From: Minisyncoccota bacterium
GTDB lineage: Bacteria; Patescibacteriota; Minisyncoccia; Phycocordibacterales; UBA9973
Direction of reading: 5' to 3'
NCBI GenBank assembly: GCA_018062425.1
Contig: JAGOSH010000007.1
Location: 1 to 39,415 of the forward strand
DNA length: 39,415 bases
This document shows, one piece after another, positions 1 through 39,415 of this stretch. The translations under genes were made by a program, and so were the position numbers. How positions within the stretch are numbered: position 1 is the first letter of the stretch; every line of letters starts with the position of its first letter. The notes below the pieces were generated by a model that worked only from the letters and a program-made list of their open reading frames with translations, did no database searches and was not told where the DNA came from.

Positions 1-333
1 TCCATCATCAGCGTATCGTGGTATCACGTGTATGTGAGTATGGAATACCGCCTGACCTCCTGATTTTTCATTATTCATGTGTATGTTTACTCCATCCATG
101 TTTAGGACTTGTTTTAATGTGATGGCGATTTTCTGTGCTGTTTTTATAACGTTACTTAAATCTTCAGCCTCGATGTCATAAACATTCGTAGAATGCTTTT
201 TCGGGATAATCAAGGTGTGTCCTTTGTTTACTGGATTAATATCTAAGAATACGAAAACGTTTTCGTCCTCGTAGACTTTATCCGAAGGTATTTCGCCTCT
301 AATTATTTTACAAAAAATACAATCTTGTTCCAT
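1..333 (-). CDS. HIT family nucleotide-binding hydrolase, 3' part outside window
   Basis: Reading the minus strand from ATG at 333 gives 111 residues with no stop before the window edge, so the C-terminus is missing. The protein starts MEQDCIFCKIIRGEIPS, the usual N-terminus of HIT proteins with a CxxC pair, and carries the complete histidine triad HTHIHVIPRY near residue 98. HIT proteins of this kind (HINT/Fhit-like) hydrolyse nucleoside phosphoramidates or dinucleoside polyphosphates in the cytoplasm; the exact substrate cannot be told. It starts 7 bases after the stop of a second HIT gene on the same strand, so the two form a tandem pair and probably one transcript. The family call is secure. 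Confidence 0.93.
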   Translation of the reverse strand, partial: MEQDCIFCKIIRGEIPSDKVYEDENVFVFLDINPVNKGHTLIIPKKHSTNVYDIEAEDLSNVIKTAQKIAITLKQVLNMDGVNIHMNNEKSGGQAVFHTHIHVIPRYADDG

Positions 334-340
334 TTTTTAA

Positions 341-748
341 TTACAACATTGAATATTTATTTCTAATGGTTTCCAGAATTTCTTTGGAAACAGGTTCTTT
401 GGTTTTGGTCTTTCCGGTAAATTCAACCAAGGCATCTTTGATGTCTTGGTTTGCTGGGAAAAGTCTGACATGAGCATGGGGCACTTCTTCGCCTAGGGTC
501 ATCGAGTATACTGGACTACCCGCAACTTCACTCAAATGTTTAGCTACTTTTTGGCACACCTCGAAGTATTCTCCGATATTGCTAACATCCCAAACCCAAC
601 GGAAGTGTTCTTTGGGAATAACTAAAGTATAACCTTCGGTGGCTGGGAAGATATCTAAAAACGCTAGGAATTTATCATCTTCGTATACCTTGTATGAAGG
701 TATATCGCCTTTAACTATTTTGCAAAAAATGCAGTTTTCTTCGTTCAT
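341..748 (-). CDS. HIT family protein with altered histidine triad
   Basis: A 135-residue protein beginning MNEENCIFCKIVKGDIPSYK, a typical HIT N-terminus. The triad region reads VPHAHVRLFP (H91, H93, R95): the first two histidines, including the position of the HINT nucleophile, are present, but the third is arginine. HIT proteins act on nucleotide phosphoramidates or dinucleotides; the change may alter activity. It lies upstream of the other HIT gene and the two look like a tandem duplication whose copies have diverged. An extended -10 box six bases before the ATG suggests a leaderless mRNA. The C-terminal 30 residues are lysine/glutamate rich and not typical of the family. Confidence 0.9.
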   Translation of the reverse strand: MNEENCIFCKIVKGDIPSYKVYEDDKFLAFLDIFPATEGYTLVIPKEHFRWVWDVSNIGEYFEVCQKVAKHLSEVAGSPVYSMTLGEEVPHAHVRLFPANQDIKDALVEFTGKTKTKEPVSKEILETIRNKYSML

Positions 749-754
749 GAGTAT

Positions 755-763
755 ATTCTACCA
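755..763 (-). promoter_or_regulatory. extended -10 promoter of the HIT pair
   Basis: On the minus strand the sequence reads TGG TAGAAT followed by six bases and the ATG at 748. It faces the recJ promoter with only four bases between the two TG motifs, so the two promoters are divergent and any -35 region would lie inside the opposite gene's leader or coding sequence. Confidence 0.6.
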
Positions 764-767
764 CATG

Positions 768-776
768 TGCTAAAAT
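768..776 (+). promoter_or_regulatory. extended -10 promoter of recJ
   Basis: TGC TAAAAT followed by seven bases and ATG at 784. An in-frame ATG at 775 overlaps the -10 box itself, so 784 is the better start. The spacing matches other starts in the window and predicts a leaderless transcript. Confidence 0.65.
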
Positions 777-783
777 GGCAATT

Positions 784-2487
784 ATGCACAAATTCCACGA
801 ACTTCTGCGCGAGCTTTTACTTATGCGGGGCATAAAGACCGAACAGGAAGCAGAAGTTTTCCTAAATCCAGATTATGAACGAGATATGCACGACCCATTT
901 CTGATGCGAGACATGGAGAAAGCCTGCGCGCGCATAAAATCCGCTATCGATAAAAATGAAAAGATCATTGTGTATGCTGACTACGATGCCGACGGCATTC
1001 CGGGTGCAGTAATATTGCACGACTTTTTTGAGAAATTAAATTTCAAAAATTATGAAGTCTACATCCCGGCTCGCAATTCTGAAGGATATGGTTTGAACAT
1101 GGAAGCCATAGAAGGATTTCGAGAGAAGAATGTAAATTTAATTATTACGATTGATTTAGGTATTACGGCTATAGAAGAAGTCGCACTGGCAAATTCGTAT
1201 GGAATAGATGTTATTGTTACTGATCATCATTTACCACACGCAGAGTTGCCCAATGCTTTTGCGATTTTAAATCCAAAGACTGATGAATACCCAGAAAAAA
1301 TGCTCTGTGGGGCAGGGGTGGCTTTCAAATTAGTACAGGGATTTGTTTCCGGACGTTGGACGTCTGGAGAAGATTTGGCTCCTCGAGGTCGGACCTCTAG
1401 AGAGCCCGAGGTCCGACCTCTTCCCGCCAAGGGCTGGGAAAAATGGTTGCTCGATATGGCTGGCCTCGCAACCCTGTCCGACATGGTGCCACTTTTGGGT
1501 GAAAACAGGGCAATCGCTTATTTTGGAATGAAGGTCCTCCGGAAATCTCCTCGCCCGGGTTTGCAGAAACTTTTAATGAAAATGAATATTGATCAGCGTT
1601 ATCTGGCCGAAGACGATATAGGTTTCATGGTAACCCCACGGTTGAATGCCGCATCTCGGATGGACAATCCGATGCGGGCGTATGAACTGCTGTCTACAAC
1701 AGACATGGCAGAAGCTGGTGTGCTTGCCGACCACCTGACGAAAATAAATGACGAACGGAAACACATTGTGCTTTCTATTATGAAAGAAGTTAAGCATGGT
1801 TTTGAAAAGCGTGAAATGAAAGACGTCATTGTAGTTGGTAATCCAAAATGGAAGGTGGGAGTGCTTGGGCTAGTAGCCGGGAAAATTATGGACGAATACG
1901 AACGGCCTGTTTTTGTCTGGGGCAAAGATGAGAATGATGCGATCAAGGGTTCTTGTCGTTCCCCGGGTTCGGTTTCAGTGGTAGAGCTTATGACGGAAAC
2001 CAAGGAATACTTTATGGAATTCGGCGGGCACGAAATGGCGGGTGGATTTACCGTTCACACAGAGAAAGTTCATTTTCTAGAAGAAGCATTGAGTGAGAAT
2101 TTTCATAAAGTAAAAAGATCAAGCGATGCCGAAGGGGTGAGTTATGATTTGAAGCTGGATTTAAACGCCGTAACCAAAAAGAATTGGCAGGAGATAAGTA
2201 AAATGGCACCGTTTGGTTTGGGGAATCCAAAGCCAATATTTTTATTTGAGCAGGTTAAAGTCGTGAAGGCTAAAAGCTTCGGTAAAAATAATTCAGGTGA
2301 ACATTTATCTCTCACGGTTTCTAACAGCGAAGGCAAAGAAGTAGAAGCGATAGCTTTTTTCTCGGGCACTGATTCGTTTGACGGGGAAGTGTCTGAAGGG
2401 GCTTATCTAGATTTATATGCTACTTTCGATCTGTCACGATTTCGTGGTCGCGAGGAGCTCAGACTCAGAATTATTGATATACTATAA
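784..2487 (+). CDS. recJ: Single-stranded-DNA-specific exonuclease RecJ
   Basis: About 567 residues, the normal length for RecJ, a DHH-family 5'-3' exonuclease in recombination and repair. Visible motifs are YADYDADG (D66, D68, D70; motif I) and VTDHHLP (D147-H149; the DHH motif), then the GGHEMAGGF signature of the DHHA1 domain and a C-terminal OB part. Start 784 is chosen because an in-frame ATG at 775 lies inside the promoter -10 box. Residues of about 189-218 form an arginine/proline-rich stretch absent from usual RecJ proteins, encoded by a palindromic DNA insert (see the repeat feature). rnhA follows after 6 bases, so the two are probably co-transcribed. Confidence 0.96.
   Translation: MHKFHELLRELLLMRGIKTEQEAEVFLNPDYERDMHDPFLMRDMEKACARIKSAIDKNEKIIVYADYDADGIPGAVILHDFFEKLNFKNYEVYIPARNSEGYGLNMEAIEGFREKNVNLIITIDLGITAIEEVALANSYGIDVIVTDHHLPHAELPNAFAILNPKTDEYPEKMLCGAGVAFKLVQGFVSGRWTSGEDLAPRGRTSREPEVRPLPAKGWEKWLLDMAGLATLSDMVPLLGENRAIAYFGMKVLRKSPRPGLQKLLMKMNIDQRYLAEDDIGFMVTPRLNAASRMDNPMRAYELLSTTDMAEAGVLADHLTKINDERKHIVLSIMKEVKHGFEKREMKDVIVVGNPKWKVGVLGLVAGKIMDEYERPVFVWGKDENDAIKGSCRSPGSVSVVELMTETKEYFMEFGGHEMAGGFTVHTEKVHFLEEALSENFHKVKRSSDAEGVSYDLKLDLNAVTKKNWQEISKMAPFGLGNPKPIFLFEQVKVVKAKSFGKNNSGEHLSLTVSNSEGKEVEAIAFFSGTDSFDGEVSEGAYLDLYATFDLSRFRGREELRLRIIDIL
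1351..1420 (+). repeat. Palindromic insert within recJ
   Basis: Three short palindromes lie in a row inside the recJ reading frame: GACGTTGGACGTC at 1352-1364, GAGGTCGGACCTC at 1385-1397, and GAGGTCCGACCTC at 1408-1420. The last two are each self-complementary around one base and are also exact reverse complements of each other, separated by 10 bases. The segment is richer in G+C than flanking recJ and encodes residues with no counterpart in ordinary RecJ between the AGVAFKL and WLLDMAGLAT segments. The reading frame is kept. It resembles, in kind, the in-frame palindromic elements known in Rickettsia; a mobile origin is inferred. Confidence 0.7.
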
Positions 2488-2493
2488 AAACAT

Positions 2494-2949
2494 ATGAAAA
2501 ATAAAATCACAATTTATACAGACGGTGCAGCGAGAGGTAACCCAGGTCCAGCAGGGTGGGGCGCGGTTATTTTCATAGGTGAAAAAACAGTAGAACTCGG
2601 AGGGCGGAGCGACCATTCGACCAATAACATCATGGAACTCACGGCAGCAATTGAAGCCATGAATTATCTAAAAAATCATCTCCCAGAGGCTGAACATATA
2701 GAAATACATTCTGATTCAAAATATGTAATAAATGGCGTAAATGAATGGATTCATAATTGGGTCAAAAATGGCTGGCGGACTGCTGCCAAGAAACCCGTGT
2801 TGAATCAACTCCTCTGGGAAGCGCTTCATGAATTAAATCAAGAACTAAAACCAAAATGGCATTACGTGGCAGGGCATAGCGGACACGATCATAATGACCG
2901 GGCAGATTTGATCGCTACTTCTTTTGCCGACGGAGAGCCAGTGATATAA
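2494..2949 (+). CDS. rnhA: Ribonuclease HI
   Basis: A 151-residue protein, family length. It cleaves the RNA strand of RNA-DNA hybrids (R-loops, primers). All catalytic positions are visible: TDGAARGNPGP (D10), NNIMELTAA (E48), IHSDSKYV (D74), and AGHSGHDHNDRAD with H128 and D138 at the family's spacing. No Shine-Dalgarno sequence precedes the ATG; the gene follows recJ closely and is probably co-transcribed with it. Its last codons contain the -10 box of the next gene. Confidence 0.96.
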   Translation: MKNKITIYTDGAARGNPGPAGWGAVIFIGEKTVELGGRSDHSTNNIMELTAAIEAMNYLKNHLPEAEHIEIHSDSKYVINGVNEWIHNWVKNGWRTAAKKPVLNQLLWEALHELNQELKPKWHYVAGHSGHDHNDRADLIATSFADGEPVI

Positions 2950-2950
2950 T
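2942..2950 (+). promoter_or_regulatory. extended -10 promoter of comEC N-terminal gene
   Basis: TGA TATAAT overlaps the rnhA stop codon and ends six bases before the GTG at 2957. An ATG at 2955 lies in another frame. The six-base gap matches other leaderless-type starts here and supports the GTG. Confidence 0.6.
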
Positions 2951-2956
2951 TTCTAT

Positions 2957-4300
2957 GTGCGGGACAAAGCATTCTACTCTATTTGTTTTGGGCTAATTAT
3001 ACTTTTCGGTGTTTTTAAAGTTCTTGTTTTTCCAACAACACCTCCTGACTTTTTTGAAAATCAAGTTGGAGAAAAATCGGTATTTGCGGGGACCATTGTC
3101 GAGGATCCAGATGTGCGAGAAAGTAATCAGAAACTAATCGTAGAGGTGGAAGCAGAGGAAGCTGAAACCAGAATGCTGGTTACGGTGACCTCGGGGGAAG
3201 GTTTTCGTTATGGCGATAAAGTAGAATTCGAAGGCAAACTATCCAAGCCAGAAAACTTCATCACTGATACTGGCAAAGAATTCGATTATGTAAATTATCT
3301 CGTCAAAGACGGGATTTTTTATTTGGTGAATTATCCAAAAGTAGAAGTGGTTTCAAGCGGTGGTGGAAATAAAATTAAAAGTCTTCTGTTCAAAATAAAA
3401 AACAAGTTCTTGGAAAAAATTAATTATGCAATTTTGGGTAATGAGGATCTCTTGATGGCTGGGCTAATACTGGGGGAGAAGGCTAGTTTCAGTCAGGAAC
3501 AAAGACAAGAATTTATTGATACTGGTACGATACACATAGTAGCCCTATCTGGTTACAACATAACCATAGTCGCCGAATGGATTATGAAGTTGTTCGTTTT
3601 CTTGCCACAAATATTTTCTATCTGGGTTGGCATTTTGTCTATTTTTCTTTTCATTCTTATGACCGGTGGGGCATCTACCGCTATTCGTGCTGGGATCATG
3701 GCTGTGTTAGCTTTGATCGCTCGCGCCACGGGGCGGACTTATGACATTACTCGAGCGCTCGTTCTGGCCGCTACTGTCATGATAATAATAAATCCAATGA
3801 TACTACTCTATGACGTGTCGTTCCAACTTTCCTTCATTGCTACGGTTGCGGTGATATATGTTTCACCTAGGATTGAAAGATATTTTCAATGGGTGACAAA
3901 GAGGTTTGGTCTACGGGATATTTTGTCAGTAACTACCGCTGCTTATATCTTCGTACTGCCTTTTATTTTATACAAAATGGGGAACTTGTCTTTGGTTGCC
4001 TTACCGGCGAACTTTCTGGTTCTACCTTTTATTCCTTTCACGATGGGACTTGGATTTATCACGGGATTTGTCGGACTTTTGTTTCCATTCCTGTCACTCC
4101 TTGTTGGGTTCGTCGCTACACTATTACTTCGTTATGAGCTCGGAGTTATTCATTTATTTTCCGGTCTACCTTTTGCGTCTTTTGCTATTCCGAACTTTCC
4201 ACTCATGCTGACAATTATAATCTACGCTTATTTTGTATATAAACTTTTCGGTAGGAGTATTAAAAAACTTTTTGTTCAAGAAAAAGAAATTACTTGGTAG
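2957..4300 (+). CDS. comEC: ComEC/Rec2-type DNA-uptake channel, N-terminal and membrane part
   Basis: A 447-residue membrane protein starting at GTG. Residue 1-25 is a membrane segment, residues about 35-125 resemble the OB-like N-terminal domain of ComEC, and the rest is the multi-spanning Competence domain with the segment GLILGEK...TGTIHIVALSGYN. ComEC passes single-stranded DNA through the cytoplasmic membrane during natural transformation. Full-length ComEC also has a C-terminal metallo-beta-lactamase domain; here that domain is a separate gene at 4903-5778, beyond the oppositely oriented sod. The 3' end overlaps the end of sod by 11 bases. Adjacent recJ fits a role in handling incoming DNA. 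Confidence 0.9.
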   Translation: MRDKAFYSICFGLIILFGVFKVLVFPTTPPDFFENQVGEKSVFAGTIVEDPDVRESNQKLIVEVEAEEAETRMLVTVTSGEGFRYGDKVEFEGKLSKPENFITDTGKEFDYVNYLVKDGIFYLVNYPKVEVVSSGGGNKIKSLLFKIKNKFLEKINYAILGNEDLLMAGLILGEKASFSQEQRQEFIDTGTIHIVALSGYNITIVAEWIMKLFVFLPQIFSIWVGILSIFLFILMTGGASTAIRAGIMAVLALIARATGRTYDITRALVLAATVMIIINPMILLYDVSFQLSFIATVAVIYVSPRIERYFQWVTKRFGLRDILSVTTAAYIFVLPFILYKMGNLSLVALPANFLVLPFIPFTMGLGFITGFVGLLFPFLSLLVGFVATLLLRYELGVIHLFSGLPFASFAIPNFPLMLTIIIYAYFVYKLFGRSIKKLFVQEKEITW

Positions 4301-4886
4301 CTAGTGAGAGGTTTTCTTCGACTGCAGACCAATTGAGGTTTTCAAAAAATGCTTCGATGTATTGTTTCTTGCCACTTGGTTGGAAATCATAAACAAAAGA
4401 GTGTTCCCACATGTCGAGCGCGAGGATAAGTGCGCAGTCCTGGAGTTGCCCCAAGTGTTGCTCGTCTACCCAAGCATTGAGTAGTCTGTTTTCTTTTTTA
4501 TCAAAATAAAGCATTGCCCAGCCGACTCCGCGAGTAGTGGCGATGCTTTTAAATAGTCCTAACCATTTATCAAAAGAACCCCATTCTTCGCTTATCATTT
4601 TTTTCAATTCACTTTCTTCAGATAGGTTGCTTGCTCCGCCGGATAGGGAACTGAAGTACACTTCATGATTCCGCATACCATTGTATTCAAATCCAAATCT
4701 TTTTTGCAGACCGCTTAGTAGTGGCATATTAGCCTCAGCATCCACAGATAGTTCATTTATTTTTTCTAAAACCAAGTTAGAGTGGGTTACGTATCCTGCA
4801 TAAAGTTTCAAGTGCTCTTCGATGTTTTTAGCACTGATTCCTTTGAGTTCTCCAATATTGAATTTTTTTTCTTCAAATTTTTTCAT
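4290..4886 (-). CDS. sod: Iron/manganese superoxide dismutase
   Basis: A 198-residue protein of normal family length; it converts superoxide to oxygen and hydrogen peroxide in the cytoplasm. The four metal ligands are visible: H25 in NIEEHLKL, H74 in MRNHEVYF, and D158 and H162 in LDMWEHSFVYDF. The usual WGSFDKW segment is at about 102-108. Whether it uses iron or manganese cannot be decided by eye. The gene is inverted between the two halves of comEC: its 3' end overlaps the first half and its start codon is 16 bases from the start codon of the second half. Confidence 0.96.
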   Translation of the reverse strand: MKKFEEKKFNIGELKGISAKNIEEHLKLYAGYVTHSNLVLEKINELSVDAEANMPLLSGLQKRFGFEYNGMRNHEVYFSSLSGGASNLSEESELKKMISEEWGSFDKWLGLFKSIATTRGVGWAMLYFDKKENRLLNAWVDEQHLGQLQDCALILALDMWEHSFVYDFQPSGKKQYIEAFFENLNWSAVEENLSLATK

Positions 4887-4887
4887 A

Positions 4888-4896
4888 TGTTAACAT
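4888..4896 (+). promoter_or_regulatory. extended -10 promoter of comEC C-terminal gene
   Basis: TGT TAACAT followed by TATATC and ATG at 4903. The hexamer is weaker than consensus, but the TG and the six-base gap match the window pattern. It interlocks with the sod promoter in the 16-base intergenic space. Confidence 0.45.
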
Positions 4897-4903
4897 TATA
4901 TCA
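4895..4903 (-). promoter_or_regulatory. extended -10 promoter of sod
   Basis: On the minus strand TGA TATAAT is followed by eight bases and the sod ATG at 4886. The T of its TG is the first base of the opposite gene's ATG. It shares two bases with the plus-strand promoter at 4888-4896. Confidence 0.65.
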
Positions 4904-5778
4904 TGAGCGAAAGGATGCGAGACTATGGACTGTTTTATTTGGCACTTTTTTTGTTGCTTGCGACTATTTTCGTATTTTACTTAAACTGGCAAAATTCACA
5001 CCGCGAACTTACTTTCGCCATGCTGGATGTCGGCCAAGGTGACGCGTTGTTCGTAGAGTCGCCCACCGGAATTCAGATACTTATCGACGGCGGACCTAAA
5101 AATGCTGTATTGCAAGAGTTACCAAAAGTTATGCCGTTCTGGGACAGAACTTTAGATGCAGTTATTATTACCAATCCTGATGCGGACCACATATCCGGTT
5201 TTACTGAAGTACTAAAGCTATACAAAGTGGGTGCTATTTTTGAACCTGGTACTTATAATTCATCCAAATTGTACAAAAGCATAAGTTCAGAAGTTAAAAA
5301 TCAAAATATTCCAGATGTGCTATTGCGACGTGGTATGAATCTTGGTTTAGGTGGCGGTGCATACATAGAAGTTCTTTTCCCTGACAGAGATGTGTCCGAG
5401 TGGTCTCCCAATGATGGCTCGGCAGTAATGCGTCTAGTCTATGGTGATAATTCTATTATGTTAACTGGTGACGCCACAGAAAAAACCGAGAGCATCGTGC
5501 TTGCCGAAAACCAAAAGGAAAATCTAGACAGCGATATTTTGAAAGTTGGACATCACGGATCACGTACTTCAACCAGCCCCGAATTTGTGGAAGCCGTGTC
5601 TCCAAAATACGGCCTGATTTCTTCTGGAGAGGGGAATAGCTATGGTCACCCACACAAAGAAACTCTCGACACACTCGCTTCTTTCGGGACAAAAATTCTA
5701 AGGACAGATCAGTCGGGAACTATTGTCATGAAATCTGATGGCACACAAGAGACTTTTTCTTATATGTATCAACGGTGA
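4903..5778 (+). CDS. ComEC C-terminal-type metallo-beta-lactamase-fold protein
   Basis: A 291-residue protein with one N-terminal membrane segment (about residues 8-27) followed by a metallo-beta-lactamase fold like that at the C-terminus of ComEC: MLDVGQGDALFVESP, then the metal-site motif TNPDADHISG (the first histidine of the usual HxHxDH is replaced by asparagine, common in ComEC relatives), then LTGDATEKTE and LKVGHHGSRTS and the end motif SYGHPH. In ComEC this domain is thought to process or degrade the non-transported DNA strand. Here it is a separate membrane-anchored protein encoded beyond the inverted sod, so it could act with the channel at 2957-4300 as a two-subunit system. Confidence 0.9.
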   Translation: MSERMRDYGLFYLALFLLLATIFVFYLNWQNSHRELTFAMLDVGQGDALFVESPTGIQILIDGGPKNAVLQELPKVMPFWDRTLDAVIITNPDADHISGFTEVLKLYKVGAIFEPGTYNSSKLYKSISSEVKNQNIPDVLLRRGMNLGLGGGAYIEVLFPDRDVSEWSPNDGSAVMRLVYGDNSIMLTGDATEKTESIVLAENQKENLDSDILKVGHHGSRTSTSPEFVEAVSPKYGLISSGEGNSYGHPHKETLDTLASFGTKILRTDQSGTIVMKSDGTQETFSYMYQR

Positions 5779-5812
5779 ATTGGACCAATTATCAGATTTG
5801 ATTAGATTGAGT

Positions 5813-5818
5813 TATACT
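5813..5818 (+). promoter_or_regulatory. -10 promoter of the 5826 gene pair
   Basis: TATACT lies seven bases before the ATG at 5826. No TG precedes it. Spacing agrees with the other leaderless-type starts. Confidence 0.5.
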
Positions 5819-5825
5819 TTCTGGT

Positions 5826-6611
5826 ATGAGAATGATGGAATCCTTTAAGGGGCTAAAACATAAAAATATTAACCAAACAGCAGAAGATGGTGAATTTAAA
5901 GAAGTTGCACCTGGAATAATTCGTAGAGACATATATGACATTAGGGCATATCAAACCTCTCGTGAAATAAACGGATTAACTTACGAAATTGAGGTTTTTC
6001 ATGAAGGAGAAATAAACAAATCTTCTGCATATAGTCTCGGCTTCGGTACAAAAGAACACGGCGAAGACATCACTAATCAAGGTATTGGTGTTTTTAATAA
6101 GGTTGTTGACGCAATTCTAGAAACAATTATTGTTTTGCACGAAAAAGAAGAAGTAAACAAAATAATTATTGATCCTTCGAAAAATTCCTTCTCTCCTAAA
6201 AAAAGGCAGGATGTTGTAAATGAATTACATAAGGCATACGATAACAACAAAAAAGTATTTAACGGTTTTAATTATAAAAATGAAGAAGGAGGCTTTATAA
6301 AAATAGAGGACGGAATCATAACATCAGGGCACGAAAGTAAGGGAATTGAGCTCGTAGATTTTACAAGTGACGTAGAGTCTTATTTAAATGACAAATCTCA
6401 CTCAATCAATATCGATCTTGCTAGAGGATTTTTAAAACATTTGGGTCTGGGTGATAAAGTAATTGAATTATTGGGAACAAAAAAAGTAGAGCAACAAAGG
6501 AGGATACTATTTGAGAGAACATTAAAAATGCGTTTCCCGGGCTTGTCTTATGAAGTTAATTCTAACGAAATACTTATTCACCTAGATTCTTTAGACAAAA
6601 AATATAAATGA
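5826..6611 (+). CDS. Unknown protein, first gene of an AT-rich pair
   Basis: A 261-residue protein that I do not recognise. It has no membrane segment or signal peptide. It contains two similar basic stretches, SPKKRQDVVNELHKAY at about 122-137 and VEQQRRILFERTLKMRFPGL at about 224-243, each following an alpha-helical segment; this kind of 'KRQ/RR...ER' motif is seen in some phage-borne structural or peptide-modifying proteins, but that is only a resemblance. The gene overlaps the next by four bases (ATGA), so the two are translationally coupled. Base composition is richer in A+T than neighbouring housekeeping genes, hinting at acquisition. Confidence 0.8.
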   Translation: MRMMESFKGLKHKNINQTAEDGEFKEVAPGIIRRDIYDIRAYQTSREINGLTYEIEVFHEGEINKSSAYSLGFGTKEHGEDITNQGIGVFNKVVDAILETIIVLHEKEEVNKIIIDPSKNSFSPKKRQDVVNELHKAYDNNKKVFNGFNYKNEEGGFIKIEDGIITSGHESKGIELVDFTSDVESYLNDKSHSINIDLARGFLKHLGLGDKVIELLGTKKVEQQRRILFERTLKMRFPGLSYEVNSNEILIHLDSLDKKYK

Positions 6612-7690
6612 ATTTTATAAGCAGACAATTTTCTAAACCAGCAAGTACGGAAAAGAAAGCCTCAAAAACGGTTAATGGAGAAACAGGACCAGAAAATACT
6701 TATTATGATATGGCCCCTAATCTGGTTCTAACTGAAAAAAACGCTGACGTGTCGTACCATTACGACGGTGTGTTTTTTCAGAAGAATATAGATATATATG
6801 GAGATGACCAAGGAAATGCCTGGTTTGAGGTTAAGGAATCACCCAGGAAGCAAATGATGATTTCACTGCTGGCTCAACCATTTTTTAATATCTCTACTAT
6901 TGCTGAAATACCTAAGGAAAATAAAGTATCAAATTTTTTTAAAAAAATAAATCCAAAACTTGCATCTATTTTTGATTTAGTAGCAAAACTTTTAGGTAAA
7001 GCAAATTCAACCCTAGTTTCCAAGGGCTTAGATCTAGATAAAGTTGAACAGAAGAGTAGGGGAGAAATGATTGCTGATTATACGGTATTTAATTCTATTT
7101 TTGAGCAAGGGCATGGTGACAGAGATTTTGTAAAAAAACACAACGTCAACATATTGGGTTCTGGGTACGCTTTGTTTGATTTTAACTCCTCAGGGATTGT
7201 TCCGTTTAAGCATTTTGCAGATTCTACAAAGCCGCAAGGGTATTTCAACTCTATCCCAAATGATGGAATGAAGAATTATTTTTTAATCTTGAAAGATATT
7301 TTATCTGGGGGTAGCGATAAAAATCCTAACTGGTTAAAAACAGAAGTGCCCGTATCTATCATCAATGCTACGGTACTAAGGTTACAGAAATTAAATAACT
7401 TTTTCGAAGGCGAAGAAGGTGAAAGGTTTATGCAAGCGGTCCTCAGTAAAACAAAATACGAAGAAGAATATAGAAAGGCTCATAAAAAAGAAGTAGATAA
7501 CGGTACGCTAGATGAAAGTTACTTTAATGCACGTGAGTTAACCCAAGGTTTGTTAGCGCAGGTGCACTATTGTGCAGGGAACTTATTAGAAGAATTGCGC
7601 GGATACAAAGATAAGCGTAATGAAGAAAGTCCTATATATGAAAAGCTCATAATAGACCTGGAACAAGCATTTAATAAAGTTAATTCATAA
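6608..7690 (+). CDS. Unknown protein with possible kinase-like catalytic segment
   Basis: A 360-residue soluble protein. The segment GHGDRDFVKKHNVNILGSG followed by YALFDFNSSG resembles the catalytic loop and metal-binding motif of lipid-kinase-like or HipA-like folds (D171, N181, D191), although the D-to-N spacing is ten residues rather than the usual five, so this is tentative. An upstream FEVKESPRKQ (about residue 73) would fit the strand that usually carries the ATP-binding lysine. The start overlaps the previous stop (ATGA), so both proteins are made together and may act together. The gene is AT-rich. No known operon context explains it. Confidence 0.8.
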   Translation: MNFISRQFSKPASTEKKASKTVNGETGPENTYYDMAPNLVLTEKNADVSYHYDGVFFQKNIDIYGDDQGNAWFEVKESPRKQMMISLLAQPFFNISTIAEIPKENKVSNFFKKINPKLASIFDLVAKLLGKANSTLVSKGLDLDKVEQKSRGEMIADYTVFNSIFEQGHGDRDFVKKHNVNILGSGYALFDFNSSGIVPFKHFADSTKPQGYFNSIPNDGMKNYFLILKDILSGGSDKNPNWLKTEVPVSIINATVLRLQKLNNFFEGEEGERFMQAVLSKTKYEEEYRKAHKKEVDNGTLDESYFNARELTQGLLAQVHYCAGNLLEELRGYKDKRNEESPIYEKLIIDLEQAFNKVNS

Positions 7691-7700
7691 TTTAACACTG

Positions 7701-7709
7701 TGTTACAAT
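7701..7709 (+). promoter_or_regulatory. extended -10 promoter of glyA
   Basis: TGT TACAAT followed by six bases and the ATG at 7716. Confidence 0.65.
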
Positions 7710-7715
7710 TGAAAT

Positions 7716-8891
7716 ATGCAAGATAAACAAATCGAAAAACTAATAAAAGCAGAGGCTAAAAGGCAGAAAAGCGTTATCAACCTAATAGCGTCAGAGAACT
7801 ATGTTTCCAAGGATGTTTTGGCTGCGCTTGGTAGCGAGCTCACGAATAAATATGCCGAAGGCTACCCTGGCAGGCGGTATTATGGTGGAAACACGATTAT
7901 CGACAAAGTAGAACTGCTTTGTATTGATCGGGCGTTAAAACTTTTCAAACTCAAAAAAGAAAACTGGCATGTGAACGTCCAATTACTTTCCGGCAGTCCT
8001 GCCAACTTTGCTTTGTATGCTGCTCTGGTTCCGTTGGGGGAGAAGATAATGGGCATGAAACTTTCCTCTGGGGGGCATCTAACTCATGGCTATCCGGCAT
8101 CCATGACCGGTAAGCTTTGGAGTTCAGCTCAGTTCGAAATTACGGTAGAAAATGAAGAGATTGATTACGAAGCATTGAAACAGCTCGCCATTGCACAGAA
8201 ACCAAAGCTGATTGTCGCTGGATTTACTGCTTACCCGCGAGTGGTCAATTTCAAAAAGTTTCGTGAGATTGCAGACGCATGCGGAGCTATTCTACACATA
8301 GACATGTCGCATTTCGCTGGACTCGTTGCTGGGGGAGCGTATCCGTCACCATTTCCATATGCGGATTCTGTGATGACCACCACCCACAAATCTCTCCGTG
8401 GTCCACGGCATGCATTACTTTTTGTAAAAAAAGACAGCAGAGAATTTGATAAAAAACTCGACAAGGCTGTGATACCGGGACTTTTCGGTGGTCCACACGA
8501 GAATACTATTGCTGCGGTCGCCGTAGCCTTGGCGGAGGCGACCAAGCCTGCTTTTAAAATCTACGCTAAGCAAGTTGTAAAAAATGCAAAAGTATTAGCG
8601 AGCGAACTTCAAACATTAGGCTGGCACATCATATCTAGGGGTACGGATTCCCACCTCATCCTTATGGATACCTGGATGAATGGCGCAGGGGTACCAGGTA
8701 AAATTGCCAGCGAAAAGCTTGAGAAAGCTGGGATAATAGTAAACATGAACACCATCCCTGGTGACCCACGTGGACCAATGGACCCTTCTGGTATTCGCCT
8801 GGGTACCTGCGCAGAAACTACTCGCGGTAAAAAAGAAAAAGATATGATAGCTATTGCCAGAAAGATTGATAAAGTTTTACGGAGTAGATAA
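7716..8891 (+). CDS. glyA: Serine hydroxymethyltransferase
   Basis: A 391-residue PLP enzyme, somewhat shorter than the usual 415-420. It interconverts serine and glycine while loading one-carbon units on tetrahydrofolate, which feeds thymidylate synthesis. Clear signatures are NLIASENYVSKDV, NKYAEGYPGRRYYGG and VMTTTHKSLRGPRH, where K225 binds PLP. The end has IRLGTCAETTRG, where the family usually has a similar IR.GT segment. It stands alone behind its own promoter; the following CYTH gene starts 34 bases later. Confidence 0.97.
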   Translation: MQDKQIEKLIKAEAKRQKSVINLIASENYVSKDVLAALGSELTNKYAEGYPGRRYYGGNTIIDKVELLCIDRALKLFKLKKENWHVNVQLLSGSPANFALYAALVPLGEKIMGMKLSSGGHLTHGYPASMTGKLWSSAQFEITVENEEIDYEALKQLAIAQKPKLIVAGFTAYPRVVNFKKFREIADACGAILHIDMSHFAGLVAGGAYPSPFPYADSVMTTTHKSLRGPRHALLFVKKDSREFDKKLDKAVIPGLFGGPHENTIAAVAVALAEATKPAFKIYAKQVVKNAKVLASELQTLGWHIISRGTDSHLILMDTWMNGAGVPGKIASEKLEKAGIIVNMNTIPGDPRGPMDPSGIRLGTCAETTRGKKEKDMIAIARKIDKVLRSR

Positions 8892-8925
8892 CAAGCTACT
8901 TTACCCAACTAAAGTAAAAAATAAT

Positions 8926-9465
8926 ATGATTGAAGTAGAAAAAAGATATCAACTGACAGACGAACAGGAAAAGGCTCTGCTTGAAGGAGCGGAGTTCCAG
9001 GGAGAGAAGCTTGTCCACGACGTGTATTATGATTATCCGGACTATAGGTTGACTAAAAAAGCTATCCGTTTACGAAAGCGGGGAGACAGGTTCGAACTTA
9101 AAATTCGTAAAGAAGCTGGAGTTAATGGAGAACTAGAAAACGAAAAAGAAATAGCAGATTATTTCGATCTTACCGAAAGTGTTACTAAGTTTGTTGAACA
9201 AAATTTGATTAAAGTTATTGAATACACGACAACTCGCAAAAAATACAAGAAAGATAGTTTCACTATAGATATCGATAATACGGATTTTGGTTACAAGATT
9301 TGTGAAATAGAACTTCTGGTTAATGAAGACATCGAAGTTGGGGAAGCCATTTCCTTGATAAAAGAATTCGCAGAAAAATACGGTTTTGAAAACCAGAAAA
9401 CATTACCGAAGCGAGTTGGGTATTTAAAAAGGTTCAAACCCGAAGTTTATCGGGAATTATATTAG
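8926..9465 (+). CDS. CYTH-domain protein (triphosphatase / class IV adenylate cyclase-like)
   Basis: A 179-residue protein starting MIEVEKRYQL, chosen over a longer in-frame start at 8854 that overlaps glyA. The N-terminal EVEKR is a form of the ExExK motif of CYTH domains, followed by the alternating charged strands that line the tunnel (YLTK..AIRLRKRGD, ELKIRKEAG, FTIDIDNTDFG, CEIELLV). CYTH proteins bind triphosphates with metal ions: thiamine triphosphatases, inorganic triphosphatases or AC-IV cyclases. The length and IEVE start look closer to the thiamine-triphosphatase type, but the substrate is not known. Ends directly before the DNPH1-like gene promoter. Confidence 0.85.
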   Translation: MIEVEKRYQLTDEQEKALLEGAEFQGEKLVHDVYYDYPDYRLTKKAIRLRKRGDRFELKIRKEAGVNGELENEKEIADYFDLTESVTKFVEQNLIKVIEYTTTRKKYKKDSFTIDIDNTDFGYKICEIELLVNEDIEVGEAISLIKEFAEKYGFENQKTLPKRVGYLKRFKPEVYRELY

Positions 9466-9470
9466 TTGTG

Positions 9471-9476
9471 TATAAT
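9471..9476 (+). promoter_or_regulatory. -10 promoter of the DNPH1-like gene
   Basis: TATAAT, preceded directly by TG, then seven bases and the ATG at 9484. It rejects the longer in-frame start at 9466, which lies upstream of the box. Confidence 0.65.
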
Positions 9477-9483
9477 AATTATT

Positions 9484-9900
9484 ATGAAAATATATTTTGC
9501 AGGGGCGATAAAGGGAGGAAGAGAAGATGTAAATTTATATGCTGAGATTATTGCATTACTAAAACAGCATGGTCAGGTGCTTACAGAGCACTTGGGTGAC
9601 CCGACTATCACAACTGCTGGTCAGCAAGGCCAAGGCAAATCAGCCAGTCAAATTTTTACCGACGATACAAATTGGTTAGGAGAGGCGGATATCGTTATTG
9701 CTGAAGTCACTCAACCCAGTTTAGGAGTTGGATATGAAATCGGCAGAGCCGAATTGCTCGATAAGAAAATCTGTTGCCTGTTTCGACCCAATACGGGCAA
9801 AAGTTTGTCTGCAATGATTTCCGGAAATCCAAAAGTCAGTGTATTTGAATATCAAACAGTTGATCAATTAAAGCCATACCTACATACTTTATTTAAATAA
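9484..9900 (+). CDS. 2'-deoxynucleoside 5'-phosphate N-hydrolase-like protein (DNPH1/RCL family)
   Basis: A 138-residue protein. It matches the animal DNPH1/RCL layout closely: MKIYFAGAIKGGRED, then VLTEHLGD, NWLGEADIVIAEVTQPSLG and VGYEIGRAELL (E85 corresponds to the catalytic glutamate), then ICCLFRPNTGKSLSAMI. DNPH1 cleaves the N-glycosidic bond of deoxynucleoside monophosphates, notably modified ones such as hydroxymethyl-dUMP, and belongs to the nucleoside 2-deoxyribosyltransferase fold. Start at 9484 follows from the promoter spacing. It begins a run with tmk, NUDIX and dut, all acting on nucleotide pools, which supports a sanitising role. Confidence 0.9.
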   Translation: MKIYFAGAIKGGREDVNLYAEIIALLKQHGQVLTEHLGDPTITTAGQQGQGKSASQIFTDDTNWLGEADIVIAEVTQPSLGVGYEIGRAELLDKKICCLFRPNTGKSLSAMISGNPKVSVFEYQTVDQLKPYLHTLFK

Positions 9901-9903
9901 GTT

Positions 9904-9912
9904 TGCTATACT
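9904..9912 (+). promoter_or_regulatory. extended -10 promoter of the 9919 gene
   Basis: TGC TATACT followed by six bases and the ATG at 9919. Confidence 0.65.
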
Positions 9913-9918
9913 CTCTTT

Positions 9919-10155
9919 ATGAATTCATTACCTCAAACGGTGGGCTGGATTGGCACATTCTTGGTTGTTCTGGCTTATTTCCTGGTGTCTACCAAGAGGG
10001 TGAAACCACAGAGTAAGAGGTACCAATTGCTTAACCTACTAGGTGCTATTGGGGTAGGAATAAGTGTTTTTAACGAAGGTGCTTGGCCGGCAGTGACCCT
10101 GCAGGTTGTGTGGGGGTTGATAGCCCTGGTTTCTATTTTTAAAAGTAAAAAGTAA
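9919..10155 (+). CDS. Small membrane protein of the CBU_0592-like type
   Basis: A 78-residue protein with three hydrophobic segments (about 7-24, 36-51, 56-73). The layout VGWIGTFLVVLAYFLVS...YQLLNLLGAIGVG...EGAWPAVTLQVVW matches a widespread small membrane family (CBU_0592-like, function unknown). It is the first gene after a promoter and leads directly into tmk, ten bases later. No function can be given. Confidence 0.85.
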   Translation: MNSLPQTVGWIGTFLVVLAYFLVSTKRVKPQSKRYQLLNLLGAIGVGISVFNEGAWPAVTLQVVWGLIALVSIFKSKK

Positions 10156-10164
10156 ATTGTTTAT

Positions 10165-10854
10165 ATGAAAAAGAAAGGGAAGCTTATTGTAATAGATGGT
10201 ACGGATGGGTCTGGTAAGACAACCCAAATAAACCTTTTAATAGAAAAGTTGAAATCGGACGGTTTTAAAGTTAAGACAATTCACTTTCCTAAATACGATA
10301 ACTTTTTCGGTGGATTTATCGGGCACTGTTTAACCGAGCAGTATTATAATTTTATCAATGTCCATCCAAAGATAATTTCCGTTCTTTATGCAGCAGACAG
10401 ATGGGAGTCATCAAAGGAAATAAAAAACTGGATGGATAAAGGCTACACAGTCGTTCTTGATCGATATGTTTCTGCTGCTCAAATTCATCAAGGAGGTATG
10501 ATAAAGAATGTAAAAAAGCGTGAAGCGTTCATTAAATGGCTGGATGAAATGGAGTATAGCGTCTTTAAAATTCCACGAGCAGATATCACCATATACCTAT
10601 CTTTACCGTTTGAAATAAGTCAAAAGTTGATAAAAGAAAGAAACAAGAAAGCCGTACGTGCATATGCGGGAAACAAAAAGGACGTACACGAGGTTTCTCT
10701 GGAATATCAGAAAAACTCTAGAGAAAGCGCACTTTGGCTTTCTAAAACTCAAAAAAAGTTTATTAAAGTAGATTGTGCACAAAAAGGCGAAATCCTTTCC
10801 CGCGAAGCAATTCATGAAATGGTATATAAAGAAGTTAAAAAGATAATTAAATAG
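10165..10854 (+). CDS. tmk: Thymidylate kinase
   Basis: A 229-residue P-loop kinase that makes dTDP from dTMP. Signatures: the P-loop GTDGSGKTT at residues 12-20, VLDRYVSAAQIHQGG (the DR(Y/H) motif) and a lid region with RNKKAVRAYAGNKKDVHE. It is slightly longer than bacterial Tmk (about 205-215), and the LEKWMDEMEY-type segment resembles archaeal/eukaryal-like Tmk; no reassignment is needed. Lies in one run with the small membrane gene (10 bases before) and NUDIX (3 bases after). Confidence 0.94.
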   Translation: MKKKGKLIVIDGTDGSGKTTQINLLIEKLKSDGFKVKTIHFPKYDNFFGGFIGHCLTEQYYNFINVHPKIISVLYAADRWESSKEIKNWMDKGYTVVLDRYVSAAQIHQGGMIKNVKKREAFIKWLDEMEYSVFKIPRADITIYLSLPFEISQKLIKERNKKAVRAYAGNKKDVHEVSLEYQKNSRESALWLSKTQKKFIKVDCAQKGEILSREAIHEMVYKEVKKIIK

Positions 10855-10857
10855 AAT

Positions 10858-11409
10858 ATGAAAATTCCAGTAGTAAATGAACAAGATGAAATAATAGGTA
10901 GCGAAGAACGGTCAATTGTTCATCGTGACGGACTAAAACACAGAGAGGTGGGTGTATGGCTTGTTACTTCAGACGACGAGATTGTCTTTCAAAAACGGGC
11001 ATTATTTAAAGAAATTTACCCCGGACTCCTCGACTGTACAGCTGGTGGTCATGTGGATTCTAGTTCCGAATCTTACGAAACTGCAGCTACTCGTGAGCTG
11101 GTCGAAGAAACAGGTCAGAGAAATTTAAAGCTATTTATGTTTAATAAAAAATACGGAGAAGAGTTTGATCCTGTAACAAATATAAGCAATAATCGTTTCA
11201 GTACTGTTTTTGTTGCCCGGTTGAACACACCTGTCGAAGAACTTGTTGTTGAAGATGGAAAGGTGACTAGCTTCAAAGCTTTTTCAATAAATTCTCTTAA
11301 AAATCTAGATGATACACAAAAGGAACAATTCATTCCAAGGTTTATAACCGATGAATCCATCAATGATTTTCAAAAAATGATAGACTTTTTACATGCAAAT
11401 CAAAGTTAA
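10858..11409 (+). CDS. NUDIX hydrolase
   Basis: A 183-residue protein. The Nudix box GGHVDSSSESYETAATREL VEETG is recognisable (written here in two parts), but the loop between the conserved glycine and first glutamate is one residue longer than the GX5E consensus. The N-terminal part (VVNEQDEIIGSEERSIVHRDGLKHREVGVWLV) is of the IPP-isomerase-like/YfcD class, whose substrates are poorly known. NUDIX enzymes cleave nucleoside diphosphates linked to X, often sanitising pools. It overlaps dut by 17 bases, so translation is coupled. Confidence 0.9.
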   Translation: MKIPVVNEQDEIIGSEERSIVHRDGLKHREVGVWLVTSDDEIVFQKRALFKEIYPGLLDCTAGGHVDSSSESYETAATRELVEETGQRNLKLFMFNKKYGEEFDPVTNISNNRFSTVFVARLNTPVEELVVEDGKVTSFKAFSINSLKNLDDTQKEQFIPRFITDESINDFQKMIDFLHANQS

Positions 11410-11818
11410 AAAAATAAATAGCGATGCGAAGTTGCCGACACATGGACATCCGGGGGATGCGGGGATGGATTTTTATGCTATTGATACGGCGGTATTTCCT
11501 CCGCATGCACAGGTGAGGGTACACACTGGTGTGGCGATAGAAATCCCCGAGGGACATGTGGGCCTCATCTGGGATAAATCAGGAATATCTTTCAATATGG
11601 GGCTCAAAGTTATGGGTGGGGTGATAGATGCGAGCTACAGAGGCGAGATAATCATGAGCATGCTCAATACTACCGACAAAGAGGTAGTAATGGAGGCTGG
11701 GCACAAGATTGCCCAGATGCTTATTCAAAAATTCGAACATTGTGATATTGTAGAGGTAAGCGACCTTTCGGAGACGGTAAGGGGCGAAGGCCGGGAGGGT
11801 AGCACGGGGCATAAATAA
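11393..11818 (+). CDS. dut: dUTP diphosphatase (dUTPase)
   Basis: A 141-residue trimeric-type dUTPase. It converts dUTP to dUMP, keeping uracil out of DNA and supplying thymidylate synthesis. The five motifs are visible: DAGMDFYA (I), DKSGIS (II, where PRSG is usual), GVIDASYRGEI (III, with catalytic D), GHKIAQMLI (IV) and RGEGREGSTGHK (V, the phosphate-binding tail). The start is inside the preceding NUDIX gene. Together with the DNPH1-like gene and tmk it forms a thymidylate/nucleotide-hygiene cluster. Confidence 0.96.
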   Translation: MQIKVKKINSDAKLPTHGHPGDAGMDFYAIDTAVFPPHAQVRVHTGVAIEIPEGHVGLIWDKSGISFNMGLKVMGGVIDASYRGEIIMSMLNTTDKEVVMEAGHKIAQMLIQKFEHCDIVEVSDLSETVRGEGREGSTGHK

Positions 11819-11820
11819 GA

Positions 11821-11925
11821 GTACCGAAAGCACTAACTTTTCTACGGTACGAAATTTTTGAAGGTTAAAAATTTCTGAAGTTCTCGGCTCGTCAGCCTCG
11901 AAACCCCTTCGAAAAGTTGTGCTTT
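11821..11925 (+). repeat. Nested inverted-repeat element between dut and argS
   Basis: Three inverted repeats are nested in about 105 bases. Outer: AAAGCACTAACTTTTC at 11827-11842 against GAAAAGTTGTGCTTT at 11911-11925 (one bulge). Inner: GAAATTTTT at 11851-11859 against AAAAATTTC at 11867-11875, perfect. GTACCG at 11821 and CGGTAC at 11845 are also complementary, as are GGCT/AGCC at 11887-11898. No T-run and no obvious arginine leader peptide follow, so it is not an evident attenuator. It shares AAGTTC...GGCTCG with the element before efp. It may fold as RNA or act as a DNA cruciform; function unknown. Confidence 0.6.
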
Positions 11926-11941
11926 AGTCGATATAAAAATC

Positions 11942-13621
11942 ATGGAACAAAAAATAAAGAACTTAATAACAGAATCATTAAAAAGCCTAAACATAGAAGG
12001 GGCAGATTTTGTAGTTGAACACCCTGGTGATTTGTCGATGGGGGACTATTCTACTAATGTAGCTATGGTGCTCTCGAAAAAGCTCGGACAGAACCCAAAG
12101 GATATTGCAGAAAAAATAGTTGAAGAAATAAACAAAAACAAAAGTTCTGAAATAGAAAAAGTAGAAGTTGCCGGTCCGGGATTTATAAATTTCTATTTAT
12201 CACCGCAGTATTATCACACGGCGCTACAGAACCTTTTGAAAGCAGGAGAAAATTATGGAAAAGTTGAAATTCATAAAGGTAAAAAGATCCTTACAGAGCA
12301 TACGAGCATAAACTTGTTCAAGCCTTTTCACATCGGTCATTTGATGAACAATGCTATCGGAGAATCTATAACTCGCTTTGCACGATTCTCTGGTGCAGAA
12401 GTCACAGCTATTTCTTATCCTTCAGACGTCTCGCTCGGTATTGGTAAGGCTATTTTCATAATCCTTGCTGACGGTATAGACAAACTGAATTCTTTCGACA
12501 CTTTGTCTGAAAAGCTTACCTACATTGGTGAATGTTATGTGCGTGGAACCAGGAAAATGGAGGAAGACCCGAGCATCGAGCCCCGCATACGCGAAATAAC
12601 CAAAATGATTTACGATCACATCTCTGGTCCTGAATTGGATGCGTATGAAATAGGTAAAGAAATCAACTTGTCGTATTTCAAAACGATGTCTGACAAACTC
12701 GGCTCTAAATTTGCTGCATATATTTTTGAAAGTGAAGCAGGTGTAGAGGGCAAAAGACTGGTTACAGAAAATGTGGGGAAAGTTTTCGAAGAATCTGACG
12801 GGGCAATCATTTATAAAGGCGAGCAGGATGGATTGCATACCAGAGTTTTCGTAAACAAAGAAGGATATCCGACATACGAGGCCAAAGACGTGGGACTTAT
12901 GTTCCTCAAATTCTCGAGGTACAACCCTGACATATCTATCTTCATTACTGACCACGAGCAGTCAGAATATTTCAAAGTTGTGGTACATGCAGCGGGTAAA
13001 ATAAACAAAGTCTGGCAGGACAAAACAGTGCACCGTACTCATGGGCGTATGAGCTTCAAGGGACAAAAAATGTCGTCCCGTCTCGGTGGGGTGCCGATTG
13101 CTAGTACCTTGTTAGACGCAGTCAAAGAAGAAGTAACAGAAAAAGCCAAAGACATACCAGAAAAAACTAAAGAGATGATATCAGTAGCTGCTTTGAAGTT
13201 TGCCATTTTGAAAAGCATGGCTGGCAAGAATATAAATTTTGATCCAGAGACTTCGCTTTCTTTTGAAGGCGACTCCGGTCCGTATCTGCAATACTCTACT
13301 GTGCGTGCAGGTTCTGTTTTAGAAAAAGCAGGGGAGATCAAAGCCGAGTTTGATTTGAAATCAGAAATTACCGAAGTAGAAAAATATTTGGATAGATTCG
13401 AAGAAGTAGTCACGAAGTGCATCACCCTTTGGGAACCGCACCATATGGTGGACTATCTGCTCAATTTATCTCAAAGGTTTAATTCTTGGTACGGGCAGGT
13501 GCGCATTATCGACGAAGAGAACAAAGAAATGCAGTACAATCTGGCGATCGTCAAAGCTTTTACCTTGGTTATGAAAAACGGCCTTTACCTCCTAGGCATT
13601 GAAACTCCAGAGAAAATGTAG
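11942..13621 (+). CDS. argS: Arginyl-tRNA synthetase
   Basis: A 559-residue class I synthetase charging tRNA-Arg. The N-terminal Add1 domain (GDLSMGDYSTNVAM) is typical, the HIGH motif is FHIGH (H130-H133), and the KMSKS loop is degenerate as GQKMSSRLGG (about 376-380), normal for ArgRS. The anticodon-binding helical domain at the C-terminus ends MKNGLYLLGIETPEKM. A TATAAA four bases before the ATG is a poor promoter match; the inverted-repeat region lies just upstream. The T-box leader of ileS begins about 20 bases after the stop. Confidence 0.97.
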   Translation: MEQKIKNLITESLKSLNIEGADFVVEHPGDLSMGDYSTNVAMVLSKKLGQNPKDIAEKIVEEINKNKSSEIEKVEVAGPGFINFYLSPQYYHTALQNLLKAGENYGKVEIHKGKKILTEHTSINLFKPFHIGHLMNNAIGESITRFARFSGAEVTAISYPSDVSLGIGKAIFIILADGIDKLNSFDTLSEKLTYIGECYVRGTRKMEEDPSIEPRIREITKMIYDHISGPELDAYEIGKEINLSYFKTMSDKLGSKFAAYIFESEAGVEGKRLVTENVGKVFEESDGAIIYKGEQDGLHTRVFVNKEGYPTYEAKDVGLMFLKFSRYNPDISIFITDHEQSEYFKVVVHAAGKINKVWQDKTVHRTHGRMSFKGQKMSSRLGGVPIASTLLDAVKEEVTEKAKDIPEKTKEMISVAALKFAILKSMAGKNINFDPETSLSFEGDSGPYLQYSTVRAGSVLEKAGEIKAEFDLKSEITEVEKYLDRFEEVVTKCITLWEPHHMVDYLLNLSQRFNSWYGQVRIIDEENKEMQYNLAIVKAFTLVMKNGLYLLGIETPEKM

Positions 13622-13626
13622 TATTG

Positions 13627-13636
13627 TGCTTATAAG
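13627..13636 (+). promoter_or_regulatory. extended -10 promoter of the ileS T-box leader
   Basis: TGC TTATAA lies just before the T-box. Transcription would begin around 13640-13643, right at the predicted stem I, so the leader has no extra sequence before its specifier hairpin. Confidence 0.5.
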
Positions 13637-13640
13637 CGTT

Positions 13641-13803
13641 TGAGAGGCTATCAACCTCGAGGCTCTGGGAAGAAAGGAGAAATCCGATTAGACCCTAGCG
13701 GGTAAGCCCGACAAAGCTGTAAATCAAGAAGTAATTAAGGTGGTACCACGGCTCATGAGACCCGTCCTTAAACAGTAATTTTCTATTATTGTTTAAGGAC
13801 GGG
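13641..13803 (+). ncRNA. T-box riboswitch for tRNA-Ile, ultrashort stem I
   Basis: The leader has the T-box core TTAAGG-TGGTACC-ACGG at 13735-13751. Its two flanks pair with CCGTCCTTAA at 13762-13771 to form the antiterminator with a TGGT bulge; TGGT fits the ACCA end of tRNA-Ile (discriminator A). The same CCGTCCTTAA bases are also the 5' side of a strong terminator, so the two structures exclude each other. Near the 5' end a hairpin GAGG/CCTC at 13644-13658 has the loop CTATCAA with ATC at 13650-13652, an isoleucine codon, as specifier. This is like the short stem I of actinobacterial ileS T-boxes, but here the output is a transcription terminator. Directly precedes ileS. Confidence 0.9.
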
Positions 13804-13815
13804 TTTTTATTTTTT
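13761..13815 (+). terminator. T-box-controlled terminator before ileS
   Basis: A 19-base-pair stem (13761-13779 with 13785-13803, one G-U pair) with a five-base loop, followed by TTTTTATTTTTT. Formed when the antiterminator is not stabilised by uncharged tRNA-Ile. Confidence 0.92.
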
Positions 13816-13835
13816 AAAACTAACAAAATATTTAT

Positions 13836-16800
13836 ATGGAAGAAAAAAATAACAAAAGTGAGGCAGCTCTAAGAGAAGAAAAAGTTCTCGAATTTTGGCT
13901 AGAGAATAAAGTTTTCGAAAAGTCGATGTCTGCTGACAGTAGTCATCCGAAAGGTGAGTTCGTTTTCTATGAAGGTCCACCTACTGCGAATGCTAAACCA
14001 GCACTCCATCACCTGGAGGCTCGCGCTTTCAAGGATGTTATACCGAGATACAAAACTATGCAGGGATTCCACGTGCGTCGTAAAGGTGGGTGGGACACAC
14101 ACGGCCTTCCTGTGGAACTCCAAGTTGAAAAGAAGCTGGGACTTAATTCCAAAAAAGCTATCGAAGAATACGGTATTGCCAAGTTCAACAGTGAATGTAG
14201 AGAAAACGTATGGGAGCATATAGGAGAGTGGACCAAGTTTACGGAGCGTATCGGCTACTGGGTGGATAAAGAAAATCCATATATTACTTATGACAACAGT
14301 TACATAGAATCTTTGTGGAATGTGGTAAAGACCGTAGATGACAAAAAGCTTTTGTACAAAGATTACAAAGTCTTGCCTTGGTGTCCGCGCTGTGGAACAG
14401 CGCTGTCTTCGCACGAACTCGCACAGGGGTATGAAGATGTAAAAGATTTATCTGTGTATGTGAAGTTCAAAGTTAAAGGACAAGAAAATACTTATATCCT
14501 TGCGTGGACTACTACGCCGTGGACATTGCCTGGCAACGTTGCTTTGGCTGTAGGTAAAGATATTGAATATGTGAAAGTAAAAGTTGATTACGGAAATGAT
14601 ATTGTTGAAACTGGGACAGTAGAAAATGGGGTAAATAAAAATCAGACATTAATAAAATCAGGAACATATATATTAGCAAAAGCACGAATCGGGTTAATCG
14701 TAGGTAAGTATGAAAATATTGGGGAAATGAAAGGTTCTGACCTGGTTGACCTTGAATACGAACCACTTTTCCCATACATGGCCGACACTATTTCCGATAC
14801 TGAAAAAGAAAAGTTAGAAAATAAAGCATATAGAGTATACGCAGCGGACTTTGTAACCACCGAAGACGGTACTGGGGTGGTGCATACGGCAGTCATGTAT
14901 GGACAGGACGACTTCGTGCTTGGAACGCAGGTTGGACTTCCAAAGCATCACCTAGTAAACCTCGAAGGTAAGTTTGTAAAAGGCACGGGTTTCCTCGAAG
15001 GAAGATTTGTGAAAGAAAAAGACGAGAATGGTAAACCTACTTTGGCGGTAGATATAATAAATTACCTGACTGAGAAAAATCTTTTCTTTAAGAAAGAAAA
15101 TTACGAGCACTCATATCCGCATTGTTGGCGTTGTAAAACTGCTCTTATCTATTATGCACGAGACTCTTGGTACATCCGCATGTCAGACCCAAAAGTGAAA
15201 GAAGAAATGATAAGTCAAAACAAGGAAATAAATTGGGAGCCTTCACACATCCGTGATGGACGCTTTGGAGAATGGTTGCGAGAAATAAAAGACTGGGCCG
15301 TATCTAGAGAAAGGTATTGGGGTACACCGCTTCCTGTCTGGCTTGCAAGTGACGGAGAGAAATTTGTTGTTGATTCCCTTGATACTTTGAAGAAATATTC
15401 CAAAAAGTCCGGTAACAAATATTTCGTAATGCGCCACGGACAGACAGACAACAATGTGAAAAATCTAGTCAGCACTATGAAAAACAGTGGTAGCCACCTG
15501 ACAGAGGAAGGGAAATCAAAAACCAAAGAAAGCGTAGAATCTTTGAAAAACAAAGGTATAAATCTGATCATTACATCACCGTTCAATAGAACCCGAGAAA
15601 CCACAGCTATCGTCAAAGAAGTACTTGGATTAAAAGACGACCAAATAGTAGAAGACGAGAGGCTTGGCGAGATGCAGGTACTGTCCTACGAAGGCCGGAC
15701 CTGGGATGAATATCACAATGAGAATCAGAAAACGACAGACAATTTCGACAAAGCTCACGCAGGAGATGAGTCATACAAAGATATCAAAAGACGAGTAATG
15801 GAATTTGTTTTTGAAACAGAGGCAAAGTATAAAGATAAAAATGTATTGATCGTCACTCACGGCGGACCAGCTTGGCTTCTGGCTTCTGGGGCGCTCATGC
15901 TTGATGTAGAAAAAACTTTGGACATGATCAGCGAAAAAGACGGCTATCATTATTTGAGTAATTCCGAAGTTCAAGAACTTGATTTTTTTGCATTTCCACA
16001 CAACGTAAACTATGAGCTAGATTTGCATCGACCATACATAGATGAGGTTGTTCTAGAAAAAGAGGGCAAAGAATTTGTTCGTACAAAGGAAGTCATGGAC
16101 TGCTGGTTTGATTCTGGGGCGATGCCTTTCGCTCAAGATCACTATCCGTTCGAGAATAAAGAATTTGTGGATGGGCCAGGGTATCCGGCGGACTACATTT
16201 CTGAAGCGATAGATCAGACTCGTGGATGGTTTTATACCTTGCATGCCGTGGGTATACTTATGGGTCGTGGTAAAGCATATAAGAATGTTATTTGTCTCGG
16301 GCATTTACTGGATGAAAAAGGTAAAAAAATGTCAAAATCTATAGGCAACATTGTTGATCCTTGGTTTATGATGGATAAATACGGAGTAGATACACTTAGG
16401 CTTTGGATGTATTCGGTTAATCAGCCCGGAGAAGCGAAAAACTTTGATGAGAAAACTGTAAACATTCTGAACCAGCAAGTCTTTGGACTTCTATACAATG
16501 TTTTAGCTTTCTATGAACTATATAGAGATCAAAAACTTGAAGGTAGCGAAGAAGTAAAATCAGAAAACATACTAGACGTGTGGATACTAGCTAAGTTGGC
16601 AGAGTTAAATAATCTTGCAGTAAGCAACTTAGATAACTACAAAGTGCTTGAGCCTACTCGGGCAATGCGAGAATTCATCGGGGATTTGTCTACCTGGTAC
16701 TTGCGTCGTTCTCGAGAAAGAATCAAAGAAGGGGAAGTAGAAGCAAAGAAGACTCTTTATTTTGTTTTGAAAAACTTTGTTAAGATCATGGCACCGTTTG

Positions 16801-17384
16801 CTCCTTTTTCAGCAGAAGATATTTGGTTGAAATTACGAAATGAAACAGATGCGGAATCTGTGCACCTAGCTTCGTGGCCAGAATTAAAGAAGCTAGAAAA
16901 CAAAGAAGTTCTAGACAGTATGCAAAGTGTTCGTGATTACGTAGCTGTTGGACATATGGGGCGCCAGAAATTAAAGTTTCCTGTACGGCAACCACTTGCA
17001 AGTTTCTTTGTTCCAATAATCCCATTTCAAGATTATATAGAGATACTAAAAGATGAGTTAAATGTAAAAGAAATAAAAACATCAGTAAAACAAGGAGAAA
17101 TAGATATATACTTTGATGAAACGATAACCCCAGAACTCAAACAAGAAGGGGACTACCGCGAGCTGGTGCGGGGAATTCAAGATATGAGAAAGGCTATGGG
17201 GCTAGTGCCTAGCGATGTTGTGCAGTTACTAGTCTTTACGAATGTCGCTGGTGAAGAGTTGATAAATAAATTCAAAACAGAATTGCTAAAAGTTGTGGGT
17301 GCAAGTTCTGTAGAATTCGCAGACAATGATGGCACCGAGATAAAGGTGGACGAATTAGTGTTTAAGGTTAAATTGAACAAATAG
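13836..17384 (+). CDS. ileS: Isoleucyl-tRNA synthetase with inserted histidine-phosphatase domain
   Basis: An 1182-residue protein, longer than usual because of one insertion. IleRS parts: the HIGH equivalent ALHHLEAR (H58, H59), WDTHGLPVE, the editing-domain segments AWTTTPWTLPGN and GTGVVHTAVMYGQDDF, RYWGTPLPVW, then WFDSGAMPFAQ, KKMSKSIGN (about 831-835) and a C-terminal anticodon-binding region. The catalytic core is of the eukaryal-like type. Between VWLASDGEKFVV (about 510) and DLHRPYIDE (about 727) lies a complete histidine-phosphatase fold: FVMRHGQTDNN (RHG at 533-535), SPFNRTRETT, LGEMQVLSYEG and VLIVTHGGPAW (H675), the full catalytic set. It is preceded by the T-box, so expression responds to uncharged tRNA-Ile. 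The insert's substrate is unknown. Confidence 0.97.
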   Translation: MEEKNNKSEAALREEKVLEFWLENKVFEKSMSADSSHPKGEFVFYEGPPTANAKPALHHLEARAFKDVIPRYKTMQGFHVRRKGGWDTHGLPVELQVEKKLGLNSKKAIEEYGIAKFNSECRENVWEHIGEWTKFTERIGYWVDKENPYITYDNSYIESLWNVVKTVDDKKLLYKDYKVLPWCPRCGTALSSHELAQGYEDVKDLSVYVKFKVKGQENTYILAWTTTPWTLPGNVALAVGKDIEYVKVKVDYGNDIVETGTVENGVNKNQTLIKSGTYILAKARIGLIVGKYENIGEMKGSDLVDLEYEPLFPYMADTISDTEKEKLENKAYRVYAADFVTTEDGTGVVHTAVMYGQDDFVLGTQVGLPKHHLVNLEGKFVKGTGFLEGRFVKEKDENGKPTLAVDIINYLTEKNLFFKKENYEHSYPHCWRCKTALIYYARDSWYIRMSDPKVKEEMISQNKEINWEPSHIRDGRFGEWLREIKDWAVSRERYWGTPLPVWLASDGEKFVVDSLDTLKKYSKKSGNKYFVMRHGQTDNNVKNLVSTMKNSGSHLTEEGKSKTKESVESLKNKGINLIITSPFNRTRETTAIVKEVLGLKDDQIVEDERLGEMQVLSYEGRTWDEYHNENQKTTDNFDKAHAGDESYKDIKRRVMEFVFETEAKYKDKNVLIVTHGGPAWLLASGALMLDVEKTLDMISEKDGYHYLSNSEVQELDFFAFPHNVNYELDLHRPYIDEVVLEKEGKEFVRTKEVMDCWFDSGAMPFAQDHYPFENKEFVDGPGYPADYISEAIDQTRGWFYTLHAVGILMGRGKAYKNVICLGHLLDEKGKKMSKSIGNIVDPWFMMDKYGVDTLRLWMYSVNQPGEAKNFDEKTVNILNQQVFGLLYNVLAFYELYRDQKLEGSEEVKSENILDVWILAKLAELNNLAVSNLDNYKVLEPTRAMREFIGDLSTWYLRRSRERIKEGEVEAKKTLYFVLKNFVKIMAPFAPFSAEDIWLKLRNETDAESVHLASWPELKKLENKEVLDSMQSVRDYVAVGHMGRQKLKFPVRQPLASFFVPIIPFQDYIEILKDELNVKEIKTSVKQGEIDIYFDETITPELKQEGDYRELVRGIQDMRKAMGLVPSDVVQLLVFTNVAGEELINKFKTELLKVVGASSVEFADNDGTEIKVDELVFKVKLNK

Positions 17385-17385
17385 G

Positions 17386-18012
17386 ATGCAGAATAAAAAG
17401 TTAGTAATATTTGATTTCGACGGCGTGCTCATCAACACAGCTGATCTGGCCTACGAGATACACAGAAATGTAAACCCTCATTTTACTTTTTAGCAATACA
17501 AAGACATCTCGAACGGAAACTTTCATGAGAAATGGCCTGAAGCCAAAGAGAAATTTAATTTGGTTGAGATGGGTCATGATGAATTCTTTAAACAGTACGA
17601 AGAAGGTATTTTCAGATACACCATTGAGGATGTTTTACACGACGCGATTCTTCATCTGGCTGACAAATATACACTTGTTATTGTGACTTCAAGTAGTGGC
17701 CCGGTTGTAACGAATTTCATAAACAAAGAAAATTTGACTGGTTGTTTCGCAGAGATACAAGGCTACGAAGTTCATAAAAGCAAGGTGGTAAAGATCAGGT
17801 CCTTGCTCGAAAAATATGAACTTCCACCCAACCAGGCCGTGTTCATAACCGATACACTAGGGGACATAGAGGAAGGCAATGCTTGTGGTGTGCCAGTTGT
17901 CGCTGAGACTTGGGGTATGCATGACTACGAACTATTACAGTCGGGTAACCCTGCGGTTATCATCGACGACCCGCGCAAACTCGTACCCGCGATAGAAAAG
18001 ATATTGTGTTAA
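17386..18012 (+). pseudogene. HAD-superfamily hydrolase broken by in-frame TAG
   Basis: Starting at ATG 17386, one base after ileS, the frame reads MQNKKLVIFDFDGVLINTAD (HAD motif I, D10/D12), runs 35 codons, then has TAG at 17491-17493 and continues in the same frame to 18012 as a normal HAD hydrolase: VTSSSGPVV (motif II), HKSKVVKIRSLL (motif III lysine) and ITDTLGDIEEG (motif IV). Full length would be 208 codons. The only break is the amber codon, at a place (HFTF-TAG-QYKD) where one base change (for example GAG or CAG to TAG) would explain it. TAG ends other genes here, so it is not recoded. The downstream part could start at 17560, but without motif I it could not be active. Confidence 0.85.
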
Positions 18013-18015
18013 AAT
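18007..18015 (+). promoter_or_regulatory. extended -10 promoter of the SGNH hydrolase gene
   Basis: TGT TAAAAT overlaps the stop of the HAD gene. The gap to ATG 18031 is 15 bases, longer than elsewhere, so a short leader of about 8 bases is expected. Confidence 0.45.
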
Positions 18016-18030
18016 AGATAGCATATTGCT

Positions 18031-18693
18031 ATGAACACAAACCCCGAAGCAAAACGAATATTGGTTTACGGGGATTCTTTAACCTTCGGTTTTGCTGGTA
18101 TTGGAAATCCGGAGGGAGATAAATTCCCAAGTGATAAAAGGTTTACTGGGGTAATGCAAACCGAACTAGGTTCGGACTACGAGGTAATAGAGGAAGGGTT
18201 AAGGGGCAGAACTGTTTCCGGAGAAAATGCTTTTTTCCCGCACAGAAATGGTCTGGAACAATTCGGTCCCATATTCGCGAGTCATTTACCTGTTGATTTG
18301 GTTGTATTTTCGCTTGGAACAAACGATGCCAATAGTGGCTCGGACAAAAAACCAGAAGAAATACCAAGCGACTTTAGCAAATATACAGAAATCATGGAAT
18401 TCTGGTGTAAGGGTTTTGGTTTCCCAATGCCCAAGGTTTTGCTCGTGGCTCCTCCTATTGTGGAAGAAGAATTTTCTTACAAAATATTTAAAGACATATT
18501 CAAAGGTGCAAAAGAAAAGTCGTTAACATTTTCTGAATCATACAAAAGCTTTGCAACGAAAAATAACTGGCATTTTCTTGATAGTGGGGAATTCATAAAA
18601 CCTGGCGAAATAGATGGAATACATTTAGATCAAGAATCTAATAAAATACTCGGTATAAAAATTGCAGAACTTATAAAATCACTAGATTTATAG
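18031..18693 (+). CDS. SGNH/GDSL-type esterase
   Basis: A 220-residue protein with the SGNH blocks: YGDSLTFG (block I, nucleophile S16), EEGLRGRT (block II glycine), SLGTNDAN (block III asparagine) and DGIHLDQES near the end (block V, D and H). Such enzymes hydrolyse lipid, acetyl or aryl esters; the arrangement resembles lysophospholipase/arylesterase types. No signal peptide is seen, so it is probably cytoplasmic. recO begins at the next base, so the two are likely co-transcribed. Substrate unknown. Confidence 0.9.
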   Translation: MNTNPEAKRILVYGDSLTFGFAGIGNPEGDKFPSDKRFTGVMQTELGSDYEVIEEGLRGRTVSGENAFFPHRNGLEQFGPIFASHLPVDLVVFSLGTNDANSGSDKKPEEIPSDFSKYTEIMEFWCKGFGFPMPKVLLVAPPIVEEEFSYKIFKDIFKGAKEKSLTFSESYKSFATKNNWHFLDSGEFIKPGEIDGIHLDQESNKILGIKIAELIKSLDL

Positions 18694-19275
18694 ATGCACC
18701 ACATTTACCACACACAGGCGATAATTTTGGGTAGCAGACATGTCGGGGAGACGGGGAAGGGATTTTACCTTTTTACTCCGGACTTTGGTTTGGTTTATGC
18801 CAGGGCTCAGGGTATACGTAAACTCGCTTCACGTCTGCGCTATGTGTTGTCGGATTATGCCTATGTCAAAGTAGACCTGGTTCGTGGACGGGATGTGTGG
18901 CGCATCACCAGTGCCTCGAAAACAAACAGTCTAGAAAATATTGCAAACAATCCAAAACTGCTACCGACCATGGTAAATCTGTCCAGGCTTCTGTATCGAC
19001 TACTTCGTGGTGAAGAACCGAACGAAGCACTTTTTTCTGATTTGTTGCAAGGACTCTATGTGCTGGAGAAAAAAGAAGACAGGGAAGAAATAGCAAATCT
19101 AGAGATCGTCTTGGTGCTTCGACTGCTCGGTAACTTAGGTTACATCGGGGAACATGCTGCGCTCGACAAATTGGTAAAATCTCCGTTTGAAGAAAACTTG
19201 ATATATGAAATGGTAAATCACAAAAAGGGCGCCGTCAGGGAGATAAACCGTGCTCTACGCGAGACGCATTTATGA
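18694..19275 (+). CDS. recO: DNA repair protein RecO
   Basis: A 193-residue protein, shorter than usual (about 240). The OB-fold start HTQAIILGSRHVGETGKGFYLFTPDFGL...ARGIRK-like segment is characteristic. RecO loads RecA on SSB-coated DNA together with RecR. The zinc-finger cysteines of some RecO proteins are not seen. It follows the SGNH gene without a gap and ends three bases before the promoter of the next gene. Function as a recombination mediator is inferred from the family. Confidence 0.9.
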   Translation: MHHIYHTQAIILGSRHVGETGKGFYLFTPDFGLVYARAQGIRKLASRLRYVLSDYAYVKVDLVRGRDVWRITSASKTNSLENIANNPKLLPTMVNLSRLLYRLLRGEEPNEALFSDLLQGLYVLEKKEDREEIANLEIVLVLRLLGNLGYIGEHAALDKLVKSPFEENLIYEMVNHKKGAVREINRALRETHL

Positions 19276-19281
19276 TATAAT
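19273..19281 (+). promoter_or_regulatory. extended -10 promoter of the 19288 gene
   Basis: TGA TATAAT followed by six bases (CTACCA) and ATG at 19288. A near-perfect example of the window's leaderless-type start. Confidence 0.7.
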
Positions 19282-19287
19282 CTACCA

Positions 19288-21201
19288 ATGGCGTTAGAGG
19301 ACAAAGACAGACTAAGTAAAATAGAAGACTTGAAAAGTAAATTATTTAGCCGAGGTTACACCCCCAGGGTTGAACATTATGATACTCACCGGCATCGCAC
19401 AGATATTCCTCCAGAAACATGGACCCACGAAGATATAAAAAAAGAAAAACCCAGTATGAAAACTTCTTTGTTTAAAAAATTTTTTATCTTTTCTCTGATA
19501 TTTTTTGGGCTTTCAACACTGTACGTGCTTTTTAACTTTTTCGAAGGAGGAAACAATGTATCCAATGACAATATTGAGATATCTGTTTTAGGTAATGCTT
19601 TTACAAACGGGGGAGAGGACTTACCTCTTATTGTTGAAATTTCAAACAGGAACAACGTCGCGCTTGAACTCGTCGACCTTGTCGTAGAGTCCCCACGTGG
19701 TTCCGAATCAAGCAACAACAACACCGAAAGGCAGAGGATATCGCTCGGCTCGATACCGTCCGGCGGATCTAGGAGCGAAAATGTAATAGTTCGACTTTTT
19801 GGTGAACAGGGGTCTTTGAATAAAGTACGTATTTCTATCGAATACCGGGTTCCAGGATCGAATGCTATCTTTGTAAAGGAGAAACCTTATGAAGTTACTA
19901 TCGAATCAACCCCACTCAATCTGACCATCGAAGCTCCGAGCGAAGTGCCTCCAAACCAAGACGTAACTCTAAAGATCAAGGCCGAAATCAATTCAGAGAG
20001 AAGGGCCGAGAACATGATTATAAAAGTAGACTACCCACCTGGTTTTCAGTTTACCTCGGCTACACCAGCACCGAGCCTTGGAAACAACGTTTTTGAACTC
20101 GGTACCCTCGAACCAGGAACAGAATACCAGATAGCCATATTGGGTAAAATGGTAGATGTGTGGAACGGCGAACAAAAAGTTTTCAAAGTATGGAGTGGTT
20201 CACAATCCAGAACAGAGAAGTCAGAAATCGATGTTGTTTTCAACTCACTCCTGTATACCATGCTCATCAACAAGCCTTTCGTAGAGTCTAGTATTTTTGT
20301 AAACGGGGTTTATTCCAAAGAGTACGCTATAAATTCTGGGGCACCAATCTCGGGTGAGATTCGTTGGGCTAACAACTTGGACACCAAGGTAAACGACATG
20401 GAAATCAGACTCAAACTCTCTGGTAACGCTATGAATCGAAAAAGCATCAAAGCTGCAAAAGGTTTCTATAACTCACTCGAAGACACTATCGTCTGGGATA
20501 AAAATACCGATCCACAATTTGCCGAGGTAGAACCCGGAGAGTCTGGCTTGGTTACATTTTCGGTAGCGTCCAAACAACTCTACAGTTCGGCGGACGGTAT
20601 ATTGAACCAACCGACAATAAATCTCTACGCATCAATATCTGGTAAACAAGCAGTTGCCAACAACGTAGCTAAAAAGATTGAAAGCAATGAAACAAAAATA
20701 GTAAAGATTATTTCTGATGTGGGCTTTGCGAACAAGCTTCTCTACTATACTGGTCCATTTACTAATACCGGTCCGATACCTCCGAGAGTTGAATCCGAGA
20801 CCACCTATACTGTGGTTTGGAATGTCACCAACACTGCGAACGTAGTTCGTAATGCAAAAGTCCGAGCGAGCCTGCCTTCTTGGGTTAATTTTGTCGGAAC
20901 TATTTCACCCGCGGATGCAAACCTGACCTACAATGCTAGCACCAAAGAAGTTACTTGGAATGTGGGTACACTTGTGCGGGGAGCGGGACTCGGCAACGCC
21001 GGACCCGAGGCTGCTTTCCAGATAACCTTTACTCCGTCACTTTCTCAGCTCGACGAAACTCCGATTTTGATAAATGACGCTGTTTTGACGGGGCATGATG
21101 ATTTTGCTAATGTGGACGTGAGGGTGAACCGATCGTCGCTAAACACCAAACTGCCGAGCGATGCATCCTTTGATTATAAAAACGCCCGGGTTGTAGAATA
21201 A
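19288..21201 (+). CDS. Membrane-anchored surface protein with repeated beta-sandwich (DUF11/CARDB-like) domains
   Basis: A 637-residue protein with a short charged cytoplasmic N-terminus (about 1-61), one hydrophobic membrane segment (about 62-83) and a long extracellular region. The outer part looks like repeated immunoglobulin-like beta-sandwiches: ISVLGNAFTNGGEDLPLIVEISNRN, LTIEAPSEVPPNQDVTLK, then a DUF11-like end with TVVWNVTNTANVVRNAKVRASLPSWVNF...VTWNVGTLVRG. This is typical of cell-envelope proteins of ultra-small bacteria whose role may be surface structure or adhesion. Not recognised beyond the fold type. It stands behind its own promoter and is followed four bases later by glyS. 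Confidence 0.85.
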   Translation: MALEDKDRLSKIEDLKSKLFSRGYTPRVEHYDTHRHRTDIPPETWTHEDIKKEKPSMKTSLFKKFFIFSLIFFGLSTLYVLFNFFEGGNNVSNDNIEISVLGNAFTNGGEDLPLIVEISNRNNVALELVDLVVESPRGSESSNNNTERQRISLGSIPSGGSRSENVIVRLFGEQGSLNKVRISIEYRVPGSNAIFVKEKPYEVTIESTPLNLTIEAPSEVPPNQDVTLKIKAEINSERRAENMIIKVDYPPGFQFTSATPAPSLGNNVFELGTLEPGTEYQIAILGKMVDVWNGEQKVFKVWSGSQSRTEKSEIDVVFNSLLYTMLINKPFVESSIFVNGVYSKEYAINSGAPISGEIRWANNLDTKVNDMEIRLKLSGNAMNRKSIKAAKGFYNSLEDTIVWDKNTDPQFAEVEPGESGLVTFSVASKQLYSSADGILNQPTINLYASISGKQAVANNVAKKIESNETKIVKIISDVGFANKLLYYTGPFTNTGPIPPRVESETTYTVVWNVTNTANVVRNAKVRASLPSWVNFVGTISPADANLTYNASTKEVTWNVGTLVRGAGLGNAGPEAAFQITFTPSLSQLDETPILINDAVLTGHDDFANVDVRVNRSSLNTKLPSDASFDYKNARVVE

Positions 21202-21205
21202 TATT

Positions 21206-22513
21206 ATGGAACAAGATAAAGATTTAATGGAAAAAGTAGTGAGCCTATGCAAGAGGCGTGGGTTTGTGTATCAAGGTTCGGAGATATATGGGGGACTAGC
21301 GGGTACTTTCGACTTCGGGCATTTCGGGGTAGCGCTTAAAAACAATATCAAAAACACTTGGTGGAAGAAATTCGTAGATGGACGAACTGATATGTACGGC
21401 GTGGATGCGGCGATACTGATGCGCCAAGAGGTCTGGCAGGCAACAGGACACGTGGCTAACTTTTCTGATCCGATGGTGGAATGTGAGAAATGCAAACGAA
21501 GATTCCGAGAAGACCAACTAGAAGATAAAGTGAAGTGTGCTGACTGCGTAGGAAAATTAGGCGAGGCAAAGCAATTCAACATGATGTTTCAAACGAAGGT
21601 TGGGGCAAGTGAAGACTCTAGTGCTATCTCATATCTTCGCCCAGAGACTGCGCAGGGTATGTTCGTAAATTTCAAAAACACAGTAGACGCTTTTCATCCA
21701 AAGCTTCCTTTTGGTATGGCGCAGATTGGTAAAGCATTTAGAAACGAGATAACCCCAAGAGACTTTATTTTCCGCCAGAGGGAATTCGAGCAGATGGAGA
21801 TAGAATATTTCGTTCGTCCGGATGCCTGGAGCGAATCTTTCGACATGTGGCTTAGCCAGATGCACGAATGGATAGAGGAGGTGGGTATCGATACAAGTAA
21901 AACCACTGACCTGCTTGTTTCAGATGAAGACAGAGCTTTCTATTCTAAAAAAACTATCGATATAGAATTCGAATATCCGTTCGGCAAGAAAGAGCTCTTT
22001 GGTCTCGCATACAGAACTGATTATGATTTGAATACACATAAACTGGAATACGTAGATGAGGAAAATGCTACAAAGATGGTACCTCATGTTATTGAACCTT
22101 CTTTTGGTCTCGACCGAGCATTTCTGGCTATACTTATTTCTGCATATGATGAGTCTGATCCAGAGCGTCCATTCCTAAAATTCAAGCCCAACATTGCACC
22201 GGTTATCTGTGCAGTATCTCCGTTACTCAAGAACAAGCCAGAGCTTGTAAACTATGCAAAAGATAATGTATACGCAATGTTAAAATCAGAATTCGGTCGT
22301 GTCATGTGGGACGACAATGGCAACATCGGTAAAAGATATCGCAGACAAGACGAGATAGGAACACCATATTGTATCGTTATAGATTTCGATACTTTAGGTG
22401 AAGAAAAACCTGAACTCAAGGATACAGTAACTGTCCGCGACCGGGATACTGGCACTCAAGAACGAGTCAAAGTTTCTGAACTTGTTTCTTTCTTGAAAGG
22501 AAAACTTAATTAA
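21206..22513 (+). CDS. glyS: Glycyl-tRNA synthetase, single-chain (alpha2) type
   Basis: A 435-residue class II synthetase of the alpha2 type found in archaea, eukaryotes and some bacteria, not the two-gene alpha2beta2 type. Evidence: LMEKVVSLCKRRGFVYQGSEIYGG, the class II motifs with FRNEITPRDFIFRQREFEQMEIEYF, a zinc-like CEKC...CADC pair at about 92-112, and the C-terminal anticodon domain ending with IGKRYRRQDEIGTPYCIVIDF. Slightly short for the family. It probably shares a transcript with the preceding surface protein, an odd functional pairing. Confidence 0.96.
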   Translation: MEQDKDLMEKVVSLCKRRGFVYQGSEIYGGLAGTFDFGHFGVALKNNIKNTWWKKFVDGRTDMYGVDAAILMRQEVWQATGHVANFSDPMVECEKCKRRFREDQLEDKVKCADCVGKLGEAKQFNMMFQTKVGASEDSSAISYLRPETAQGMFVNFKNTVDAFHPKLPFGMAQIGKAFRNEITPRDFIFRQREFEQMEIEYFVRPDAWSESFDMWLSQMHEWIEEVGIDTSKTTDLLVSDEDRAFYSKKTIDIEFEYPFGKKELFGLAYRTDYDLNTHKLEYVDEENATKMVPHVIEPSFGLDRAFLAILISAYDESDPERPFLKFKPNIAPVICAVSPLLKNKPELVNYAKDNVYAMLKSEFGRVMWDDNGNIGKRYRRQDEIGTPYCIVIDFDTLGEEKPELKDTVTVRDRDTGTQERVKVSELVSFLKGKLN

Positions 22514-22516
22514 TAT

Positions 22517-23341
22517 ATGTTTCAGCCTGATAAAGCTGCCATAGAGTCTAAAGAAAATAAAGCTGTAAAAGATTGTATACAACAATTGGTATTAGAACAT
22601 GAATATTTGGGTGACCCTAAGAACAAACAAGATTTGTATAAACAAATTCAATCCGATTGGCTGGCTTGGGTAGAAGAGAGAAAAATTACTGATGGATTAG
22701 ACCCAAATAATCAAGCTGATTACGTTCATGAATTGTTAGCAAGAGTTAGAAGATTTGTTGGTGGATTTGGATCAAGCCCTAAATTATACAAGATTCTTTC
22801 TAAGGATACTCATAGGCTTGATTGTTTAAGTGGTTCAATGGTCATCGGTTCAATACTTGAAAAATCAAATATCCAATTTTCCTATGTTAGTCCAGTAGGG
22901 CACATAGCGCTTCTGGTAAAGATAGATGGAAATAATTTTTATGTTGATGTGGGTTCAAATAAATTTTTTGAGATGAAAGAAGAATTTATTGATCGGACTG
23001 AATCGGGTAAAGATTTCGACACCGTTTTCTTTAAAGAAGGAATCGGTCGTGGATATAGTTTTTTTGCCGTCTATAAAAATCCAGAAGATGTATTAGGCAG
23101 TGTTTTTGGTAACATCGTTGTTTTAGATGAAGTATTGAAAGGAGACACAAGTAACGCTTCGTCAAATCCAAGACAACAAATAGCAGCTGCTGATTCCATA
23201 AAGAATGAGATTCAAAAAGTAGATTTCAAAAACCTACGTTCTTATTTAAACCAATTCCCAGATTTTAGAAAAACAAACAAGACACTTTGCGCAGCAGAGG
23301 TTGAAAGACTAAAGTCGATAGGATTTTATAACGAAGATTAG
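22517..23341 (+). CDS. Unknown protein with possible transglutaminase-like triad
   Basis: A 274-residue soluble protein. The centre has HRLDCLSGSMVIGSILEKSN (C103), SPVGHIALLVKI (H129) and NNFYVDVGSNK (D144): a Cys-His-Asp order and spacing like transglutaminase-type cysteine folds, including SirB1-like proteins. The rest is alpha-helical and charged. The identity as an active protease or transglutaminase is inference; a catalytically dead or binding role is possible. It starts three bases after glyS and its stop overlaps the lysA stop by four bases on the other strand. Composition is AT-rich. Confidence 0.75.
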   Translation: MFQPDKAAIESKENKAVKDCIQQLVLEHEYLGDPKNKQDLYKQIQSDWLAWVEERKITDGLDPNNQADYVHELLARVRRFVGGFGSSPKLYKILSKDTHRLDCLSGSMVIGSILEKSNIQFSYVSPVGHIALLVKIDGNNFYVDVGSNKFFEMKEEFIDRTESGKDFDTVFFKEGIGRGYSFFAVYKNPEDVLGSVFGNIVVLDEVLKGDTSNASSNPRQQIAAADSIKNEIQKVDFKNLRSYLNQFPDFRKTNKTLCAAEVERLKSIGFYNED

Positions 23342-24573
23342 ATAGTCCCTCTCAAAGTATCTTCAAATGCTTCCGCTTGGCGGATTATTTTTGTATCTCC
23401 GTTTTCACAGACCAGGATTTCCGCAGGGAGCAGTCGGCCGTTGTAACGGTAGCTCATACCGAAGCAATACGCACCGGCGTTGTGCATGATGACTATGTCA
23501 CCAATAGCGAGCTCGGGTAGGGGACGGCCTTTCCACCACAGGTCTGTCTGTTCGCAGATTTGGCCGGTGAGAAGAGTAGGTTTTTTCGGGAATTCCTTTT
23601 CGTTTTCTTTGCCGTCGATCGAGAGCGCATGGTATGCATCGTAGAGTATCACTCTAGGTACTATGTTCATTCCCAAATCGGTGCCCCAGATTTCTCTATA
23701 AGCATTTTTCTTGGCTTCTACTTTGCCTATGAGGTAGCCGGCGTTAGCCACGAAATACCTACCTGGTTCCATGACCACGCGAGGGTGAGGCATACCGTAT
23801 TCGTTACACTTTGCTTCTATGGCTTCTACGATTCCGGTAACCGCGGCGTCGAGGTCGAGCTCGGATTCTTCTGGCTCATAAGCTATACCGAGCCCACCTC
23901 CCAAATCTACAAATTCAAAATCAATAGCTAGTTCTTTTTTTATTTTGCCGATGACATCAAAAAGCCTCAAGGTTATTTCCTTGAAATATGAGGCATCAGT
24001 CACACAACTACCCGCCATCATGTGGATACCAAATCTTTTTATTCCAGCTTCTTTAGCCTGCCTGTAGGCTTCGACTGCTTGGTCCATGTGTATGCCGAAT
24101 TTTGCCTCCGGTCCGCCAGTGATATCAAAGTGCCCGACATTACTTTTACCTATTCCTGGATTAATACGAAACGAAAGCACTTCTGGTTGACCGAAAGCTA
24201 GTACACGGGGGAGTAGGGAAACATCATCCAGGTTGAAAAGCACATTATTTTCTATACCTGTCTTTATGTCTTCATCTCCGAGAAAATTACCAGAGAATAT
24301 TATGTCAGAGCCAGAAAGTCCCAGGTGTTTTGCCAGAAGGATTTCATTTGCACTTGAGGCGTCGATGCCGGCACCTTCGTTAAGCAACATTTTTACAATA
24401 CTTGGATTGTTGTTGGCCTTTACTGCATAGTACAGTTTAAAGTTAGGATATTTAGAAGTGAAGGCTGTTTTTACTCTTCTAAAATTCTCCTTAATTTTCA
24501 ATTCGTCGTACACGAATATCGGTGTACCGTACCGTGCTGCTAAATCTCTGACCTCTACCTTGTTGATTTTCAT
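23338..24573 (-). CDS. lysA: Diaminopimelate decarboxylase
   Basis: A 411-residue PLP enzyme making lysine from meso-diaminopimelate, the last lysine step. Start MKINKVEVRDLAARYG at 24573 is preferred over an in-frame start at 24615 inside the upstream terminator T-run. Signatures: LYYAVKANNNPS (K52 binds PLP), LSFRINPG, DLGGGLGIAYEPEE, EPGRYFVANAGYL, and the C-terminal NAGAYCFGMSYRYNGR. It is unusual for such small genomes to keep single amino acid biosynthetic steps. The gene is read from a leader with a lysine-rich peptide and a terminator, so lysine control is likely. Confidence 0.94.
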   Translation of the reverse strand: MKINKVEVRDLAARYGTPIFVYDELKIKENFRRVKTAFTSKYPNFKLYYAVKANNNPSIVKMLLNEGAGIDASSANEILLAKHLGLSGSDIIFSGNFLGDEDIKTGIENNVLFNLDDVSLLPRVLAFGQPEVLSFRINPGIGKSNVGHFDITGGPEAKFGIHMDQAVEAYRQAKEAGIKRFGIHMMAGSCVTDASYFKEITLRLFDVIGKIKKELAIDFEFVDLGGGLGIAYEPEESELDLDAAVTGIVEAIEAKCNEYGMPHPRVVMEPGRYFVANAGYLIGKVEAKKNAYREIWGTDLGMNIVPRVILYDAYHALSIDGKENEKEFPKKPTLLTGQICEQTDLWWKGRPLPELAIGDIVIMHNAGAYCFGMSYRYNGRLLPAEILVCENGDTKIIRQAEAFEDTLRGTI

Positions 24574-24600
24574 GATTCTTGTATCATTGATTAATTTATT

Positions 24601-24630
24601 AAAATAAAAAAACATCCGGTGTGGATGCTT
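24601..24630 (-). terminator. Attenuator terminator upstream of lysA
   Basis: On the minus strand AAGCATCC-ACACC-GGATGTTT forms an eight-pair stem (one G-U) with the GGATG end followed by T7-A-T4. It lies 28 bases before lysA. It competes with an antiterminator: AAAGCATC (24631-24624) pairs with GATGCTTT (24680-24673) in the leader ORF. Confidence 0.75.
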
Positions 24631-24664
24631 TGCCTAGTAACTAATTACGTAAAGTAAATCAAGA

Positions 24665-24733
24665 CTAAGACAAAAGCATCGCGCCACGCTTGGCGTCCTT
24701 CTTTGTCTTCTTTGCCTTGATAACTATAAACAT
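24665..24733 (-). CDS. Lysine-rich leader peptide of lysA
   Basis: A 22-codon ORF on the minus strand from ATG 24733 to TAG, encoding a peptide with six lysines, all AAG, grouped in KAKKTKKDAKR (positions 6-16). It ends GAMLLS. A promoter lies seven bases before the ATG, and a terminator hairpin follows before lysA. Inside the ORF AAGACAAA (24709-24702) pairs with TTTGTCTT (24674-24667), enclosing CGCCA/TGGCG; this hairpin competes with an antiterminator that uses GATGCTTT (24680-24673). If ribosomes stall at the lysine codons, the first hairpin opens, the antiterminator forms and lysA is transcribed; if they do not, the terminator forms. Standard attenuation logic; function inferred. Confidence 0.8.
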   Translation of the reverse strand: MFIVIKAKKTKKDAKRGAMLLS

Positions 24734-24740
24734 GTGTACA

Positions 24741-24748
24741 AGTATACA
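24741..24748 (-). promoter_or_regulatory. -10 promoter of the lysA leader
   Basis: On the minus strand TG is followed directly by TATACT, then seven bases and the leader ATG at 24733. It matches the leaderless-type spacing, so translation of the leader peptide could begin at once after initiation. Confidence 0.6.
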
Positions 24749-24784
24749 GTGTCTTCATTCAAAGTCAAACCACGTCGAATCTTG

Positions 24785-24793
24785 TGCTACAAT
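24785..24793 (+). promoter_or_regulatory. extended -10 promoter of the M16 peptidase gene
   Basis: TGC TACAAT followed by seven bases and ATG at 24801. The longer in-frame start at 24690 lies upstream of this promoter and runs antiparallel to the lysA leader, so it is rejected. Confidence 0.7.
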
Positions 24794-24800
24794 ACACCCT

Positions 24801-26069
24801 ATGAAATTCTCAAAGAAAAAACTAAAGAACGGGCTGACTTTGGTGACGGTGCCGATGGTGGACAATCCGACTGTGACCGTGCTGGTATTGGTAGAAACCG
24901 GTTCCAAATATGAGACCAAGAAATTAAACGGCATTTCGCACTTTCTAGAGCATATGTGTTTCAAGGGCACCGTTCGCCGGCCCAAGGCCATAGACATTTC
25001 CCGGGAGCTCGACGCCATAGGTAGTCAGTACAACGCTTTTACTTCACAGGAATTCACAGGTTACTATGCCAAATCCGAGGCGCGTCATTTCAAACAAGTG
25101 CTCGATGTCGTCTCCGATATATATCTGAATTCCACTTTTCCAGAGGCCGAGATTGAAAAAGAAAAGGGGGTGATTGTGGAGGAGATAAACATGTATGAAG
25201 ATATGCCACATCGCCATGTGCAAGACCTGATCATGGAGTTGCTCTACGGCGATCAACCAGCTGGGTGGAACATCGCTGGAACGCGTGAAAATGTGAAGGC
25301 TATGAATCGTGCAGATTTTGTGAAATACAAAAAATCTCATTATGTACCGAATGCTACGACCATCATAGTGGCTGGCCACGTAACAGAGGCTGAAGTATCA
25401 AAAGAAGTAAACAAAATATTTGGTAATTTAGTACAAGGTAAAAAAGGTAAAAAAGTTAAAGTGAAACAAACTCAGAATAAGCCTGAGGTTTTGTTGAAAT
25501 ACAAAAAGACTGATCAATCACATTTCGTGCTGGCTTTCAGGAGTTTTGATTTATTCAGTAAAAAGAATGCAGCGGTTTCTGTGTTAGCCAGTATTTTAGG
25601 TGGTGGTATGAGCTCACGACTTTTCCAAAAACTTCGTGAGGAAATGGGGGTAGGGTATTATGTTCGTGCTAGTGGCGATGCTTATACAGACCATGGATAT
25701 TTCGAGATATCAGCTGGGGTGGACAACAAACGTGTAGTCGAAGTCTCGGAGGCCGTATTGGCCGAGTGTAAAAAGATAGCAACCGAGCCGGTGCCGGCAG
25801 ATGAGTTACAAAAAGTAAAAGACTACCTAATCGGTAATATGAAACTTGATCTCGAGTCCTCGGACAGTATTGCGCAGTTTCATGGTTTTCAGGAAGCACT
25901 AAAGAAAGAGATAAAAACAGCCAACGAAAAGGCCGCTGAGATAAATAAAGTCACAGCACTCGAGGTACAAAATATAGCCAAAGAAATATTTAAAAACGAA
26001 GGAATGAACTTGGCCATAGTCGGCCCTGCTAAAAACAAAGCTCCTCTCAGCAAGATCCTGAAATTATAG
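24801..26069 (+). CDS. M16 family zinc metallopeptidase (pitrilysin-like)
   Basis: A 422-residue protein starting MKFSKKKLKNGLTLVTVPM. The inverted zinc motif HFLEH (H47-H51) and a downstream EEINMYEDMP with the third ligand glutamate are typical. The second half has the M16C-type inactive lobe with GGGMSSRLFQKLREE and GYYVRASG, so it is a two-lobe processing-protease type. M16 peptidases cleave oligopeptides or leader peptides in the cytoplasm or envelope. No signal peptide is seen. Start 24801 is chosen from the promoter and from the usual family start. Confidence 0.95.
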   Translation: MKFSKKKLKNGLTLVTVPMVDNPTVTVLVLVETGSKYETKKLNGISHFLEHMCFKGTVRRPKAIDISRELDAIGSQYNAFTSQEFTGYYAKSEARHFKQVLDVVSDIYLNSTFPEAEIEKEKGVIVEEINMYEDMPHRHVQDLIMELLYGDQPAGWNIAGTRENVKAMNRADFVKYKKSHYVPNATTIIVAGHVTEAEVSKEVNKIFGNLVQGKKGKKVKVKQTQNKPEVLLKYKKTDQSHFVLAFRSFDLFSKKNAAVSVLASILGGGMSSRLFQKLREEMGVGYYVRASGDAYTDHGYFEISAGVDNKRVVEVSEAVLAECKKIATEPVPADELQKVKDYLIGNMKLDLESSDSIAQFHGFQEALKKEIKTANEKAAEINKVTALEVQNIAKEIFKNEGMNLAIVGPAKNKAPLSKILKL

Positions 26070-26083
26070 TTTCAACTTTTTTG

Positions 26084-26092
26084 TGTTATGAT
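26084..26092 (+). promoter_or_regulatory. extended -10 promoter of the AI-2E-type permease
   Basis: TGT TATGAT followed by six bases and ATG at 26099. Confidence 0.6.
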
Positions 26093-26098
26093 GTTGGT

Positions 26099-27181
26099 AT
26101 GTTTGGAGAGGGAAGCACAACCAAAATTTCTATTTCAACTGGGACCATGATCCGCGCTGTTTTGGTGGGTGTCGGGGTGTATTTGTTTTGGTTCTTGCGC
26201 GACTTGCTGATGGTAGTTTTCACCGCTATTATTTTCGCTTCTTTTGTTGAATCAACTATCCCATATTTTAAAAAGATACGGATCGGGCGACTGCTCGGGG
26301 TGATCATATTTTATGTGGTGTCGCTCTTGATTTTCGCAGCATTGTTTTATTTGTTTGCGCCACTTCTCATCACCGAGGTTTACAATTTTGCCACTTTTCT
26401 TTCTTCTTATATTCCTGATTTCAACTTCTTGGATTATTTCCAGAGCAAAGAATTTGCCGGCGCAAAAGACGTGGTAAACAAGCTTTCAGATAACTTGTCT
26501 GTAGGGTCACTCCTTGAAATATCTAAAAGCTTTATCAACAACCTGTCTAGCGGATTCTTTCAAACCCTAGCCTCGGCTTTCGGAAGCATATTTAACTTCA
26601 TCCTCATTATCGTTATATCTTTTTACTTATCGGTACAAGAAAAAGGTATCGAAAATTTCCTACGGATTGTGTTGCCGGTTTCAGTCGAAGACTATGCCGT
26701 TGATTTATGGGAACGTTCACAAAAGAAAATTGCCTACTGGATAAAAGGGCAGATGTTCCTTGGGCTCTTGGTGGCTGTCCTTACTTACCTGGTTCTTTCT
26801 ATTTTAGGCATCCAATACGCGCTCCTTCTGGCTATCATTGCTGGTATTATGGAGCTCATACCATATGGAGTAATACTCGCTTTGGTTCCAGCGGTTTCAT
26901 TCTCTTATATATCTGGAGGTCTGTCCTCGGCACTGCTTGTGGCTGGAGCATACTTGATTATTCATCAATTTGAAGTTTTTCTTTTTACTCCGCTGATAGT
27001 GAAGCGTGTGGTTGGCCTTTCTCCTTTGGTTGTTATACTGTCGGCTCTGATTGGTTTTGAACTCGCGGGTATTTGGGGTGTGGTGATAGCTATCCCGATT
27101 GCGGTAATTGTGATGGAAATCATGAATGATTTGGAAAAGAGGAAAACCATAGTTCGAGCTTCGGTAGGAGACAAGAAATAA
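26099..27181 (+). CDS. AI-2E family (PerM/YdiK-like) membrane permease
   Basis: A 360-residue integral membrane protein starting MFGEGSTTKISIS, with about seven or eight membrane segments. The family layout is visible: N-terminal double helix with LVGVGVYLFWFLRDLLMVVF, a soluble loop, and the end ELIPYGVILALVPA, then FVFTPLIVKRVVGLSPLVVILSALIGFELAG as in AI-2E/PerM proteins. Members are thought to export small molecules; the substrate here is unknown. Longer in-frame start at 26081 is rejected because of the promoter. metG starts two bases after the stop. Confidence 0.9.
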   Translation: MFGEGSTTKISISTGTMIRAVLVGVGVYLFWFLRDLLMVVFTAIIFASFVESTIPYFKKIRIGRLLGVIIFYVVSLLIFAALFYLFAPLLITEVYNFATFLSSYIPDFNFLDYFQSKEFAGAKDVVNKLSDNLSVGSLLEISKSFINNLSSGFFQTLASAFGSIFNFILIIVISFYLSVQEKGIENFLRIVLPVSVEDYAVDLWERSQKKIAYWIKGQMFLGLLVAVLTYLVLSILGIQYALLLAIIAGIMELIPYGVILALVPAVSFSYISGGLSSALLVAGAYLIIHQFEVFLFTPLIVKRVVGLSPLVVILSALIGFELAGIWGVVIAIPIAVIVMEIMNDLEKRKTIVRASVGDKK

Positions 27182-27182
27182 T

Positions 27183-28646
27183 ATGCAAGAAAAAAAAGTA
27201 AATCAGAGTAAAAGTTTTTATATTACTACTACACTGCCGTATGTGAACGCTGAGCTGCATTTGGGGCACGCGTTGGAGTTCGTCCGTACTGACGCCATAG
27301 CCAGGTACAAGAAACTCGCAGGTTTCAATGTGTTCTTCAATACTGGTACAGACGAACACGGTTCCAAGATTTATGAAAAAGCAGTGGAGGCCGGAATGGA
27401 CCCACAGAGTTTCGTGGACCAAGGATTTGAAAACTTCAAAAGAAGTTTGAAAATGTTCGGAGTCACAGACGAGGTGCATTTTATTCGTACTACCGACCTA
27501 AATCATATCGCATCCGCACAAGCATTTTGGAATAAAGTAAAAGAAAACGGATTTATTTATAAAAAGAACTATGCCTCAAAGTATTGCGTAGGTTGTGAAA
27601 GCGAGAAGACTGATTCGGATTTGAATGAGAATGGCGAATGCCCCGACCATCCTGGCAGGCCACTTCAGATAATCGAAGAAGAAAATTATTTCTTTAAATA
27701 CAGTGAGTTTGGTCCAAAGCTTTTGGAACTCTATGCCAAGCGTCCAGACTTTGTTATTCCAGAATTTCGTTTCAACGAAGTCAAAGCTTTTATTGAAAGG
27801 GGACTACAGGATTTTTCTATCTCTAGATTAAAAAGCAAAATGCCGTGGGGAATACCGGTGCCAGGGGACGAAGACCATGTCATGTATGTATGGTTCGATG
27901 CGCTGACGAATTATATCAATACCCTAGGTTGGCCTGATGTCGGTGGTGACTTTGAAAAATATTGGGTTAACGGCACACCAACGCAGTACTGTGGTAAAGA
28001 CAACACTAGATTCCAATCCGCGATGTGGCAAGCTATGCTCATGGCTGCGGGAGTGCCAAATTCGTATCAGATCATCGTGAATGGTTTTGTGATGGGCGAG
28101 GGTGGAGTAAAGATGTCGAAGACATTGGGCAATGTAGTTAATCCAAAAGAAATCGTGGATGAATACGGCACTGAGGCCTTGCGTTATTTCATGCTTCGGG
28201 AGATTTCTCCTTTTGAAGACAGTCCGTTTTCGAAAGATCGTTTCAAAGAAGCATATAACGCGAGTCTGGCCAACGGGCTCGGAAACCTGGCCTCTCGAAT
28301 ACTAACCCTTTCCGAAAAGTATTTGGACAAATGCCCAGAAATTCCAGAAGTGTCCGACTTCAGCGAATATTTCGCGCTTTATGAAACTTTTGATTTGAAA
28401 AAAGTTATGGACTATATCTGGGGCGAAGTAGAAGCCTTGGATAAATTTATCCAAGAAACAGAACCGTTCAAGGTTATCAAAGTGGATGAAGTAAAAGGTA
28501 AAGAACTCATAACCACCATGGTCCTCCGCTTGTACCAAATAGCTCGCATGTTAAACCCAGTCATGCCGGAGACAAACGAAAAATTAAAACAACTGATCAA
28601 AGCCAATAAAAAACCCGAAGTCCCTCTATTTTTAAGGAAAGATTGA
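27183..28646 (+). CDS. metG: Methionyl-tRNA synthetase
   Basis: A 487-residue class I synthetase. The HIGH motif is ELHLGHA (H26-H29), the knuckle cysteines CVGCESEKTDSD...CPDHPGRP are at about 138-158, and the KMSKS motif is GGVKMSKTLGN (310-314). There is no C-terminal tRNA-binding (EMAP-like) domain, so it is the short form. The stop overlaps the start region of the next gene. A weak GGAG lies about 11 bases before the ATG, one of few Shine-Dalgarno-like sites here. Confidence 0.96.
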   Translation: MQEKKVNQSKSFYITTTLPYVNAELHLGHALEFVRTDAIARYKKLAGFNVFFNTGTDEHGSKIYEKAVEAGMDPQSFVDQGFENFKRSLKMFGVTDEVHFIRTTDLNHIASAQAFWNKVKENGFIYKKNYASKYCVGCESEKTDSDLNENGECPDHPGRPLQIIEEENYFFKYSEFGPKLLELYAKRPDFVIPEFRFNEVKAFIERGLQDFSISRLKSKMPWGIPVPGDEDHVMYVWFDALTNYINTLGWPDVGGDFEKYWVNGTPTQYCGKDNTRFQSAMWQAMLMAAGVPNSYQIIVNGFVMGEGGVKMSKTLGNVVNPKEIVDEYGTEALRYFMLREISPFEDSPFSKDRFKEAYNASLANGLGNLASRILTLSEKYLDKCPEIPEVSDFSEYFALYETFDLKKVMDYIWGEVEALDKFIQETEPFKVIKVDEVKGKELITTMVLRLYQIARMLNPVMPETNEKLKQLIKANKKPEVPLFLRKD

Positions 28647-28648
28647 TT

Positions 28649-29080
28649 ATGAAAATCAGAGAACCATTTGTAGTTTTTACTAACTTGGTGTTTATTATCC
28701 CTTTATATTTTGGCCTCGCACAGCAGGCATACCTTTATGCTGGGGTTATTTTTATAGTTTTTGTATTCTCTTCTATATTTCATATAACAAAACCACCCGG
28801 CACAGTCTGGCCGAGTGAAGTGTACAAACTAAACAAGAGACAAAAGTTTTTTCTGCGAGTAGACGAAGTCCTGGCTTACTGTTTGGTATTGTTTAACTTG
28901 TATGTTTTTTGGACTAAAGGTTTTCCTTTGTATTTTTGGTACGCAGTAGCTACTGCTTTTGTTGGCCTTATTTTTCTTTATTTTCCGAAACAACAAAACA
29001 AATATGAATTTTTCCATGGAACTTGGCACCTGCTTTCAGGGTTGTTCACTTTGTTTGCAGTATTGTCGTTAGCAGTTTAA
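28649..29080 (+). CDS. Small membrane protein with CREST-superfamily motif
   Basis: A 143-residue membrane protein with about five hydrophobic segments. It shows the polar motif set of the CREST superfamily (alkaline ceramidases, PAQR receptors, Per1, TMEM8): SSIFH (S41, H45), VDEVLAY (D72) and FFHGTWHLLSG (H123, H127). In that superfamily these residues bind zinc and act in lipid amide or ester hydrolysis. It is therefore a candidate membrane lipid hydrolase, by inference only. ATG 28649 is chosen; an alternative TTG at 28643 is also in frame. It follows metG. Confidence 0.75.
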   Translation: MKIREPFVVFTNLVFIIPLYFGLAQQAYLYAGVIFIVFVFSSIFHITKPPGTVWPSEVYKLNKRQKFFLRVDEVLAYCLVLFNLYVFWTKGFPLYFWYAVATAFVGLIFLYFPKQQNKYEFFHGTWHLLSGLFTLFAVLSLAV

Positions 29081-29089
29081 TATAAAATT

Positions 29090-29875
29090 ATGAAATACAT
29101 CGACATACATTCCCATTTAAATTTAAAGCCTTTAAAACAGGATGAGGAAAAGGTCATAACCCGCATGGTGGAACATGAGGTTGGAAGCATCACTATCGGA
29201 GTTGATTATGGGACTTCCTGCGAGGCGGTTGCCTTGGCAGAGAAATACGACTTTGTCTGGGCTGGGGTAGGCATGCATCCGACAGACAACACTACCGAGG
29301 AGTTTGATATTGAAAAATACAAAGATTTAGCCAAGCATGCGAGGGTAGTGTGCGTTGGTGAATGTGGAGTGGACTACTATCGGGACCAAAGTGCGGAAAC
29401 CAAACAAAGACAGGAAAAGCTTTTTAGACAGCATATAGAAATAGCGCAAGAGGTAGCTAAGCCACTGATGATCCATGCCCGACCGAGCAAGGGCAGTATG
29501 GATGCATACAATGATGTTTTAAATATCCTCGAAGAAGCCAAGAAGGAGAGTCCAGATTTGCGGGCTAATTTCCACTTCTTTGTGGGTGACATAGAGGTTG
29601 CCAAGCGTGCACTAGCGCTCGGCTTTACAATGTCTTTCGACGGGCCCATAACTTTCGCGCGGGATTATGACGAAGTTATAAAATTCTTACCTCTTGAATC
29701 CATCATGGCGGAGACTGACGCGCCGTTTGCCGCACCGATACCGCACCGCGGGGGAGCGTGTGAGCCGTACATGGTTACAGAGATAGTAAAAAAGATTGCC
29801 GAGATTAAAGGCCTGTCAACGTACGAAGTCAGAGACCAGATCCTCTCGAATTCCCAAAAGTTTTTCATGATATAA
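29090..29875 (+). CDS. tatD: TatD family metal-dependent DNase
   Basis: A 261-residue TIM-barrel hydrolase. Metal and signature motifs are in order: YIDIHSHLN, VGMHPTD, VGECGVDYY, MIHARPSK, NFHFFVGD and AETDAPFAAP. TatD proteins are 3'-5' exonucleases or D-aminoacyl-tRNA-related nucleases in the cytoplasm. No Shine-Dalgarno sequence precedes the ATG; TATAAA lies three bases before it. The -10 box of the next gene overlaps its stop. Confidence 0.92.
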   Translation: MKYIDIHSHLNLKPLKQDEEKVITRMVEHEVGSITIGVDYGTSCEAVALAEKYDFVWAGVGMHPTDNTTEEFDIEKYKDLAKHARVVCVGECGVDYYRDQSAETKQRQEKLFRQHIEIAQEVAKPLMIHARPSKGSMDAYNDVLNILEEAKKESPDLRANFHFFVGDIEVAKRALALGFTMSFDGPITFARDYDEVIKFLPLESIMAETDAPFAAPIPHRGGACEPYMVTEIVKKIAEIKGLSTYEVRDQILSNSQKFFMI

Positions 29876-29876
29876 T
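29868..29876 (+). promoter_or_regulatory. extended -10 promoter of the 29884 gene
   Basis: TGA TATAAT overlaps the tatD stop, followed by seven bases and ATG at 29884. Confidence 0.65.
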
Positions 29877-29883
29877 CAATCCA

Positions 29884-30243
29884 ATGCAGAAAGTTTTCAA
29901 ACGGATTTCAAATTCTAAAAATCGTCTAGCTCGAGTCCTCGCTGTAGCAGGGGTTTATATATTATTTTGGTGTGTGTTTTATGGTAGCCAGATAATCCTG
30001 CCAAAGAGTTGGGCTATATACATCGGACAGAAAACTGGTATTTTTATGCCTATTTATATATTTGCTATTGTCCCACTCATATCCTTTTTTATTCCAGTCT
30101 ATGTAGTCCGACACATGAAAACAAAACCATGGGTTACGTATTTGATGCACGTAATACTTATAATTGTTTCAATTGCCGTCTTTTTCGCCCTATCCTTGTT
30201 GCGCGCATATACTGCTACCGGCCCCGAAGACTTTATAAAGTAG
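29884..30243 (+). CDS. Small membrane protein, unknown
   Basis: A 119-residue protein with a basic N-terminus (KRISNSKNRLAR) and three or four membrane segments (about 16-34, 50-72, 84-106). I do not recognise a family. No catalytic motif is visible. It stands behind a strong promoter and is followed by an unrelated promoter, so it is likely a single-gene transcript. Confidence 0.75.
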   Translation: MQKVFKRISNSKNRLARVLAVAGVYILFWCVFYGSQIILPKSWAIYIGQKTGIFMPIYIFAIVPLISFFIPVYVVRHMKTKPWVTYLMHVILIIVSIAVFFALSLLRAYTATGPEDFIK

Positions 30244-30244
30244 G

Positions 30245-30274
30245 TTGTTAGAAACGGGAACCCTTTGCTATAAT
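30245..30274 (+). promoter_or_regulatory. Promoter of the 30313 gene, leadered
   Basis: TTGTTA at 30245-30250 and TGC TATAAT at 30266-30274, 18 bases between boxes. It is 38 bases before the ATG, so this transcript has a real 5' leader, unlike most others in the window. Confidence 0.6.
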
Positions 30275-30312
30275 AGAATCTAAGATATAAACGTATTTTT
30301 AACTATATTTGT

Positions 30313-31464
30313 ATGAGAAACTTTTTACGTAATAATCATTTTTTTCATTTAACCGCCATTTTGTTCCTTGCTTTTACTGCTTGGTGGATTTCGCTCAAGC
30401 CATTTGATCCTAATGTGCTCATGGAACAAAAAGAAACCTGGTCCGCGTTTTACTGGACATTTGCTGCTTTTGGCGGACTCTTTGGAATCTTTGCTAGTCG
30501 CGAGCTCGGTTTCTGGCGTAGTGTGATTGGGCGTGCGGTGTTGGCTTTTTCTGCTGGGCTGCTTCTACAATCTATCGGACAAATAATTGATTCGTATTTA
30601 TCTGCGGTTGGCAATGCATATATTTTCTACCCATCTATCGCAGAGATTGGTTATACCGGCAGTATCTTGGCCTATATCTACGGTTCATACTTGTTGGCTC
30701 GTTATATTGGCATAAATCCGTCAGTTAAAAACTTTGCAAAGAGCAGGCTGGTTTGGTTCATTCCGGTGGTCATGTTTGCACTCTCGTATTTTACATATTT
30801 GCACGGTTACGATTTTGCGAATGCGGAAACTGTCCACATCATCTTTGATTTCGGGTATCCGATACTGCAGTCGATCTATGTAGCACTAGCAGTATATGTG
30901 TTGATACGGTCCAGCAATATTCAGGGTGGAGTCTTGCGTCGCCCGATATCCTTTTTAGTGGCTGCGCTTATTTTGCAATATATTGCTGATTCATATTTTG
31001 TTTACGAGTTCAACCAAGACAAGTGGTACAACGCGAACTTTAATGATTATTTCTACCTGGTAGCTTACTTTGTTTTAGCGCTCTCGATCATATATATTGA
31101 CGAGGTTATCCGAGATATCCATGCAAAAAACGAAGGCCTATCCAAAGAGGCTGGGTTCGAGTCTCAAAGCGTAGAAGAACTGAATGTAACATACGTTAAT
31201 CTGCTTCGAACTATTATCAAAAGCCAAGAAGAGATCATTGGCCCGCTCGCTTGGACCGAAGTTGCACAGATCCAGAACATCGTGATAAAGGATAAAGAAA
31301 ACATAGAACTTGAAATATCCGGCGACCCCAAAGAGACCATCGACGCATTGCTGGAAAAGTTCTTCAAAGTATTCGGCCCGACGGCGCTATACGTAGCCAA
31401 GCGCAATACTTACCGTATCACCAGAAACATGCAACTGCACCAGGTTCCGGACAAGCTACTTTAA
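30313..31464 (+). CDS. Seven/eight-helix membrane protein with cytoplasmic C-terminal domain
   Basis: A 383-residue protein. The first about 270 residues hold seven or eight hydrophobic helices, then a coiled charged linker (HAKNEGLSKEAGFESQ) and a C-terminal soluble domain of about 100 residues (EELNVTYVNLLRTIIKSQEEIIG...NTYRITRNM). The layout resembles membrane-sensor proteins such as 7TM receptors with a signalling domain, and it sits two to three genes from a histidine kinase with a similar N-terminus, but I do not recognise the C-terminal domain. It may be a sensor partner of that kinase. Confidence 0.75.
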   Translation: MRNFLRNNHFFHLTAILFLAFTAWWISLKPFDPNVLMEQKETWSAFYWTFAAFGGLFGIFASRELGFWRSVIGRAVLAFSAGLLLQSIGQIIDSYLSAVGNAYIFYPSIAEIGYTGSILAYIYGSYLLARYIGINPSVKNFAKSRLVWFIPVVMFALSYFTYLHGYDFANAETVHIIFDFGYPILQSIYVALAVYVLIRSSNIQGGVLRRPISFLVAALILQYIADSYFVYEFNQDKWYNANFNDYFYLVAYFVLALSIIYIDEVIRDIHAKNEGLSKEAGFESQSVEELNVTYVNLLRTIIKSQEEIIGPLAWTEVAQIQNIVIKDKENIELEISGDPKETIDALLEKFFKVFGPTALYVAKRNTYRITRNMQLHQVPDKLL

Positions 31465-31505
31465 TATTTTGCTTTTTGTTTGTACTTTTGTAATACTCTA
31501 TACAT

Positions 31506-32426
31506 ATGGAAATCTGGGCGATATATGCGGTTGGTGCTTCGTTGTTTTGGTCTTTGGTGAACATGGTTGATAAATACCTTGTTTCAAAATACACCAACGA
31601 AGAACATTCATCTGGTGCGCTTGTTTTATTTTCAAGTTTGGTTGGAGTATTTATTGCTTTTTTTATTGGTATTTTTAATCCAGGAATTTGGCATATAGGC
31701 ACGATCGACAAATTGTTGCTTATCCTTGTTGGGTTTACGTCTGTTGCCTGGATACTTTTCTATCTGTATGCTTTAGAAATTGAAGATGTGTCAGTAGTTG
31801 TACCTTGGTTTTTAACAATTCCTGCATTTGGATATATTTTTGGTTTTATCTTTTTGGGAGAGTCATTGACCTACTATCAGCAAATTGGGTCTCTAATAAT
31901 AATGCTTGGCCTAATAGTATTGAGCATCGATTTTAAGAAAGAAAAAGTTTCTAAGTTTAAAACTAAGGTTGTTTTATATATGCTTGCTGCTTGTATTATT
32001 ATTGCAGCTCAAGGAATAGTTTTTAAATATGTGGCTGAGGTAGAAAGTTTTTGGGTTTCTTCTTTTTGGGAATATTTAGGTTTGGGTTTAATGGGTCTGA
32101 TTCTTTACATATTTATACCTCATTATCGTCGAGATTTTATGCGCATGAATAAAGAGGGTGGTTTAAAAATATTTAGCTTAAATGCCCTAAGCGAGCTTAC
32201 TACAACTACGGGAGATTTGTTGTCTAAGTTTGCCTTATTACTTGCACCTGTTACAGTGGTGTATTTGATGAGTAGTTTCCAGCCAGCATTTGTTTTAATG
32301 CTGACAATTCTAGGTACTTTATTTTTCCCTAGTATTGTTAACGAAAGCTTGAGTTATCGAGTATTAGTTCCAAAGATTATAGCAATATTAATAACAATAG
32401 TAGGTAGTTTTGTTCTTTTCATGTAA
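31506..32426 (+). CDS. DMT/EamA-type membrane transporter
   Basis: A 306-residue protein with about ten membrane segments in two halves of similar length, as in EamA (drug/metabolite) transporters. Segments such as WILFYLYALEIEDVSVVVPWF and GYIFGFIFLGESLTYYQQIGS, with a matching motif later, fit the family. These move small metabolites; the substrate is not known. It opens an AT-rich stretch that reaches into the histidine kinase gene. A promoter is not clear. Confidence 0.85.
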   Translation: MEIWAIYAVGASLFWSLVNMVDKYLVSKYTNEEHSSGALVLFSSLVGVFIAFFIGIFNPGIWHIGTIDKLLLILVGFTSVAWILFYLYALEIEDVSVVVPWFLTIPAFGYIFGFIFLGESLTYYQQIGSLIIMLGLIVLSIDFKKEKVSKFKTKVVLYMLAACIIIAAQGIVFKYVAEVESFWVSSFWEYLGLGLMGLILYIFIPHYRRDFMRMNKEGGLKIFSLNALSELTTTTGDLLSKFALLLAPVTVVYLMSSFQPAFVLMLTILGTLFFPSIVNESLSYRVLVPKIIAILITIVGSFVLFM

Positions 32427-32430
32427 GCAC

Positions 32431-32458
32431 TTGATATTTATTATAAATGTGTTATAAT
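32431..32458 (+). promoter_or_regulatory. Promoter of the DUF2156 gene, leadered
   Basis: TTGATA at 32431-32436 and TGT TATAAT at 32450-32458 with about 16 bases between boxes. The ATG at 32494 is 35 bases further, so a leader is present; no earlier start in frame is seen. Confidence 0.6.
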
Positions 32459-32493
32459 CTAGAAGACGTGAACTTTTCAAAACTGCGTCGAAG

Positions 32494-33399
32494 ATGATAC
32501 CAGAATTCCCAAAATTTAAAAAATTAGAACTTAGTGATCGGAGTCGCGTTGAGCAAATTACAAACAAATTTCCTCCGCACTCTGATTTTAACTTTATTTC
32601 AATGTGGTCTTGGGACACAAAAGGCGAGGTTGGTGTATCGTGCCTGTATGGGAATTTAGTTGTTAAATTTACGGACTACCTAACAGGGGATCCGTTTTTT
32701 TCTTTTTTGGGTGAAAATTCAGTTGAAGATACAATAAATACCCTACTGACTTTCTCTGAAGATAAATATAAAAAATCACATTTGAAATATATATCAGAAG
32801 ATTTAATCAAGCTGCATGTTTCTAAAGATGTTTTTGATATACAAGATGATATTGCTTCTCACGATTATGTTTATGAAGTAGAGCATTTAGCTAATATGCA
32901 TAATTGGCCTAAACACAGCTCGGGTAAAAATATTAGACAGTTTTTAAAAGAATTTAACGATTATAATGTAAAACATTTTGAGCTTGCTGATGCTCCAAAA
33001 AAAGATTGTTTAGATTTGTTTAAACGTTGGGCACAAAATCGAGAAGCCACTAACTCTGAATTGAACGAACTTAAAGCAGCTGAGAGACTTTTTAAGTCTA
33101 ATATATCTGAGCTTAAGGTTGTTGCTCTGTATTTGAAAGATAAAATAGTTGGGTTTACTGTTTATGAAATTGTGGCTACTGGTTACGCTGTATCTCATTT
33201 TGCTAAAGCTGATAAATCACACCACAAATCAATAGGAGATGTTTTGAACTGGGAAGAGGCTAAAATATTATCTACTCAGGGGGTTAAATACTTTAACTGG
33301 GAAGAAGACTTGGGCATTGAAGGTCTACGTAAATTTAAAGAAAAGTATAAACCCGCATTTTTATTAAAAAAGTACAAAGTTAGTAGAAAGAAAAGTTGA
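32494..33399 (+). CDS. DUF2156 (phosphatidylglycerol lysyltransferase C-terminal-like) protein
   Basis: A 301-residue protein of the DUF2156 fold. The C-terminus has NWEEDLGIEGLRKFKEKYKPAFLLKKYKV, a family signature, and the middle has the GNAT-like tandem fold (VVALYLKDKIVGFTVYEIVATGYAVSHFAKAD). Relatives form the C-terminal half of MprF, which transfers lysine from lysyl-tRNA to phosphatidylglycerol; free-standing proteins of this type have unknown acceptors. No membrane part is present. If active, it would use aminoacyl-tRNA. AT-rich gene. Confidence 0.85.
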   Translation: MIPEFPKFKKLELSDRSRVEQITNKFPPHSDFNFISMWSWDTKGEVGVSCLYGNLVVKFTDYLTGDPFFSFLGENSVEDTINTLLTFSEDKYKKSHLKYISEDLIKLHVSKDVFDIQDDIASHDYVYEVEHLANMHNWPKHSSGKNIRQFLKEFNDYNVKHFELADAPKKDCLDLFKRWAQNREATNSELNELKAAERLFKSNISELKVVALYLKDKIVGFTVYEIVATGYAVSHFAKADKSHHKSIGDVLNWEEAKILSTQGVKYFNWEEDLGIEGLRKFKEKYKPAFLLKKYKVSRKKS

Positions 33400-33425
33400 G
33401 ATTACTAATATTTTATACTTTTGTG

Positions 33426-33431
33426 TATAAT
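33426..33431 (+). promoter_or_regulatory. -10 promoter of the 47-residue membrane protein
   Basis: TATAAT preceded directly by TG, then seven bases and ATG at 33439. Confidence 0.6.
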
Positions 33432-33438
33432 GTTTACT

Positions 33439-33582
33439 ATGGATTTAAAATCAAAAGTGCTTCTGTATTGTGTTGTTTTCTTTGTGTTACTTTCACTCGG
33501 TATAACTATTTATAAAACTTTATTTTTGCATGATTTTGAAATAGAACATACATCCGGAGAGGATCTTGATACGAGTGTATAA
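33439..33582 (+). CDS. Small single-pass membrane protein (47 residues)
   Basis: An ORF of 47 residues: a short basic start (MDLKSK), one hydrophobic segment (about 7-28, LLYCVVFFVLLSLGITIY) and an acidic tail (HTSGEDLDTSV). It has the window's typical promoter seven bases before the ATG and it fills the gap between the DUF2156 gene and the histidine kinase, which argue that it is real. It ends within the kinase's promoter. It may be a small regulator of the adjacent membrane kinase; no family is recognised. Confidence 0.65.
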   Translation: MDLKSKVLLYCVVFFVLLSLGITIYKTLFLHDFEIEHTSGEDLDTSV

Positions 33583-33583
33583 T
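33578..33583 (+). promoter_or_regulatory. -10 promoter of the histidine kinase gene
   Basis: TATAAT, preceded by TG, then eight bases and ATG at 33592. A second TATAAT begins five bases later. The box overlaps the stop of the small membrane protein. Confidence 0.6.
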
Positions 33584-33591
33584 ATAATCTT

Positions 33592-35235
33592 ATGCCACAA
33601 ATTTACTTAAACTGCTTAGATGCTACACCGAACCTTTTTGGTGTTTTTGATACGGCTATTGCACCAGGGTTGCTTTACTATGCCTATATGCCAATTATTC
33701 TACTTTCTTTATTATTTGGTTTATTAGTGTTTAGAAGCAATATAGAAAGTAATTTGTCTAGTAGGCTATTCTTTGGCTTAACGATAGCTTTCTCTCTGTT
33801 TTTATTGAATGAAATAGTTCAATGGATTGCCGTGCCTACAGCTTGGGTACACCTAGCTTGGGAGTTGTCCCCATTCTTTCAGGTGTTAATAATGCTGTTG
33901 CTTATGTACTTCATTTCTGTTTTTATAAACAGGTCTGATGTTGTTTATCAAAGAAAGCTTTTTTTTGCCTTACTTTTTTTGCCAGTTTTACTTTTTTTGC
34001 CGACTTCTGGGAACATGAGTTCTTTTGACTTTTTAAATTGTCAGGCTAATGTAGCGGCACTGTTTAATTATGTATATTTTTTACAGGGGTTAACAGTGAT
34101 TTTTATTGTATATGTTTGCTTGAAAAAATATTTTGCAGTCTCAGATCCAATTCATAAAAAGCAAATAATATACATATTATTTGGATCCGCTTCTTTTGCT
34201 ATAATTTTTGGTCTGTCTGATATTTTAGGCGAATTAACAAAAGCCTATGAAATAAATCTAATTGGTCCGCTGGGTATGCTTATTTTTCTTGGTTTCTTAA
34301 CATATATGATTGTTAAGTTCCAAGCATTCAATGTTAAGTTGTTTTCTGCGCAGGCTCTTGTTTGGGGGATGGTATTTTTCATCGGTACCCAATTTTTCTT
34401 TATACAGAATCCAGTTAACTTCTTCTTGAACGGTTTTACATTTGTTATGACTATAATTTTTGGTAACTACCTCATCGGTTCTGTAAAAAGAGAAATCGAA
34501 CAGAAAGAGTACCTAACCACGCTTAACCTGGAGCTCAAGGGTTTGATCAAACAAAGGGAAAACCTCGTCCACCTTATCACCCACAAGGTGAAGGGTTCAT
34601 TCACTCGTTCGAAATACATTTTTGCCGAGATGGTGGAGGGGAGCTTTGGCAAGCTAGATGACATGATTATGAAAATGGCCAAGAAAGGACTCGACTCAGA
34701 CAACGAGGGTATCCATACAGTTGATATGGTGTTGAATTCATTTAACCTAGGTAGTGGAATAGTGAAGTATGACATGAAGCCGATGGATTTAAAGAAAACA
34801 GTAGAGGATGTTCTGGGTGAAAAAGGATCCCGTGCCAAAGACAAAGGTCTGGCTGTGGAGACTCTAGCTCCAGATCCAGAGTACAAGGTAAACGGTGATG
34901 TGTTCTGGCTCAAAGAGGTGGTGAATAACTTCATAGAAAATTCTATCAGGTACTCGATCCAGGGCACCATTCATGTAAAGCTTGAAAAAGCAGATGGTAA
35001 AGTGAGGCTTAGCGTCAAGGATAATGGTGTGGGTCTGTCTGACGAGGACAAGAAGGGACTCTTCACCGAAGGTGGCCGGGGCAAGGATTCGCTCAAGATG
35101 AATGTGGACTCCACTGGTTACGGACTATTCTCGGTCAAGGTCATTGTACAGGCCCACGGTGGCCGTGTCTGGGCCGAGTCCGGTGGCAGGGGACTGGGTT
35201 CGACTTTCTACGTAGAATTGCCAGCATCGTCTTAA
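33592..35235 (+). CDS. Membrane sensor histidine kinase
   Basis: A 547-residue protein. About eight membrane helices fill residues 20-300, with no large periplasmic domain. The kinase part follows: LVHLITHKVKGSFTRSK (H331 phosphoacceptor), EVVNNFIENSIRYS (N box), VKDNGVGLSDED (G1), GYGLFSVKVIVQAHGGRVW (G2) and a GSTFYVELP end. The H box is not the usual HELRTP. No response regulator gene is adjacent, so it is an orphan here. The composition changes: the membrane half is AT-rich, while the kinase half from about 34490 has more G+C-rich codons like the housekeeping genes, suggesting a mosaic gene. Confidence 0.92.
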   Translation: MPQIYLNCLDATPNLFGVFDTAIAPGLLYYAYMPIILLSLLFGLLVFRSNIESNLSSRLFFGLTIAFSLFLLNEIVQWIAVPTAWVHLAWELSPFFQVLIMLLLMYFISVFINRSDVVYQRKLFFALLFLPVLLFLPTSGNMSSFDFLNCQANVAALFNYVYFLQGLTVIFIVYVCLKKYFAVSDPIHKKQIIYILFGSASFAIIFGLSDILGELTKAYEINLIGPLGMLIFLGFLTYMIVKFQAFNVKLFSAQALVWGMVFFIGTQFFFIQNPVNFFLNGFTFVMTIIFGNYLIGSVKREIEQKEYLTTLNLELKGLIKQRENLVHLITHKVKGSFTRSKYIFAEMVEGSFGKLDDMIMKMAKKGLDSDNEGIHTVDMVLNSFNLGSGIVKYDMKPMDLKKTVEDVLGEKGSRAKDKGLAVETLAPDPEYKVNGDVFWLKEVVNNFIENSIRYSIQGTIHVKLEKADGKVRLSVKDNGVGLSDEDKKGLFTEGGRGKDSLKMNVDSTGYGLFSVKVIVQAHGGRVWAESGGRGLGSTFYVELPASS

Positions 35236-35244
35236 AAAATCTTA

Positions 35245-35261
35245 CATAGGGTAACCCTATG
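35245..35261 (+). repeat. Perfect 17-base palindrome before a terminator
   Basis: CATAGGGT-A-ACCCTATG is complementary over eight pairs around a single base, 9 bases after the kinase stop and 17 bases before the terminator stem. In RNA it could fold as a six-pair stem with a GTAAC loop. Too short for an IS end; possibly a DNA-binding site. Confidence 0.5.
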
Positions 35262-35277
35262 GGAAATATATCTCTAC

Positions 35278-35308
35278 AAAACCGGCACCCTTGCCGGTTT
35301 TGTTTTTT
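35278..35308 (+). terminator. Rho-independent terminator after the histidine kinase gene
   Basis: AAAACCGGCA at 35278-35287 pairs with TGCCGGTTTT at 35292-35301 over 10 pairs with a four-base loop, followed by G and T6. Confidence 0.9.
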
Positions 35309-35316
35309 CGTGTTAG

Positions 35317-35344
35317 TTTGAGGATTGATTTTGTTGTTTACAAT
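35317..35344 (+). promoter_or_regulatory. Possible promoter of the M1 aminopeptidase gene
   Basis: TTTGAG at 35317-35322 and TACAAT at 35339-35344, 16 bases apart. It leaves a leader of about 40 bases or more before the ATG at 35394, unlike the leaderless pattern of other genes here. Confidence 0.4.
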
Positions 35345-35393
35345 CTCAAAAAAAATTCTCTAAATTAGTTCACCCACAAACTTTTTCACACAC

Positions 35394-37793
35394 ATGAAAA
35401 ACTTGTTCAGCCTCGCAGTGCTCCTACTGCTAACATTTTCTGCGCCGAATATTTCCGCGCAAAAACCCGAACCCGTACACGCGGGGGATTGCAACGGGAT
35501 TCAAATCTCGAAAACTGATATGGCTGTGTCTTTTGACTGGTCAAACGAAATTGTCAACTCAAAGGCAACAATTACGGCGTACATGTCCGACAATTCCCCT
35601 AAGCGCGTTAAGTTTTCCGCTAAGGGTAACTGGAACATTCTGTCAGTAAAAGTAAACGGCGCGGTGTCGGCTTGTGACCGCAAGGATTCCACAGAACTCA
35701 CAGTATTTTTCCCAGCCTCTACTTTACCTGGACAAGTTTCCATTGAAATCAATTACCGGGTTATTAAACCGCAAAAAGGGGTTTATTTTATAAATCCACG
35801 CGGCGAGGTACCAGGGCAGGCAAAACAAATTTGGGTCCAGGGAGAAATGGAAGATAATTCGTGGTGGATGCCAATACGCGAGATGTCGTCCGGTTGTTTG
35901 GACAAAGTAACAGGTTCTATCACACTGGATGTTCCGAGCAAGTTCACAACTGTTTCAAATGGGATCAAATTACCGTCGAAAAAGTTGAAAGGCGGAATGC
36001 GTAGAGATACGTGGCGGTTAGACAAACCACATTCACCATACCTCTGGACGTTCATAATTGGCGAGTTCGATGTGATAAAGGACAACACCGGCCGAGTACC
36101 GATTGAGTATTACGTTCAGCGGGGATATAAAGATTATGCAGAACAAATTTTCCCTAAAACCCGTGAACTTTTAGATTTCTTTTCCGAGCGTTTCGGTCCA
36201 TACCCTTGGCCAGCATACCGTCAGGTAATAGTGGAGAATTTTCAGTTTGGTGCTATGGAAAATACCACTTGTGTGGTATTCAACAAATCCTTTCAGGGTA
36301 CTCGGCGTGAGTTGCAGGGCAATATGCGTAATTTTGCAGTAGTTGCGCATGAGATGATGCACCACTGGTTTGGTGACCTGACAACCTGTAGCGGATGGGA
36401 CGATTTTACGCTTAATGAAGGTTGGGCTACTTACTCTGAATGGATTGCCATTGAGAAATTCTTTGGTAAACAAGCAGCGTTTGAATGGTTCAAGGTTGGT
36501 CGGGGTCAATACTTCGATCAGTGCAAAAAGGATGCACATCCGTTGATAGATTCAGTCAGGGCCAGCAAAAACTGTCATGACATGTTCGACGGGCACTCTT
36601 ACAAAAAGGGTGGTTGGGTTTATCGTAATCTAAATGAAATGGTTGGTGACTCTCTTTTCTATGCTTCGTGCCGATTGTACCTGACGGCGAATGCGTACAA
36701 GTATGCCGATTGGCATGATTTGCAAAGCGCTTTTGAAACAGTTTGTCATTGTGACCTCAGTTGGTACTTTGATGAGTGGGGTGGCCAGGTTGGTCACCCG
36801 ATAATTGACGTGCACACCGCGGTAATGGGTAACTATCTTGTTCTCGGGATCGAGCAGACACAGCGTAAAAGGTACGGATGGGAAGAATTTTATCTGGAAA
36901 GCATACCAACCGTAACCAAGTACAAGAGCGGTAAAGTTGAACAAGGATTTCTCCATATCGGGAATGTCGAGTTTGAAACAATGACCATTCCATTAGATGA
37001 CGGAGATAGCCTGCTTTTCTTTGCGATAGATCCTGACCGGACAGCTTTGGTGGACTGGCATTGGCACATGAGTCTACCTGAATATCAGGCCATACTTTGG
37101 GAGTGTGAAAATTTCCCGGCTCGCAGCGATGCTTTTGACTCTCTCACCGTTCACAAAGCGGAACTAAAAAACTGGAGCCAAATCTGCGACAGGGCAACAG
37201 ACGACATGAGTCCGAGCATTGCTTCAAGAGGTCTTGCTAATGTACCGATTGATTCCTTGTTCACCGAAAAAATGGCAGCCATTTATCTGGGTGACGGTCT
37301 TGATGTCAGGATTCGCAAAGCCGCACTTTCAAAACTGGATGGTCCGGAATGGCAGACAACCTTTGTCGCTCTTTGTGAGGACAAAGACCTGCAGATACAA
37401 GCACTGGCGCTCCAAAAATTGCTGACCGTGGACACTTTGAAAGCAACGCAAATTGCAATTTCCAAGTGGGCTGACATCCTGATGGATAAGCCTGTTGTTC
37501 ACGAACGGTTTATAACCAGGGCGCTGTTGGATGTTTTGCTGAATGCACCGGAAATTAACTTCAAGTTATGTGTGAAGTCTGTGTGCGAAAATGGCGGTCC
37601 TTATGTTTGGGGTGAACTTGAAGGTACGGAAGAAAAACCCGGTCCGATGACCAGGTGGCTCACGTCTTTAGATCGGATGGAAAGAGAAGATTTTTTCTTA
37701 CCTTGGCTTCGAAAGTTTGGTGACAGGTTTGCCGTCACCTTGAAGTATTTCGGCCCGAAGGTGCCGGCAGCCAGTACTGGTAGTGGCAAGTAA
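35394..37793 (+). CDS. Secreted M1 family aminopeptidase
   Basis: A 799-residue protein with a signal peptide (about 1-22, LFSLAVLLLLTFSAPNISAQ). M1 signatures: FGAMENTTCV (GAMEN at 286-290) and AHEMMHHWFGD with H319, E320, H323 and, 18 residues on, E342 in LNEGWATY. The C-terminal 230 residues are alpha-helical (HEAT-like). It trims N-terminal residues from peptides in the periplasm or outside. Signal peptide, cysteine content and codon style resemble Bacteroidota M1 proteins more than the neighbouring genes, and it is isolated between two terminators, so transfer from another phylum is plausible. It would supply amino acids to an auxotroph. Confidence 0.94.
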   Translation: MKNLFSLAVLLLLTFSAPNISAQKPEPVHAGDCNGIQISKTDMAVSFDWSNEIVNSKATITAYMSDNSPKRVKFSAKGNWNILSVKVNGAVSACDRKDSTELTVFFPASTLPGQVSIEINYRVIKPQKGVYFINPRGEVPGQAKQIWVQGEMEDNSWWMPIREMSSGCLDKVTGSITLDVPSKFTTVSNGIKLPSKKLKGGMRRDTWRLDKPHSPYLWTFIIGEFDVIKDNTGRVPIEYYVQRGYKDYAEQIFPKTRELLDFFSERFGPYPWPAYRQVIVENFQFGAMENTTCVVFNKSFQGTRRELQGNMRNFAVVAHEMMHHWFGDLTTCSGWDDFTLNEGWATYSEWIAIEKFFGKQAAFEWFKVGRGQYFDQCKKDAHPLIDSVRASKNCHDMFDGHSYKKGGWVYRNLNEMVGDSLFYASCRLYLTANAYKYADWHDLQSAFETVCHCDLSWYFDEWGGQVGHPIIDVHTAVMGNYLVLGIEQTQRKRYGWEEFYLESIPTVTKYKSGKVEQGFLHIGNVEFETMTIPLDDGDSLLFFAIDPDRTALVDWHWHMSLPEYQAILWECENFPARSDAFDSLTVHKAELKNWSQICDRATDDMSPSIASRGLANVPIDSLFTEKMAAIYLGDGLDVRIRKAALSKLDGPEWQTTFVALCEDKDLQIQALALQKLLTVDTLKATQIAISKWADILMDKPVVHERFITRALLDVLLNAPEINFKLCVKSVCENGGPYVWGELEGTEEKPGPMTRWLTSLDRMEREDFFLPWLRKFGDRFAVTLKYFGPKVPAASTGSGK

Positions 37794-37823
37794 TTTTTTT
37801 GAGATGAATAGAGATGTTTGAAT

Positions 37824-37860
37824 AAGCCGTCAGGGTCCAATAAGGAACCTGGCGGCTTTT
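37824..37860 (+). terminator. Terminator after the M1 aminopeptidase gene
   Basis: AAGCCGTCAGG pairs with the CCTGGCGGCTT region (about 37824-37838 with 37844-37858, one mismatch and one bulge), followed by a short T-run. Confidence 0.75.
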
Positions 37861-37884
37861 GTGTTCATATTTTTCTAGCCCAAT

Positions 37885-37912
37885 TTGCAAATTCTCGTTT
37901 CTGTGTTAGTAT
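37885..37912 (+). promoter_or_regulatory. Promoter of rpsF operon
   Basis: TTGCAA at 37885-37890 and TGT TAGTAT at 37904-37912 with 16 bases between boxes, then nine bases to ATG 37922. Confidence 0.55.
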
Positions 37913-37921
37913 GGGCGGTAT

Positions 37922-38410
37922 ATGAAAAAGGTTGAAAAAGAAGAAGTTATAGAGGGCGAGCTTAAAGTTTATGAGCTCGGCTATCTTCTAGTCCCTACTT
38001 TGGGGGAGGAAGAAGCACCATCCGTCTATGGAAATATAAAAGAACTTATTTCCAATTTAGGCGGGCAGTTTATTATGGACGATATGCCTAAGTTAATTCC
38101 TTTGGCCTATACTATGGATAAAGTTATCCAAAACGTCCGACACAAGTTCGACTCTGCCTATTTCGGCTGGGTTAAATTTGACATGCAGGCAGCTAAGGTC
38201 GAAGAACTAAAGAAGAAACTGGATCTGGACACCAATCTAGTCCGTTTCTTGATTACTAAGACTGTTCGAGAGAACACTGTAGCTGGCAAGAGGTTTGGTG
38301 ACCGCGTATTTACCAAGAGGAAGCCAACCACTCGCAAAGAAGGGGAAGAAGTAGTCGAAATCAACAAAGAAGAAATCGACAAGGAAATCGACGCTATGAT
38401 TGAGGCGTAA
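37922..38410 (+). CDS. rpsF: 30S ribosomal protein bS6
   Basis: A 162-residue protein. The core (YELGYLLVPTLGEEEAPSVYGNIKELI and LIPLAYTMDKVIQNVRHKFDSAYFGWVKFDM) is bS6, which binds 16S rRNA with bS18 in the platform. A charged tail (KEEIDKEIDAMIEA) extends it beyond the usual 95-130 residues. It starts an rpsF-ssb-rpsR run, the classical order; the usual fourth gene, rplI, is not here and a terminator ends the run. Confidence 0.93.
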   Translation: MKKVEKEEVIEGELKVYELGYLLVPTLGEEEAPSVYGNIKELISNLGGQFIMDDMPKLIPLAYTMDKVIQNVRHKFDSAYFGWVKFDMQAAKVEELKKKLDLDTNLVRFLITKTVRENTVAGKRFGDRVFTKRKPTTRKEGEEVVEINKEEIDKEIDAMIEA

Positions 38411-38465
38411 ATTATTAGTAATTAGGTACTAGTGACTATTTGCTAGAACCTAGAATCTAACTCGT

Positions 38466-38930
38466 ATGTACTTAAACAAAGCAATCGTCATAGGCAATCT
38501 AACCCGGGATCCCGAGTTAAAGTCTTTGCCATCTGGTATCAAAGTGTGCTCCTTTAGTGTAGCAACCAATCGTGTCTGGAAAGACAAGAACGGTGCTCGC
38601 CAAGAGGCCGCTGACTACCACAATGTCGTAGTGTTCGGACGCCAAGCAGAAACAGTCGCCCAATACATGAAAAAGGGTAATTCCATTCTAGTAGAAGGTC
38701 GCATGCAGACTCGCAGTTGGGACGACAAGACCTCTGGTGACAAGAAATACCGCACCGAGATCATCGCCGACAGGACTCAATTTGGTCCAAAGGGTGGCAG
38801 TACAGGAGGCCCAACCGGAGGCAGTGTAGCTCAAGGTGGGGGAATGCCTAAATCAGAACCGAATGACGACGGCAGTGATTCCATCGACTACCCAGAAGAA
38901 GACATCAATCCAGAAGATATACCATTTTAA
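38466..38930 (+). CDS. ssb: Single-stranded DNA-binding protein
   Basis: A 154-residue SSB. The OB fold is seen in [35 protein letters not shown] and [25 protein letters not shown]; the linker is glycine-rich ([17 protein letters not shown]) and the end is the acidic DIPF tip that recruits RecO and other partners. It lies between rpsF and rpsR as in most bacteria. The 55 bases before it carry no Shine-Dalgarno sequence. Confidence 0.96.
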
Positions 38931-38941
38931 TTATAAAAAAT

Positions 38942-39142
38942 ATGAAACAAGATTATTTCTCAGCAAACAACATAAAGTTTATCGACTACAAGGACATCGA
39001 CATCTTGAAGCGCTTCCTAAACCCAAGCGGCAAGATCTTGTCCCACAAGCGAACTGGAGTAACCAGTAAGAATCAGCGCGCCCTGGCTACTGCCATCAAG
39101 AGAGCTCGCTTCCTAGGACTTCTACCTTTCGTAGCTAAATAA
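38942..39142 (+). CDS. rpsR: 30S ribosomal protein bS18
   Basis: A 66-residue protein with the S18 core [50 protein letters not shown]. It pairs with bS6 on the 30S platform. A strong terminator follows directly, with no rplI. Short but of normal family length for this lineage. Confidence 0.95.
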
Positions 39143-39160
39143 ATCGAAATAAATTTAGAA

Positions 39161-39193
39161 TCAAAAAAACCTCCGAAATGGAGGTTTTTTTGA
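39161..39193 (+). terminator. Bidirectional terminator between rpsR and efp
   Basis: TCAAAAAAACCTCC at 39161-39174 pairs fully with GGAGGTTTTTTTGA at 39180-39193 with a five-base loop. The A-run and T-run on either side let it stop transcription from both rpsR and the convergent efp. Confidence 0.93.
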
Positions 39194-39204
39194 TGGGAGT
39201 CCAA

Positions 39205-39263
39205 ACTTGAGAAAATTCTCTCCCTACGTACTAAAGTAACCTCGCTCGAGAATTTTCCTAAGT
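39205..39263 (+). repeat. Inverted-repeat element before efp 3' end
   Basis: ACTTGAGAAAATTCTC at 39205-39220 pairs with GAGAATTTTCCTAAGT at 39248-39263 (14 of 16). The core GAAAATTCTC is perfect and itself partly palindromic. It also has TACGTAC (39235 region and 39290), and AAGTTCGGCTCG directly after the second arm resembles AAGTTCTCGGCTCG in the element at 11821-11925. Function unknown; it could be RNA from efp's 3' UTR or a DNA element. Confidence 0.55.
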
Positions 39264-39277
39264 TCGGCTCGAATGCG

Positions 39278-39415
39278 CTAGACTCGCTCTACGTACAGTC
39301 CAGTTTCAGTGTTGATTGATACTACGTCGCCTTCTTCGATAAACATCGGGGCGTTCAAAGTAGCACCGTTTTCGAGGGTTATGACTTTGTTACCGCCTTT
39401 GGCAGTGTCACCCTT
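39278..39415 (-). CDS. efp: Elongation factor P, 3' part only
   Basis: The minus strand from the window edge to TAG at 39278-39280 encodes 45 residues ending with GDTAKGGNKVITLENGATL, then APMFIEEGDVVSIN and TETGLYVERV, the conserved C-terminal OB domain of EF-P. EF-P relieves ribosome stalling at polyproline. The N-terminal part with the modified residue is outside, so its modification type cannot be judged. It converges with rpsR on a shared terminator. Confidence 0.93.
   Translation of the reverse strand, partial: KGDTAKGGNKVITLENGATLNAPMFIEEGDVVSINTETGLYVERV

Follow-up and report, generated by a model that had tools for sequence, protein, structure and literature searches.

A candidate ultrashort T-box for transcription attenuation of ileS in a Patescibacteria genome, and its relatives across the phylum

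The leader between argS and ileS

The window analysed here, a stretch of 39,415 nucleotides from contig JAGOSH010000007.1 of a tiny Patescibacteria genome, carries on its forward strand the gene argS (11942..13621) followed by ileS (13836..17384), the latter encoding an isoleucyl-tRNA synthetase (IleRS) of 1182 amino acids. The intergenic region between them, on the same strand, contains a T-box leader (13634-13815). The 3' end of argS overlaps a σ70-like promoter region (13599..13627) composed of a -35-like TTGAAA (13599-13604), a spacer of 17 bp and the -10 hexamer TATTGT (13622-13627). With one match found against 0.5 expected this promoter is weak when taken alone; relatives have TATACT-like boxes similarly placed. 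Judged by the promoter, transcription is predicted to begin at about 13634, the base of stem I.

Read from this point, the leader opens with the 5' strand of the stem I base helix, AAGC, and a kink-turn-like GUUUGA (13634..13643), continues as the ultrashort hairpin GAGG-CUAUCAA-CCUC (13644..13658), in which the strands GAGG (13644-13647) and CCTC (13655-13658) enclose a loop of 7 nt, CTATCAA (13648-13654), and returns through GAG to the base-helix strand GCU (13659..13664). The loop displays the triplet AUC (13650..13652), complementary to the anticodon GAU of the tRNA-Ile of this genome. The putative kink-turn is irregular: relatives conserve GUUGA/GGA, and this copy reads GUUUGA/GAG with one extra G. 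Stem II (13665..13698), as placed by the Rfam alignment, includes an S-turn-like element, GAA/AUUA, which is a variant of the consensus GAA/AGUA. It is followed by the stem IIA hairpin CGGG-UAAG-CCCG (13699..13710), the pairs of which covary among relatives, while no IIB pseudoknot is visible in the window copy. The linker of the window copy (13711..13734), delimited by comparison with relatives, likewise lacks a stem III hairpin, although several relatives have one. Since folding of the 5' half as a single sequence is no better than that of shuffles (z 0.63), the case for stems I and II rests on comparison.

The 3' half begins with the antiterminator (13735..13771), built of the helices UUAAGG/CCUUAA and ACGG/CCGU, in which all 10 pairs are standard. 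Its 5' part is the T-box core TTAAGG-TGGTACC-ACGG (13735-13751), occurring once in the window as against 0.0 times per shuffle, and the 3' partner is CCGT-CCTTAA (13762-13771). Within the bulge UGGUACC (13741..13747) the first four nucleotides, UGGU (13741-13744), complement the 3' end ACCA of tRNA-Ile. An intrinsic terminator with its U-tract (13759..13815) follows, comprising a stem of 20 counted pairs (13759-13805), then UUUUUAUUUUUU on the + strand, with the U-tract at 13804-13815, approximately 170 nt from the predicted start. The 5' arm of the terminator includes the antiterminator 3' strand and, because the stretch 13762-13771 is thus common to both, the two structures are mutually exclusive; folded alone, the terminator reaches -31.5 kcal/mol and the antiterminator -5.0 kcal/mol.

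Identification as a T-box

The Rfam T-box model RF00230 aligns over its full length to the leader with 29.6 bits and an E-value of 5.5e-5 (in a 341-nt stretch), a score that does not reach the gathering score of 93, so that a default Rfam scan finds nothing at this locus. That cut-off is tuned to T-boxes with a long stem I and is not biologically defining. Among 60 relatives RF00230 matches 25, none at the gathering score. Sequence features by which a T-box is recognised are present, namely a UGGN bulge complementary to NCCA in a two-helix antiterminator, a cognate specifier and an exclusive terminator, and the tRNA-Ile(GAU) of the genome ends in ...CUC-A-CC, its discriminator A73 matching UGGU. 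Two further RF00230 T-box matches in the same genome lie in the leaders of aspS (G000:C6:8369-8517, L002), an ultrashort T-box with GAC in the loop, and of thrS, with ACC in the loop; in the latter the bulge reads UGGA, matched by U73 of tRNA-Thr.

A preliminary description of this DNA, made from the sequence alone, had proposed a T-box in a candidate-phylum genome, with the core and competing terminator just described, a tiny stem I (GAGG/CCTC) displaying ATC in its terminal loop, an isoleucine specifier and termination as the output. These proposals hold: covariance searches match the leader, both with RF00230, below its gathering score, and with the genus-built model introduced below; ileS relatives display AUC in the loop (44 of 48), as an isoleucine specifier requires; the closest named relatives of the IleRS are Patescibacteria MAGs; and the remaining points are borne out by the comparisons that follow.

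Relatives across the phylum and covariation

We constructed a covariance model, R1, on six ileS leaders from the genus; it detects relatives in 125 of the 379 genomes sampled across the phylum Patescibacteria, with E-values of 1e-16 to 1e-8 on relatives outside its building set. One hundred R1 matches were aligned. All 26 pairs show compensatory changes involving both sides. Of the alignment cells 93% are paired, compared with 66% after shuffling, and covariation is scored at 0.70, as against 0.21 for shuffles and no more than 0.12 for slid versions. The alignment, being fitted to the model, leans towards it; even so, effect sizes of this order leave little doubt about the helices, stem I included. 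The stem I hairpin helix is paired in 92% of cases, with compensatory changes at 4 of its 4 pairs, the base helix in 81%, again with compensatory changes, stem II in 97%, and the antiterminator helices, also with compensatory changes, in 94-97%.

These data bear on the question of whether the window copy is a relic, still recognisable as a T-box yet no longer responsive to tRNA, which would leave ileS behind a constitutive or leaky terminator. Its irregular kink-turn, its S-turn variant and the lack of a clear IIB and stem III could be taken as signs of decay, as could the patchy presence of the T-box across the genomes of the genus. Nevertheless no damage is apparent in the specifier, in UGGU, in either antiterminator helix or in the exclusive terminator, the stem I pairs are maintained by compensatory change phylum-wide, and the genome retains the two additional T-boxes with cognate specifiers, such that we regard decay as very improbable.

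Four ileS T-boxes (L017, L126, L146 and L169) have an additional hairpin, inserted after stem I but ahead of the base helix's 3' strand. Their layout resembles that of the thrS leaders of the genus and perhaps represents an intermediate form. In those thrS leaders, including that of the window genome (G000:C9:51323-51433), an ultrashort stem I (ACC) and a second hairpin lie together inside an outer helix; the bulge is UGGA, and no stem II or IIA/B is recognisable. A second covariance model, R2, made from five thrS leaders of the genus, has seven matches in the 379 phylum genomes, among them the window genome's own copy, and the N-termini encoded downstream of these matches all read as ThrRS. 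Across 12 sequences 96% of the outer helix is paired, and compensatory changes occur in it. The variant (L003 and L361, both the window genome's copy, and L021, L025-L027, L029, L360 and L362-L366) occurs upstream of thrS in several of the phylum's families, and as judged from sequence it would be a T-box with a truncated stem I that dispenses with stem II, an element considered essential in class III.

Downstream genes and specifiers

The genes downstream of the 100 R1 matches, grouped by BLAST and named through NCBIfam matches of representatives, comprise 48 ileS, 25 aspS and 15 valS, the remainder being single or paired instances of tyrS, serS, proS, alaS, argG and others. With stem I as placed by the model, the loop triplet is cognate to the gene that follows in 75 of 93 labelled cases, as compared with 29.7 on average and never more than 43 in 5000 rounds of permuting the gene labels; an initial test using a naive hairpin finder had given 64 of 93. 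The 18 non-cognate cases are mostly errors of register, the cognate triplet still being recognisable. At ileS the specifier is AUC in 44 of 48 leaders, at valS GUC in 14 of 15, and at aspS either AAC (12 of 25) or GAC (8 of 25). Because R1 was trained on ileS leaders only, neither the GUC at valS nor the GAC and AAC at aspS can have been built in.

The AAC triplets are intelligible in the light of the enzyme concerned. One representative of the aspS group matches the non-discriminating type in NCBIfam. Non-discriminating AspRS also charges tRNA-Asn, which is why AAC upstream of such a gene makes sense, and the specifiers suggest that some of the aspS T-boxes sense tRNA-Asn and others tRNA-Asp, both on behalf of an apparently non-discriminating AspRS.

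For six T-boxes (L013, L151, L171, L177, L202 and L204) the gene assignment is ambiguous, the downstream genes including argG, one for a HisN-like phosphatase, whose leader displays AUC, an aroE-like gene and unidentified ones. At L228 (1501-1575) a tRNA-Ile with the anticodon TAT is present alongside tRNA-Ile(GAT) in the same genome; bacterial AUA codons are usually decoded by a lysidine-modified CAT tRNA.

Transcriptional versus translational output

A terminator hairpin with a U-tract lies 3' of the antiterminator in 83 of the 100 relatives, compared with 7 of 100 in shuffles, and in 80 of those 83 its 5' arm overlaps the antiterminator. The same combination of ultrashort T-box and terminator also serves valS, aspS, tyrS, serS, proS and alaS in the phylum. 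The preliminary description had set termination at this ileS against the translational control usual for actinobacterial ileS T-boxes with so short a stem I: the combination is real, but among the phylum relatives found it is the dominant form and not a single exception.

The principal competing view is that the leader acts on translation, as do the ultrashort T-boxes of Actinobacteria, the hairpin serving mainly to sequester the ribosome-binding site and the run of U being incidental. In its favour, R1 also detects ileS-type ultrashort T-boxes in a search of 198 Actinomycetota genomes (47-70 bits), and none of the 12 of these that were inspected, in all of which the downstream N-terminus reads as IleRS by eye, has a terminator. 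Moreover, two patescibacterial ileS T-boxes (L159 1501-1668 and L180) are without a terminator, and in L159 a CCTCT...AGAGG immediately upstream of the ATG could sequester a Shine-Dalgarno sequence; L159 thus looks translational, and both outputs would therefore occur in the phylum. The window copy, however, has a 20-pair hairpin followed by TTTTTATTTTTT that ends about 20 nt upstream of the ileS ATG, no Shine-Dalgarno sequence is seen upstream of that ATG to be sequestered, and most relatives possess a terminator. A translational output is accordingly improbable here, if marginally less so than decay.

We therefore favour, with a probability of roughly 0.92, the reading in which the leader is an ultrashort (class III) T-box that senses tRNA-Ile and controls ileS by transcription attenuation. 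Sequence and comparison establish the helices, the cognate specifier, the discriminator match and the exclusive terminator; the start site, the binding of tRNA, the response to charging and the direction of switching are inferred. Under such control transcription from the promoter overlapping the end of argS would start at stem I, and uncharged tRNA-Ile would bridge the loop with AUC and the bulge with UGGU, as in other T-boxes. Pairing of its ACCA end with UGGU would hold the antiterminator, allowing polymerase to read into ileS; when tRNA-Ile is charged or missing, the terminator, by far the more stable structure, would form and transcription would presumably stop.

Comparison with known T-box classes

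In the four-class scheme a short stem I with an apical specifier defines class III, and classes III and IV regulate mostly translation (PMC10482949), whilst transcriptional T-boxes generally require a long stem I (PMC7583486). The present leaders share with class III the short stem I, the specifier in a short apical loop (5-7 nt in class III, 7 nt in the window copy), the absence of the distal elbow-binding motif in 98 of 100 relatives and, in the window copy, a stem II with an S-turn. Close counterparts are the ileS T-boxes of Nocardia farcinica and Mycobacterium tuberculosis (PMC10482949, PMC10651847), which have a short stem I with a kink-turn, an apical AUC, stem II with an S-turn and stem IIA, and actinobacterial class III ileS T-boxes are found by the very model that defines the patescibacterial set. 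The published examples control translation initiation, whereas the window leader ends in an intrinsic terminator; a further difference is that the T-boxes of the patescibacterial set also serve Val, Asp/Asn and other specificities. With class I T-boxes (Bacillus subtilis tyrS type, RF00230) the leader shares the UGGN bulge, the antiterminator/terminator switch, the stem II S-turn and the specifier logic; it differs in having neither a long stem I nor the elbow-binding distal motif and in placing the specifier in a terminal and not an internal loop. The class II (translational) model of TBDB (PMC7778990) covers T-boxes with a truncated stem I and was built and searched on Actinobacteria. On sequence comparison, then, the patescibacterial and actinobacterial forms appear to be structurally of one kind with different expression platforms, and the leader is best described as a known ultrashort architecture joined to transcription attenuation.

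A search by pattern for the distal stem I motif finds it in 2 of 100 patescibacterial matches, in 22 of 30 from Bacillota, in 10 of 21 from Chloroflexota and in none of the 12 ultrashort T-boxes from Actinomycetota. Matches to R1 in Bacillota are long-stem-I T-boxes or not T-boxes at all, and those in Chloroflexota are mostly long-stem-I T-boxes. Such matches favour the view that the window leader, too, is an ordinary long-stem-I T-box of which the 3' part alone has been recognised, but what precedes its stem I is the coding sequence of argS, ending in a promoter. In addition, the distal motif is all but missing from the patescibacterial matches, and the base helix closing round the short hairpin covaries. 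This is the least probable of the explanations considered.

Two ileS-type leaders from Chloroflexota (L314 and L320) look ultrashort, with AUC in the loop and terminators, and are the only such cases seen outside Patescibacteria; the combination therefore does not seem exclusive to this phylum. Three candidates from Actinomycetota (L272, L274 and L276) were rejected as ultrashort T-boxes with terminators, two having an upstream long-stem-I motif by pattern and the third likewise by eye.

Implications for attenuation

A class III sensor joined to a transcription terminator would constitute a new combination within a known riboswitch family. Reviews explain the long stem I of attenuating T-boxes by kinetics, rapid capture of the tRNA being needed before polymerase passes the terminator, and take the ultrashort form to signal translational control (PMC7583486 section 6.2; PMC10482949). 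Because this rationale ties attenuation to a long stem I, it would predict a weak response for leaders such as the present one, and a phylum with terminators on most of the ultrashort T-boxes found makes the kinetic explanation directly testable. A literature search that excluded the key 2015 and 2018 actinobacterial papers and the TBDB supplement returned no paper on T-boxes in Patescibacteria, and the ultrashort patescibacterial set is invisible at the standard Rfam cut-off. The ultrashort architecture has been described mainly for ileS. We consider it probable that Patescibacteria possess phylum-wide ultrashort T-boxes used chiefly for attenuation, with at least eight specificities (Ile, Val, Asp, Asn, Tyr, Ser, Pro and Ala) and a nested thrS form lacking stem II, in which event the long-stem-I rule for attenuation would not be general. 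The T-boxes would also indicate sensing of amino-acid starvation in bacteria without most amino-acid synthesis.

The inserted domain of IleRS

The preliminary description had regarded the association of the T-box with a fused IleRS as unusual. The fusion itself is real, but its coupling to the T-box is not. A His_Phos_1 insert is found in 5 of 6 related ileS products scanned; it is missing from that of G017, a genome in which the T-box is present, and apparently from L033. Conversely, L030 has the insert and no T-box core motif within 700 nt upstream of its ileS. Since each of G017 and L030 displays one without the other, a link was rejected and the two traits are taken to be independent. In the window IleRS the inserted histidine-phosphatase domain occupies residues 530-695, within the catalytic domain; it has an RHG and a later THGG motif and looks active from its sequence.

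Follow-up and report, generated by a model that had tools for sequence, protein, structure and literature searches.

The analysed stretch (the window) comprises 39,415 nucleotides from a Minisyncoccota bacterium, a tiny, host-dependent member of the Patescibacteria. On its minus strand lies lysA, the gene for the final step of lysine synthesis, preceded by a promoter, a short lysine-rich open reading frame (ORF) and an intrinsic terminator (Table 1). The score against TIGR01048, above the cutoff, confirms the gene name given in an earlier sequence-only reading of this DNA, and the nearest solved relatives of the protein are diaminopimelate decarboxylases. The 3' end of lysA overlaps a convergent gene (22517-23341) by 4 nt (23338-23341). 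The assembly also encodes, at L002 (G000:C9:18297-19391), a LysA-like decarboxylase that is a distant paralogue (22% identity), and matches like it are present in many genomes of the genus.

Table 1. Features of the lysA region in the window
Feature	Coordinates	Strand	Basis
Promoter: -35 TTGACT (24768-24763), 16-nt spacer, -10 TATACT (24746-24741)	24741..24768	-	Consensus scan
Leader peptide ORF, MFIVIKAKKTKKDAKRGAMLLS, probably leaderless	24665..24733	-	Translation
Sensing codons GCA AAG AAG ACA AAG AAG (AKKTKK), segment 1	24698..24715	-	Comparison with L063, folding
Segment 2, partner of segment 1 (about 24720-24698) or of segment 3	24661..24680	-	Folding; TTTTGTCTT kept in L063
Segment 3, 3' arm of the antiterminator and 5' arm of the terminator, core AAAGCATC (24631-24624)	24624..24640	-	Folding; compensatory changes relative to L063
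Intrinsic terminator: 9-bp stem AAAGCATCC/GGATGTTTT, loop ACACC, tail T7-A-T4	24601..24631	-	Consensus scan, folding
lysA, diaminopimelate decarboxylase, 411 aa	23338..24573	-	TIGR01048, 330.5 bits (cutoff 297.9)

The leader ORF, its promoter and its RNA stems

The leader ORF consists of 22 codons and a TAG stop, and all six of its lysine codons are AAG. Five of them fall within codons 6-12, a repetition of codons for the amino acid that the downstream enzyme produces; the sixth (K15) lies beyond the predicted switch point, so that five of the six lysines count. Genome-wide, 30% of lysine codons are AAG. Its exclusive use in the leader is explicable by pairing with CTT in segment 2 and need not mirror tRNA supply; the 75%-complete assembly contains one tRNA-Lys gene (UUU).

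The promoter matches the consensus at 10 of 12 positions, and its -10 box is separated from the leader ATG (24733) by 7 nt. Across 427 ATG-start ORFs of the same assembly (G000), TATAAT-like boxes peak 6-10 nt 5' of the ATG, with 48 at 6 nt against a background of about 4-5, and few Shine-Dalgarno motifs are present. Leaderless transcription thus seems to be widespread in this Patescibacterium, and the gap in the window falls within the genome-wide peak, so a leaderless leader peptide would be ordinary for this organism.

Three helices are predicted in the leader RNA, which is about 130 nt long and half coding. Segment 1 pairs with segment 2 (1:2; AAGACAAA, 24709-24702, with TTTGTCTT, 24674-24667), segment 2 pairs alternatively with segment 3 (2:3; GATGCTTT, 24680-24673, with the segment 3 core), and segment 3 also forms the terminator stem with segment 4 (3:4; 24631-24609), which sits between the leader ORF and lysA. 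The sequence-only reading had listed the 22-codon minus-strand ORF with six AAG lysines, the promoter, the terminator and its T7-A-T4 tail, a hairpin within the lysine codons and both antiterminator arms, and each of these was recovered at the position it gave. The two 8-bp helices that it proposed share only 2 nt; the full 1:2 and 2:3 helices predicted here (GATGCTTT-T-GTCT-T-AGT...) are mutually exclusive across a longer stretch than that. The leader fold has a z-score of -3.44, and 1 of 200 shuffled sequences was equally stable.

A second leader in a distant relative

The closest LysA elsewhere, and the sole close one found, is 69-70% identical and is encoded at locus L063 (JAGOUR010000001.1, Candidatus Paceibacterota). 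Judged from their translations, the genes neighbouring lysA there encode the end of SecA, MazG-like, transposase-like and lytic-enzyme-like proteins, and DnaE. These neighbours differ from those in the window, but the layout of the putative attenuator is the same. A promoter (TAGACA-17-TACATT, with an extended TG; TGATACATT) lies 8 nt 5' of the ATG of a leader ORF (2843-2914) that encodes MNNSALFAKKTKKPLSGVFCLCR and probably also has a leaderless start; downstream of the ORF come a hairpin that resembles a terminator, with a T-rich tail, and then lysA. Its codons are ATG AAC AAT AGT GCA TTA TTT GCA AAG AAA ACA AAG AAG CCC CTT TCT GGG GTG TTT TGT CTT TGC AGG TGA, with four lysines within codons 9-13. 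The AKKTKK core is identical in the two leaders, and 17 of its 18 coding nucleotides are the same, the one change (AAG to AAA) being synonymous. Outside this core the leader peptide is not conserved between the two.

The L063 leader (fold z-score -5.87) can form the same three helices. Its 1:2 helix joins GCAAAG/CTTTGC with ACAAAG/TTTTGT and CCCC/GGGG, its 2:3 helix (GGGGTGTTTTGT/ACAAAACACCCC) has 12 bp, all Watson-Crick, and its 3:4 helix is AAAACACCC/GGGTG(C)TTTT. When the 2:3 helices of the two leaders were aligned on the common TTTTGTCTT, the 8-bp core showed double compensatory changes at two pairs (A-U to G-C and C-G to U-A) and no broken pairs. This is the pattern that a kept helix predicts, seen in two sequences and not a statistical covariation test. 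The sequence-only reading had proposed looking for conserved lysine codons and stems in relatives, and both are present in L063, the one close relative found.

Searches for further copies covered roughly 1,300 Patescibacteria genomes, in partly overlapping sets drawn from the genus (80), order (397), class (384) and phylum (380) and from relatives of the L063 genome (197). They returned no third close LysA, and no LysA other than that of L063 exceeded 43% identity. At about 30 Patescibacteria loci whose lysA is more distant (identity up to 43%), inspection gave no convincing lysine-rich leader with a terminator; the candidates there (e.g. at L009) were low-complexity and unstructured and were rejected. 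When the leader DNA was compared with 60 relatives, the matches were of chance length only, and no LysA relatives were found in viral contigs. We dismissed 108 matches to the DNA encoding AKKTKK as chance; among the matches checked, the segment 2 motif occurs downstream only in the window and L063 copies. Two genomes of another Patescibacteria genus (L081, about 1390-1425, and L085) have a hairpin (GAGGCAAGAGGGTTTTGCCTTCTT or near it) and a T-rich run before lysA, directly 3' of a TAAAAT box, and this element is possibly a different transcription switch.

Predicted switching with ribosome position

We modelled the effect of a translating ribosome by placing at each codon a footprint that reaches 12 nt in the 5' direction and 15 nt in the 3' direction from the first base of the codon in the P site. 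For the window leader, the antiterminator is predicted to dominate while codons 8-13 are in the A site (probability 0.60-0.88 over this range and 0.63-0.88 at codons 8-12). From codon 14 onward the terminator prevails (0.87-0.97). The L063 leader behaves similarly, with the antiterminator at 0.89-0.98 through codon 13 and the terminator at 0.87 at codons 14-18. Thus, the predicted switch point in both leaders lies directly past the last KK of AKKTKK. When all RNA 5' of the ribosome was blocked, the terminator rose from 0.12 at the lysine codons to 0.97 at the stop codon for the window leader; the corresponding values for L063 were 0.00 and 0.87. Blocking the footprint only gave a weak terminator at codons 21-24 of L063, through pairing around the ribosome, and this disappeared when the upstream RNA was made unavailable. 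In the model, formation of the antiterminator excludes the terminator and is favoured by a ribosome on the sensing codons, and this holds for both species.

As a control, the stretch between the lysine codons and the terminator was shuffled 400 times per leader with dinucleotides preserved; an equal change in terminator probability arose in 0 of 400 shuffles for the window and 1 of 400 for L063. The rarity of the switch in shuffles bears on the idea that the leader is constitutive, with the terminator fixing a low level of lysA and the lysine-rich ORF incidental in an A-rich stretch. Lysine is indeed frequent in the proteome (8.5% of codons), but AKKTKK and the three-way pairing, with its compensatory changes, have been kept across 30% protein divergence, and we regard a constitutive leader as very improbable. 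We also scanned the whole 528,954-bp assembly, using mechanical gene calls, for short ORFs that contain an amino-acid cluster and precede a terminator. The lysA leader ranked first of 95 ORF/terminator combinations; other candidates (ORFs on C6 and C10) had only short amino-acid clusters and were set aside.

These results argue that lysA is controlled by ribosome-mediated transcription attenuation in response to charged tRNA-Lys, a reading that we consider highly probable from the sequences and folding models of two examples. Transcription would start at the leader AUG or about 2 nt before it, with a ribosome trailing RNA polymerase along the leader. When Lys-tRNA is plentiful, the ribosome would clear KKTKK, reach the stop codon and cover segment 2, allowing the 3:4 terminator to form and transcription to end before lysA. 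When Lys-tRNA is scarce, the ribosome would stall at the lysine codons and cover segment 1, so that the 2:3 antiterminator would form in place of the terminator and lysA would be made. If the leader is not translated, 1:2 would form first and the terminator after it. In both leaders, folding of the nascent RNA yields 1:2 at a point where segment 3 is not yet transcribed, and in L063 1:2 remains the best fold even once segment 3 is present. The free full-length L063 RNA favours the antiterminator; basal termination in that leader therefore relies on 1:2 folding first as the RNA is being transcribed.

Because any stall before about codon 13 gives antitermination in the model, lysine specificity rests on codon content. 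Of the 12 codons from 2 to 13, five encode lysine in the window leader and four in L063. Lysine alone is clearly enriched in both of these pre-switch stretches, and no other amino acid recurs at positions conserved between the two.

Alternatively, the AKKTKK peptide, or its A-rich and poly-basic coding, could itself arrest the ribosome, with the same stems relaying a signal that could be free lysine, a polyamine or another molecule. Arrest-peptide leaders such as TnaC and SpeFL are known elsewhere, and the alanine and threonine of AKKTKK are conserved along with its lysines. Against this, the conserved core doubles as RNA segment 1, so base pairing could explain part of its conservation, the peptide around it is not conserved, and both leaders are predicted to switch directly after the final KK codons. 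We consider nascent-peptide arrest unlikely, though less so than a constitutive leader.

Relation to known lysine control and physiological meaning

Lysine genes are controlled by the lysine riboswitch, T-boxes or protein regulators. A ligand- or tRNA-binding RNA of the first two kinds could stand here instead of a translated leader, since RNA control of such genes is usually exerted by one of them. An actinobacterial survey placed lysine under riboswitches (PMC1262725). Yet the leader is short and half coding, no Rfam match in the window exceeded its threshold, and the lysine riboswitch and T-box were absent even among the weak matches, which makes this the least credible of the alternatives. 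The best weak match was Phe_leader, at 19.9 bits (cutoff 55) too low to be accepted; that family is itself an attenuator. The lysine riboswitch (L-box, RF00168) likewise controls lysine genes, often through premature termination, but it senses lysine directly through an aptamer of about 180 nt, and no such aptamer was found here. Among 238 genomes from the class, RF00168 exceeded its cutoff in none, and the controls were detected. The attenuator reading that had been made from the DNA alone is thus supported by the L063 comparison and the footprint folding, with lysA as the predicted target and no lysine riboswitch detected.

The proposed mechanism is classical ribosome-mediated attenuation and so of a known kind. 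The trp, his, thr, leu, ilv and phe leaders likewise encode a short peptide in which the regulated amino acid is abundant and have mutually exclusive 1:2, 2:3 and 3:4 stems with an intrinsic terminator before a biosynthetic gene. The system in the window differs in its predicted lysine specificity, its occurrence in Patescibacteria and its control of a single gene. Leaderless attenuators are also already known: a report on Sinorhizobium meliloti describes a trpL leader (rnTrpL) whose transcript begins at the AUG of the leader ORF, as the window transcript probably does, although with tryptophan codons and in an alphaproteobacterium (PMC10117765). The same source describes SEP5, a candidate leader peptide with six threonine and three lysine codons before an aspartate dehydrogenase gene. 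Like the leader described here, SEP5 places lysine codons in a small ORF 5' of an aspartate-family gene, but threonine codons predominate in it, and the passage that describes it gives no attenuator structure. Within the open-access literature searched, SEP5 is the nearest hint of a lysine-codon attenuator. Our search of that literature, outside which most subscription papers fall, returned no lysine-codon attenuator. Both the lysine specificity and the occurrence in Patescibacteria appear to be undescribed there.

The genes dapA (PF00701) and dapF (PF01678) were not detected in the genomes of the window and L063, and control genomes were positive. The window assembly is 75% complete, so single absences are weak there, yet the same two genes are missing in the L063 genome. 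Since they were not found, LysA may use meso-diaminopimelate (meso-DAP) obtained elsewhere, and the enzyme guarded by the switch seems to stand alone. We hypothesize that this is the first lysine-codon peptide attenuator and forms part of a gene-plus-switch module of Patescibacteria that are reduced, host-dependent and without the other steps of the DAP pathway, in which LysA would be induced to convert scavenged meso-DAP to lysine only when tRNA-Lys is uncharged; we see this wider proposal as evenly balanced between right and wrong.

To our knowledge, gene control in Patescibacteria is nearly unstudied. A leader-peptide attenuator keyed to lysine would fill a gap among the amino acids sensed by leader peptides. 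In these bacteria the system is a likely case of regulation coupled to the ribosome by way of a leaderless leader, and it suggests nutritional sensing centred on a scavenged component of the cell wall.
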